Source of the DNA: Candidatus Neomarinimicrobiota bacterium
GTDB taxonomy: Bacteria > Fidelibacterota > SORT01
Direction: 5' to 3'
NCBI GenBank assembly: GCA_022567655.1
Contig: JADFGO010000004.1
Coordinates: forward strand, 1 to 50,438
DNA length: 50,438 nt
A program made the translations under genes and the position numbers. Positions 1-50,438 of this stretch are shown in pieces (positions within the stretch are counted from its first letter, which is position 1; each line of letters starts with the position of its first letter). Below the pieces are notes generated by a model. That model saw nothing but the letters and a program-made list of their open reading frames with translations. It made no database searches and was not told the DNA's origin.

Positions 1-182
1 TCCCTAACAAAGTTGTGTTGCTTGCCGATGTGGAGAACAGGAACAATTTCACGAGTGAGAATTTGCCTATAATGAAATCAATGAATATGATAGGCGAAAA
101 AGCAACGGCATATGTCTGTGAGGACTATGCATGCAAGCTACCTACGAACGACATTAAAGTATTTTTATCTCTTTTGGAGTAA
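1..182 (+). CDS. C-terminal fragment of a YyaL/SPATA20-type thioredoxin-domain protein (DUF255)
   Basis: An open frame runs in from the left edge (codons from base 3) and stops with TAA at 180-182, giving about 59 residues. The end contains ATAYVCEDYACKLPT, which resembles the conserved tail of the YyaL/SSP411/SPATA20 family, where a thioredoxin-like N-terminus is joined to a long alpha/alpha barrel. The cellular role of that family is poorly defined. Only the tail is present, so nothing can be said about the active site. The family call rests on one short motif. Confidence 0.6.
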   Translation, partial: PNKVVLLADVENRNNFTSENLPIMKSMNMIGEKATAYVCEDYACKLPTNDIKVFLSLLE

Positions 183-302
183 TTAAACTAAAGTAATTTA
201 AAATAGATTACGGCGCTCTGCTGAATTGTATTATTTGTAAGGGGCGTTGAGTTTAATCAGATGATAGAGCCGGGAGAAAAATTGTATTAAGGGGAATTCG
301 GC

Positions 303-331
303 TTGCGTGGCAGCGTCTTACGAAGTATTAT
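303..331 (+). promoter_or_regulatory. Candidate promoter for the MeaB-like gene, with a palindrome on the -10
   Basis: TTGCGT (303-308) and TATTAT (326-331) are separated by exactly 17 bp, the spacing seen at six other gaps in this window. The -10 lies inside the perfect 14-bp palindrome AGTATTATAATACT (324-337). The predicted start point (about 338) is only a few bases from the ATG at 342, so the message would be nearly leaderless. The same sequence can be read as a TTG start codon at 303 with AGGGG upstream, so the promoter reading is not the only one. Confidence 0.4.
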
Positions 332-341
332 AATACTCACT

Positions 342-1265
342 ATGATGCTTGATGTTCAAGATATCCTCAACGGTAACCGCAGAGCTATAGCAAGGGCTAT
401 CAGCTTAGTTGAGAATAATTCCGATGATTCAAAGGCACTTCTAAACAGTATTTTTGCGCATACCGGAAAGGCGCATAGACTCGGGATTACGGGCCCCCCG
501 GGGGCTGGTAAAAGTACTATAGTAGATAATCTTGCCAAATTATTCAGAGAACAGAAGAGGAGCGTCGGAATAGTTGCCGTCGATCCTACGAGTCCGTTCA
601 CGGGAGGCGCACTGCTCGGGGACAGAATCAGGTTTCAGGAATACGCACAGAGCGATGATCTTTATTTCAGGAGCATGGCGACCAGAGGGAGCGTCGGCGG
701 AATATCGAGAAAGACAGATGAAGTAGTTGACATACTTGATTCATCAGGAAAAGACGTAATACTGATTGAGACAGTGGGAGTCGGGCAGTCAGAACTTGAG
801 ATAGCCGAAGCGAGCGATACGACCATTGTTGTTCTTGTTCCTGAATCCGGAGATGATATTCAAGCCATGAAAGCCGGTCTGATGGAAATCGCTGACATTT
901 TCGTTCTAAATAAATCCGACCGCGAAGGCGCCGATCTGGCTTATGCGAGCATTTCCAACTCTCTGCATCTTCGGGATAATAACGGCTGGGTACCACCGGT
1001 CATAAAAACAAGCGCGATCAATGGCGAGGGGATAGAAGAACTTATCGCGGCAATCAGCGAACATCATGATTGGATGGAAAAAGAGCAGACAGAAGAAAAA
1101 TCACGGACGTTCAGGTTAAGAAAAAGGGTAAAAGAAATTATTAGTGAGGAATTAGATCAGAAATTCTGGACAGATAAGCGAAATAGACTACTGGACAAAA
1201 TTCTCTCCGGAGATCAAAATGGAACTCAAACCCCGTATGAGATAGTTGAAGAGCTAAAGAAATAG
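342..1265 (+). CDS. meaB: MeaB/ArgK-family P-loop GTPase (methylmalonyl-CoA mutase chaperone)
   Basis: G3E-type GTPase that guards B12-dependent methylmalonyl-CoA mutase, gating cofactor loading and protecting it from inactivation. Visible are the Walker A loop GPPGAGKS (about residues 51-58 from the ATG at 342), the VDPTSPFTGGALLGDRIR segment typical of MeaB, the ETVGVGQSE G3 region and NKSD for guanine recognition. At about 307 residues the length fits. The frame can be opened at TTG 303, but the conserved N-terminus (MLDVQDILNGN) begins at ATG 342/345 and a promoter seems to cover the TTG. The mutase itself is not in the window. The next gene starts 2 bp after the stop. Confidence 0.9.
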   Translation: MMLDVQDILNGNRRAIARAISLVENNSDDSKALLNSIFAHTGKAHRLGITGPPGAGKSTIVDNLAKLFREQKRSVGIVAVDPTSPFTGGALLGDRIRFQEYAQSDDLYFRSMATRGSVGGISRKTDEVVDILDSSGKDVILIETVGVGQSELEIAEASDTTIVVLVPESGDDIQAMKAGLMEIADIFVLNKSDREGADLAYASISNSLHLRDNNGWVPPVIKTSAINGEGIEELIAAISEHHDWMEKEQTEEKSRTFRLRKRVKEIISEELDQKFWTDKRNRLLDKILSGDQNGTQTPYEIVEELKK

Positions 1266-1267
1266 AA

Positions 1268-4171
1268 ATGAGCGGAAATTATTATCAATTGAAATTGATT
1301 GTCGATAGGCGTTTTTGGTGTTCATTGATCATTCTCATGAGTGTGGCTGAGATCGCGGACGCACAGTACCATTCGTTCGGGAGGAACAAAGTTCAGTACA
1401 CAGATTTTGAATGGCAGGTGCTTTCGACCGATCATTTCGACATCTATTACGATCCCGATATGGAGGAGCTGACTCTTATCGGAGCAAAATACGCCGAGGA
1501 GTCGTACAAACTGCTGCAAAATAAATACAATCACACATTGAACTATCGGGTACCGTTAATATTTTACAGTTCGCATCTGTACTTTCAGCAAACAAACGTC
1601 ATACCCAATATCCTCCCGGAGGGTGTAGGCGGGTTTTTCGAATATTTTAAGGGACGTGTTGTAATTCCAAGTGACGGTTCGATATCCCAGTTTAAACGGG
1701 TGATACGGCATGAATTGAACCACGTGTTCATGCACAGCAAACTTGTGCGGGTGCAGAAAAACCATCGAGTCTTAATTCCTAAGTTTCCACCCCTGTGGTT
1801 TTCGGAAGGGCTGGCAGAATTTTGGTCCGGAGAATCGGATACTCAGGCGGAAATGGTTATCAGAGACGCCGTACTTAATAATTATCTGGTTCCGGTCGAT
1901 CAGCTGTTCACAATAGCCGGATCATACTTAATGTATAAAGAGGGAGAGAACTTACTTTCATTCATATCCGAGCGATACGGCGAAGAGAAGATTTTGCTTA
2001 TAATGGAAAATTACTGGCTGTACTCCAAGTTCAGTGAGGTAGTTAAATACACCCTCGGCGTGGACTACAAAGAGCTGAACCGTCAGTGGACGTATCACTT
2101 GAAGAAAAAGTATTATCCCCTTTTAGAAGAGAAGGATAAGCCGCAAATGGCTTCGTCAATTGTAGATGAGGATGGATTTAACTCCAAGCCCACAATTTAC
2201 ACGGATAAAGACGGAATTAAGCAGGTGATCTACGTGGGAAATAAAATGGGATATTCGGGAATCTATCAAAAGCCATTTGATGCGCTAAAGCATGATGAAC
2301 CTGAAGTTGTGCTTGTGGGCGAAAAATCAGGCGATTATGAGACGTTTCATCTTTTCAGGTCCTCAATCGACGTCAGTGAAAACCGCACTCTCATATTTGT
2401 TACAAAAAGCGGTGAGACAGACGTTATTCACAGAATCAGCCTTGATAACGGTCATAAATTTCCACCGTTGTTATTTCAAGATTTAGTTTCGATTGCCTCT
2501 CCCTCCTGGTCGCCGGACGGGAAAAAGATATCATTTGCCGGATTATCGAGAAACGGATATAACGATATTTATGTGTACGATCTATCTGATGATAATCTGT
2601 TAAAATTGACCAATGATTTTTACGACGATAGAGATCCCTCCTGGTCGCCGGATGGAAATCAGATATTGTTCGCATCGGACCGGACACAAACAGGACCTGC
2701 GGGTAAATACAACCTCTTCAAGGTCGGAATCAAAGATCTACAGATAAGATATCTCACTTTTGGAAATTTTAACGACCGGGCGCCAAAAGAGACCAAAGAT
2801 GGAAAGATTATTTTTTATTCAGACCGGGGAGGCATGAATAATATATGGATGCTGATCCCGGTAGATAGAGAGGGCGGATTAAATATTATTTCTGCCTCTT
2901 TAAACAAAATGCCCGTGAGTAATCTGAAGAAATACCGGGCTGCCCGCATTACAAATTTTACTACTTCCGCGCTGGACCCTGTACTGAGTGACGACGGAGA
3001 GCTCATATTTACTGCATTTGAGGATTTTAGTTTCAAGATCATGAAATTAAAAAAATATAAGACGCACGAAATAAAGGTCGATAACGAGGTCGCTGTTCTC
3101 AACCGAACGGGATTATGGAGTCATAGTATATTGAAAAAGGACGTTTCGTCCATCAGCAAGAAATATAAAAGCGGTTACAGCCTCGACATAGCGCAAAGCC
3201 AGGTCACCCAGGACCCGATATTCGGTACGAGTGGAGGAGCGGCTTTCGCCTTTTCTGATATTCTCGGGAATAATCAATATTATATTCTCGTTTACAATAA
3301 CGCACGAAGTTCGGGTGAATTACTAAAGAGTTTTAACGTGGCGGTAACCAAAATATCGCTGGCTGGAAGAACAAATATCGCCTACAGTGTTTTTCACCTA
3401 AATAACAGGAGGTTCAATCGAGTCAAAGGTTTTTTTGACGAGAGAAGATATGGCGGATTTTTGTCCGTTTCGTATCCGCTCTCATTTTTCAAAAGGATAG
3501 AAGCTTCCACGAGCCTAAGTTACTCCGACGAGGATAGGATAGGTATCGATTCCCGGCAGGCGTGGCTCGCCGTTAATTTCCTGCGATTCGTAAAAGACAA
3601 CTCGCTTTGGGGACCCACAGGTCCGCTCGACGGTGAAAGGATTAGTTTATCAATTGGATATACAAATGATGTTCGGTACAACAACTTAAACTACTATACA
3701 CTCATTGCCGACTACAGAAGATACTTTCGTTTCACGAGACGAACTTCATTTGCAACGAGATTAATGTACTTACACAGCCAGGGAAATCCGGACAGGGAGG
3801 TACAACGATTCTATCTCGGTGGTTCATGGACACTGAGACTATACCCGCGTTTTCAGGTTTGGGGAACGAGAGCATTTTTAATCAACAACGAATACAGATT
3901 CCCGTTCATCGACCAGCTGGGTATTAAATTTCCGTTTGGTACCATTGGATTTAGAGGTATCAGGGGCGCTGTGTTCTTTGACATGGGTAACGTTTATAAT
4001 GGTGAATTGTTTGATGACAGGTGGGAAGACATCAAAGGGAGTTACGGAGTAGGATTTCGATTCAGGATAGGGGGGTTTCTCGTTCTGAGATATGATATAG
4101 GAAGAAGGACTGATTTTCGGGATTGGCCTGATACAATCTATAAACAATTTTTCTTCGGCTGGGATTTCTGA
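1268..4171 (+). CDS. Outer-membrane protein with gluzincin peptidase, TolB-like propeller and Omp85-type barrel
   Basis: A 967-residue exported protein. A signal peptide ends near ADA (residues 30-32). The N-terminal part resembles the peptidase MA-like group: HELNH (148-152) is a HExxH zinc motif and GLAEF (E184) gives the third ligand, so it may be active. Two WSPDG blades near 411 and 456 mark a TolB/WD40-like propeller. The last roughly 270 residues read as alternating beta strands with barrel-type aromatic and glycine spacing, as in bacterial surface antigen (Omp85/BamA) barrels. Substrate is unknown; a periplasmic chaperone or protease at the outer membrane is a reasonable inference. 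It sits 2 bp after meaB and overlaps nothing. Confidence 0.75.
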   Translation: MSGNYYQLKLIVDRRFWCSLIILMSVAEIADAQYHSFGRNKVQYTDFEWQVLSTDHFDIYYDPDMEELTLIGAKYAEESYKLLQNKYNHTLNYRVPLIFYSSHLYFQQTNVIPNILPEGVGGFFEYFKGRVVIPSDGSISQFKRVIRHELNHVFMHSKLVRVQKNHRVLIPKFPPLWFSEGLAEFWSGESDTQAEMVIRDAVLNNYLVPVDQLFTIAGSYLMYKEGENLLSFISERYGEEKILLIMENYWLYSKFSEVVKYTLGVDYKELNRQWTYHLKKKYYPLLEEKDKPQMASSIVDEDGFNSKPTIYTDKDGIKQVIYVGNKMGYSGIYQKPFDALKHDEPEVVLVGEKSGDYETFHLFRSSIDVSENRTLIFVTKSGETDVIHRISLDNGHKFPPLLFQDLVSIASPSWSPDGKKISFAGLSRNGYNDIYVYDLSDDNLLKLTNDFYDDRDPSWSPDGNQILFASDRTQTGPAGKYNLFKVGIKDLQIRYLTFGNFNDRAPKETKDGKIIFYSDRGGMNNIWMLIPVDREGGLNIISASLNKMPVSNLKKYRAARITNFTTSALDPVLSDDGELIFTAFEDFSFKIMKLKKYKTHEIKVDNEVAVLNRTGLWSHSILKKDVSSISKKYKSGYSLDIAQSQVTQDPIFGTSGGAAFAFSDILGNNQYYILVYNNARSSGELLKSFNVAVTKISLAGRTNIAYSVFHLNNRRFNRVKGFFDERRYGGFLSVSYPLSFFKRIEASTSLSYSDEDRIGIDSRQAWLAVNFLRFVKDNSLWGPTGPLDGERISLSIGYTNDVRYNNLNYYTLIADYRRYFRFTRRTSFATRLMYLHSQGNPDREVQRFYLGGSWTLRLYPRFQVWGTRAFLINNEYRFPFIDQLGIKFPFGTIGFRGIRGAVFFDMGNVYNGELFDDRWEDIKGSYGVGFRFRIGGFLVLRYDIGRRTDFRDWPDTIYKQFFFGWDF

Positions 4172-4175
4172 CGGC

Positions 4176-5321
4176 ATGATACTTATACACTTAATGACGT
4201 CGTTGATGCTATTGGCAATGTTGAGTTGTCCAGGTTCGATCAAGGTGACGAATATATCCACCATAAATAAGGATTCAGACTGGACACAGCTCGGGGGCAA
4301 TCCCGAACATAACGGCAAGGCATTTAACGAGGTGAAACCGCCGTTGACTCAGCTATGGAGATCCTCTGTGGATCACGCACCCAACGGGAATTTAACAGCG
4401 GCACAGGGCAAAATATTTGTAGCCACGATGGGAGGTAAAGTCGTCGCACTCGATCACGAAACAGGTATATCATTAGGGTCATTAAATTTGGAGAAATCTA
4501 TCGGGAAAGGAATTGCAATAGACGGCATACATGGCTACTTCGGAAGAGTGGGCGGTGACGAAACTTTATTCGGTTATGAACTCAGAAACGGAATTTACGT
4601 GTGGCAGAAAAAAATAGGTCCCGTAGAATCAATGCCCCTTGTTGTGGGAGAGCTTTTATATGTAACGACCGCTAACGGAGAGTTGTTTTGTCTCGACGCG
4701 GAAACAGGGACGGTAAAGTGGAGCTTTAAGAGCGGGAAGCCTTTTCATTCTACACCAACAAAGTCCGAGGGATTGATTTATGCGGCTAACGACTCCGGTT
4801 ATGTTTATGCGCTGTACGCTTCGAGCGGAAAATTGAAATGGAAATACTTAACGGCAGCGCCTGTATTCTCCTCACCGATTGTTCATGGCGCTGATCTCTT
4901 CACAGCTAATCTGTCCGGACGTATATATTCTCTTGATAAAATCACAGGCGAAATTAACTGGGAATTCAGCGGAGAGGGAAGTTTTTATTCCATGGCTTCG
5001 ATAGGCAATGACGCCTTATTTATAGCAAGCGGAAGCGGTATTCTCTATAAAATCGGCTTATCTCAAGGAAATTTAATCTGGGAGAGCGACTTATCAGCTC
5101 CGGTGAGTGAAGGATTACTCGTTTCAGGCAACTATATCTATGTGGGGTCACTAAATCATAATTTATATTGCTTGAGCGCCGAAACGGGTGAAATAGTCTG
5201 GCAGGAGAAACTTGACGGAAGAGTCAGAACCGCCCCCATCGAACACGCGGGAAAGATTTTTATCGGGGCTGAAGACAAATATGTTTACGCCTACTCAAAT
5301 TTGGTTCAAGTGGATGAATAA
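4176..5321 (+). CDS. PQQ-type beta-propeller protein (BamB-like), exported
   Basis: A 381-residue protein made of PQQ-like blades, with repeated 'G.ifvat..G.v.ALD..TG...W' units such as VVALDHETG, LFCLDAETGTVKW and LYCLSAETGEIVW. No PQQ-dehydrogenase active-site features are visible, so a structural or binding role like that of BamB is likelier than redox chemistry. The N-terminus is hydrophobic and ends in MLSC (Cys18), which could be a weak lipobox. The gene starts 4 bp after the Omp85 fusion and overlaps the next gene by 8 bp, so the three probably form one envelope operon. The exact start (ATG 4176 or 4194) is uncertain. Confidence 0.75.
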   Translation: MILIHLMTSLMLLAMLSCPGSIKVTNISTINKDSDWTQLGGNPEHNGKAFNEVKPPLTQLWRSSVDHAPNGNLTAAQGKIFVATMGGKVVALDHETGISLGSLNLEKSIGKGIAIDGIHGYFGRVGGDETLFGYELRNGIYVWQKKIGPVESMPLVVGELLYVTTANGELFCLDAETGTVKWSFKSGKPFHSTPTKSEGLIYAANDSGYVYALYASSGKLKWKYLTAAPVFSSPIVHGADLFTANLSGRIYSLDKITGEINWEFSGEGSFYSMASIGNDALFIASGSGILYKIGLSQGNLIWESDLSAPVSEGLLVSGNYIYVGSLNHNLYCLSAETGEIVWQEKLDGRVRTAPIEHAGKIFIGAEDKYVYAYSNLVQVDE

Positions 5322-6105
5322 GGTACTTATTCTCACTTTAACGCTGCTATTACAAACCGGTATGATAGAAGCTCAATCCGGCAGTGACAGCGATATTGAA
5401 ATGTCATCTATCTTGATCACCGCACCGCGCGACGGCTTAACTCTATATATAGATGATTCGCTGATTGGCTACGTTACGAACGATACGCTGAGCATCCCGG
5501 CGGGTTTCCATCAATTGAGCGTTACCGACGGCAATTCCGACGTCTGGTCTGCAACTGATTGGACATGGTCGGGAATATTGGAACCTGACAGCGTCTATCT
5601 GTTCGAAGCAAAGATAGAAAGATTTACAATATTGAATACAATTCCGTTTGGGGCTAAGGTTGTGATCGATGGAATTCAGGTCGGCACCACACCTTTCGTT
5701 CTCAACAGTATAGAATCGGCGGTTGAGATTGTCATGGCAAACTACATGCCTGTTCGCCTGGAAGCTTCAGAACTTTCCGGGAAAAATATAATGACTATAG
5801 TCTTAGTTCAGGAATCTCCGGTTATGGCATCAGAATCGTCAGGTATTAAGCCTGAAATAACATCCGTCGGAGGAAGTATGGTCACCCGCTCGGCATATCT
5901 TCTGACAGCCGCATCGGGAATTGCAGCTGTTTGGTTCAAGTTCGAGGCGGATAAAGCGTTTAACGCCTTGCCGATGGCATTTGATCCGGAGGATATTGAG
6001 TATTATGAAAACCGAGCAAAAAAATATGACGATCTTGCAGCAATATCATTCGGAACATTTCAAATAGGATTCTTATATTCGATTTACCGTGCAATCCGCA
6101 ATTGA
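5314..6105 (+). CDS. PEGA-domain periplasmic protein
   Basis: About 263 residues. The frame is open further upstream, but ATG 5314 fits best: it overlaps the previous stop by 8 bp and opens a clear signal peptide (MNKVLILTLTLLLQTG, cleaved near IEA-QS). Two PEGA-like beta repeats follow, the second with IPFGAKVVIDGIQVGTTPF. PEGA domains are surface-exposed modules in envelope proteins, often binding glycan or acting as scaffolds. The C-terminus has a hydrophobic stretch (YLLTAASGIAAVWF) and a second one near the end, as in some FCB envelope proteins. Precise function unknown. Confidence 0.75.
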   Translation: MNKVLILTLTLLLQTGMIEAQSGSDSDIEMSSILITAPRDGLTLYIDDSLIGYVTNDTLSIPAGFHQLSVTDGNSDVWSATDWTWSGILEPDSVYLFEAKIERFTILNTIPFGAKVVIDGIQVGTTPFVLNSIESAVEIVMANYMPVRLEASELSGKNIMTIVLVQESPVMASESSGIKPEITSVGGSMVTRSAYLLTAASGIAAVWFKFEADKAFNALPMAFDPEDIEYYENRAKKYDDLAAISFGTFQIGFLYSIYRAIRN

Positions 6106-6132
6106 TTAAGAGCTAGAAAGGATTAGGGATAG

Positions 6133-6903
6133 GTGCAGGAGGAAAATTCCCATGACAGTGACTTAACAGAGGATAAAAAAGCCGGAGAAATGGGCTTTCT
6201 CGACCACCTCGAGGAGCTCAGATGGCGGATCCTCAAAGTTTTGATATCAGTTACAATTTTCAGCGTATTGTCATTCTTTTTTTCAGACTTCTTTGTCAAT
6301 TTTCTTATTGAGCCGACGAAAGAAATGGATCCTCCCCTGAAACTCCAAGTCCTCAGGGTTCAAGGGATGCTGATAGTAAAGATGTGGATTGCGGTTTTAG
6401 GAGGATTTATAATCTCCCTGCCCACAATCGTTTATCAGGCGTGGCAATTTGTCTCACCCGGACTTTACCAAAGTGAAAAAAAGCACCTGCCAACTCTTAT
6501 AGTTGCTACCTTCTTATCATTCATTCTCGGCGCAGCGTTCGCATACTACGTAATTATACCGCTGATAATTCCCACACTGCTTGCATTCGGAGTAGAGGGC
6601 GTGGAAAATAATATCTCGATAAATTACTATTTCGGTTTTGTGATACAGATGATTCTTGCAAGCGGGTTGATATTTGAAATGCCGGTTCTTTCGTACTTCC
6701 TGGGGAGAATAGGATTACTTACTCCTGCTTTTATGAGGCACTATCGAAGATATGCATTGGTAGGCATTATGATATTAGCAGCCCTGCTGACACCTCCTGA
6801 CCCGCTAAGTCAGCTGTTGCTTGCAATACCGTTACTCATTCTCTATGAGATAAGCATTTACATTTCCGGAATCGCCTCAAGGAAACACAGAATAGGTACC
6901 TGA
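6133..6903 (+). CDS. tatC: Sec-independent translocase subunit TatC
   Basis: Six-helix inner-membrane protein that recognises twin-arginine signal peptides and nucleates the Tat pore. The hallmark N-terminal segment MGFLDHLEELRWRI and the late LTPPDPLSQLLLAIPLLILYE motif are both present, and 256 residues is normal. The GTG at 6133 has AGGGATAG just upstream; the ATG at 6190 is closer to the usual TatC start but its GGAG is only two bases away, so I prefer GTG. TatA/B is not in the window. The 186 bp after the stop contain a promoter for the next gene. Confidence 0.93.
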   Translation: MQEENSHDSDLTEDKKAGEMGFLDHLEELRWRILKVLISVTIFSVLSFFFSDFFVNFLIEPTKEMDPPLKLQVLRVQGMLIVKMWIAVLGGFIISLPTIVYQAWQFVSPGLYQSEKKHLPTLIVATFLSFILGAAFAYYVIIPLIIPTLLAFGVEGVENNISINYYFGFVIQMILASGLIFEMPVLSYFLGRIGLLTPAFMRHYRRYALVGIMILAALLTPPDPLSQLLLAIPLLILYEISIYISGIASRKHRIGT

Positions 6904-7021
6904 GCGGCATTGCCTTTATCTTCTATATGCTCACTTGAGTTTCGCATTCCCGGTCAAATGGATATTCACGGTTATTGCGTGTGTGTAAATGTGCCAAGTT
7001 CGATTAACGGGACATTAAAAC

Positions 7022-7050
7022 TTGACCTTCAACAATCAGTGGATTACCTT
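7022..7050 (+). promoter_or_regulatory. Candidate promoter upstream of polyprenyl diphosphate synthase
   Basis: TTGACC (7022-7027), 17 bp, TACCTT (7045-7050). The -10 region extends to TACCTTTG, which also fits the Bacteroidota TAnnTTTG element with TTG 20 bp upstream. It lies in the only sizeable gap of this region, about 39 bp before the start codon. Near-identical 12-mers ATTAACGGGACA (7003-7014) and ATTAACGGAACA (7073-7084) bracket it. Confidence 0.45.
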
Positions 7051-7089
7051 TGCACTTTCAAATTTAAGGGCAATTAACGGAACAGATCG

Positions 7090-8094
7090 TTGGACTTATT
7101 CTTATCTACAAAAGCAGAAAAGATCAGAATGAAAAAGATCGTCGAGAATATCGGTGATGACCTGAAACTATTTAAAAGAGCCTACAAGTCCGCCATGCGG
7201 ACGGATGTCTTCTTGATCAACAGGATTACAGGATACATGGCGGGACGATTCGGTAAATTACTGCGTCCTAAACTAGTAATTCTTTCTGCCCGTATGTTTG
7301 GGAATACAAATCAGAATTCAATCGCTTCCGCTGTCCTAATAGAACTGCTTCATACTGCTACCCTGATGCATGATGACGTTGTTGACAGGGCTGAGGAGAG
7401 GAGGGGAATACCCTCGATTCGTTCACTGTGGAAAAACAAAACCGCTGTGCTGATGGGAGATTTTCTATTCAGCAGAGCGTTGATAAACCTGATTGACCTT
7501 AAGGATTTCGATGCTCTCAGCGTACTTTCAAAAACAGCTGAACGGATGAGTAAGGGAGAGCTCCTACAGTTGGAGAAGAACCGGTCGACGGGGATGGACG
7601 AAGCCACGTATTTTAAAATGATCAGCGATAAAACCGCCTCACTCTTTTCAGCCGCCTGCGAAATGGGGGCGCTGACGACGACTGATTCCTCAGAACATAG
7701 AAAATCGTTGGCTGATTATGGAGAAAATCTCGGGATCGCATTTCAGTTGAAAGACGATCTATTCGATTTCACAGGCAAAAAGAAGCATACAGGCAAACCT
7801 GTCGGTAGGGACGTCAAAGAGAACTTGATGACTCTTCCAGTAATTCATTCTTTGTCCAACGGCAGACTCAGAGAATCGAGAAAATTCGTAGTTGCGCTCA
7901 GAAAGAGGAACGGAGCGCAGAATTTCGAAGAAGTTGTGGATTTTGTCAGAGGAAAAGGCGGTTTGGAGTACACAAAAGAAAAGCTTTTATTCCACAATCA
8001 AAAAGCACTGGACGCAATAGAAGGCATAAAAGAGTCAATCTATAAGGAAGCGCTCGTCAACTTCGTGCAATTTAACATCGACAGGTCAAATTAA
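7090..8094 (+). CDS. Long-chain trans-polyprenyl diphosphate synthase
   Basis: Adds isopentenyl units to an allylic diphosphate to make the C35-C45 chain of menaquinone or ubiquinone, or a similar long prenyl chain. Visible are GKLLRPKLV (about 55-63), the first aspartate-rich motif DDVVD (95-99) followed by RRG, and the second motif KDDLFDF (near 222). The 334-residue length matches the octaprenyl/heptaprenyl family (IspB/HepT-like). Product length cannot be read with confidence. The start is TTG 7090; ATG 7129 is an alternative that would trim 13 residues. It has its own promoter-like upstream element. Confidence 0.88.
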   Translation: MDLFLSTKAEKIRMKKIVENIGDDLKLFKRAYKSAMRTDVFLINRITGYMAGRFGKLLRPKLVILSARMFGNTNQNSIASAVLIELLHTATLMHDDVVDRAEERRGIPSIRSLWKNKTAVLMGDFLFSRALINLIDLKDFDALSVLSKTAERMSKGELLQLEKNRSTGMDEATYFKMISDKTASLFSAACEMGALTTTDSSEHRKSLADYGENLGIAFQLKDDLFDFTGKKKHTGKPVGRDVKENLMTLPVIHSLSNGRLRESRKFVVALRKRNGAQNFEEVVDFVRGKGGLEYTKEKLLFHNQKALDAIEGIKESIYKEALVNFVQFNIDRSN

Positions 8095-8138
8095 CTTTCA
8101 ACTAATCAGCACGCACTTTTATTTAATAATTCTGTAAC

Positions 8139-9158
8139 ATGGAACGTAAACGATTCTTAATCATTAGATTAAGTTCTATCGGTGATATATTGCTTACGAC
8201 TCCATTTATTCGATCATTAAGGCAACGGTTCGATGACGCCCTGATCGATTATCTTGTTAAAGATGAACACCGTGAATTATTAGAACATAATCCTTACCTC
8301 GACGAAATACATCCGTTCAATACGGCAAATGGACTCAAGGAGATACAAAAGTGGAGGAGATTTATACGTCAGAAGGGATATTCTGAGATATTCGATCTTC
8401 ACAGGAACCTTCGTTCCATCCTTATGACCGGAGCAGTAAGAGGTGTAAAAGTGCGCAGAGTAAACAAAAGACTTGTGAAGAGGTACATCCTCATCAAATT
8501 CGGTATAAACCTATACAGAAATATAACACCTCTGCCCGAAAGATATTTAGAAACAGCATCGGCTTACGGGATTGAGGATGATGGAAAGGGGTTGGATCTG
8601 TTTCCTAACAAGAATATTGATATTTTCAATCAAAATAGGAGCTCGCACAGGTATAAAATCGCCATGGCGCCCGGAGCCGGATTTTATACAAAAAGATGGC
8701 CTATCGAATATTATGCGGAATTAGGGGACAATCTAATAGAAAATGCCGACGCTCAAATTATCTTAATCGGTTCCACGGAGAATAAACAAACAGCTGATGA
8801 GATAAAAAGAAGAATGAAGAACGATGTGAGAGATCTGACCGGTGATTATACTATCCCGGAGACGGCGGCAATTATAAAAACTGTTGACGCTGTGATTACT
8901 AACGACAGCGGTCTGATGCACGTTGCCGTTTCTCAGGATGTCCCTGTTGTATCTTTTTTCGGTTCCACCACGGAAGAGCTGGGTTTTTTCCCGTATAATG
9001 ACAATAGTAAGGTTTTAGAGGTCAGGGGACTGAAGTGCAGACCCTGCACTCATATAGGTAGAGAGAGCTGTCCGTTGGGTCACTTTAATTGTATGAAAGA
9101 AATTACTCCCACCGCAGCCTACGAAGCTGTTGTCGGACAATTATCAAGAAAACTATGA
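8139..9158 (+). CDS. Glycosyltransferase family 9 (heptosyltransferase-like)
   Basis: GT-B enzyme of family 9, which transfers heptose from ADP-heptose to the LPS inner core. Support comes from RLSSIGDILLTTP near the N-terminus, APGAGFYTKRWP near 177-188 and the nucleotide-binding NDSGLMHVA segment near 254. A Cys-rich stretch (CRPC, then two more Cys) around 300-320 is common in this branch. The gene overlaps waaA by 4 bp (ATGA), placing both in lipid A-core assembly at the inner membrane. The specific acceptor (WaaC or WaaF type) cannot be decided. Confidence 0.88.
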   Translation: MERKRFLIIRLSSIGDILLTTPFIRSLRQRFDDALIDYLVKDEHRELLEHNPYLDEIHPFNTANGLKEIQKWRRFIRQKGYSEIFDLHRNLRSILMTGAVRGVKVRRVNKRLVKRYILIKFGINLYRNITPLPERYLETASAYGIEDDGKGLDLFPNKNIDIFNQNRSSHRYKIAMAPGAGFYTKRWPIEYYAELGDNLIENADAQIILIGSTENKQTADEIKRRMKNDVRDLTGDYTIPETAAIIKTVDAVITNDSGLMHVAVSQDVPVVSFFGSTTEELGFFPYNDNSKVLEVRGLKCRPCTHIGRESCPLGHFNCMKEITPTAAYEAVVGQLSRKL

Positions 9159-10444
9159 AAGTTATATTATCCTTCATACTGTTTTTTATTTACTCTTACT
9201 TTTTACTCCCTATGTTTGTAGTCTTTTTGATAATTATTTCTCCGTTCAATAAAAAAGTGAGGGAAGGTATTGCCGGCAGAATAAGAAGCAGGAACGATAT
9301 CAAGACTCTCGATAAGTCGCCCGCAAAAACGGTATGGATTCATTGTGCGTCACACGGTGAATATGAACAGGCGAAACCGATTATCAATGCCTTGAAAAGA
9401 AGCCAAGACGGGGTCAAAATAATCCTGACGTTCTTCTCGCCATCAGGTTACAAAAGGGTAAATGACGAAAACGTGGATTTAAAGTTATACCTGCCGTTCG
9501 ATTTCCCGCATTCCATAAAGAGACTACATCAAGCGATAAAAGCGAGCGTTTTGATATTAGCAGGCTATGATGTCTGGCCAAACGCAGTAAAATGGACGCG
9601 AAAATCCGGCACTCCTGTTGTTATAATTTCTGCCAGATTGCGGCAGAACTCGCACAGACTTAAACCGGTAATATTGATATTTCAAAGATTCGTTTACAGT
9701 TTTATTGATGTGATTTTAGCCGTAACAGAAGAGGATGCCGAACGTTTTAAAAAATTGGGAATTAAAGGGAGTGCTATAAAAGTTCTCGGAAATACCCGGT
9801 ATGACAGAGTCATCGAAAGAAAGGGCGAGCCGATCCTGAATGAAGAACAAATTTCTAAATTTTGTGATGCGAAAAGAGTGATGGTAATGGGAAGTATCTG
9901 GAGATCCGATTTAACAAAACTAATGAGTTCAATATTCGGGATATTAGAACGATACCCGGATTTATCTTTGATAGTGGCTCCACACGAGCCCCACGACAGC
10001 TTCTTAACCAAATTCTCCGAAGAACTACTGTCGAACGAGATCAGTTCTATAAGGTTTTCCGACCTGGACTCTAATTCAGCAGTTCACAGGGTTTTGATAA
10101 TAGATAATGTTGGTATTCTTGCGGGTCTCTATAGATTTGCCGATATTGCTTATTTAGGGGGCGGATTTGGTCCCGGAGTACATAACGTTATGGAACCCGC
10201 GGTCTATGAAGTCCCCGTGTTGTACGGACCGAAACTGAAAAGCTCGGAAACAGCCCGTTACTTGAGTAAAACCGGTGGTGGATTTATAGTGGAAAACGGC
10301 ACGGAATTTACGGAAATATTTGACCGCCTGTTCTCCGATGAAGAGTTCAGACTTAAAGCCGGAAAAGCCGCCGGGCAGGTTATTCTCGATAACATGGGTG
10401 CGACTCAACGAACGGCGGAGATAATTCAAGGATTGATCAGTTGA
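9155..10444 (+). CDS. waaA: 3-deoxy-D-manno-octulosonic acid (Kdo) transferase
   Basis: Transfers Kdo from CMP-Kdo to the lipid IVA precursor on the inner membrane. The true start is ATG 9155 in an ATGA overlap with the GT9 stop, giving 429 residues, normal for WaaA. An N-terminal membrane anchor (about residues 3-25) is followed by HCASHGEYEQAKP (near 61-73), the conserved acceptor-binding region with its catalytic Glu. The late GGGFGPGVHNVMEPA motif (near 333) is the GT-B donor site. Its presence shows the organism makes Kdo-containing LPS. The stop overlaps the following ABC gene. Confidence 0.9.
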   Translation: MKVILSFILFFIYSYFLLPMFVVFLIIISPFNKKVREGIAGRIRSRNDIKTLDKSPAKTVWIHCASHGEYEQAKPIINALKRSQDGVKIILTFFSPSGYKRVNDENVDLKLYLPFDFPHSIKRLHQAIKASVLILAGYDVWPNAVKWTRKSGTPVVIISARLRQNSHRLKPVILIFQRFVYSFIDVILAVTEEDAERFKKLGIKGSAIKVLGNTRYDRVIERKGEPILNEEQISKFCDAKRVMVMGSIWRSDLTKLMSSIFGILERYPDLSLIVAPHEPHDSFLTKFSEELLSNEISSIRFSDLDSNSAVHRVLIIDNVGILAGLYRFADIAYLGGGFGPGVHNVMEPAVYEVPVLYGPKLKSSETARYLSKTGGGFIVENGTEFTEIFDRLFSDEEFRLKAGKAAGQVILDNMGATQRTAEIIQGLIS

Positions 10445-11217
10445 TAAACCTGGTTAACGCATCCTATAAATTCAGCGGACAAGCGGGCAATAACGAATTT
10501 GCAATTAAGAATCTTTCGCTGATGATTGAAAAAGGGGAATTTGTTTCTTTGATAGGCTCTAACGGCTGTGGGAAATCAACAGTTGCAATGATATTAAACG
10601 GCGTGTATGAACTTGATTCAGGGTATTTAGAAGTGGATGGGATGAGGGTTGTCGATAAAACCGATAAGACCAACGCAAGAAAAAAGATCGCCGTTATTTT
10701 TCAAAACCCATCGGAGCAATTAATTGCCGGCTCGGTGGAAGCTGATGTAGCATTCACGCTTGAAAATTTCGGAATTGAAGTAAAGACGATTCGAGAGCGA
10801 GTTGATGCATCGCTGAATCTATTTAACTTGAATGACGTTAGAGGTAAGCATCCCGGAGAATTGTCCGGAGGTGAACAACAAAGGGTCGTCCTTGCGGGCG
10901 TATGGGCTCTTCAGCCCGATTATATCATTTGTGATGAGGTAACAACTTATCTTGATCATTATTCCACAAAGTTGATTATAAAAATGCTTCACGACTTCAC
11001 CGAGAAAGATGGAGGGGTTCTTTTTATCACTCAATATCCTATTGAAACAATGAATTCCGACAGGCTTCTAATTATGAAGGACGGTGAAATTATATCCGAA
11101 GGAAAGCCGGAAAGTATACTACGGGACAGCGAGATGCTGCTGAAAGCAAATCATATCGTACCCCATGAAATCATTTTTGAGGAGCTGACTAAAAATTATT
11201 CAGGACGAGGAATTTGA
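10441..11217 (+). CDS. ECF-type ABC transporter ATPase (EcfA1-like)
   Basis: Complete ABC ATPase of 258 residues: Walker A GSNGCGKS (39-46), Q-loop FQNPSEQLI followed by the EADVAFTLENFG segment typical of energy-coupling-factor ATPases, signature LSGGEQQRV, and Walker B YIICDEVTTYLD. The usual DEPT is DEVT here; the catalytic Glu is kept. ECF ATPases power vitamin or metal uptake with an EcfT scaffold and an S component. The TTG start lies in a TTGA overlap with the waaA stop. No EcfT or S gene is in the window, so the substrate is unknown. Confidence 0.8.
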   Translation: MINLVNASYKFSGQAGNNEFAIKNLSLMIEKGEFVSLIGSNGCGKSTVAMILNGVYELDSGYLEVDGMRVVDKTDKTNARKKIAVIFQNPSEQLIAGSVEADVAFTLENFGIEVKTIRERVDASLNLFNLNDVRGKHPGELSGGEQQRVVLAGVWALQPDYIICDEVTTYLDHYSTKLIIKMLHDFTEKDGGVLFITQYPIETMNSDRLLIMKDGEIISEGKPESILRDSEMLLKANHIVPHEIIFEELTKNYSGRGI

Positions 11218-12050
11218 ACTTATTAAATCTAAATAAAATCAACTTCTCGTATGATGAGCTTCCAACCGGTAACTCATTTCAGCTGAATATATCTGATTTC
11301 AGTTTGGAAGCAGGTGAATCTCTCGCGGTAACCGGCAACTCCGGCGCGGGTAAGACTACTTTTGCAAAATTACTTTCCGGTATTCTAAAGCCATCGACCG
11401 GTGAATTTCAGATTTTGCAAAAAGGAATGAAAATCGGTATGTCATTTCAGTTTCCGGAAAATCAATTTTACCTGGACACTGTTTTGGACGACATTGTAGC
11501 GGGGCTATTGGCGAAAGGAACAGACGAAAAGGAAGCAATCTCCTCTGCCAAGGAAGCTTTAGAAATGGTCAATTTGAAACCTACGGTATTCGGAAAGCGC
11601 AGCCACACGACTTTGAGCGCAGGAGAACGAAGAAGAGCGGCAATAGCGATTCTTTTCAGTCTTCGTCCCGACCTGTATATCATAGATGAACCGACTGCCG
11701 GTCTCGATGGAATCGAGATAGAAAATCTTTCTAACATTTTCAACTCGTTATCGGATGAGGGAAAGACGCTGATAATAATTTCTCAGGATACAACCTTCAT
11801 AGCGGAAACCTGTCAAAGGATAGTGCTTTTTGACAGGGGAAGCATAGTCTGCGATGATTCTGTTTACGATTTCTTCACCAACAGAGAGGTGACACAGAAG
11901 TATGGAATAGAAGTACCGCCTTCGGCTAAATTTGTGATGTCCAAAGAATTCATCGATCTGAGGGATAATACAAAGAGCCTAAAATTAAAAGATATTATGA
12001 GCTTAGTTGTGAATAAGAGGGTAGCAGAGGATAACATATTAACGGCATGA
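11214..12050 (+). CDS. ECF-type ABC transporter ATPase (EcfA2-like)
   Basis: Second ATPase of 278 residues with Walker A GNSGAGKT, Q-loop FQFPENQFYLDTVLDDI (the usual EcfA2 form), signature LSAGERRRAAIA and Walker B LYIIDEPTAGLDG. It pairs naturally with the preceding gene as a heterodimer. The TTG start sits in a TTGA overlap and is preceded by AGGACGAGG, a good ribosome site. The C-terminal 50 residues are the variable ECF extension. The next gene is the unrelated pgsA, so the membrane partners must lie elsewhere. Confidence 0.8.
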   Translation: MNLLNLNKINFSYDELPTGNSFQLNISDFSLEAGESLAVTGNSGAGKTTFAKLLSGILKPSTGEFQILQKGMKIGMSFQFPENQFYLDTVLDDIVAGLLAKGTDEKEAISSAKEALEMVNLKPTVFGKRSHTTLSAGERRRAAIAILFSLRPDLYIIDEPTAGLDGIEIENLSNIFNSLSDEGKTLIIISQDTTFIAETCQRIVLFDRGSIVCDDSVYDFFTNREVTQKYGIEVPPSAKFVMSKEFIDLRDNTKSLKLKDIMSLVVNKRVAEDNILTA

Positions 12051-12589
12051 AACACTTCAACTTGCCAAACTGGATTTCTATCAGCCGAATATTGTTGACA
12101 GTTCCATGTTTAATGTTTTTTGATGCCGGGGATAATTATCCCGGTCTGTTGATGCTCGCGCTGATGATCGTTTCTGATTATGCGGACGGGATATTAGCCA
12201 GAAGAATGAAAATGGTTTCCGATGTTGGAAAAGCGCTCGACCCTTTAAGTGATAAAATTGTAACAGTTATACTGATTTCATATCTAATTTTGGAAAAAAG
12301 TTTTCCGATATGGTTTGTATCAACTCTTATTTTCAGGGACCTCATATTGTCGTATCTGGGGTTAAAAGTCAAAAAGAATACGGGTGTTATGCCTCAGGCA
12401 AACATGGCGGGGAAAATCGCTGTAAACGGCATCGCCATAATGATTATAGGGTGGTTCATGGACTGGGAATGGATGAAATTAATCGGGCTATGGGGAAGCG
12501 TAGTGATCATTTTATACTCGTCCGTTGTTTATTTTCGGGACTATTATAAACTGCTGAGGGTTGAAAATTTAAGTAAGGAGTCACAATAA
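12047..12589 (+). CDS. pgsA: CDP-alcohol phosphatidyltransferase, phosphatidylglycerophosphate synthase-like
   Basis: Inner-membrane enzyme joining CDP-diacylglycerol to an alcohol, most likely glycerol 3-phosphate, to begin phosphatidylglycerol and cardiolipin synthesis. The full signature DG-x2-AR-x8-G-x3-D-x3-D is present: D47, G48, A51, R52, G61, D65, D69. At 180 residues with several membrane helices it matches PgsA. ATGA overlap with the previous gene. Its last codons carry the AAGGAG that serves ftsY. Another alcohol substrate cannot be excluded from sequence alone. Confidence 0.85.
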   Translation: MKHFNLPNWISISRILLTVPCLMFFDAGDNYPGLLMLALMIVSDYADGILARRMKMVSDVGKALDPLSDKIVTVILISYLILEKSFPIWFVSTLIFRDLILSYLGLKVKKNTGVMPQANMAGKIAVNGIAIMIIGWFMDWEWMKLIGLWGSVVIILYSSVVYFRDYYKLLRVENLSKESQ

Positions 12590-13518
12590 AAACAATTTTT
12601 CAAAAATTCGTTTCCGGTCTTTCAAAGACTCGAAGTAAATTTCGGGCAACGCTGTCAGCGGCAGTAAGCCGCGCATCGAATCTGGATGAGGAACTGCTTG
12701 AGAATATAGAATCTGCGCTAATCCAAACTGACATGGGGATTGATATGGCGGCAGAATTAATTGATAAATTAAAAGCGGGGGTTGAAGCTGATATTTCGGA
12801 AGAGGAAATTTATGGATTCCTATCCCGCGAGATCAGATCAAAATTCTCCGGTCAGGATTGGGATATTGACGTTGGTGATGACCTACCCGCAAAGCCTTAT
12901 GTTATAATGGTCGTGGGAGTGAACGGAACCGGAAAAACTACCACCGTCGGAAAATTGGCAAATTTACATAAAAGGCTTGGAAGGAAGGTATTGCTGGCTG
13001 CCGCCGATACATTTCGCGCCGCTGCCGTTGAACAGCTCACCGTATGGTCGGAGAGAGCCGGAGTTGATTTAGTCAAAAGCGACAGAGGAGCGGAACCGGC
13101 GTCTGTGGCACATAACGCTCTCACGTCCGCTCAATCACGAGGAATGGACGTTTTGATAGTTGATACGGCAGGGCGCTTGCATACGAGTAAAAATCTGATG
13201 GAGGAGCTGAAAAAAATAAAGCGGGTACTCGGAAAGGATGATGAGACTTCTCCGCATGAGATTTTGTTAACTCTTGACGCTAATAACGGCCAGAATGCTC
13301 ACCGTCAGGCAAAAGAATTCAACGAAATGGTTGGCGTAACAGGGATAGTTCTGGCTAAATTAGACGGAACCGCGAAAGGAGGTATAGTTCTGTCCATAAA
13401 CAATGAACTTGACATACCTGTAAAGTATATTGGTGTCGGTGAGGATTTGGAAGATTTGGAACCTTTTGAACCTGAGGCATTTGCCTCTTCGTTATTTTAC
13501 GCAGGAGAATATGACTAA
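12586..13518 (+). CDS. ftsY: Signal recognition particle receptor FtsY, apparent AUA start
   Basis: SRP receptor GTPase that docks ribosome-nascent chain complexes at the membrane. NG-domain motifs from the proposed start: GVNGTGKTTT (near 111), DTFRAAA (141), DTAGRL (193) and KLDGTAKGG (258). The N domain clearly begins upstream of the first ATG (12733): homologous sequence (FQKFVSGLSKTRSKF..., then NLDEELLENIESAL) is in frame back to 12586. Between the in-frame TAA at 12574-12576 and 12733 there is no ATG, GTG or TTG. AAGGAG (12575-12580) stands 5 bases before ATA at 12586, which overlaps the pgsA TAA, so AUA is the likeliest start; ATT 12595 is second choice. 310 residues. Confidence 0.88.
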   Translation: MKTIFQKFVSGLSKTRSKFRATLSAAVSRASNLDEELLENIESALIQTDMGIDMAAELIDKLKAGVEADISEEEIYGFLSREIRSKFSGQDWDIDVGDDLPAKPYVIMVVGVNGTGKTTTVGKLANLHKRLGRKVLLAAADTFRAAAVEQLTVWSERAGVDLVKSDRGAEPASVAHNALTSAQSRGMDVLIVDTAGRLHTSKNLMEELKKIKRVLGKDDETSPHEILLTLDANNGQNAHRQAKEFNEMVGVTGIVLAKLDGTAKGGIVLSINNELDIPVKYIGVGEDLEDLEPFEPEAFASSLFYAGEYD

Positions 13519-14812
13519 AAACGTAAAGATAGTAACTCTCGGCTGTCCGAAGAACGAAGTGGATTCCGAAGTTATGGGTAACGGTATTCAGAGAGCCGGA
13601 TTCAACATTGTGGAAAATGCGGAAGAAGCGGACGTAATCATCATAAATACGTGCGGGTTTATCGAAGAAGCGAGAGAGAATTCGATTGAAGCAATACTTG
13701 ATGCGGCAGACATAAAGAAAAACGGGCATGCGTCTGAACTCCTTGTCGCCGGATGTATGTCGCAGCGTTATGAATCCGAATTGAGAAAAGAGTTACCGGA
13801 GGTAGACGCTTTTTTCGGAGTAGAAGATTTCCGGAATATATTGACTCATTTAGGAGGTACCGAGGCTGCTCACTTTGCCCGTCCCGGCAGGAGGCTCCTG
13901 AACGAGACGAAATACTACGCATATCTCAAGATTGCCGAGGGATGCGATAACGAGTGCAGTTTCTGCGCCATACCCTCAATGCGGGGGTTACAAAAGAGCA
14001 GGAGCGTCGAATCACTCGTCGAAGAAACTGAAAAATTATTGTCAAAGGGGGTTAAAGAGATAATTCTTATCTCACAGGACCTCACTACTTACGGATGGGA
14101 CTTAAAATCAAATGGAGACGGGAACGTAAGGATACATGATCTCGTTCGTGAAATATCCGGTGTCAAAGGCGTGGGATGGGTGAGGCTAATGTACGTTCAT
14201 CCGGCTCACCTGACAAAGGAACTTCGAAATGTTATTAAAGAAGAGGAGAAGGTGTGCAATTATATCGATATGCCGATACAGCACATAGCCGATCGAATAC
14301 TTAAATCTATGAAACGGGGCAGTGATGGAAATACCATTAAACGGTTAATTGAAGATCTGCGTAATAGGGATGATGAAGTAGCGCTGAGGACTTCACTGAT
14401 AGTGGGATATCCGGGAGAGACTGATGAGGAGTTTCAGCAACTTTATGACTTTGTTTCAGAAACAGAATTTGACAGACTTGGAGTATTCACGTATTCTCAT
14501 GAAGAAAATACAACTGCGGGATTCATGCAGGATGACGTGCCAAAGGCGGTTAAAATAGAGAGAATGGACGGCATAATGCTGCTCCAGCAGGAAATATCGC
14601 AAAGAAAAAATAGAATGATGTTGAACGGAACGTTCAATGTGTTGATAGATGAGTATAAAAACAAGAGTGGAGTTTCAATCGGAAGAACGTTTAAAGACGC
14701 ACCGGAGATTGACAATATTGTGGTGGTTGATGAGAAGATAGACCCGGGCAGATTTGTCGATGTGCAAATCACCTCTACAGATGTTTATGAAGTAAGAGGA
14801 GTCCTGGCTTAA
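13511..14812 (+). CDS. rimO: Ribosomal protein S12 methylthiotransferase RimO
   Basis: Radical-SAM enzyme that methylthiolates a conserved aspartate of ribosomal protein S12. From ATG 13511 (433 residues) one sees the N-terminal cluster cysteines (LGCPKNEVDSE, NTCGF, AGCMSQRY), the radical-SAM CxxxCxxC in GCDNECSFCAIPSMRG (near 144-159), and a C-terminal TRAM-like beta domain. LGCPKNEVDSE distinguishes RimO from MiaB. The frame is open to 13430, but ATG 13511 has AGGAG upstream and overlaps the ftsY stop by 8 bp. Co-transcription with ftsY is likely. Confidence 0.93.
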   Translation: MTKNVKIVTLGCPKNEVDSEVMGNGIQRAGFNIVENAEEADVIIINTCGFIEEARENSIEAILDAADIKKNGHASELLVAGCMSQRYESELRKELPEVDAFFGVEDFRNILTHLGGTEAAHFARPGRRLLNETKYYAYLKIAEGCDNECSFCAIPSMRGLQKSRSVESLVEETEKLLSKGVKEIILISQDLTTYGWDLKSNGDGNVRIHDLVREISGVKGVGWVRLMYVHPAHLTKELRNVIKEEEKVCNYIDMPIQHIADRILKSMKRGSDGNTIKRLIEDLRNRDDEVALRTSLIVGYPGETDEEFQQLYDFVSETEFDRLGVFTYSHEENTTAGFMQDDVPKAVKIERMDGIMLLQQEISQRKNRMMLNGTFNVLIDEYKNKSGVSIGRTFKDAPEIDNIVVVDEKIDPGRFVDVQITSTDVYEVRGVLA

Positions 14813-14863
14813 AGAGATTCGACGTATCTGATTAAACTCTTTATTTCGATCTAAGCAAGTCTT

Positions 14864-17590
14864 ATGGCAGTGGATAAAAGAGCATCGAGCAACAGACTAA
14901 CAACGTGGAGATTGTTGACGAACTCTCTTGTCTTACTGGTTACATTTTCCGCTCATATTCAATTCTCGTTTGCGCAGGAGACAGCTAACGAAAGATTCAT
15001 AATATCACTCGATTCCGATCCGAATGCGAGAAATTATGAAGATTACTACGTCCAAAATCGTACTGACTTGGATGTTGCCGGGATAACGGTATTGCGAGCA
15101 ATGAGAGAAAAATCTACTCTGAGTCAGGTAAAGTGGATTCAAAAACTTAACGATATGGTGCAGGATGGAAAGATAACCGACTTTCAACCGCTCTGGTTGA
15201 TAGACGCAATAATTGTTACGGCGGATGACAGCATGATGGCATTATTTGAATCAGATAAAAATATAAAACACGTTTACGATGATATAGCGCTGACTAATCA
15301 GAGGACTGAACCGGTTCCGGTCGATACTTCCGTTTTTCACAAATTAAGGAACGTGATATCCGATCTGAAAGCAGCAAGCAGTAAAAAACCCTTAAATAAC
15401 GGAGATGAAAGAAGGATAGCTCTCATAGGAGGCTATCTTCCGGAATTCTATCCCTACGGTCCGGAAGATTTAAGAACAAGGGAAACAGAAGAAAAATTCC
15501 TAATAGAAGAGGAGGCCGGTAACTGGGATTGGCTTGCCGTTTCGGCAGCGGGATGGTCAGATAGCTGGGATGATCGGGGTATAGCGTCAAGTTCCTCATT
15601 CGAGTACATTCCAATATTCAATGACGGCTATACCGTGAATCTTTCTGACATGCTCCTGATATTAGACGATTTAATGGATATCGCCGATGGAAAAAAGAAA
15701 CCTGATGTGATAGGATTAACCTGGAAAGTCATGTTCGGGGTGGAATACGAACTTTTATGGGAAGCCATAAGAGCGATCGAATATTCCCAAACACCGGTTG
15801 TGATGATTTATCCTGAGAGTTCACCGGCGCCGGTGAACGAATTACCGGGATTGTTTGTGCAGGGGTACACCGATCAACCCCGGTTATCCGAATACGTTTT
15901 GGATATGCCGCAATTACTACAGACTCCGGACGGTTCGGTCTACTTCACCGAGCTGGTCTCTCTTGGATATGCAGTGGGGGCGTTAGCACTTTTAAGGAAT
16001 TCCAATAACCGCTCTATAATAAAAAATCGTTATAATGCGTTGCGTTATGGAGCAGGATACAGGGAGGATTCTGCATTTGATCTTGACGTCGTTGTCTCCG
16101 CCCTTAATCTCGGTATCACTTCGGTTGAAGGTGCCTTAACACAAGCGGGAAGCAGAACACCTATACCGGGAGTACTTGTTGAAGTCGTTACGCTCAAGGA
16201 ATCGAAATCTGGGAAAACGGATGAGCGGGGCCTCTATGAGATAAATATTGTTTCCGATGACGTTGTAATAAAAATCAATGATACAAAATTTTATCCGGAT
16301 TCCCTGGTTACGAGTTTCCGGGGGAAAAACAGATACACGGCTGATTTTTCTTTAGTACCTAAAAAAAGGGTGATCGTTTCCGGGTCTATGGTCGATGACA
16401 ACGATTTACCGGTACAGGGGATTATACAATACTTCATGGAGGATGAAAAATTCACGGAAGCAGACGTTGATGAGAAGGGCAGGTTCGAAGTAGAGTTAGT
16501 CCCGGGTAATTTCAATCTGAGAATTATACCCGAGTTTCCGTATGCGGTCGGCAGGTCGAAATACTGGGTCATAGACGGTCTCATGCCGCCTCAGAAGATC
16601 ATGGTGAAAAAGGCGGACGTTGGCCTGATTTCACTCGATGGCAGTGATGAACTCTTAACATACTTTGCCTCTCCGCTTGACAGTCTGGAATTAACATATT
16701 CATTCAGCATTTGGGAGAACGACATTGATAAATACCAGACGCTGAATAATCTTGTTTATAAAACTGTGATAATATATACAGGGAGCGCAACACCGTTAAC
16801 GTCTGTAACTTCGTTGTTGGAGGCGTTGAACGACTTCATAAATCAGGGTGGGCATGTTCTGTATTCGGGACAAAGGATTATGGAGTTTCTGAGTATGTAC
16901 GAACCGTTCAAAGGTGACGGACTTGCACATGCGGGGAACAGGAACGAACTTCTGTTATATAACGCGAAATATACAGGATTACCCGTTTACACATCACTTT
17001 CCGGCGCCGGAAGTGCGGACAACCAAACAGATCCTGATGCGATTACCGTACCAACAGAAAACACTCCTTTTATATACTATGACGCACAGCAAAAGATAAT
17101 TGCCGGAACCATTATACACCGAAACAGAGGAGGTGGCTACGTCATCCTTGGATTCGGACTTGAATCGGTGCACAAGCCTCATGGCAGCTCCTCTTTCACA
17201 AGCGGAATGGAGATGTTTGACTACTTGTTTAAAAAATTATGGATTGATTCCGAGCGAGGTATCCTCATCACAAGATTCGATTTTCCCATAACTGAAAATC
17301 ATAATACTATCAGGTTACTGCAAAGCTCGCCGAACCGATATAAAGGTGAAGTAACGATCAAATTTTTTATTCCGCAACCCGCATCTGTAAAATTGGAGCT
17401 GTATGACCTGGGTGGAATCTTGGTAGGAAGTATAATGGAGGATGAGAGAGACTTGGGCGGATATTCGGTAACCTGGCAGCCGGCGAGAACCGGGCTGAAT
17501 ATGAATTCAGGTATGTATATCTTAGCGCTCCGGGTTCAGGGTACAACAGGAATCGAGCATTTACTTCTGAGTAAATTAGTATGGTTATAG
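14864..17590 (+). CDS. Secreted multidomain protein, possible inactive subtilase with C-terminal sorting-like domain
   Basis: A 908-residue exported protein (signal peptide ending near FSFAQ, about residue 38). Residues 40-145 resemble a subtilase prodomain (WLIDAIIVTAD...). Residues about 185-420 follow the order of an S8 fold (RRIALIGGYLP, a PVVMIYPES strand, GYAVGALALLRN where the catalytic-Ser helix should be), but I cannot find the Asp, His or Ser motifs, so it may be inactive. A carboxypeptidase-regulatory-like domain (GVLVEVVTLKESKSGKTDERG) and a second beta domain follow, then a GATase-like segment (DFINQGGHVLYSGQR). The end (KLELYDLGG...YSVTWQPARTGLNMNSGMYIL) resembles FlgD/type IX sorting domains. 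Function unknown; it stands alone. Confidence 0.6.
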   Translation: MAVDKRASSNRLTTWRLLTNSLVLLVTFSAHIQFSFAQETANERFIISLDSDPNARNYEDYYVQNRTDLDVAGITVLRAMREKSTLSQVKWIQKLNDMVQDGKITDFQPLWLIDAIIVTADDSMMALFESDKNIKHVYDDIALTNQRTEPVPVDTSVFHKLRNVISDLKAASSKKPLNNGDERRIALIGGYLPEFYPYGPEDLRTRETEEKFLIEEEAGNWDWLAVSAAGWSDSWDDRGIASSSSFEYIPIFNDGYTVNLSDMLLILDDLMDIADGKKKPDVIGLTWKVMFGVEYELLWEAIRAIEYSQTPVVMIYPESSPAPVNELPGLFVQGYTDQPRLSEYVLDMPQLLQTPDGSVYFTELVSLGYAVGALALLRNSNNRSIIKNRYNALRYGAGYREDSAFDLDVVVSALNLGITSVEGALTQAGSRTPIPGVLVEVVTLKESKSGKTDERGLYEINIVSDDVVIKINDTKFYPDSLVTSFRGKNRYTADFSLVPKKRVIVSGSMVDDNDLPVQGIIQYFMEDEKFTEADVDEKGRFEVELVPGNFNLRIIPEFPYAVGRSKYWVIDGLMPPQKIMVKKADVGLISLDGSDELLTYFASPLDSLELTYSFSIWENDIDKYQTLNNLVYKTVIIYTGSATPLTSVTSLLEALNDFINQGGHVLYSGQRIMEFLSMYEPFKGDGLAHAGNRNELLLYNAKYTGLPVYTSLSGAGSADNQTDPDAITVPTENTPFIYYDAQQKIIAGTIIHRNRGGGYVILGFGLESVHKPHGSSSFTSGMEMFDYLFKKLWIDSERGILITRFDFPITENHNTIRLLQSSPNRYKGEVTIKFFIPQPASVKLELYDLGGILVGSIMEDERDLGGYSVTWQPARTGLNMNSGMYILALRVQGTTGIEHLLLSKLVWL

Positions 17591-17644
17591 TTTGTATACG
17601 CACTCAGAATAAAATAAAGCATCAAAATATTATGACAATATTAC

Positions 17645-17673
17645 TTGATAATTATCAATAGTCCACCTAACTT
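17645..17673 (+). promoter_or_regulatory. Candidate uvrB promoter with a 14-bp palindrome on the -35
   Basis: TTGATA (17645-17650), 17 bp, TAACTT (17668-17673). The -35 is the left part of the perfect palindrome TTGATAATTATCAA (17645-17658), so a dimeric regulator could occlude it. Predicted start near 17680, leaving a leader of about 25 bases to the uvrB ATG at 17705. The sequence is not the E. coli or B. subtilis LexA box, but LexA sites differ between phyla. Confidence 0.45.
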
Positions 17674-17704
17674 TTAGGGTTATAACTGGGGAACATATGT
17701 CATA

Positions 17705-19708
17705 ATGGCACTGTTTGAAATAGAATCGAATTTTAACCCGAGCGGTGATCAACCCAACGCGATAAAGGAACTAACATCCGCTCTCAAGTCGGGAAATGCC
17801 CACAACACCCTTCTCGGCGTCACCGGAAGCGGAAAAACCTTTTCAATGGCACATGTGATTAAAAATTTAGGGCTTCCCACGCTGGTCATCTCACATAACA
17901 AAACTCTTGCCGCACAGCTCTTCGGAGAATTCAAATCGCTATTCCCGAAAAATGCTGTTGAATTCTTTATATCATATTACGACTATTACCAACCGGAAGC
18001 GTATCTACCCGTTACTGACACTTTTATCGAAAAAGATTCTTCGGTAAATGAAGAGATAGACAAGCTTCGGCTTCGGACGACAAGCGCATTGATGGAGCGA
18101 AAGGATGTGATCGTAGTCTCTTCAGTTTCATGTATATACGGAATCGGGTCGCCAAAGGACTTCAGTGATATGTGCGTCATTCTGAACAAAGGCGAAGAAA
18201 TTGATCGTCGCAAGGTTCTGATGAGTTTGGTAAATATCCACTACTTGAGAAATGACGCGGTGCTCGAAAGGGGCAACTTCAGGGTCAGAGGGGACGTGAT
18301 AGAGGTATTTCCCGCTTACGATGATCATCCTGTCAGAATCGAGTTGTTTGGAGACGAGATCGAAAACATCTCCACGATCGACGCGCTGACGGGTGAAATA
18401 TTGAATGAAAAGGATAGAACGGTGGTCTATCCCGCTAAACACTTTGTAACACCCGAGGAGAAAATGAAAGCCGCTATCGTCGAAATTGAAGAAGAGCTTT
18501 CACTCCGGCTTGAAGAGCTCAGAGCAGAAAATAAGCTGGTTGAAGAGCAAAGACTTGAGCAGAGGACGCGGTATGATATTGAGATGATCCAGGAGTTGGG
18601 ATATTGCTCCGGTATTGAAAATTACTCAAGAATTATAGCCGGCAGAAAACCGGGTGCTCCGCCGGAAACTCTATTGGATTATTTTCCTGATGATTTTCTG
18701 GTGATGGTCGATGAGTCCCATGTAACATTACCTCAGGTCAGAGGTATGTTCAATGGGGACAGGGCTCGAAAGGAAGTGCTCGTCGATTATGGGTTCAGGC
18801 TTCCGTCAGCATTGGACAACAGGCCTCTGAAATTTGATGAGTTTATGTCCAAGATCAAACGTTTCGTGTACGTATCCGCTACACCGGGAGAATATGAATT
18901 AGAAAAGAGCGCGGGAGTTATTATCGAGCAGTTGGTGCGTCCTACCGGTTTGCTCGATCCCGAAATTGAGGTATTACCGACTAAGGGGCAGATCGATCAC
19001 CTCGTAGCGAGTATCAGAGAGAGAGTGGAATCGGGAGAAAGAGTTCTGGTTATTACCTTAACGAAAAGAATGTCGGAGGATTTGACAGATTATCTTACCG
19101 AAATAAAAATTAACGTCCGATATTTACATTCGGAAATCGGAGCGTTGGAAAGGGTAAAAATATTAAGAGATTTGCGGTTAAATAAATTTGACGTACTTGT
19201 TGGAATAAATCTTCTGCGAGAGGGTCTCGACCTTCCCGAGGTGTCTCTTGTTGCGATACTTGATGCGGATAAGGAAGGTTTTTTAAGATCGGAAGTTTCT
19301 CTGATGCAAACGGCTGGCAGGGCAGCGAGAAACGTGTCAGGCAAGGTATTGTTTTACGCCGACAGAATTACCAATTCTATGCAGAAGGTAATTGACGAAA
19401 CTAATCGAAGAAGAAAAAAACAGGCGGAATTCAATAAAAAGCACGGCATCATTCCCAAAACTATAGTAAAGAGTGATGAACAAGTAATGCGTACGACCGC
19501 AGTGGCGGATTCGTATTCAGGTATTTCTAAAGAGAGAAGATTGAGCTCGATTTCGGAGAAATATTCAGATCAACTGGATAAACTCGACTTTTTGGACATA
19601 CTACGAAAAGAGATGACATCGGCTGCGGAAAAATTAGATTTCGAAATCGCCGCGGAACTGAGGGATGAAATAAAAAAGATAGAAGACGAAATAGGAGCCG
19701 CTGCTTGA
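17705..19708 (+). CDS. uvrB: Excinuclease ABC subunit B
   Basis: Damage-verifying helicase-like subunit of nucleotide excision repair; it receives damaged DNA from UvrA and recruits UvrC. Walker A GVTGSGKT (38-45), the beta-hairpin [12 protein letters not shown] (near 92-103), the DESHV helicase box (near 336), the [10 protein letters not shown] and QTAGRAARN motifs, and a C-terminal UVR domain (last 40 residues) for UvrC contact are all present. 667 residues is typical. It overlaps purD in a TTGA, and has a palindromic promoter candidate upstream. Confidence 0.97.
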
Positions 19709-20991
19709 AGATTCTTGTAATAGGTTCCGGCGGGAGGGAACATGCGCTTGTTTGGAAGATCGCTCAAGACGATAGGGTAGAGAAAATATATTGCGCCCCC
19801 GGAAACCCCGGAATGAAAGACGTTGAACTCCTGGATATCAAGACTACCGATATTGAAAGTCTCATAACGGCTGTAAAGACTGAACATATTGATTTTACTG
19901 TTGTCGGGCCTGAACAACCGCTGGTTGACGGGATAGTCGATTCCTTTGAATCTGAGGGACTTAAGATATTCGGACCGAGTGCGGAGGCATCTCAATTGGA
20001 AGGGAGTAAGTATTTTGCAAAGAGGTTTATGGAACGATATTCTATCCCCACTTCGAATTACGCATATTTTGATAATGCTGAAGAAGCGCTCCAATATATA
20101 AATCAAGAGACAATCCCATGCGTAGTAAAAGCGAGCGGTCTTGCAGCTGGGAAAGGAGCGGTCATTTGTAATAAAATCGAAGAAGCAAAAGATTGTATTG
20201 ATTCAATGATGATAAGAAAAGATTTTGGAAAATCCGGCGACATGGTCTTGATAGAGGAACTCATGATAGGCGAGGAAGCGTCGATTCTTGCCATCTCAGA
20301 CGGTGAAAATTACGTTATTCTTCCGAGTTCTCAGGATCATAAGAGAGTTTATGACAACGATGAAGGCCCAAATACCGGCGGTATGGGAGCTTACTCGCCT
20401 GCTCCGGTAATATCAGAAGAGATGTTATCAGAGATTGAAAGTAAAATAATCGAACCGACCATACGGGGGATGGCGCAGGACGGCACTCCTTTCAAGGGTT
20501 TATTATATGCTGGAATTATGGTCACTTCTGACGGTCCGAAAGTTGTTGAATTCAACGTAAGGTTTGGCGACCCGGAAGCGCAGGTCGTGATACCCTTGTT
20601 AGGCAACGAATTTCTTGACCTGCTTATGGACTCCGCTTCCGGTGAAATTTCACCACCTTACTCATCGGTCGATAGATCCAAACACGCTTCATGCGTTGTT
20701 CTTGCTTCAGAGGGATATCCAGCTGAATATGAGGTGGGACATAAAATATCCGGGCTCGATGACGACCTGAACAACGACGTCGTGATATTTCATGCGGGCA
20801 CTATTTTGGATAAAGAAGAGTATTACACGAATGGAGGTAGAGTACTTACAATTAGCGGTATAGGGAGCACACTTAAAGGTTCACTTGATGTTGTATACGC
20901 CACTGTCGACAGAGTTTCTTTTCAGGGTGTACATTACAGAACTGATATCGGTCAGCGAGGTCTGAAATATCAGGAAGCAGTCGCAGAATGA
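19705..20991 (+). CDS. purD: Phosphoribosylamine-glycine ligase
   Basis: Second step of de novo purine synthesis: ATP-dependent joining of glycine to phosphoribosylamine. It opens with the family's characteristic [15 protein letters not shown] from a TTG at 19705 that overlaps the uvrB stop. The ATP-grasp region includes [13 protein letters not shown] and [14 protein letters not shown], and [14 protein letters not shown] is the metal-binding segment. At 428 residues it is complete. No other purine gene is adjacent except apt (salvage) 6 kb away. It shares an ATGA with the epimerase. Confidence 0.96.
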
Positions 20992-21929
20992 ATATCCTCG
21001 TTACGGGCGGAGCGGGATTCATAGGGTCTCATATTGTGGATAAATATGTTGAACTCGGACATAACGTTGAGGTCATTGATGATATGTCAAAAGGAAAAGA
21101 AGTAAACAAGAGAGACGACGTTGTTTACCATGAAATGGACATCCGGTCTAAGGAAGTTTCGAGAATATTTGACAAGGGTAATTTTGACGTAATTAATCAT
21201 CATGCAGCGCAAATGGATATACGGAAATCGGTGGATAACCCGGCCGAGGACGCTGATATAAACATAATCGGGAGTCTGAACCTTATCAATAATTGCGTAA
21301 GAAAAGGAGTCAAGCAGATAATATTCGCTTCCACAGGCGGAGCGATATACGGAGAACAGTCTGAATATCCTGCACCGGAAGATCATGATACCAATCCGGT
21401 ATCACCTTACGGCGTTTCAAAACTATCGCTCGAAAAATACCTACACTATTTTAATGTCGAGTACGGTTTGAATTTCAACGTTCTCCGCTATTCAAATGTT
21501 TACGGTCCGCGCCAGAATCCCGATGGAGAGGCGGGGGTAATCGCCATATTTGCGTTGAAATTACTAAAAAATGAAGATGTAGTGATTAACGGTGACGGGA
21601 AACAAACCCGTGATTACACCTACATAGATGATATTGTGCGACTGAATGCAAAGGTTTTGGGCGCTGATGATAACTCAATTGTCAATGCGGGAAGAGGAGT
21701 TGAAATTGACGTCAATGAACTCTATGAGATTCTAAGCAAAAAGACCGATTCAACAAGGCATGCGACTCATGGTCCTGCAGTGTCCGGGGAACAGCGGCGA
21801 AGTAGTATTGCATCGGATAGGGCAGAGAGACTATATGGCTGGAAAGCCGAAATTGAAATTGAAGAGGGAATTGAAAGAACTGTCGAATTTTTCAAGCGAT
21901 ACATTAAGAACGGTGGTAACGCAAGATGA
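20988..21929 (+). CDS. NAD-dependent nucleotide-sugar epimerase/dehydratase (SDR, GalE-like)
   Basis: Extended short-chain dehydrogenase of 313 residues acting on a nucleotide sugar. The NAD-binding GGAGFIGSH (7-15), the catalytic Ser/Thr strand with STGGAIYGE (near 115) and YGVSK (Tyr about 141) are all present. Sequence is closest to UDP-glucose 4-epimerase-like proteins, but substrate cannot be read. ATGA overlaps join it to purD and to the sigma-54 regulator, so it is part of this operon. A role in surface polysaccharide or LPS precursors fits the lptE downstream. Confidence 0.85.
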   Translation: MNILVTGGAGFIGSHIVDKYVELGHNVEVIDDMSKGKEVNKRDDVVYHEMDIRSKEVSRIFDKGNFDVINHHAAQMDIRKSVDNPAEDADINIIGSLNLINNCVRKGVKQIIFASTGGAIYGEQSEYPAPEDHDTNPVSPYGVSKLSLEKYLHYFNVEYGLNFNVLRYSNVYGPRQNPDGEAGVIAIFALKLLKNEDVVINGDGKQTRDYTYIDDIVRLNAKVLGADDNSIVNAGRGVEIDVNELYEILSKKTDSTRHATHGPAVSGEQRRSSIASDRAERLYGWKAEIEIEEGIERTVEFFKRYIKNGGNAR

Positions 21930-23110
21930 AAAGCCTTCCTGAAACTAAGATCGAGCGTCTTCAGAAGAAGTACGGACTGATAGGAATTTCAGAAGAAATC
22001 AAGGACGTTGTCAGAACCATAGAGCAGGTGGGACCGACAGATATATCTGTGCTGATAGAAGGAGAGTCAGGCACCGGGAAAGAATTAGCCGCGAGGGCAT
22101 TACACGAGGAGAGTGGAAGATCTTCCAAACCGCTCGTTATCGTGAATGCAGGCGCCATTCCCGAAGGGCTGATTGAGAGTGAGCTCTTTGGTCACGAGAA
22201 AGGATCTTTTACAGGTGCTTATTCGGACCGGAAAGGATACTTTGAGGAAGCTGACGGCGGTACGATATTTCTCGATGAGATAGGTGAAATGCCGTTGAAC
22301 ACGCAGGTAAAATTATTGAGGGTTCTCGAACAAAAAGAGTTTCAGAGAGTCGGGAGCGCAAATACCCGGACTCTCAACGTTCGCATAATTGCGGCGACGA
22401 ATAGAAATCTGAAGGAGCTGGTCAGTGCAAACGAATTTCGCAGAGACTTATATTATAGGCTCAAATCAATAAGCATCATCATGCCGACGCTTAGAAAGAG
22501 AGTTGCCGACATTGAGATTCTCTCCCAAATATTCGCAAACGAAAGAGCACAAAGCCTCAATATCACTTTCGGCGGTTTCACTGACGATGCGATTCAGATG
22601 CTTGAATCTCACAACTGGCCGGGGAATGTGCGCGAGCTGAAGAATCTTATGGAAAGTCTGATAGTTCTTGAAAAGGGGAAAGTAATCACCGGCAAGGTTC
22701 TTAAAAAACACCTGTACGATCAGGAAGAAACGATTTCAACCGGTTCGACAAATTTACCCGTTCATTTGGAGAAAGACAGCGCCACAGCGGAACGGGAGAT
22801 GATAATCAGAACGTTATTTCTTTTAAGGAATGATATATCGGAAATGAAAGATATGCTCGCAAACCGTTTGATGCTTCAACCTCGCCGGGGAGGCTTGGAA
22901 TCAGAAAAGACTAATTATTCGGACGCGTTTGAAGAATCTGCTGTTGTAGTGAGTAACAAAGAGGTTGGAAACGTATCGATGCAGGATATGGAGAAGGAAC
23001 TGATTATATCCACTCTTGATAAATACAGAGGCAACAGGCGGATGTCTTCTGAATCTCTCGGCATAAGCGAACGCACATTATATAGGAAGATTAAAGAGTA
23101 TGACATTTAA
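21926..23110 (+). CDS. Sigma-54-dependent transcriptional activator without a receiver domain
   Basis: A 394-residue enhancer-binding protein that begins almost directly with the AAA+ domain: Walker A GESGTGKE (46-53), sigma-54 contact loop GSFTGA (93-98, canonical GAFTGA), Walker B TIFLDEIGEMP, and the arginine-containing NWPGNVRELKNLM region. A C-terminal Fis-type helix-turn-helix occupies about 355-394 (NRRMSSESLGISERTLYRK). No response-regulator, PAS or GAF input domain is present, so activity may be set by expression or by another protein. In Bacteroidota such a gene typically sits before lptE, as here. A possible target promoter is at 31569. Confidence 0.92.
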   Translation: MKSLPETKIERLQKKYGLIGISEEIKDVVRTIEQVGPTDISVLIEGESGTGKELAARALHEESGRSSKPLVIVNAGAIPEGLIESELFGHEKGSFTGAYSDRKGYFEEADGGTIFLDEIGEMPLNTQVKLLRVLEQKEFQRVGSANTRTLNVRIIAATNRNLKELVSANEFRRDLYYRLKSISIIMPTLRKRVADIEILSQIFANERAQSLNITFGGFTDDAIQMLESHNWPGNVRELKNLMESLIVLEKGKVITGKVLKKHLYDQEETISTGSTNLPVHLEKDSATAEREMIIRTLFLLRNDISEMKDMLANRLMLQPRRGGLESEKTNYSDAFEESAVVVSNKEVGNVSMQDMEKELIISTLDKYRGNRRMSSESLGISERTLYRKIKEYDI

Positions 23111-23600
23111 TCAATATTCCAGAAATATTTTTATCTTGATGTCAGTCGTGTTTATCTCCTGCGGCCCATATTCGTTTTCCGGTTCCTCAGTACCGGGGCA
23201 TATTAAATCTGTCGCTATACCGCTATTCGAAAACGAAACGGCAGAATTCGGAATAAAAGAAAAAGTAACCGATGCCCTTCTTGATAATTTTATCAAAGAA
23301 AATATCCTCCAGATTGCGGATAAAAAAAATGCAGATTCAATCATACAGGGGACAATAACAAGAGTATCGGACGCGCCCTATACTTTTGATGAGAACGAAG
23401 ACGTGCAGGAATTCAGGGTAAGTATTTCAATAGATATCGTCTGGTACGATCAGATTAAAAATGTTGATCTCTTTGAGGGTGGAATTATTGGATGGGGTGT
23501 ATATTCAGCTTCGTCTCCTGAGGAGCGTGCAGACGGCTTGGATCAAGCTGTGGAAAGATTGGTTACGGAGATAATAAACCAAACACTCTCCGGATGGTAA
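23100..23600 (+). CDS. lptE: LptE-family LPS-assembly lipoprotein
   Basis: Outer-membrane lipoprotein expected to plug LptD and help insert LPS. The 166-residue protein begins with a lipoprotein signal (lipid Cys21 in VVFISCGPYSFSG) and has the VAIPLFENETAEFGI strand and the late GWGVYSASSPEERADGLDQA region typical of FCB LptE proteins. It overlaps the regulator gene by 11 bp. LptD is not in the window. Together with waaA it confirms an LPS-bearing outer membrane. Confidence 0.82.
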   Translation: MTFNQYSRNIFILMSVVFISCGPYSFSGSSVPGHIKSVAIPLFENETAEFGIKEKVTDALLDNFIKENILQIADKKNADSIIQGTITRVSDAPYTFDENEDVQEFRVSISIDIVWYDQIKNVDLFEGGIIGWGVYSASSPEERADGLDQAVERLVTEIINQTLSGW

Positions 23601-23623
23601 AAAAATTATCTAAAAGGAAATAA

Positions 23624-24916
23624 ATGAACAGAGTTTACATAAATAACCTCTCAAGCCACGTTGATGAAGAAGTCACAATTAACGGTTGGCTGTACAATAA
23701 AAGATCAAGCGGAAAAATTGCATTTATAATAGTCAGAGACGGAACAGGCAGAGTACAAGGGGTTGTTTCCAAATCAGATGTGTCCGATGAGGTATTTGAT
23801 AAGATAGGTTTGATCACACAAGAGTCATCGCTCTCAATTACAGGAACGGTCAAAGAAGAAAAAAGGTCCGAGGGGGGATATGAAATACAAGTCACGGCAA
23901 TAAAGATACACCAGGTGGCTGATGAGTATCCTATATCCCCGAAGGAACACGGGACGGCTTTTTTGATGGATAACCGGCACTTGTGGCTGCGGTCGCGCAG
24001 GCAGCATGCGATTTTGAAAATACGGCATACGATTATCAAAGCGTGCCGCGATTTTTTTGACGAGAGAGATTTCGTACTCGTAGATACACCGATATTTACT
24101 CCCACCTCTTGTGAGGGAACAACCACTCTTTTTGAAACAGAATATTTCGGACGTATTGCCTACCTCGCACAGAGTGGACAGCTGTACAGCGAAGCTTCGG
24201 CTGCTTCGCTTGGAAGAGTGTATTGTTTCGGCCCGACTTTCCGGGCGGAAAAGTCAAAAACAAGGAGGCACCTTACGGAATTCTGGATGGTGGAACCTGA
24301 GGTTGCGTATTCCGATTTGGAAGACAACATGAAGCTCGCCGAGGAATTCGTCAGTTACGTGGTACAAAAGGTTCTTGAAACGAAAACAGATGAATTGAAA
24401 ATTCTCGAGAGGGATTTGACAAATCTCGAGAACGTAGTCCCCCCGTTTCCCCGCATCTCCTACACGGAAGCGGTAAAAAAACTAAACGATTCGGGGCATA
24501 AATTCGAATGGGGCGGTGATTTTGGAGGAGAGGATGAAACAATCCTTGCTGAAATGTTTGACAAACCGGTTTTGGTTCACAGGTATCCGGCCGCGGTGAA
24601 AGCGTTTTATATGAAAAGAGATAATGATAATGATGATCTTGCGCTCGGGGTGGACATGTTGGCTCCTGAAGGTTACGGAGAGATCATCGGTGGAGGAGAG
24701 CGCGAGGATAATTACGACATCATTCACAAAAGATTAAAAGAGTATGGTCTATCGGTCAAAGAGTTTGAATGGTACCTTGACCTCAGAAAGTACGGCACCT
24801 TTCCCCATTCGGGTTTCGGGATGGGTATCGAAAGAGTGGTTGCATGGATTTGCGGTCTTAAACATATCAGGGAATCGATACCGTTTCCCCGCATGATTCA
24901 CAGGTTGGAACCTTAA
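23624..24916 (+). CDS. asnS: Asparagine-tRNA ligase
   Basis: Class II aminoacyl-tRNA synthetase with an N-terminal OB anticodon-binding fold (about 1-110) and a catalytic core. Motif 2 is seen in [19 protein letters not shown] and motif 3 in [16 protein letters not shown]; the ending [15 protein letters not shown] favours Asn over Asp. 430 residues fits. Ribosome site AAAAGGAAATAA precedes the ATG. The next gene begins right after its stop. Confidence 0.9.
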
Positions 24917-25381
24917 ATGCAGTCAACACCGGGCAGAAGAGTTGCGATTGGAGTTCTGGGTGGCAGAGACGTAAGTCAGGATATCAGGCAAATAGCGGAA
25001 CAGGTGGGTAGAGGAATTGCTAAGCTGGGGGGAATCCTCGTGTGCGGCGGTATGGGAGGAGTGATGGAAGCAGCATGCATAGGCGCAAAATCCAACGATG
25101 GGATTACTGTGGGTATTCTTCCTACATCTACAAAAGAAGAAGGTAATCAATATATCGACATTGCCATTGCGACCGGGATGGGAATTGGCCGAAACGCCAT
25201 AATAGCGAGATCGATCGATGCCGCTATCGCTATAGACGGACAGTACGGTACTCTGTCTGAAATAGCATACTGTCTTCAGCTGGATATACCGGTGATCGGT
25301 CTTCAAACATGGAGCATAGAGGGGATTATCAGTGCCGATTCCCCGGAAGATGCCGTAGCAAAGGCATATGAGCAGATATAA
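24917..25381 (+). CDS. SLOG/LOG-like Rossmann protein (TIGR00725 type)
   Basis: A 154-residue single-domain Rossmann-like protein with VGRGIAKLGGILVCGGMGGVMEAACIGA-like architecture: a glycine-rich nucleotide loop (about 43-57) and GQYGTLSE, the GxxGTxxE element of the LOG/SLOG superfamily. Relatives cleave nucleotide 5'-monophosphates or bind nucleotide ligands such as ADP-ribose; no substrate is established for this branch. It begins immediately after the asnS stop and abuts an acylphosphatase, followed by NAD synthetase and Apt, suggesting a nucleotide-linked role. I infer no more than that. Confidence 0.75.
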   Translation: MQSTPGRRVAIGVLGGRDVSQDIRQIAEQVGRGIAKLGGILVCGGMGGVMEAACIGAKSNDGITVGILPTSTKEEGNQYIDIAIATGMGIGRNAIIARSIDAAIAIDGQYGTLSEIAYCLQLDIPVIGLQTWSIEGIISADSPEDAVAKAYEQI

Positions 25382-25660
25382 ATGAATTATGCGGGTTTGC
25401 ATGCAATCGTCAAAGGTAACGTTCAGGGTGTGGGTTACCGCTGGTTCGCTGCACGATCAGCTCAACGAATTAACCTGACGGGGTGGGCGAAAAACCTCCC
25501 CAGCGGTGAAGTTGAGGTGAAAGCGTTCGGCGATAGAGGCGCTTTAAATTCACTGATAAAACAACTCAGCATAGGTCCTTCGTTCTCTAAAGTTAATGAC
25601 GTTGTAGTGAGGTGGATCGAATATGAACCGTCCCATACTGAGTTCAATATAAAAAACTGA
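25382..25660 (+). CDS. acyP: Acylphosphatase
   Basis: A small 92-residue enzyme that hydrolyses the carboxyl-phosphate bond of acylphosphates. GNVQGVGYRWF carries the catalytic Arg (R20), and GWAKNLPSGEVEV carries the catalytic Asn (N38). The start ATG follows the SLOG stop directly. The fold is complete and the length is standard. Its physiological substrate is unclear in bacteria generally. Confidence 0.93.
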   Translation: MNYAGLHAIVKGNVQGVGYRWFAARSAQRINLTGWAKNLPSGEVEVKAFGDRGALNSLIKQLSIGPSFSKVNDVVVRWIEYEPSHTEFNIKN

Positions 25661-25664
25661 AAAT

Positions 25665-27299
25665 ATGAAAGTCGCTCTCGCTCAGATAAATACGACAGTT
25701 GGCGCTTTAAAGGAAAATACCGATAAAGCAATACAATATATAGATAAGGCTCGCGGTGATGGAGCCGATATCGTGCTGCTTCCTGAAACTACAATTCCGG
25801 GTTACATGACACTTGACCTGTTATTCAATGATAAATTTGTCAGCGATAACCTGAAAGAACTGGACAGACTGATATCGGAATGTCAGAATATAGTTGTGAT
25901 AGTCGGCTTCGTTGAGAAGCTCGATAACAGTCTTTACAACACCGCAGGAGTGATTCAAGACGGTAAACTTTTAGGAAAGGTGCACAAGATCAAACTCCCA
26001 ACTTACGATGTTTTTGACGAAGATAGATACTATACCTCAGGAGTTAACTCAGATCCGGTTAAAGTAAAGATTGAGGGTAAAACGGTCAACCTCGGGATTC
26101 AGATTTGTGAAGATATGTGGGACAGATCGGCTAAGAACGTCACTACGGTATTAGCGTCCAATAATTCAGATATCTTACTCAACATTTCAGCCTCCCCTTA
26201 TTCGGAAGGGAAAATTTCTGAAAGAATTCGATTGATTACCAACCATAGTAAAAATACCGGAAAGCCGTTTTTTTACTGTAATTTAGTGGGGGGGCAGGAT
26301 GAGGTCGTCTTCGACGGTACGAGTCTGGCATCTGATACCAAAGGTAATTTGATACACAAATCGGATTCATTTAAAGAAGAACTTTCAATAATTAACCTCG
26401 AAGATAAAAAGTCAGTCAGTTTTCATGAAGAGACTGACCTCAACAGTGACAATATCGAGGATTCGTTTAATGCGATTACTCTCGGTATCCACGATTACAT
26501 AAAAAAGAGCGGGTTCAATTCGGCGCTTGTCGGACTTTCAGGGGGAGTAGATTCATCGTTAGTTGCTGTTCTCGCATGTGAAGCTCTCGGTCCCGAAAAT
26601 GTGACGGGCGTTTCCATGCCTTCACGGTATTCATCGGAACACGGTAAAAAGGATGCCGAAGAGCTGGCAAAAAGCCTGGGTATGAATTTTAAGAAGATCT
26701 CGATAGAGAAAATGTATTCAACCTATTTAGAAGCACTTTCAAAACATTTTCGAAATACTGATCAAAACGAATCGGAGGAAAATATTCAGGCGCGCATCCG
26801 CGGAAATATCCTGATGGCGCTCTCCAATAAATTCGGTCATATGCTGTTATCTACGGGAAACAAGACTGAATTAGCGCTCGGGTATGCGACTATGTACGGG
26901 GATATGGCAGGCGGTTTGTCGCCGATAAATGATGTCTCAAAGCTTCAGGTATATAAAATGTGCGAGTATTATAATAGAAAAATGAATAAGGCGATTATAC
27001 CCGAGTCCGTGCTATTAAAAAAACCTTCCGCAGAATTATCAGAAAACCAATTCGATCCATTCGATTACGAGGTTGTAAGTCCTCTTGTTGAAGATATTAT
27101 CGAGCATGGAAAGTCGGTTAAGGATCTGGTGAACGCGGGATATGCGGTAGAAGATGTTGAGAGGATTCATAATTTGATCAAGAATTCCGAATATAAAAGG
27201 CGCCAGGCTCCTCCCGGAATCAAGATAACTAAAAGAGCATTCGGGATAGGGAGGAGAATGCCTCTGATAAATCATTACAGGGCTGAATTATATGACTGA
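25665..27299 (+). CDS. nadE: Glutamine-dependent NAD+ synthetase
   Basis: Final step of NAD synthesis: amidation of nicotinic acid adenine dinucleotide using ammonia from glutamine. The N-terminal nitrilase-like glutaminase has its triad at E41 (LPETTIPGY), K110 (KIKLPTYDVFDE) and C148 (IQICEDMWD). The C-terminal synthetase has the ATP pyrophosphatase loop LSGGVDSS (near 292-299) and STGNKTELALGYATMYGDM. 544 residues is normal for the two-domain bacterial form. It overlaps apt by 8 bp. Confidence 0.96.
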   Translation: MKVALAQINTTVGALKENTDKAIQYIDKARGDGADIVLLPETTIPGYMTLDLLFNDKFVSDNLKELDRLISECQNIVVIVGFVEKLDNSLYNTAGVIQDGKLLGKVHKIKLPTYDVFDEDRYYTSGVNSDPVKVKIEGKTVNLGIQICEDMWDRSAKNVTTVLASNNSDILLNISASPYSEGKISERIRLITNHSKNTGKPFFYCNLVGGQDEVVFDGTSLASDTKGNLIHKSDSFKEELSIINLEDKKSVSFHEETDLNSDNIEDSFNAITLGIHDYIKKSGFNSALVGLSGGVDSSLVAVLACEALGPENVTGVSMPSRYSSEHGKKDAEELAKSLGMNFKKISIEKMYSTYLEALSKHFRNTDQNESEENIQARIRGNILMALSNKFGHMLLSTGNKTELALGYATMYGDMAGGLSPINDVSKLQVYKMCEYYNRKMNKAIIPESVLLKKPSAELSENQFDPFDYEVVSPLVEDIIEHGKSVKDLVNAGYAVEDVERIHNLIKNSEYKRRQAPPGIKITKRAFGIGRRMPLINHYRAELYD

Positions 27300-27813
27300 C
27301 CTTCAGAGTTACATACGGACAATCGAAGACTTTCCTAAACAGGGAATTGGTTTCAAGGATATTACGACGTTAACGCGTGATCCAATCGGATTCAAAAACG
27401 CAATCGATGAGATGGTAAGGCATCTTTCGGGTGTAGAAGTTGACATCGTGCTTGGAATAGAATCGAGAGGATTTATTTTCGGCGGAGCAGTCGCAGATAG
27501 AATAGGCGTCGGGTTCGATCTAATTAGAAAGCCGGGTAAACTACCGGGTGATACAACTTCAGAAAACTATGACCTGGAGTATGGTACCGATACGCTTGAA
27601 ATACATCGGGATTCGATTGCTGAAGGTTCTAACGTTGTTATTATCGATGACCTACTTGCTACGGGAGGAACGATGTCGGCGGCACTGAAGCTCGTCAAAA
27701 AATTAGGCGGAAACGTTTCTGCCGTTCTATTTCTCATCGAGCTTGGTTTTTTAAACGGACGTGAAAAACTCCCTGATGAAAATATCATATCGCTAATTAC
27801 TTATGATAGCTGA
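27292..27813 (+). CDS. apt: Adenine phosphoribosyltransferase
   Basis: Purine-salvage enzyme making AMP from adenine and PRPP. The PRPP loop VVIIDDLLATGGTMSAA (near 113-129) is intact, as are FPKQGIGFKDIT at the N-terminus and IESRGFIFG. 173 residues is typical. Co-translated with nadE through an 8-bp overlap, which links adenine recycling with NAD production. Confidence 0.95.
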   Translation: MTDLQSYIRTIEDFPKQGIGFKDITTLTRDPIGFKNAIDEMVRHLSGVEVDIVLGIESRGFIFGGAVADRIGVGFDLIRKPGKLPGDTTSENYDLEYGTDTLEIHRDSIAEGSNVVIIDDLLATGGTMSAALKLVKKLGGNVSAVLFLIELGFLNGREKLPDENIISLITYDS

Positions 27814-27832
27814 TAATAAATAGGACTCGATT

Positions 27833-28315
27833 TTGGGTATTGCCGGTATAGCGTCGCTTTTAAAATGGGGCGTAGTGGTTGTGTTGGCCATCTCGCTCAT
27901 ACCACTGGCATCAAGGGACCCTAAATCGATAGATTCAGAATTTGAAATTAGCGAAGAAGGAAAGATTGATCTGTCCGGCTATGAAATTACTGTACTAAAG
28001 TATAAAGTAAATAAAACCATGTTAAACTCCCCTATCATAAGAAGTTATGGATTTGTGATTGAGCGAGCCGGGAGGGTTTTAGCGGAACTCTACGTCCAAA
28101 AGCATTTTCGGTCTGAATGGGAATTTTCTGATGACGCTCGTACCGAATACACTACATGGGCTCTCGAAGAGAAAAAATCGGACGGTTACAAAATCATAAG
28201 AATCTACCCGGGATTTGAAAACTTTGTTCTCAATTTTCCCGCATTTGATTTGGCGATGACTGATGTGCAGAACTTGGTAAAAGAGAGATTTGTGAGTGAT
28301 GTAAATATAAATTAA
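27833..28315 (+). CDS. Unrecognised membrane-anchored protein
   Basis: 160 residues, TTG start, 19 bp after apt. An N-terminal hydrophobic helix (about 8-26, KWGVVVVLAISLIPLAS) would anchor a soluble domain of mixed alpha/beta character on the outer side of the membrane; the Lys before the helix and no Cys suggest an uncleaved anchor. I recognise no family. It ends 2 bp before comEC, so a role beside ComEC is possible but unproven. The soluble domain has no obvious catalytic motif. Confidence 0.7.
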   Translation: MGIAGIASLLKWGVVVVLAISLIPLASRDPKSIDSEFEISEEGKIDLSGYEITVLKYKVNKTMLNSPIIRSYGFVIERAGRVLAELYVQKHFRSEWEFSDDARTEYTTWALEEKKSDGYKIIRIYPGFENFVLNFPAFDLAMTDVQNLVKERFVSDVNIN

Positions 28316-28317
28316 GA

Positions 28318-30690
28318 TTGATAAACCATTTCGCTAAATATCCGGCACTCAAGGCGCTGATCCCTATCATATTCGGTATACTGTTTCAAGGGATACTCGA
28401 ACTCCAGGTTCAGCCTCTGCTAATATTTGTCATACTATCCGTTCTTTTAATGTTGTTGTTTTTTCTTCGGAATTACGAATATAATTTTATCACCCAAACA
28501 GTTCTCCTTGCTTTTATAGGTTACAGCGCTTCATCACTTTCGAACTTCGATAACACCCGGCTCAATTCAAGCAGATGGGCGGATAATGACATCACTACAG
28601 TAGGTAAGGTGACAGCTGTTAGCAAAGGGAAGTCAAGGTGGATTGACATATCCGTTGACGGATTGATAGTGAATGATTCCGATCTTGTCAAGGATCGTTT
28701 AAAAATAAGGATCAGACTACCTGAAAGTTTAAATTTTGTCGGGTATGGCGATTCGATTGCTCTGCGGGGACGTCTCAATTTACCCGGAGGCAGGAGAAAC
28801 CCCGGTGAATTCGACATTAGTAAGTACTTTCGTTCAATAGGAATAAACGCCTATATATCAAAGAAAAACCTCAATTCAGTTAATTTAATTTCTAAGAGAG
28901 ACAATCGGCTTTCAATAAGCGACGGGACCTATTCAATCAGGGAGTCCCTACAAAACAGTGTTAACCGAATACTATCTCCGGAAAGTTCTTCCGTAATAAG
29001 CGCGATACTACTCGGTAATCGTGCATTGCTTTCAGAAGAGACTCGTGATGATTTTAGAAAGACGGGAATAATTCATGTCCTCGCAATTTCGGGATTACAT
29101 ATCGGTTACATTGTTGGAATTCTTTTCATTATCGGATCGCTCTTCCGGTTTAAAAGAAAACCAAAAGTTCTCTTTATAATTACGGGAATTATCATGTATG
29201 CATATCTGATTGGATGGAAGACACCGGTAACGAGAGCCTCGATTATGTCCATAATATTACTTGCAGGGATAATTTCCGAACGCAGACACTTACCGCTCAA
29301 TACACTCGGAATAGCTGCGATCATCATCCTGCTTTTGAAACCTGCGGAATTATTCCAACCGGGATTCCAATTATCATTCGCAGCCGTTGCTTCAATAATA
29401 TTTTTTAAAGAGAGGTTTGGAGATAAAATTCGTCTACCTAAACCTACTAACGGATTTCGACGAATATTGAGATGGATTATCTTGCTCTATTTAATGACAC
29501 TGTCAGCCCAAGTAGTTACAATGCCGCTTACAGCGTATCATTTTAAAAACTTTTTTCTTACCGGGTTGCTGTTAAACGTTCTGATAGTTCCATTTGTCGG
29601 AGTACTTGTTGCGCTGGGTATAGTTACACTGTTCTTTTACTATTTATATCCGCCATCTGGATTGATTTTTGCGGCGGGTTTAGACTTTTTAACCGAGTCT
29701 CTCATTTCACTGCTCTCATTTTTTTCTGATAATTTTAGAGCAAATATCGTCACGGGGTCTTTCCCGTTCTGGTTACTTTTTATCATTCTCTTAACGATAT
29801 TCAGCATCGGATTCCTGAATGAATTAAAGGGGAGAAAATGGTTAGTGATACTTGTCTTAATTACCTTGAACGGATTTATGTGGAACAAGGCGTTGCATTT
29901 TAGAGGAATTGACGTCTATTTCTTAGACGTGGGACAAGGAGACGCAATTTTCATAGACGGTTTTGCGACAAAAAATATTTTGATAGATGCTGGACGAAAA
30001 GGATTCGGCAAACAGGCGGGAAAATACATTATTTCACCCTTCCTCTTGGAAAAAGGGATTAAAAAAATTGATTATCTTCTGCTCAGTCATCAGGACGCAG
30101 ACCATGTTGGCGGCGTGAAATATTTACTTCAAAACTTTCAGGTAGACAGTTTAATGACCAGTTATAATGATTCAAAATCTCCACCATATATTGATGCTCT
30201 GTCAGCAGCGGGTGAACTCGGAATTCCCGTAAGGAAAGTCAAGATGGGTGACACAATAAGGTTAGGTTCATTTTCGAACATGCAGGTGTATAATCCGCCT
30301 GGAAGTTATGCTTACTCGGTGCTGCAGTCCTCCAACGACTTATCGATCGTTATGAAATTCACCTATGGATATTCGACTTTTCTGTTTCCGGGAGATATTG
30401 ATTCTAAAGCGGAAAAATTTCTGGCTGAGTCTGGTTTTCAGATCAACTCGGAGGTTTTAAAAGTTCCGCATCACGGCAGTGCGACGTCAAGCAGCGAGAT
30501 TTTTTTAAATCGTGTAAGTCCAAAGGAAGCTGTAATTTCAGTCGGAATGAACAATCCTTATAATCATCCTTCAGAAAATGTACTGACCAGATATCATTCT
30601 TTAGGCATAAATTATTATCGAACCGATTTTGAAGGCGCGCTGTTGTTCAGGTCAAACGGAAGAAGCATCAGCAGAGAATCATGGAATTGA
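28318..30690 (+). CDS. comEC: ComEC/Rec2 DNA-uptake channel protein
   Basis: Inner-membrane channel that brings single-stranded DNA into the cytoplasm during transformation. Order: N-terminal membrane helices and the DUF4131 OB-like domain (1-190), the Competence core with many helices (about 220-520, including VLAISGLHIGYIVG), and a C-terminal metallo-beta-lactamase domain (from FLDVGQGDAIFIDG near 536; SHQDADHVGG and VPHHGSATSSSE follow). 790 residues is full length. TTG start two bases after the previous stop. With no other com gene here, competence can only be suggested. Confidence 0.93.
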   Translation: MINHFAKYPALKALIPIIFGILFQGILELQVQPLLIFVILSVLLMLLFFLRNYEYNFITQTVLLAFIGYSASSLSNFDNTRLNSSRWADNDITTVGKVTAVSKGKSRWIDISVDGLIVNDSDLVKDRLKIRIRLPESLNFVGYGDSIALRGRLNLPGGRRNPGEFDISKYFRSIGINAYISKKNLNSVNLISKRDNRLSISDGTYSIRESLQNSVNRILSPESSSVISAILLGNRALLSEETRDDFRKTGIIHVLAISGLHIGYIVGILFIIGSLFRFKRKPKVLFIITGIIMYAYLIGWKTPVTRASIMSIILLAGIISERRHLPLNTLGIAAIIILLLKPAELFQPGFQLSFAAVASIIFFKERFGDKIRLPKPTNGFRRILRWIILLYLMTLSAQVVTMPLTAYHFKNFFLTGLLLNVLIVPFVGVLVALGIVTLFFYYLYPPSGLIFAAGLDFLTESLISLLSFFSDNFRANIVTGSFPFWLLFIILLTIFSIGFLNELKGRKWLVILVLITLNGFMWNKALHFRGIDVYFLDVGQGDAIFIDGFATKNILIDAGRKGFGKQAGKYIISPFLLEKGIKKIDYLLLSHQDADHVGGVKYLLQNFQVDSLMTSYNDSKSPPYIDALSAAGELGIPVRKVKMGDTIRLGSFSNMQVYNPPGSYAYSVLQSSNDLSIVMKFTYGYSTFLFPGDIDSKAEKFLAESGFQINSEVLKVPHHGSATSSSEIFLNRVSPKEAVISVGMNNPYNHPSENVLTRYHSLGINYYRTDFEGALLFRSNGRSISRESWN

Positions 30691-30717
30691 CGTTAAGCTA
30701 TATCGGAATGAGGTTTT

Positions 30718-31380
30718 GTGATCAAGAAAGATAAATTGACTCGAACGACCGGCATAATACTTATGTTTTCGATATTGATGCAATCAACGGCGTGCGCGGT
30801 TCGCCCCCCGCTAAAAGATTCGGAATGGATCTACCTGGAAAAAGAAGAAAAAAGACCCTTTTTCGAAAACGTTCTTGAGGAATCGGATAAGCCTACGCTG
30901 CATCTCACCGTAACTTACATAGCTATAGGCGGTCTGGTAGCGTTTTTGGGGTTAGGCGTAGCATTTGATAAAAAAACAAATCCACTTTATTCCTGGTTGG
31001 CGTTTTTAAGTTCGGCAGGATTACTCTGGGGAGTGTCAGGCACGCTTATACAGAAAAATTATGATAAACAGCGCAAACGTATAGCAACTAGGGAATTAGC
31101 AATCCTTGACCACCCTGAATGGAGGGGTGACAAAGTTCGAGCTATCAGGAATGGAAGGATTGACGTTGGATTTGAAGACTTGATGGTGACCGCTGCATGG
31201 TCCGACCCGCAAATCGTCCGGTATAACGTTGAATTCAATGGTGAACTATTTGAGGAATGGACATATTTCATCAAGAAGAACACCAAAGTTTACATAAATA
31301 TTGACCGTAAAGTTGCCGTGATTCAAACACCTCAGATGACATACCAAAGAAGAGCTGCCGAGAGAGTCAAAGAAGAGTAG
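30718..31380 (+). CDS. Unrecognised lipoprotein with two membrane-like segments
   Basis: 220 residues from a GTG at 30718, preceded by TGAGG. A lipoprotein signal with Cys26 (QSTACAVRPP) is followed by two hydrophobic stretches (VTYIAIGGLVAFLGLGVAF and LYSWLAFLSSAGLLWGVSG) and a basic soluble tail that ends RRAAERVKEE. No family recognised. It is the last gene of the comEC string and is followed by 443 bases without a coding gene. The C-terminal domain (about 125-205) has beta-rich spacing. Confidence 0.65.
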   Translation: MIKKDKLTRTTGIILMFSILMQSTACAVRPPLKDSEWIYLEKEEKRPFFENVLEESDKPTLHLTVTYIAIGGLVAFLGLGVAFDKKTNPLYSWLAFLSSAGLLWGVSGTLIQKNYDKQRKRIATRELAILDHPEWRGDKVRAIRNGRIDVGFEDLMVTAAWSDPQIVRYNVEFNGELFEEWTYFIKKNTKVYINIDRKVAVIQTPQMTYQRRAAERVKEE

Positions 31381-31568
31381 CCGGATTCAGTCTCAAATTT
31401 AATAAAATTCTCCTCCCGAGTTATTCAAAATGAGAATTTACTCCACAACAGAAGACAATATTGTATTACAGAACTCAGTTTAAAGTATGTTGCTAAATCT
31501 AAAATAAACAGTATGATAACGAATCGCTTTAATCAATTCGCATGAATATTTCTCCCAATTTGACGGAG

Positions 31569-31584
31569 TGGCATAATATATGCC
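31569..31584 (+). promoter_or_regulatory. Sigma-54-type (-24/-12) promoter candidate
   Basis: TGGCATAATATATGCC has GG at 31570-31571 and GC at 31582-31583, the 12-bp offset needed for sigma-54. Against TGGCACG-N4-TTGC, 8 of 11 defined bases match; the T after the usual TGGCA and the A before TGC are the main departures. The predicted start is about 31595, just before a closing stem at 31598. A sigma-54 activator is encoded at 21926 in this window. The element is also a GGCATA/TATGCC hairpin, so it may have another role. Confidence 0.45.
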
Positions 31585-31594
31585 TTAACAACGC

Positions 31595-31725
31595 ACAGAA
31601 TGCGAAGCCAGCTCATTCCTGGCAAGGGGGGAGCCAGGTTTTTAAGCGGAGATTAGCATTCCGGTCAAGTTATAAAAACTGGTTGCGGACGATTTAAATA
31701 TACACCCACAACCAGTTTTTTATTT
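31595..31725 (+). ncRNA. Candidate small structured RNA with terminator
   Basis: The gap 31381-31823 holds no plausible gene, but this part is strongly paired. A long-range stem GAATGC (31598-31603) with GCATTC (31656-31661) encloses two hairpins that cannot form together: GCCAG (31607-31611) with CTGGC (31619-31623), or CCTGGC (31618-31623) with GCCAGG (31633-31638), the latter followed by T5. A further 12-bp inverted repeat ends it (31674-31720). I could not match a known riboswitch. The 188 bases upstream of the sigma-54-like element (31381-31568) show nothing I can assign. Confidence 0.5.
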
Positions 31726-31726
31726 T
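31674..31726 (+). terminator. Intrinsic terminator
   Basis: A 12-bp perfect inverted repeat AAAAACTGGTTG (31674-31685) and CAACCAGTTTTT (31709-31720) with a 23-base loop, followed by TATTTT. The T run is partly inside the stem, so it may work in both directions. It ends the candidate RNA and lies just before the next promoter. Confidence 0.7.
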
Positions 31727-31753
31727 GAATATTCAGTGCGATCCGGTTATTAT
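31725..31753 (+). promoter_or_regulatory. Candidate promoter for the cNMP-binding gene
   Basis: TTGAAT (31725-31730), 17 bp, TATTAT (31748-31753), starting right at the end of the terminator. The predicted start is near 31760, leaving a leader of roughly 64 bases before the ATG at 31824. The -10 is one base from the sigma-70 consensus. Confidence 0.5.
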
Positions 31754-31823
31754 AGTATAATAGTAAAAATTGTTTAACTTCCGAGTATTCCCAATGGGCG
31801 TAAGATGAACCGGAGATTCGACT

Positions 31824-32204
31824 ATGACGACAGGTATTGAAAAAGATTTTCAAGAAGGTGAGGTAATTTGCAATGAGGGAGACGCCGGGGACTATATCTA
31901 TATTCTCAAAAAAGGGAAATTAGGAGTATATAAGGATGAAAATTTAGTCTCAGAATACGAAAAACCGGGTACTATTCTTGGAGAAATGTCCATTATTCTC
32001 GGTGAGGAAAGAACCGCAACCATCAAAGCGTTATCACCATCAACAGTATCCGTCATTCGAATCACTCTGAGGGATTTGGTAAGGAATTTCCCCGCGTTTA
32101 CGGTAAAAATATTAGAAGTACTCGCAAGCCGGCTAAAAGATACAACTGATGTTTTGACGGACACCCTTGTGGAGCATAACATTGAAGATGAAGACGTTCA
32201 GTGA
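31824..32204 (+). CDS. Stand-alone cyclic-nucleotide-binding domain protein
   Basis: 126 residues, a single CNMP/Crp-type beta-roll: FQEGEVICNEGDAGDYIYILKK-type opening, and the phosphate-binding cassette GEMSIILGEERTATIKA (about 54-70) with its Arg. No helix-turn-helix follows, so it is not a Crp/Fnr regulator by itself and must act through a partner, or by sequestering a ligand. Whether it binds cAMP, cGMP or nothing cannot be told. It has its own promoter, and the next promoter lies inside its 3' end. Confidence 0.8.
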   Translation: MTTGIEKDFQEGEVICNEGDAGDYIYILKKGKLGVYKDENLVSEYEKPGTILGEMSIILGEERTATIKALSPSTVSVIRITLRDLVRNFPAFTVKILEVLASRLKDTTDVLTDTLVEHNIEDEDVQ

Positions 32205-32210
32205 TATGAT
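32182..32210 (+). promoter_or_regulatory. Candidate promoter for the RNase HII-YraN gene
   Basis: TTGAAG (32182-32187), 17 bp, TATGAT (32205-32210), overlapping the last codons of the cNMP gene. The gap to the ATG at 32281 is 70 bp. The -10 differs from consensus at one base. Confidence 0.4.
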
Positions 32211-32280
32211 GCACCGTATATTTCTCGTTAAATATCTCACAGCACTGATCTGAATCAGAGCGGCAAACACTCTCCCCCGT

Positions 32281-33270
32281 ATGCCTGAAATAGACCCGAT
32301 TCATTATGAAAAACAACTCTGGTCAAAAGGAATTAATAAAATTGCAGGTGTGGACGAAGCAGGCAGAGGTCCGTTAGCGGGTCCTGTTGTAGCCGCTGCG
32401 GTTATATTAGACAAGGACAATATACCGGAAGGAATTGATGACTCAAAGAAATTGCGTCCCGCCGTTAGAGAAGAACTCTATGAAATCATTACTGCAAAGT
32501 GCGTTAGATTCGGCGTAGGAACGGTTTGGCAGGAAGAAATCGATAAAACCGATATTTTAAAATCTACTCACAAGGCCATGAGAAAAGCTATCGGAAACCT
32601 GGGAACCACGCCCGATCATATATTAGTTGACGGAAGAGGATTGCCGGGTAAAATTTTCCCACAAACAGCAATAATAAACGGGGATTCGCTCTCAACCTCA
32701 ATCGGCGCCGCTTCAATAATTGCTAAAGTGACGCGCGATGGCATCATGCGTGAAATATCAAAAATATATCCCGAATACGGGTTCGAAATTCATAAAGGAT
32801 ACGGAACAGAAAAGCATATAAAATCCATAAACCAATTAGGACCATCTCCGGTCCACCGAAAGAGTTTCCGAAGAGTTAAAGAGATAGAAGTGAAATTAGA
32901 TCTCACTAACCAAAAAAAGGTAGGGGAGCATGGAGAACGTATAGCATCGCTTGAACTGATAAAGAGGGGTTACACGGTAATAGAAAGAAACTACTGGGCT
33001 GGAAAAAGGGAGAGTGAGATAGATATAATCGCATCAAAAGAGAACACACTTGTATTTGTAGAGGTTAAAACTAAATTACATCAAAATTTCGGCGAACCGG
33101 AGGAGTGGATATCCGAAAAAAAGAGGGAACAATTGATAAGAGCTGCCGAAGCATACATACAAGAAAAAAAACCTGATGCGGAAGAATACAGGTTCGACGC
33201 TATGGCTGTAGACATTGAACCTGAAATACCGACAGTGCATCATATCATCAATGCTTTTCAAAAAAAGTAG
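32281..33270 (+). CDS. rnhB: Ribonuclease HII fused to a YraN (UPF0102) nuclease-like domain
   Basis: 329 residues. Residues 17-198 are RNase HII, which cuts RNA in RNA-DNA hybrids and at single misincorporated ribonucleotides: GVDEAGRGPLAGPV (D25, E26), ILVDG (D117) and KVTRD (D153) supply the acidic residues. Residues about 212-325 form a YraN domain with ERNYW, SEIDIIA (E246, D248) and VFVEVKTK (E261, K263), the restriction-like core. In most bacteria rnhB and yraN are neighbours; here a short basic linker (VKEIEVKLDLTNQKKVGEHG) joins them in one frame with no stop. The gene overlaps ggt by 20 bp. Confidence 0.9.
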   Translation: MPEIDPIHYEKQLWSKGINKIAGVDEAGRGPLAGPVVAAAVILDKDNIPEGIDDSKKLRPAVREELYEIITAKCVRFGVGTVWQEEIDKTDILKSTHKAMRKAIGNLGTTPDHILVDGRGLPGKIFPQTAIINGDSLSTSIGAASIIAKVTRDGIMREISKIYPEYGFEIHKGYGTEKHIKSINQLGPSPVHRKSFRRVKEIEVKLDLTNQKKVGEHGERIASLELIKRGYTVIERNYWAGKRESEIDIIASKENTLVFVEVKTKLHQNFGEPEEWISEKKREQLIRAAEAYIQEKKPDAEEYRFDAMAVDIEPEIPTVHHIINAFQKK

Positions 33271-35005
33271 TCCTTTTGTGATCTACAAAAGACTCCTAAT
33301 AATCTTTGTTCTTACGATTCCAGCGTGTAATCCGAATATCCCGGTTGATGATAGATCAGAATTTCATTCAGCGGGTATCGTCGTCTCGGCCGACAGCCTT
33401 GCAACAGACGTAGGACTGAAGATACTCAAAAAGGGAGGTAACGCGGTAGACGCTGCTGTGGCTGTGGGCTTTACCCTTGCGGTGACGTATCCGAGAGCAG
33501 GGAACTTAGGCGGAGGAGGATTTATGGTTCTTCGCCTGTCAGACGGAACTAAAACTACAATAGATTTCAGGGAGAAAGCCCCTGAAAAGGCTACCCGTGA
33601 TATGTTCCTCGATTCGGCAGGAAATCATATACCCGAACTTTCGGAAGAAGGTGGGCTTGCTGCCGGTGTCCCCGGAAGTGTTGCCGGAATGCTATACGCT
33701 TTGGATAAATACGGAACGATGAGTGTTGAGGAACTGATTTTACCCTCGTATAAGTTGGCGAAAGAAGGGATAATCGTGACCTCCGGAATGTCGGAAACGA
33801 TTTCGCAGAGATTGGATATATTTCGAAAATATCCGGCAACCTCGTCCATATTCCTGAAAGATTTGCTTCCATATAAGGTAGGAGACAGACTGATTCAGGC
33901 AGACCTATCAGAAACGCTAATGAGGATCATGGAAGAGGGAGCGAAAGGATTTTATGAAGGAAAGACCGCCGAGTTATTCGTATCTACAATGAATAATTAT
34001 GGCGGGCTGATAACAATCTCCGACCTGCGTGCGTATAGACCGGTTGAGCGTGTTCCCGTAATCGGCAACTACCGGGGGTACGAGATCATAGGAATGCAGC
34101 CTCCGAGTTCCGGCGGCATAGTTTTGACAGAGATGCTGAACATACTCGAAAATTTTGATATATCCGGAATGGAAAGAGGCTCTTATTCGTTCAATAAAAC
34201 GTTTACAGAAGCGGCTAAACATGCATACGCCGACAGAGCGGCGTATCTCGGTGATATGGATTTCTATCATGTCCCTGTAAACGCATTAACAGCGAAGGAA
34301 TACGCGCAGCCGAAGGCGGACACCATTAAAACAGGAAAAATAATCCCAAGTAAGAATTTAAAGTACTGGAATGAAACCCGGCTTGATTCCGTGGAGAATG
34401 TGCTTTTAAATGAGAGCACCGAGACCACACACTATTCGGTTATCGATAAGTGGGGCAACGCCGTATCTGTATCAACGACCATAAATGCCTATTACGGCTC
34501 TAAGATTGTGGTTGACGGCGCGGGTTTCTTTCTGAACAATGAAATGGACGACTTTGCTGCCAAACCCGGAGTTCCGAATATGTATGGTCTGGTACAAGGG
34601 GAAGCGAACATAGTCGAGCCCGGAAAGAGAATGTTGAGTTCGATGACTCCTACTATTGTGGAAAAGAACGGAAAGGTAGTGCTTATAACCGGCTCACCTG
34701 GCGGGAGCAGAATAATCACCACAGTAGCTCAGGTACTCATAAACTATATAGATTTTAAGATGGAACCGGTCGAAGCGGTGAAGAGACCGAGAATTCACCA
34801 TCAGTGGCTGCCTGATTCACTATACTACGAACCGGATGCGCTTGATAGTGAAATGAAACTGAAATTGGAATCATCAGGGTACGATTTAAAAGAAAAGGAT
34901 ATAATTGGTATCGCACAAACCATCGGGTGGGATCGCTCCACTGGAAGGTTGGTACCGGCGCCGGATATGCGTAGAAACGGATATGGGGGTACAGTAGAGC
35001 AATGA
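33251..35005 (+). CDS. ggt: Gamma-glutamyltransferase, lipoprotein form
   Basis: Hydrolyses or transfers the gamma-glutamyl group of glutathione and related peptides; it self-cleaves to expose a catalytic Thr. That Thr is in TTHYSV (near 392 from the ATG at 33251). The GSPGGSRIITTVAQ loop and SSGGIVLTEML are conserved. The 584-residue precursor starts with a lipoprotein signal (Cys26 in LTIPACNP), so the enzyme should face the periplasm on a lipid anchor. The frame is open upstream to 33215, inside the rnhB gene. Confidence 0.92.
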   Translation: MLFKKSSPFVIYKRLLIIFVLTIPACNPNIPVDDRSEFHSAGIVVSADSLATDVGLKILKKGGNAVDAAVAVGFTLAVTYPRAGNLGGGGFMVLRLSDGTKTTIDFREKAPEKATRDMFLDSAGNHIPELSEEGGLAAGVPGSVAGMLYALDKYGTMSVEELILPSYKLAKEGIIVTSGMSETISQRLDIFRKYPATSSIFLKDLLPYKVGDRLIQADLSETLMRIMEEGAKGFYEGKTAELFVSTMNNYGGLITISDLRAYRPVERVPVIGNYRGYEIIGMQPPSSGGIVLTEMLNILENFDISGMERGSYSFNKTFTEAAKHAYADRAAYLGDMDFYHVPVNALTAKEYAQPKADTIKTGKIIPSKNLKYWNETRLDSVENVLLNESTETTHYSVIDKWGNAVSVSTTINAYYGSKIVVDGAGFFLNNEMDDFAAKPGVPNMYGLVQGEANIVEPGKRMLSSMTPTIVEKNGKVVLITGSPGGSRIITTVAQVLINYIDFKMEPVEAVKRPRIHHQWLPDSLYYEPDALDSEMKLKLESSGYDLKEKDIIGIAQTIGWDRSTGRLVPAPDMRRNGYGGTVEQ

Positions 35006-35039
35006 ATAAAAGGATGAAAGTAACGGAGGAAATTCAATA

Positions 35040-35900
35040 ATGAAGTTGTACGGATGGGCGGGACTCTTGATAATTCTATTTGCGGAGATAGGTCTGATAA
35101 TCGAAAATAAATTTGTATTGAGTTATATGACCCCTATAGCATGGACAGGTTATATAATGTTCATGGACGCTTTGATTTTCCGATTAACCGGTTCTTCATA
35201 TCTAATGAACAGAAGACTGGAATTCGTATGGATGCTCCCCTGGTCGGTACTATGCTGGCTGCTCTTTGAGGCTTACGATCTTTATATGAACAATTGGCAT
35301 TACGTCGGTATTCCGGAGAGTTTACCTATTTACTGGTTATCATCAGCGTGGGCATTCGCTACTATATTCCCGGGTATTCTGCTTACATATGAGTTCATAA
35401 AGCATTTAAAACTGTTCGATAATATACGTATCAAACCCTGGAAATTAGGGCAGGGTATGATGAGGGGGTATGTTGTTACAGGATTTTTTTTAGTGTTTTT
35501 GCCGTTCGCATTCAATAGCAACGTAGCCGCATATTTTTATGCGTTTGTCTGGTCCGGATACGTTTTTTTGTTGGAACCGATAAATGAACGGCTTGGAGGA
35601 AAATCAATTCTACCCGACATGAGGGCGGGCAAGCCGGCAAAACTGCTGAACCTTTTTACCGCAGGTATAATTTGCGGATTTCTCTGGGAGTTCTGGAATT
35701 ACTGGGCTCACACGAAATGGATATACACAGTACCCGGTTTTCTTGGAGCGGGTCCAAAGTATTTCGAGATGCCGATAATCGGCTTTTTGGGATTTCTGCC
35801 GTTCGCCGCAGAAGTGTACGCAATGCAAAACTTTTTGATGGCTGTATTGAAAAAATATTTCCGCATAGGTGAGACAAACGGCGTTCCGGTGTCCGCATAA
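35040..35900 (+). CDS. Multi-pass membrane protein of unknown function
   Basis: 286 residues with about eight hydrophobic segments and a strong ribosome site (ACGGAGG). Conserved-looking features are WTGYIMFMDALIFRLTGSSYL near the start, WLLFEAYDLYMNNWHY, and a second-half repeat-like FLWEFWNYWAHTKWIYTVP with paired aromatic residues; two halves of similar pattern (W..Y..l.D/E..n.rl.g) suggest an internal duplication. I recognise no transport or enzyme motif. It follows ggt by 34 bp. Confidence 0.75.
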   Translation: MKLYGWAGLLIILFAEIGLIIENKFVLSYMTPIAWTGYIMFMDALIFRLTGSSYLMNRRLEFVWMLPWSVLCWLLFEAYDLYMNNWHYVGIPESLPIYWLSSAWAFATIFPGILLTYEFIKHLKLFDNIRIKPWKLGQGMMRGYVVTGFFLVFLPFAFNSNVAAYFYAFVWSGYVFLLEPINERLGGKSILPDMRAGKPAKLLNLFTAGIICGFLWEFWNYWAHTKWIYTVPGFLGAGPKYFEMPIIGFLGFLPFAAEVYAMQNFLMAVLKKYFRIGETNGVPVSA

Positions 35901-35950
35901 CTGAATACGAAATGTACAAAGTTGGATTCATAAAAATTGACGGGTGAGCA

Positions 35951-36886
35951 TTGCAGAGTGGTGAAGGTATAACAGACGTACCCGGAGTCAAAGTCGGCAG
36001 CGCCGAAGACACCGAAGCCAAGACCGGATGCACGGTCGCTATATTCGAATATGGCGCCGTTGCGGGCGTAGACGTGAGGGGTTCAGCACCCGGAACTCGT
36101 GAGATCGAATCTATCAAGCCGGTTCGAAACGTAGAGAAGATACACGCAATCTTACTTACGGGAGGGAGCGCATTCGGATTGGATGCCGCGGGCGGAGTGC
36201 AAAAGTTTCTTGAGGAGAAGGGTATCGGATATGACGTACAAGTTGCGCGGATTCCTATAGTGCCAGCGGCGGTGATATTCGATTTAAGGGTTGGCTCCGC
36301 ATCAGTTCGTCCTGATTTTGAAATGGGGTACCGGGCAGCTGCTGATGCTTCGGGTGAAAATCCGGAGATAGGACTGCACGGCGTAGGTATCGGAGCATCT
36401 GCGGGCGGTATTTCGGGAGAGAAAAGAGGCAGAGGTGGATTCGGAACGACATCGTTCAAGATAAACGATAATGTCGTAGTGGGAGTGATGACTGTAGCAA
36501 ATCCTCTTGGTAACGTGATAGACCCTTATAGAAATAAAACGATAGTCGGAAGCATTAACAGGGACGATTGGGTAATGCCGAAGTCCGGTGAGCCATGGAT
36601 AGAAAACACCGTCCTTGCCGTAGTAGCGACAAATTGTAAGATGACAAAGGAGCAGGCGACAAAAGTTGCTCAAATGGCGCAGGACGGCGTTTCAAGGACT
36701 ATAATTCCGGCTCACACTATGTATGACGGTGACATTGTTTTTGCCGTCTCTACCGGAAATGAGGAATGCGATATAAACGTTGTCGGGGACGTAGCGGCAG
36801 AAGCGGTGGCAAAAAGCATCATCATTGGCGTTTCGGCGGCGAATGGATTAGAACTTGACTCTGTCAACCGAGAAACAATAGTTTAA
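35951..36886 (+). CDS. P1-family (DmpA/S58-type) aminopeptidase-like protein
   Basis: 311 residues from a TTG. Family features: GITDVPGVKVGSAED at the start, ILLTGGSAFGLDAAGGV, and GGFGTTSFKI near 160-170, the region where related enzymes self-cleave and place a Ser or Thr at the new N-terminus. DmpA-type enzymes act as L-aminopeptidase/D-esterases or on beta-peptides; substrate here is unknown. No signal peptide, so probably cytoplasmic. It lies just before lepB with 4 bp between. Confidence 0.85.
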   Translation: MQSGEGITDVPGVKVGSAEDTEAKTGCTVAIFEYGAVAGVDVRGSAPGTREIESIKPVRNVEKIHAILLTGGSAFGLDAAGGVQKFLEEKGIGYDVQVARIPIVPAAVIFDLRVGSASVRPDFEMGYRAAADASGENPEIGLHGVGIGASAGGISGEKRGRGGFGTTSFKINDNVVVGVMTVANPLGNVIDPYRNKTIVGSINRDDWVMPKSGEPWIENTVLAVVATNCKMTKEQATKVAQMAQDGVSRTIIPAHTMYDGDIVFAVSTGNEECDINVVGDVAAEAVAKSIIIGVSAANGLELDSVNRETIV

Positions 36887-36890
36887 CTAC

Positions 36891-37577
36891 ATGCGTATAA
36901 GACTACAGATGATAAAACAAGAAACTATGGATAAAATCGTTCAGAACGCCAAATCGATAGGCGGAATTATTTTAACGGCTTTGATAATCAAAGCTACTAT
37001 CGTGGAGGCGTATCAGATCCCGACCGGTTCTATGGAGGATACGATATTAGTCGGTGATTTTATTCTCGGGAACAAATTCATATTCGGTGTTCGAATTCCG
37101 GGCACCGATTGGCGTCTTCCTTCCTTCAGGCATCCCAAGCAGGGAGACATTATAATTTTTAAATACCCCCGCGATCCGAGTCAGAATTATATTAAGCGCG
37201 CGATCGCCGTCGGAGGTCAAACCCTCACCATACGTAATAAAAAGGTGTATGTTGACAACAAGTTCGTAGAACTCCCTGATAATGGCAAATACAGCGATCC
37301 GAATATTCGCAGTAGGAAGATGCAGGAAGGTCTCATTTATCCGAAGGGCGCCGGAAACAGAGATAATTACGGGCCGATAGAAATACCCGAGGGTTATATT
37401 TTCGTTATGGGTGACAACAGAGATGAGAGTTACGACAGCCGATATTGGGGTTTGGTTCCCGAGCGAAACATACTTGGAGAAGGTCTGATTATCTACTGGT
37501 CCTGGGACAAAACTATTCCATTGTACAACATATTCGAAAAAGTTCGTTGGTCAAGAATCGGCACAATACTAAGTTAG
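36891..37577 (+). CDS. lepB: Signal peptidase I
   Basis: Cuts signal peptides from Sec and Tat substrates at the periplasmic face. One N-terminal anchor (about 20-40), catalytic Ser47 in IPTGSMEDT, Lys102 in YIKRAIAVGG, and GDNRDESYDSRYWG box E are all present. 228 residues from ATG 36891; ATG 36909 and 36927 are possible shorter starts. Its last 31 bases probably overlap hemW. Confidence 0.93.
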   Translation: MRIRLQMIKQETMDKIVQNAKSIGGIILTALIIKATIVEAYQIPTGSMEDTILVGDFILGNKFIFGVRIPGTDWRLPSFRHPKQGDIIIFKYPRDPSQNYIKRAIAVGGQTLTIRNKKVYVDNKFVELPDNGKYSDPNIRSRKMQEGLIYPKGAGNRDNYGPIEIPEGYIFVMGDNRDESYDSRYWGLVPERNILGEGLIIYWSWDKTIPLYNIFEKVRWSRIGTILS

Positions 37578-38737
37578 CATCGTCCGCCGGTATATATCTT
37601 CACGTTCCTTTTTGCATATTTAAATGCCCTTACTGTGATTTTTATTCCATCGAGAGCGGGATAGATGAAGAATCTTCAAGAAAGAGTTTTGTAGATTCGC
37701 TGCTCTCTGAAATAAAGGTAAATCCACCAACAAATCTCGATATCGGCACTGTCTATTTTGGGGGCGGCACCCCGAGTATGCTTTCCGGAGATCAAATTAA
37801 GGAAATATTGGACTCGCTGAAGAAGCATTTCAGAATTCTCGGAGAAGCTGAGATAACTCTCGAAGCCAACCCCGATGAGATTAAAAAGGATAAACTCCAC
37901 GCATATAAAGAGGCGGGAGTCAATAGGCTCAGTATCGGAGCGCAATCGTTTCAGCCGGAAGAGCTGAAGACGCTCGGAAGAATCCATTCGCCGGAAGATA
38001 TTGTTGCGGCTGTTGAAGCAGCCCGGGAGTCGGGATTCGAAAATTTTAATCTGGACCTTATTTACGGTATACCGGGACAGAGCGTCGATTCTGTGCGCGA
38101 AAACGTCAAAAAGGTGATCAGATTGAAGCCGAAACACATCTCTGTTTATTCACTCACTTATGAAGAGGGCACACCTTTTTATGGTATGAAAGAGAGAGGA
38201 GAGATTACACCTGTGGACGAAAAGTTAGAGGCGGAAATGAGCGCTGCTATAATAGAGTTTCTTGAAAATGCCGATTATAAACGATATGAGATCTCAAGTT
38301 ATTCCCTTCCCGGATACAAATCCATGCATAATTCCTCATATTGGAACGGAGCAACATATTATGGTTTCGGTCCCTCAGCGCATTCGTTCGACGGCAAAGT
38401 CAGATGGTGGAATCTGCCCGATGTTGATTCGTATATAAAGAAGATAAATAACGGTGAGAGTCCGATAGCGGGAAGGGAGGAACTAAGCCGGGAGCAATTG
38501 ATATTTGAACGGATTTTTCTAAAATTAAGAACGACAGAGGGATTACATCTTCCGTCCTTTGAAAGAGAGTTCGATATTGTCTTCGAAAACCGATATGAAA
38601 CTCAACTGAAAAAAGTAGATGAACTGAATGAACCCGGTCAGGAACCGATATTATTAATAGAAAACGATTTTCTCTTTTTATCCGACTACGGAATGAAATA
38701 CAGTGAAGAGATATCCGCGTTATTTGCGCCTCAGTAA
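37547..38737 (+). CDS. hemW: Radical-SAM coproporphyrinogen oxidase-like protein (HemW)
   Basis: Radical-SAM protein of the HemN/HemW family. The cluster motif is CIFKCPYCDF, lacking the extra residues of true oxygen-independent coproporphyrinogen oxidase, so a heme-chaperone role (HemW) is more likely. FGGGTPSML and the C-terminal HemN domain (about 300-385) are seen. The start is unclear: the frame is open to 37445, TTG 37547 gives a 396-residue protein, and the family's normal start falls at TTA 37574, inside a TTAG overlap with the lepB stop. I list 37547. Confidence 0.85.
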   Translation: MVKNRHNTKLASSAGIYLHVPFCIFKCPYCDFYSIESGIDEESSRKSFVDSLLSEIKVNPPTNLDIGTVYFGGGTPSMLSGDQIKEILDSLKKHFRILGEAEITLEANPDEIKKDKLHAYKEAGVNRLSIGAQSFQPEELKTLGRIHSPEDIVAAVEAARESGFENFNLDLIYGIPGQSVDSVRENVKKVIRLKPKHISVYSLTYEEGTPFYGMKERGEITPVDEKLEAEMSAAIIEFLENADYKRYEISSYSLPGYKSMHNSSYWNGATYYGFGPSAHSFDGKVRWWNLPDVDSYIKKINNGESPIAGREELSREQLIFERIFLKLRTTEGLHLPSFEREFDIVFENRYETQLKKVDELNEPGQEPILLIENDFLFLSDYGMKYSEEISALFAPQ

Positions 38738-38788
38738 ACCCCGATTTCACTTGACATTCGTGGCTAAAAAGGACGTTATTGAAACTAA

Positions 38789-40123
38789 TTGAAAGTACCT
38801 GTTAACAAATTGATACGTCGAATCCAGCTATTCGTAATTATATGCTTCTTTGTCGCTGCCACTGTGGAAGCGAAAGCCGGAACCGACTCAACATCGCACC
38901 CGATCTTTCATCTAATAACCGTAGAGGGAGTTATAAATCCCGTGACTGCGGAGTACATAATCAAAGGGATCGACCGGGCAGAAGAATTAAATGCCGACGG
39001 ACTGATAATAGAACTCGACACTCCCGGCGGCTTGATGGAATCGATGAGACAGATAGTGAAAGCAGTGCTGGAGTCCGATGTGCCCGTGATAGTGTATGTA
39101 GCGCCGTCCGGCTCAAGAGCCGGATCCGCAGGAGTTTTCATCACCTTAGCGGCTCACATAGCAGTAATGGACAACGGGACCAATATAGGTGCAGCACACC
39201 CGGTGGGCTTGGGAGGGGCCTCTCCCGATTCGGGAAGCGTAATGTGGGATAAGGTTACGAATGATGCGGTAGCGCAGATTCGATCTATAGCCGATAAACA
39301 AGGCAAAAATGCGGATTGGGCAGAATTAGCCGTTATCGAGAGCGCATCTATCACTGAGATAAAGGCTTTAGAGCTAAATGTGATAGACTATATTTCTCCG
39401 AATATCGACAGCCTTTTGGTATCCATAAACGGTGACACTATAAAATTAGAACATAAAGAGATCGTTTTAAATACGGTAAATGCCAAGATCGTTCACTATG
39501 AAATGGGATTCAGGCACAAATTTTTGTTGACAATTTCAAATCCGAATATAGCCTATATTTTCATGATGCTCGGGGTATACGGATTGTTTTTCGAAATATC
39601 AAATCCCGGTGCGTTGGTTCCCGGTATCCTCGGGGGAATATTCCTGATTCTCGCTTTCTTCAGCTTCCAGACTCTCCCGATCAATTGGGCAGGCATGGCT
39701 TTGATACTCTTTGCTTTAATACTTTTTATTCTTGAAATTAAGGTGATAAGTTATGGAGGTCTGACAATCGGTGGAATTGTAGCTATGACGCTCGGCTCGA
39801 TAATGTTAATAGATTCGCCATTACCCATTTACCAGATAAGTCTTTCGGTCATTATTCCGTCTGTATTATTGACAGCATCATTTTTCATTACTGCGATGTA
39901 TCTTTATTACAAGGCTCAAAAACGAAAAATTGCAACCGGGGCTGAAGGTCTTATCGGTGAAATAGGCGTGGCGAAAACGGATATAGGCAAAAGCGGTGAG
40001 ATCAGGGTTCACGGAGAAATCTGGTCCGCATTCAGCGATGAAAATATTTCCAGCGGTGAGAGCGTTGAAGTTGCTTCAATTACCGGGTTAAAAATTAAAG
40101 TCAAAAAAGTCGAAAATAACTAA
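38789..40123 (+). CDS. NfeD-family membrane serine protease
   Basis: 444 residues. A signal peptide is followed by a ClpP-like protease domain (about 38-230) with LDTPGGLMESM and SRAGSAGVFITLAAH, which carries the catalytic Ser, then a block of membrane helices (about 235-370) and a C-terminal OB-fold NfeD domain (GLIGEIGVAKTDI onward). TTG start. Such proteins are partners of slipin/stomatin proteins, and a slipin follows 10 bp downstream, so a membrane-quality or microdomain role is likely. Confidence 0.88.
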   Translation: MKVPVNKLIRRIQLFVIICFFVAATVEAKAGTDSTSHPIFHLITVEGVINPVTAEYIIKGIDRAEELNADGLIIELDTPGGLMESMRQIVKAVLESDVPVIVYVAPSGSRAGSAGVFITLAAHIAVMDNGTNIGAAHPVGLGGASPDSGSVMWDKVTNDAVAQIRSIADKQGKNADWAELAVIESASITEIKALELNVIDYISPNIDSLLVSINGDTIKLEHKEIVLNTVNAKIVHYEMGFRHKFLLTISNPNIAYIFMMLGVYGLFFEISNPGALVPGILGGIFLILAFFSFQTLPINWAGMALILFALILFILEIKVISYGGLTIGGIVAMTLGSIMLIDSPLPIYQISLSVIIPSVLLTASFFITAMYLYYKAQKRKIATGAEGLIGEIGVAKTDIGKSGEIRVHGEIWSAFSDENISSGESVEVASITGLKIKVKKVENN

Positions 40124-40133
40124 GGGGTAAATT

Positions 40134-40889
40134 ATGGCACAGATAATACTCATTATAATAGTTGTCCTGTTTTTCTTAAGCACAGCTCTAAAAGTTGTGA
40201 GGGAATATGACAGAGGCGTGATATTTAGATTGGGCAGACTCATCGGTTCGAAAGGTCCAGGGTTGATATTCCTCATCCCAATTATCGATAAGATGGTGAA
40301 AGTAAGTTTACGAGTCGTGACCATGGATATCCCGACGCAGGATATAATCACAAAAGATAACGTTTCCGTTAAGGTTAACGCCGTTTTGTATTTTAGGGTT
40401 ATTAACCCTGAAAAAGCTATCGTGGAAGTGGAGGATTATCTTTTTGCCACCGGTCAGTTGGCACAAACGACCTTAAGGAGCATATTAGGGCAGGTCGAGC
40501 TCGATGAGCTACTATCGAATCGTGAAGAGATAAACGAAAAACTGCAAAAAATCGTTGATGATCAGACAGACCCCTGGGGGGTTAAGGTAAGTCTGGTAGA
40601 GCTCAAACATGTGGAGCTTACGAAGGAGATGCAAAGAGCAATGGCAAAGCAAGCGGAAGCCGAGAGAGAAAGACGCGCGAAAATAATCCACGCCGAAGGA
40701 GAATTTCAGGCATCAGATAAATTAGCAAAGGCAGCTCATATTATCGGTAAGGAACCGGCAGCGATTCAACTTCGATTTCTTCAGACGTTGACGGAGGTTG
40801 CGGCGGAGAATAACTCTACTGTCGTATTCCCTCTCCCGATAGAATTCCTGAAGGCATTCGCAAAAACTGCGGATTCCACATCAGGATAA
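40134..40889 (+). CDS. Slipin (SPFH/Band 7 protein)
   Basis: 251 residues: one N-terminal membrane helix (about 3-20), an SPFH domain starting [16 protein letters not shown], and a C-terminal coiled coil with [19 protein letters not shown]. It forms ring-like assemblies that organise membrane microdomains and is the classical partner and substrate of NfeD. It follows nfeD by 10 bp with AAGGGGTAAATT as the ribosome site. Nothing unusual in length. Confidence 0.93.
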
Positions 40890-41000
40890 ATATGGGTATT
40901 AGTAATCCACAATACATTAAGCTCGTTGATGATTACGCATCTTGAATACATGAACTGCAAGTGTCATAAAAGAACGAATATGAATTGAAGGAGTAGATGG

Positions 41001-41573
41001 TTGATGAGGTTTAAGGCAATAATGATGGCAGGAATTACGGCACTTACGATGGCGGCATGTTCCTCGAATGAATCCGGAAGTAAAGTGGAGGCTAAATCTT
41101 TATCAATTGATGAGGCTGAATTAAGGCCTATGCCGCATTTTGAATTAGAGTACCTCGATGGAACTCATTTTGATTCGAATTCGCTGAAAGGAAAGGTGCT
41201 GTTCGTTGATTTCTGGGCAACCTGGTGCGGTCCGTGCCTGCACGAGATACCTGACATGATCGAGATGCGAAGAAAATACAAAGAGTACGGTTTTGAGGTA
41301 GTAGGCGTTACAGTACAGTCGGGCGATGCTGACGATATAATGCCTACTGTTGAACGGCTCGGGATGGATTATCATGTCCTGATCGGTAATGAAAAAGTTA
41401 TGGAATCATTCGGGGGTATCTGGGGTTTTCCCACGAATTTCATTATAACGAAAAAAGGGAATATCTATAAAAAGTTTCTCGGGATATATCCTGATAAAGC
41501 GGCTGTTGTAGAAAAGGATATCAGGTTTCTTCTCGGCTTGGATAATATGCCGTCTGAATCGGAAAGCTTATAA
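41001..41573 (+). CDS. TlpA/ResA-type thioredoxin lipoprotein
   Basis: 190 residues. A lipoprotein signal (Cys20 in LTMAACSSN) and a thioredoxin-like domain with WATWCGPC (Cys76, Cys79) and FWATW. TlpA/ResA proteins reduce disulfides in the periplasm, often in cytochrome c maturation, but no cytochrome gene is near. GAAGGAG precedes either TTG 41001 or ATG 41004. The gap 40890-41000 shows no clear promoter. Confidence 0.9.
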   Translation: MMRFKAIMMAGITALTMAACSSNESGSKVEAKSLSIDEAELRPMPHFELEYLDGTHFDSNSLKGKVLFVDFWATWCGPCLHEIPDMIEMRRKYKEYGFEVVGVTVQSGDADDIMPTVERLGMDYHVLIGNEKVMESFGGIWGFPTNFIITKKGNIYKKFLGIYPDKAAVVEKDIRFLLGLDNMPSESESL

Positions 41574-41646
41574 TTTTCTTAACAAGTGAAACAATTGGGC
41601 AGCGCTGTCGTATAACAAATAGAAACGATAATGATATGGAACTGAA

Positions 41647-41772
41647 ATGAACATAGCGATAATGATAACGGTGATAACGCTTTTGACTATCACAGTGATT
41701 GATAGGCTTAAAAGGAAGAGATCGTTAGTCAGAAACATGATTTACGAAGACGCAAGGGGCAGGAACAGATAA
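41647..41772 (+). CDS. Small single-pass membrane peptide (41 aa)
   Basis: An ORF of 41 residues in a 349-bp gap. It opens with a hydrophobic helix (about 2-18, NIAIMITVITLLTITVI) followed by a strongly basic segment (RLKRKRSLVR), typical of a small membrane protein with its tail in the cytoplasm. TGGAACTGAA lies just upstream as a weak ribosome site. A terminator follows 45 bp later. No family recognised; conservation would be needed to prove it. Confidence 0.4.
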   Translation: MNIAIMITVITLLTITVIDRLKRKRSLVRNMIYEDARGRNR

Positions 41773-41816
41773 CGAAAGACTTCACCTAATACCCACAGAA
41801 CAAACCTACCGAAAAT

Positions 41817-41850
41817 AAAGGCGGTGGCTGTAAAAGGTCACCGCCCTTTA
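41817..41850 (+). terminator. Intrinsic terminator
   Basis: GGCGGTG (41820-41826) pairs with CACCGCC (41839-41845), flanked by AAA and CTTT, which extend the stem with a single-base bulge. The tail TTTAATTTATCTTAT is T-rich. It closes the tlpA-like/small-peptide transcript. Confidence 0.75.
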
Positions 41851-41862
41851 ATTTATCTTATA

Positions 41863-41891
41863 TTGTAACTTCATTCTTCTTTCCTTAAATT
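41863..41891 (+). promoter_or_regulatory. Candidate promoter for the methyltransferase gene
   Basis: TTGTAA (41863-41868), 17 bp, TAAATT (41886-41891), directly after the terminator. The -10 continues as TAAATTCG. The ATG at 41923 is 31 bp downstream of the -10 element. Confidence 0.45.
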
Positions 41892-41922
41892 CGCATCGGT
41901 TTAAAATTAATACCGGCGAGAG

Positions 41923-42909
41923 ATGGAATTTAAAGACCTAATGCAGATAGTTAACGGCTTCCAGGCTTCAAGAATACTCAATTCCGCCGTAGAGCTCGGA
42001 TTGTTCGAGGCGATTAAGAGTAATGCGATTGAGGCTGCTGAACTGTCAGAGCTTTGCGGTACAGATGTAGATACGACCGAGATTCTTCTGAATGCGCTGG
42101 TCAGCATGGAGCTGCTCACGAAAGAAGAAAAAAGGTACTCAAACAATGAATCTTCAAAACGATTTTTGCTGAAAGGATCAGAATCTTACATCGGCGATAT
42201 AATCCAATTTACGGGTGACCACTGGAAGAGGTGGGAGAAACTAACTTCTATGATTCGAGAGGGAACCCCGCAAGAGAAACCGTATATGGAAAAACGGCAT
42301 GAATCCGGATGGGAGCATTTTATACAGGGAATGCATAATTTCGCACTTTCAAGGGGCGATGCAGCGATAACGGCTGAAGTTATCGATTTATCAAAAGCAA
42401 CAAGACTACTCGACGTAGCGTGCGGACCGGGAACTTACTCCTATGAATTGTGCAAAAAATATCCTGACATCAAAGCGTTTCTTTTCGATCTCCCTGAAAC
42501 TATTGCCATTGCGAAAAAAATCTCGATGGAGTACTCTTTAGGTGAAAGATTAGAATTTGTCGAGGGCGATTACAAAACCGATAACTTCCCGGAATCAATT
42601 GATTGTGCGCTCCTATTCAATATTATTCATCAGGAAACGTCAGAAGAAAACATAAAACTAATTGAAAAGATATATAAGAGCCTGAACAAAGATGGAGTTC
42701 TTTTGATAAAAGATCATATCTTAAATGAGGAGAAAACGGCTCCGTATGACGGTTCTATCTTTTCTGTGCAAATGCAATTGATGACGGGTGGAAGATGCTA
42801 CAGCGGGAACGAGATGAAGTCATGGCTGTCAGACGTCGGGTTCAGGGATATTGATATTAAAGATCCTGTACCCCCTATGACGTCAGCCTTTGTTACAGGT
42901 ATAAAGTAA
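41923..42909 (+). CDS. SAM-dependent O-methyltransferase-like protein (dimerisation plus catalytic domain)
   Basis: 328 residues. An N-terminal winged-helix dimerisation domain (about 1-90; NGFQASRILNSAVELGLFEA) precedes a Rossmann methyltransferase with LLDVACGPGTYSYELCKKYP (near 160) and a later DHILNEEKTAPYDG segment. This is the plant-type O-methyltransferase family 2, which includes hydroxyneurosporene and acetylserotonin-like enzymes. The substrate is unknown. It begins a separate transcription unit with the reductase and DUF971 protein. Confidence 0.85.
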   Translation: MEFKDLMQIVNGFQASRILNSAVELGLFEAIKSNAIEAAELSELCGTDVDTTEILLNALVSMELLTKEEKRYSNNESSKRFLLKGSESYIGDIIQFTGDHWKRWEKLTSMIREGTPQEKPYMEKRHESGWEHFIQGMHNFALSRGDAAITAEVIDLSKATRLLDVACGPGTYSYELCKKYPDIKAFLFDLPETIAIAKKISMEYSLGERLEFVEGDYKTDNFPESIDCALLFNIIHQETSEENIKLIEKIYKSLNKDGVLLIKDHILNEEKTAPYDGSIFSVQMQLMTGGRCYSGNEMKSWLSDVGFRDIDIKDPVPPMTSAFVTGIK

Positions 42910-42942
42910 AGCAAGAATCAGTATTGCTGATAAGGAATCATA

Positions 42943-43917
42943 ATGGAATACACCAATTTAGGTAGAAGCGGATTGAAAGTATCCCGGTTATGTCTCGGGA
43001 CTATGAACTTCGGTCCGTTCACCGATGAAGACAAATCTCACGATATAATGGATAAAGCGATTGAGATTGGAATAAATTTTTTTGATACTGCAAACGTGTA
43101 CGGTTGGAAAATGGGAGATGGAATTACCGAAAAAATAATCGGCAGCTGGTTCGCTAATGAAAGTTCGAGAAGGGAAAAGGTCGTACTCGCGACCAAAGTC
43201 TATGGGAAAATGGGAGAGGAGCCAAATGACAGAGGATTATCCAAACATCACATCATCAGGGCGTGTGAAGATAGCCTCGAACGCCTGAAGACTGACAGGA
43301 TAGACCTCTACCAGATGCATCACGTGGAAAGAACAACCCCGTACGAAGAGATATGGGAAGCAATGGAGCAGTTAGTCCGGGATGGGAAGGTTTTGTACAT
43401 CGGCAGCAGCAATTTTGCAGGGTGGGATATCGCAAAAGCGCAGGCAGCGGCGAACAGCAGAAATTTTCTGGGATTGGTATCCGAACAACATAAATATACT
43501 CTCAGCTGTCGACTACCTGAACTTGAAGTGCTACCGTCATGCAGAGACCATGGGATAGGCATTATACCCTGGAGTCCCTTAGACGGCGGCATCTTGAGCG
43601 GGTCAGCGTTCAAGGCAAAAGGAAAAGTAAGAACGGCGGATAAATTTGCACGGGAAAAGGTCGATGAATTCAAAACGAATATTGAAGATTATTACAAATT
43701 TTGCGCGGAGATAGATGAATCACCCGCTCACGTTACAATCGCATGGCTCCTGCATAACGATGCAGTTACAGCTCCGATTATCGGGCCGAGAAATGAAGAA
43801 CAACTAACAGGTATAATTAGAGCATTGGAGATCAAATTAGACGATGAGTCCTTACGTAAGATCGATGAAATTTGGCCCGGACCGGGTGGTGCAGCTCCGG
43901 AGGCGTATGCATGGTAA
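42943..43917 (+). CDS. Aldo/keto reductase
   Basis: 324 residues, an NADPH-dependent (alpha/beta)8 barrel that reduces carbonyls. It opens MEYTNLGRSGLKVSRLCLG, and the catalytic tetrad is present: Asp in FFDTANVYG with its Tyr, Lys in LATKVYGK, His in YQMHHVE. The cofactor loop APIIGPRNEEQL is near 278. Closest in style to the voltage-gated-channel-beta-like general stress reductases (YhdN/GSP69). 33 bp after the methyltransferase. Confidence 0.93.
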   Translation: MEYTNLGRSGLKVSRLCLGTMNFGPFTDEDKSHDIMDKAIEIGINFFDTANVYGWKMGDGITEKIIGSWFANESSRREKVVLATKVYGKMGEEPNDRGLSKHHIIRACEDSLERLKTDRIDLYQMHHVERTTPYEEIWEAMEQLVRDGKVLYIGSSNFAGWDIAKAQAAANSRNFLGLVSEQHKYTLSCRLPELEVLPSCRDHGIGIIPWSPLDGGILSGSAFKAKGKVRTADKFAREKVDEFKTNIEDYYKFCAEIDESPAHVTIAWLLHNDAVTAPIIGPRNEEQLTGIIRALEIKLDDESLRKIDEIWPGPGGAAPEAYAW

Positions 43918-43955
43918 TTATAAAATCAACGAAGAGTTGATAGAAAGATGAACAA

Positions 43956-44285
43956 ATGGAACCCATAAACGTTGAAACCATGCCGAATGACTTGGCGATC
44001 AACTGGTCGGACGGTCATGAGACATTCATAGATTTTGTCACACTCAGAAACGCCTGTCCCTGCGCCGCTTGCAGGGGAGAACCCCATTTGTGGGGGAAGA
44101 CTACACCTACGATAGATTCGAGTAAGTTACCCTCCGAAGCATTCGAATTGATGAAGATAAACGGAATGGGAAATTACGCACTTCAGTTCGAGTGGGGAGA
44201 TCGTCACGATACTGGAATTTATACGTATGATCTTCTTAGAGTGCTCTGTCAATGCGAAGAGTGTAATGCTAAAAGAGCATCTTAG
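43956..44285 (+). CDS. DUF971-domain protein
   Basis: 109 residues. The domain resembles the N-terminal part of gamma-butyrobetaine hydroxylase: LAINWSDGHETFIDFVTLRNACPCAACRGE-type start with CPCAAC (about 34-39) and a late CQCEEC, cysteines that could bind zinc. FEWGDRHDTGIYTYDLLR is the signature end. As a stand-alone protein its function is not established; relatives sit near iron-sulfur assembly genes. Overlaps the next gene by 20 bp. Confidence 0.88.
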   Translation: MEPINVETMPNDLAINWSDGHETFIDFVTLRNACPCAACRGEPHLWGKTTPTIDSSKLPSEAFELMKINGMGNYALQFEWGDRHDTGIYTYDLLRVLCQCEECNAKRAS

Positions 44286-44715
44286 TATCGCATTTTTCAG
44301 ATTACAAGTATTAATGCTGTTATTGGTCGCCGGGTGCGCTCAGCCGAATTTTAATGTCAATTATGAGAAAATCGCTCAATTCAGCGGTGAAAAAGAGGGG
44401 ATAAAACTGTTTTTCGCCGTTAAGACGAGGGGCGGCATAGCGCTTCCCGGTGACAGGTATATGATATACGTAGTTAACGAGTCCGGCAGGACAATAGAAT
44501 TCGATCTTGAAAAAGATAAATATCTATATTACACGAATACTCAGGTTTTCCGGGCACACATGTTTAAAGTAGGCGGAAATTTCCCACGCTTTGTGAGACC
44601 TGGTGAAGTAGTTACTATTGGAATAATGACTGACCGGAAAGGCTTATCTATCGAAGGATTTGAAGTTGAATTCAGTAAACCTGCGATAAAAATATTTGCG
44701 GGTAAGATAAATTAG
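44266..44715 (+). CDS. Unrecognised lipoprotein
   Basis: 149 residues from ATG 44266 (GAAGAG just upstream); the frame is open to 44227. A clear lipoprotein signal has Cys24 in LLLVAGCAQPN. The rest is a single beta-rich domain (Ig-like spacing: FFAVKTRGGIALPGDRYMIYVVN...), plausibly a periplasmic or outer-membrane-attached beta sandwich. No family recognised. It ends 5 bp from the convergent plsY. Confidence 0.7.
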   Translation: MLKEHLSIAFFRLQVLMLLLVAGCAQPNFNVNYEKIAQFSGEKEGIKLFFAVKTRGGIALPGDRYMIYVVNESGRTIEFDLEKDKYLYYTNTQVFRAHMFKVGGNFPRFVRPGEVVTIGIMTDRKGLSIEGFEVEFSKPAIKIFAGKIN

Positions 44716-44720
44716 GCGGA

Positions 44721-45362
44721 TTATTCGAGGCTTCCTGATTTAACTCCGAACCGGTTTTCTTCTCCTTTCAACAATCTCCGAATGTTGCTCCTGTGCGTGT
44801 ACAAGATGAACAGCATCACAAACAGTGCGAAATAAAATTGTACAGGCGGGGTAGAGCTTCCCGCATAGAGTTCCAGCAGGTAAAGCGAGACGGGGAGTGT
44901 TATTGCCGCAAGCATCGATGCCAGGGAAACGAATTTCGATGTAAAAGCAACTATAAGAAATACTATAAGGCAGAATATCAATGCGACGGGGTAGATAGCG
45001 AGGAGCATACCTGCCGTCGTCCCAACTCCTTTTCCTCCTTTAAACCTGGCGAAAACGGTATAAACATGACCTAAAATCGCCGATACTCCGGCAATAATCT
45101 GAACAAGCATAGGAGAGAGGATTCCGTTTTCATATCCCAAGCTGGCTATATAATAAGCAGCAACCCAACCCTTCGCTACGTCGACGAAAATAACTACCAA
45201 CCCCGGGCCCCAACCGAGCGTCCTTAATACATTTGTTCCGCCGGGGTTCCCGCTGCCGAAATCTCTGATATCGATGCCCTTGAGAAACTTACTCAGTATA
45301 ATTGAAGTCGGGACGGAACCGATAATGTAGCTTAATAATACAACTCCTATAATCGATATCAT
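44721..45362 (-). CDS. plsY: Acyl-phosphate:glycerol-3-phosphate acyltransferase
   Basis: Inner-membrane enzyme that starts phospholipid synthesis by acylating glycerol 3-phosphate from acyl-phosphate. SYIIGSVPTSIILSK, GSGNPGGTNVLRTLG and RFKGGKGVGTTAG are the three conserved motifs. 213 residues with five or six helices. On the - strand its ATG shares the A of the degV stop (TAATG). Convergent with the preceding + strand gene. Confidence 0.95.
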   Translation of the reverse strand: MISIIGVVLLSYIIGSVPTSIILSKFLKGIDIRDFGSGNPGGTNVLRTLGWGPGLVVIFVDVAKGWVAAYYIASLGYENGILSPMLVQIIAGVSAILGHVYTVFARFKGGKGVGTTAGMLLAIYPVALIFCLIVFLIVAFTSKFVSLASMLAAITLPVSLYLLELYAGSSTPPVQFYFALFVMLFILYTHRSNIRRLLKGEENRFGVKSGSLE

Positions 45363-46219
45363 TATTCTTTAGGTTCTCCGATGAACGCGGCGCCAATGGC
45401 ACCCATACCCGTATGAGCGCCGAGAGCGGCGGAAGCTTCCGCTATATAGAGGTCGTTTGTGCCAAATCTTTCCATAATGTGATCGGCGAGCCACTTAGCC
45501 AGCATCGGTGCGCGAGTGTGCACAACGGCAAAACGGAGGTTAGTATATTTCTCCGCCCGCTTGATAAGCAGATTCAACACTTTTTTATGAAGGCCTCTCT
45601 TACCGAATGAAACTGATATGGATTTCGCTTTGCCGTTTTCGTCAAAAGTAATAATCGGTTTTAGATTAAGGAGAGATTTTATAATGCCTTTGGAAAGAGG
45701 AACCCGTCCGCTTCTAATCAAATTTGCGACGTCTTTGATACCCACGACAATATCGATGTTCGGAACCATTTTTCTCGTGAGACGGACCACCTCATCGTAC
45801 GATCTTCCATCTTCAAGTAAACCGGCGGTATATCGAACTAAAAGTCCCAGCGCAATACTCGTCGTAGTGCTGTCGATTGTTGTAACGACCGTATCGGGAA
45901 TGTTCCTCGAGACGGTCTGGGCTGATTGAAGCGTACCGCTCGCGCCCCCCGAAACGTGGATAGAGATAATTTGATTCGATTGCCTGGATACAGATTCATA
46001 AATTTTCTTAAAATCCGCCGGAGTAGGCTGACTTGTGGTTGGCGATACATCCGAGATTTCAAACATTTTATAAAATTCTCCGGTGGTCATGGTTACTTTG
46101 TCAAGATATGAATCTGTTCCGAAATAAATTCTCAACGGAACTACGTTGATCTTAAGCTCCTTGATAACCTCGTCCTGTAAATCACAGGAAGAATCTGTGA
46201 CGATTGAAATCTGTTCCAT
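45362..46219 (-). CDS. DegV-family fatty-acid-binding protein (FakB-like)
   Basis: 285 residues. DegV/FakB proteins bind a fatty acid that FakA then phosphorylates to acyl-phosphate, the donor used by PlsY. IVTDSSCDL at the N-terminus, SQPTPADF (near 62-69) and HVSGGASGT (near 86) line the lipid pocket. Ribosome site TGAGGATTCAG. It is co-translated with plsY, which fits the acyl-phosphate route. Upstream in the same direction lies a scar of a DhaL/FakA-like domain, with one frameshift and one stop before this ATG. Confidence 0.92.
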   Translation of the reverse strand: MEQISIVTDSSCDLQDEVIKELKINVVPLRIYFGTDSYLDKVTMTTGEFYKMFEISDVSPTTSQPTPADFKKIYESVSRQSNQIISIHVSGGASGTLQSAQTVSRNIPDTVVTTIDSTTTSIALGLLVRYTAGLLEDGRSYDEVVRLTRKMVPNIDIVVGIKDVANLIRSGRVPLSKGIIKSLLNLKPIITFDENGKAKSISVSFGKRGLHKKVLNLLIKRAEKYTNLRFAVVHTRAPMLAKWLADHIMERFGTNDLYIAEASAALGAHTGMGAIGAAFIGEPKE

Positions 46220-46254
46220 TTCTGAATCCTCAAATTAGGCGACATGCCGCGATT

Positions 46255-46413
46255 TCATGTCGTGTATTTTTTCTTTGACAGCTCGCCGTAATCTTCAAGT
46301 ATGGTGAAAACAACGTCAGGTTCATTTGAATGAATGCGAATTTTTACCATTTGTGAGGAGCCTGCCGGCATAGCGCGTAAAAGATGCGGCCCGTTTAGGT
46401 AGTTAATTTTCAT
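46255..46413 (-). pseudogene. Remnant of a DhaL/FakA-like domain once fused to DegV
   Basis: A 52-codon frame on the - strand starting at 46413. Its first part, MKINYLNGPHLLRAMPAG, resembles the start of DhaL/FakA-type proteins (YLDGxRLxRALxAG), and its second part, VKIRIHSNEPDVVFTILED, resembles the K-V-H-I-H-T-N-x-P-x-x-V-F region far downstream in the same proteins. About 250 codons between are missing. A frameshift at an A-rich tract (AAAGAAAAAATAC) then gives HDMKSRHVA in the DegV frame, followed by TAA and DegV itself. A short but functional peptide cannot be excluded. Confidence 0.5.
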
Positions 46414-46424
46414 TAGAGTGGGTG

Positions 46425-46453
46425 AATTTATACTAATACCGAAATAATGTCAA
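46425..46453 (-). promoter_or_regulatory. Candidate promoter for the degV-plsY unit
   Basis: On the - strand, TTGACA (46453-46448), 17 bp, TAAATT (46430-46425). The -35 is a perfect consensus. The predicted start is near 46418, only about 5 bases before the ATG of the remnant frame, so the transcript would be almost leaderless for that frame; degV itself has its own ribosome site further on. Confidence 0.5.
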
Positions 46454-46535
46454 GCATGACAGCAGTTATTTTCGATTCTACAGTCTGTTTGCAGCCTCCT
46501 AAATTTTAAAGTCTTTGGATATGGTCGCTTTTCAT

Positions 46536-46564
46536 TTGCGAATTTCAGCTGGGTAAAGTATAAT
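46536..46564 (+). promoter_or_regulatory. Candidate promoter for the rhodanese gene
   Basis: TTGCGA (46536-46541), 17 bp, TATAAT (46559-46564). The -10 is a perfect consensus. The TTG start at 46604 lies 39 bp downstream with AGAGGAAG before it. The divergent gap 46220-46603 holds only this, the degV promoter and the DhaL remnant. Confidence 0.55.
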
Positions 46565-46603
46565 TATCCCGGAAGGTCGTTTAACTGAATAAAGAGGAAG
46601 ATT

Positions 46604-46996
46604 TTGAATTATACTATTTTAACATGCGTATTGTTATTATTGGCGGCGGCCGGTTGCTCGTCAAGCAGTGGAGAGGGATATAACGAAATTTCTGTCGTGG
46701 AAGTGAGAAAAATGGTTGACAGCGAAGACGAGAGTGTCTTATTGCTCGACGTGCGCACACTTGAAGAATATTATGGCGATTTAGGACATCTTCCAAAAGC
46801 TACTCTGATACCTTATAATGAGCTTGAATCAAGGATAGCGGAGCTATCGGAACAGAAGGACAAAAAGATTATCGCATACTGTCGTGTGGGCAGGAGAAGC
46901 GCAATTGCTGCAAAAATATTAGCTGATAATGGATTCGACGCTTATAACATGACCGGCGGGATGAAGAAGTGGAAAGATGAGTATCCTGACTATTAA
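46604..46996 (+). CDS. Rhodanese-domain lipoprotein
   Basis: 130 residues from TTG 46604 (AGAGGAAGATT upstream). Lipoprotein signal with Cys18 in LAAAGCSSSS, then a single rhodanese domain: LLLDVRTLEEYYGDLGHLP and active-site AYCRVGRRSAIAA (Cys93). It should sit at the periplasmic side and carry sulfane sulfur or act as a thiol sensor. Own promoter. 15 bp before the CopD-like gene. Confidence 0.9.
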   Translation: MNYTILTCVLLLLAAAGCSSSSGEGYNEISVVEVRKMVDSEDESVLLLDVRTLEEYYGDLGHLPKATLIPYNELESRIAELSEQKDKKIIAYCRVGRRSAIAAKILADNGFDAYNMTGGMKKWKDEYPDY

Positions 46997-47011
46997 TTTA
47001 AATTTGGATCA

Positions 47012-47518
47012 GTGATGGAATTTTCACTTACAGTATCAAACTATCTGCACATTATCGCAATGTCAACGTGGGTCGGCGGAATGCTTTATATTGTATTGAT
47101 AGAAGTACCGGTATTGAGAAAACACCTGGATCCGGCTGATTTCTCCACCCAGATGACGCTTCTCGGGAGGCGGTTTCAGACGGTAGGATGGATACTCCTT
47201 CTGATCTTATTTGCGACCGGACTGTCGAATATTATGCTCGAAGATTCTATATCCGATCTAATGAAAACACCAATCTACACGATGAGTATAATTATTAAGC
47301 TGATTCTATTCGCTTTAATGGTTCTGAACACTGCACTGCATACTTTTTATTTGGGTCCTAAAATGTCCAGATTGTCAGAAAGATTGCAATCTTCCGAGTC
47401 CGAAGAAATTAGTGTTGAACTGAACAACCTCAGAAAACGGTCAATATTTTCTTCAGCCTTCAGTTTGTTATTATCACTTGTCATCGTGTATTTCGGGATG
47501 CTTGCGTCAAAGGTATAA
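47012..47518 (+). CDS. CopD-like membrane protein
   Basis: 168 residues, four membrane helices. HIIAMSTWVGGMLY near the N-terminus is the characteristic His/Trp helix of CopD and related putative copper or heme-binding membrane proteins (DUF4149-like). Start could be GTG 47012 or ATG 47015. No copper gene is adjacent, so metal handling is only a family-based suggestion. Confidence 0.72.
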   Translation: MMEFSLTVSNYLHIIAMSTWVGGMLYIVLIEVPVLRKHLDPADFSTQMTLLGRRFQTVGWILLLILFATGLSNIMLEDSISDLMKTPIYTMSIIIKLILFALMVLNTALHTFYLGPKMSRLSERLQSSESEEISVELNNLRKRSIFSSAFSLLLSLVIVYFGMLASKV

Positions 47519-47547
47519 CCGATCATGGATTTCTTGAGAGTCATCTT

Positions 47548-49692
47548 TTGAGAAAATTATTACTGTTTACATTTCTTTTATCATTGGGTTCGGCACAATT
47601 CTCCTGTGCTTATTTCAACACTTACTATAATGCCAAGAAATATTATAACAGCGGCAGAAACGCGTCCGAAAAGAATACCGGTATCAAGATAACTCAAAAT
47701 GAAGTGAAAAATTACGAACTCGCAATCGAAAAATGTAAGTCGGTAATTCGTAAGTTTCCGGACAGCCGCTATGTTGACGATGCTTTATTAATAATGGGGA
47801 AATCATATTACTATCTTGGCGATTATGAGAATTCAAAGATCAATTTAGAAGAACTTCTCAGGAGGTATCCCGAAAGTAACCTGACAAACGAATCGCTTCT
47901 GTGGTCTGGAAGGGCGGCATGGAAACTCGGACAATACACGATTGCCGAAGAGGGAATCACCAAAGTATTGGAGTTGACGAACGACGATAAACTACGCTCC
48001 GCCGGGTATGAAATGTTGTCTGAAATTTACAGGGATAAGGGATCTGAGGATCTCGAATTAAAGTATCTTCGAGAAAACCTGAAATACAGTAAAAACGATC
48101 AACAAAAAGCTGAAATAAATTATCGAATCGGGACGATACTCTTAGGGAAAGGCGATTTCGAAAATGCTATTAGTGCATTTAAAAAAGTCGAATCTCTTTT
48201 GCCGAATCCTGAGCTGTTAGAAAAGGCAAAAATGGATTACACCCGGTCGTTGAAGCATATGGGAAGAACAAACGAAGCTCTTGATATTCTTCAGACGATG
48301 CATGATTCTGAACGGTTCAAAAAAATCAGGGGTGAAATTGAAAATGAAATAGCGGACATCTCATTGCGCGGCGGTGATACCGAAGGAGCGATAGAGATGT
48401 ACGGAGATGTAGGAATTAATTATCAAAAGACGACATCTTCTGCTCATGCATGGTTCATATTAGGCAATCTTCATCTCTATCCGATTGACAGTTTGCACAA
48501 CCGAATCAACTACCATTTTGCGCGTGAGTATTTTGCTCGCTCGGCAAAATCGAAAAAAAAGAATGTATATACAAATTCTTCCCGTCGGAACAAAAGAATT
48601 CTGGATGGTTTCCTTGCCACTCTGGAAACAACGAAGATAGACAATATCGAACTTCTTTGGTTGTCGGGTGAAAAAGAGAAAGCCGAAGATTTATTAAGAG
48701 AGTATACAATTGTAAAAAAAGAATTCTTAGATGATATACTTCCCGCGCGGAAGCAAAAACAAGGTGTGAAGGGAAAAACGGACAATTCGGCATCCGGTAA
48801 AACAGATGAATCAGACGAAAACACAACGGATGAATTGCTAAATAGTGAATTTGCGAACCTGGAAGATGAAGATGAGGAAATAGAGGAAAGAAAATCGGAT
48901 TTAATGAGAGATGATTTCAAGATATTCGGATTAAACGAAGTTCCGATCGACAGCTCGGAAGCATTGAAAGAAAAGGTAAAGACAGTCGTAGAAGTGAAAA
49001 AACCGAAGAAAGAAAGTAGATTCGGAAAAAGAGCTTATGACGTTGTACTTCGTGAGCTGATAATGAGCAAATATCTGATGGCTGAATACTATTATCTTGA
49101 TTTAGCACAACCGGACTCAGCAAGGCAAATCCTCGAAAGAATCTTAAAAGATCATCATAATTCTGAGTTTGCACCGCGCGCCGCTCTCACACTCGGACTG
49201 CTTTACGATTCAGTGTACGAAAATGAACAATACGCCGATTCGATGTTTCACCTCGTCATAAATGATTACTCTGATAGCCCCTCTGTTATGGAGGCGAGCC
49301 GGCATCTTAAAATACCAATAGAGGAAAAGGGCTTATCCCAGATCCCGGAGATGGATATCTATGACAGGGCGTTTAACGAGGGTCTGATAAGAGAAAACAG
49401 AACGGAAGCGTTTAAACTGGTGCAACAATTAGAGTCGGAATATCCTTATTCAGCATACGCGGCAAAAGCAGCATATCTTAGAGCCTCGATAATAGATAAC
49501 AGAAATGAATCTCCGGAGATCAGTCATTCTGAATATAAACGTATCGTCGAACAGTATCCCGATACAAAGTACGCTAAAGAAGCCAGGTCAAAAATGAAAC
49601 GATTAGCTCTGCTGATAAAATCTAAAGAGACTGAAGAAAAGGAGACGGAAGAACATCTTAAAGAAAAACCAAAAAAGTTAAAAAGACGGTGA
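47548..49692 (+). CDS. BamD-like TPR lipoprotein
   Basis: 714 residues from TTG 47548. Lipoprotein signal with Cys20 in AQFSCAYFNTYYNAKKYY, a start often seen in FCB proteins annotated as BamD/TPR. TPR-like helices run from about 50 to 340 (e.g. RYVDDALLIMGKSYYYLGDY and YPESNLTNESLLWSGRAAW) and again from about 500 to 690. Between them an acidic, low-complexity linker (about 405-455, rich in Asp and Glu) separates two modules. Probably outer-membrane assembly, far longer than the classical 250-residue BamD. Confidence 0.72.
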   Translation: MRKLLLFTFLLSLGSAQFSCAYFNTYYNAKKYYNSGRNASEKNTGIKITQNEVKNYELAIEKCKSVIRKFPDSRYVDDALLIMGKSYYYLGDYENSKINLEELLRRYPESNLTNESLLWSGRAAWKLGQYTIAEEGITKVLELTNDDKLRSAGYEMLSEIYRDKGSEDLELKYLRENLKYSKNDQQKAEINYRIGTILLGKGDFENAISAFKKVESLLPNPELLEKAKMDYTRSLKHMGRTNEALDILQTMHDSERFKKIRGEIENEIADISLRGGDTEGAIEMYGDVGINYQKTTSSAHAWFILGNLHLYPIDSLHNRINYHFAREYFARSAKSKKKNVYTNSSRRNKRILDGFLATLETTKIDNIELLWLSGEKEKAEDLLREYTIVKKEFLDDILPARKQKQGVKGKTDNSASGKTDESDENTTDELLNSEFANLEDEDEEIEERKSDLMRDDFKIFGLNEVPIDSSEALKEKVKTVVEVKKPKKESRFGKRAYDVVLRELIMSKYLMAEYYYLDLAQPDSARQILERILKDHHNSEFAPRAALTLGLLYDSVYENEQYADSMFHLVINDYSDSPSVMEASRHLKIPIEEKGLSQIPEMDIYDRAFNEGLIRENRTEAFKLVQQLESEYPYSAYAAKAAYLRASIIDNRNESPEISHSEYKRIVEQYPDTKYAKEARSKMKRLALLIKSKETEEKETEEHLKEKPKKLKRR

Positions 49693-49709
49693 TACTTGCT
49701 TAACAAATA

Positions 49710-50438
49710 ATGGGTAAATCTTTTGTAATGGTACTTTCAAACAGGGAAATTGCCCATAATATCTATTCATTAGAATTTGAAACAACTCCGGAAATTTCTA
49801 AATCTACTCCGGGTCAATTCATAAATATCAGAGTTCGGGGTGAAGACGCACCTTTTTTCAGGAGGCCGTTCAGCATAGCCGGCACGGATGATGAATCGAC
49901 TGAAATCATCTACGAAGTGGTGGGCAGAGGAACATATTATCTCTCCTTATTAGAAACAGGAGACTCTCTCGACATTTTAGGACCACTCGGATCCGGATTC
50001 AGATTTGAAAAGGAAAATTCCGATATCCTTTTGATAGGGGGTGGGATCGGACTGCCTCCATTGCTCTATTTAGCGCAAAAAATGTTCTCTTATGGAATTA
50101 ACCCGTTGCTTCTTGCCGGATTCAGGACAAAATCGGTCAACTATCTTCCCAGCAATACTGATCGTGTACTGTATGCGACTAATGACGGAACTTTAGGATA
50201 TAACGGTTATATTACCGATTTGTTGATTGAAAAATTGAGAGACAAAAAATATGAGAGAATATATGCTTGTGGACCGGATCCTATGTTGTCGAAAGTTATA
50301 GAAATCGCCGACGAATTTAAGGTAGCCTGCTCAGTTTCGGTAGAAAATGTATTCGGATGCGGAACAGGGCTGTGTCTCGGTTGTATAATGGAAAACTCTC
50401 TTAAAAGATACACCGAAACAGGTAGAAAATATGCTCTC
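49710..50438 (+). CDS. pyrK: Dihydroorotate dehydrogenase electron-transfer subunit PyrK, cut by the window edge
   Basis: At least 243 residues, no stop before the edge. FRRPFSIAG binds FAD, LIGGGIGLPPLL is the NAD loop, and YACGPDPML follows. FGCGTGLCLGCIME carries three of the four Cys ligands of the 2Fe-2S cluster; the fourth lies past the edge. PyrK links the class 1B dihydroorotate dehydrogenase PyrD to NAD in pyrimidine synthesis, so pyrD probably follows. Start ATG 49710, 17 bp after the TPR gene. Confidence 0.92.
   Translation, partial: MGKSFVMVLSNREIAHNIYSLEFETTPEISKSTPGQFINIRVRGEDAPFFRRPFSIAGTDDESTEIIYEVVGRGTYYLSLLETGDSLDILGPLGSGFRFEKENSDILLIGGGIGLPPLLYLAQKMFSYGINPLLLAGFRTKSVNYLPSNTDRVLYATNDGTLGYNGYITDLLIEKLRDKKYERIYACGPDPMLSKVIEIADEFKVACSVSVENVFGCGTGLCLGCIMENSLKRYTETGRKYAL

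Follow-up and report, generated by a model that had tools for sequence, protein, structure and literature searches.

A predicted sigma-54-dependent small RNA with a conserved G-rich hairpin loop in one family of the Fidelibacterota

Small RNAs (sRNAs) driven by sigma-54 are already known as a kind, and the Qrr sRNAs of vibrios are Hfq-dependent. In Vibrio, Qrr (sigma-54, LuxO) represents a short non-coding RNA with a sigma-54 promoter that needs an enhancer-binding protein (PMC10162802, PMC8043402). Further examples are GlmY of enterobacteria, whose sigma-54 promoter is used with the activator QseF (PMC6075780) and which, like GlmZ, acts through RapZ and glmS (PMC7073468), and NrsZ and CrcZ of Pseudomonas, two RpoN-dependent intergenic sRNAs of 226 and 407 nt, the latter being a decoy for Hfq (PMC8395346). 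In the literature searched, no regulatory sRNA, including sigma-54 sRNAs, was found for the uncultured marine phylum Fidelibacterota (Candidatus Marinimicrobia / Neomarinimicrobiota). The current study concerns a locus of this phylum on contig C4 of a genome that is 96.6% complete (G000); the term window denotes the whole stretch of 50,438 nucleotides that was analysed.

The locus resembles the established systems in outline. It shares with Qrr a short non-coding RNA behind a sigma-54 promoter (here a predicted one), with GlmY/GlmZ the sigma-54 promoter and a stem-loop RNA (again predicted), and with NrsZ/CrcZ the intergenic position and the predicted dependence on RpoN. It differs in that the family genomes lack the Hfq on which Qrr depends and which CrcZ sequesters, the predicted RNA has about 130 nt versus 226 and 407 nt, no LuxO-type link was seen, and neither RapZ nor glmS is linked to the locus. 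Rfam searches at gathering and relaxed thresholds returned no match for the element, including sequence similarity to Qrr, and no riboswitch match for its hairpin. With respect to those of the Qrr, GlmY/GlmZ and CrcZ/NrsZ families that have an Rfam model, no match reached the gathering score or a meaningful E-value, and membership is not indicated. The element would represent a new, previously uncatalogued RNA family of a known kind. The original prediction of a sigma-54-dependent non-coding RNA stands as the best reading, on the grounds of GG/GC spacing, hairpin, promoter-hairpin distance and synteny in three relatives and of the presence of RpoN, and we consider it probable that the locus is a free-standing, lineage-restricted gene for a trans-acting sRNA whose G-rich loop is active.

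The putative sigma-54 promoter occupies positions 31569..31583 (TGGCATAATATATGC; this and all other features of the locus lie on the + strand), with GG at 31570-31571, GC at 31582-31583 and a predicted +1 at about 31595. The -24/-12 element is present as originally read, and in the three relatives, where the promoter between the same two genes reads TGGCAYNATATRTGC (individual versions TGGCATCATATGTGC, TGGCATCATATATGC and TGGCACTATATATGC), the GG-N10-GC spacing is retained at the correct distance before the RNA, as befits a sigma-54-dependent sRNA. Taken by itself, the match is not significant and no more than chance, the 15-mer pattern TGGCAYN6TGC occurring once in the window versus 0.46 expected. 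The -12 part of the sites reads ATGC or GTGC instead of TTGC, which counts against the preferred explanation, and no conserved upstream enhancer site stood out in the intergenic alignment of the four genomes. Since promoter match and fold z-score make a weak case by themselves, conservation decides, and the joint conservation of promoter and hairpin in four genomes exceeds chance.

The predicted sRNA of about 130 nt extends over 31595..31726, its start being taken from the promoter and its end from the terminator. For the 132-nt strand, the predicted folding energy is -39 kcal/mol (z = -3.43), which none of 200 shuffles equalled; the RNAs of G004 and G002 reach z-scores of about -4.2, and that of G001 is not exceptional (-0.81). 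The predicted transcript length is 125-134 nt in all four genomes. The claimed lack of coding content was borne out by the absence of a reading frame conserved across the relatives, the loop length varying by one base among them; conserved RNA structure without a conserved reading frame is the pattern of an sRNA, with the small number of sequences making this modest support. The 12-bp inverted repeat expected at the end of the paired region was likewise recovered as an intrinsic terminator (31674..31726) with a 12-bp stem (arms AAAAACTGGTTG, 31674-31685, and CAACCAGTTTTT, 31709-31720), a 23-nt loop and a T-tract (TTATTTT) that ends near 31726; strong equivalents are found in G002 and G004 and a weak one in G001. 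The closed stem proposed from 31598 onward fared less well: this outer stem (31598..31661; GAAUGC 31598-31603 / GCAUUC 31656-31661) is predicted in the window sequence with a pair probability of about 0.95, but it is not conserved in G001 or G002 and its status is uncertain, the stem common to all relatives being that of 31618-31638.

This conserved hairpin, CCUGGC-AAGGGGGGA-GCCAGG (31618..31638), combines a stem of six pairs (31618-31623/31633-31638) with a G-rich loop (31624-31632). It reads CCGGGU-[CU]AGGGGG..-[GA]CCCGG in the relatives, and the consensus of the four genomes is CC[G/U]GG[C/U]-loop-[G/A]CC[C/A]GG with AGGGGG inside the loop. All six pairs are retained in all four genomes; two of them vary (G-C to U-A, and U-G/C-G/U-A), one being changed on both sides. 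The covariation is weak, with a score reached by 94 of 500 shuffles, because only four sequences are available, two of them from one genus. In every genome, the first base of the hairpin falls at +21 to +25, i.e., at a nearly constant distance from the promoter. Between genera, conservation within the RNA is limited to this hairpin and the terminator, and the AGGGGG loop is therefore taken as the working part.

In the window, a gap of 443 bases separates a lipoprotein-like open reading frame (30718..31380; no Pfam family) from the gene of a stand-alone cyclic-nucleotide-binding-domain (cNMP) protein (31824..32204; PF00027, 5.7e-17), both of which are syntenic neighbours of the RNA. Orthologous loci were located via the neighbouring rnhB and cNMP proteins in three of the other four family genomes (G001, G002 and G004); in the fourth, G003 (69% complete), neither orthologue was seen. 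Arrangement and gene order are shared by the four genomes with the locus, which represent three genera, and the cNMP gene, with orthologues that are 66-76% identical, adjoins the RNA in each of them. When the whole intergenic region is aligned (476 columns), the two best-conserved 15-column blocks are the promoter and the hairpin, with 11 (as aligned) and 10 invariant columns, respectively, compared with an average of 27% of the gap-free columns; the 34 nt in between are nearly random, with only about 30% identity between genera. Loss of both GG/GC spacing and pairing in relatives had been named as the outcome that would speak against the prediction, and neither was lost in the three relatives.

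The joint pattern of promoter, 25 to 55 nt and CCNGGNNAGGGGG was found at exactly four loci in 245 genomes of the phylum, i.e., it is absent from the 241 others, and the reversed-pattern control gave zero throughout. A covariance model (R2) recovered the four loci, its own training sequences, with E-values of 1.8e-13 to 2.8e-16 and had no other match below E 0.17 in 120 genomes; a second match within the window's own genome (L074) was dismissed as a chance match. Beyond the four known loci, copies of the G-loop hairpin occurred no more often than at the control rate. A BLASTN search of 40 relatives with the whole element recovered the window alone, promoter and hairpin being too short for it, and it was synteny that located the relatives. 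Judged from these searches, the element appears to be single-copy and confined to one family as far as seen.

RpoN, the prerequisite of a sigma-54-dependent sRNA, is encoded in all five family genomes (PF04552, 4.0e-54 in G000), and canonical TGGCAY-N5-TTGC sites number 69 versus 22 in the reversed control. Several of these shortly precede genes that look flagellar by eye, e.g., FlgG-like L122, FliJ-like L123/L132 and FlgD-like L127/L128, which suggests that flagellar genes may be under sigma-54 control in this family. The original prediction had cited a sigma-54 activator without input domain in the window as support, which did not hold: this activator (21926-23110), which adjoins lptE, is one of about seven strong ones in G000 (E below 1e-60), and nothing singles it out. 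Its position about 9-10 kb upstream of the RNA is shared by all four genomes, but since the other genes of the stretch keep their distance as well, this reflects synteny and is no evidence of a regulatory link. Hfq (PF17209) was not detected in any of the five family genomes, with the control search positive in 5 of 14, and the Hfq that a base-pairing sRNA of the Hfq-dependent class presupposes is accordingly missing.

The other readings differ in what promoter and folded stretch are for. The sigma-54 promoter could serve the cNMP gene, with the folded stretch as 5' leader, the terminator as attenuator and the hairpin sensing a signal that permits some read-through. The cNMP gene indeed lies on the same strand and begins about 100 nt past the terminator in all four genomes, and the terminator of G001 is weak; three of the four terminators are nevertheless strong, no conserved antiterminator partner was seen, and a sensory hairpin has no riboswitch counterpart in Rfam. 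Furthermore, a separate promoter for the cNMP gene is probable in the window and in G001, since a sigma-70-type sequence follows the terminator in the window (31725..31753; TTGAAT-17-TATTAT) and has a counterpart in G001 that matches it in position and spacing (TTGACT-17-TATTAT), although the scan found none in G002 and G004. On balance, a leader of the cNMP gene is an unlikely function of the stretch.

Less likely still is that the promoter-like sequence is a dyad recognised by a regulator (repressor or activator) of some other promoter, with hairpin and inverted repeat as 3' end and terminator of the upstream lipoprotein operon. In its favour, GGCAT-N5-ATGCC forms a perfect dyad in the window, and the four genomes also agree in the spacer bases ATAT, four positions that are dispensable for sigma-54. 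In G004, however, the symmetry is disrupted (GGCAT/GTGCA), and in G002 and G001 it is incomplete, and yet TGGCA and TGC stay at their 12-bp spacing; the nearly constant site-to-hairpin distance, RpoN and the other canonical sites argue in the same direction. The loop has also to be considered as a CsrA decoy, as in RsmY/RsmZ, in view of a GGA within the hairpin loop and two more GGA motifs in the window copy. These additional motifs are not common to the relatives, and CsrA (PF02599) was not found in G000, G002 and G004 by a search that was positive in E. coli, B. subtilis and Thermotoga maritima. The CsrA that sRNAs of the decoy class (RsmY/Z, CsrB) presuppose was seen among the five family genomes solely in G001 (G001:C5:57326-57478), and its absence from the nearly complete genome of the window contradicts this reading, to which we give hardly any credence.

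In the preferred reading of a trans-acting sRNA, an enhancer-binding protein would activate sigma-54 RNA polymerase, which would start at about 31595 and end at the terminator near 31726, yielding a transcript of about 130 nt. The hairpin at +24 to +44 would most likely be the working part, with the AGGGGG(R)A loop offered for pairing with C-rich mRNA or for protein binding, and the RNA would act without Hfq. What was established computationally is that promoter, hairpin, spacing and synteny are conserved and that RpoN is present; from this we infer transcription, action in trans and the role of the loop as seed. A narrower version, in which a family-specific sigma-54 sRNA regulates mRNAs via a single G-rich kissing loop with neither Hfq nor CsrA, but perhaps with the help of a different RNA-binding protein, e.g., an RRM-domain-like one, is speculative and rather improbable. 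At L134 (G003:C23, site at 4795), a canonical sigma-54 site precedes, by 47 nt, a short protein that resembles the RRM type by eye; with Hfq missing from these genomes, this protein is a possible sRNA partner. An sRNA gene that is defined, conserved and single-copy, together with its promoter, would provide an entry point to RNA regulation and to the sigma-54 regulon in the phylum.

A search of the family genomes for TTCCCCCT upstream of ATG, with the contexts of 100 loci in four genomes, revealed no convincing conserved target or 5'-UTR site. The sole orthologous group with a common site (L188, L216 and L272) carries it about 38-46 codons inside the open frame and was rejected as a target: the site lies within a conserved Gly-Ser-Pro-Trp-His stretch of a TRAP-transporter substrate-binding-like protein, so that coding constraint explains the sharing.

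Two further observations concern the genomes as such. About 2 kb of G001 (L184; G001:C42:4300-6300) and G002 (L185; G002:C68:11900-13900) are 99.8% identical, although the two belong to different genera and are much more divergent in their other orthologous proteins; either one assembly is contaminated or a mobile stretch was recently shared. In the window, RNase HII and a UPF0102 (YraN-like) domain are joined in a single reading frame at 32281-33270, and the matching protein of the relatives is of similar length.
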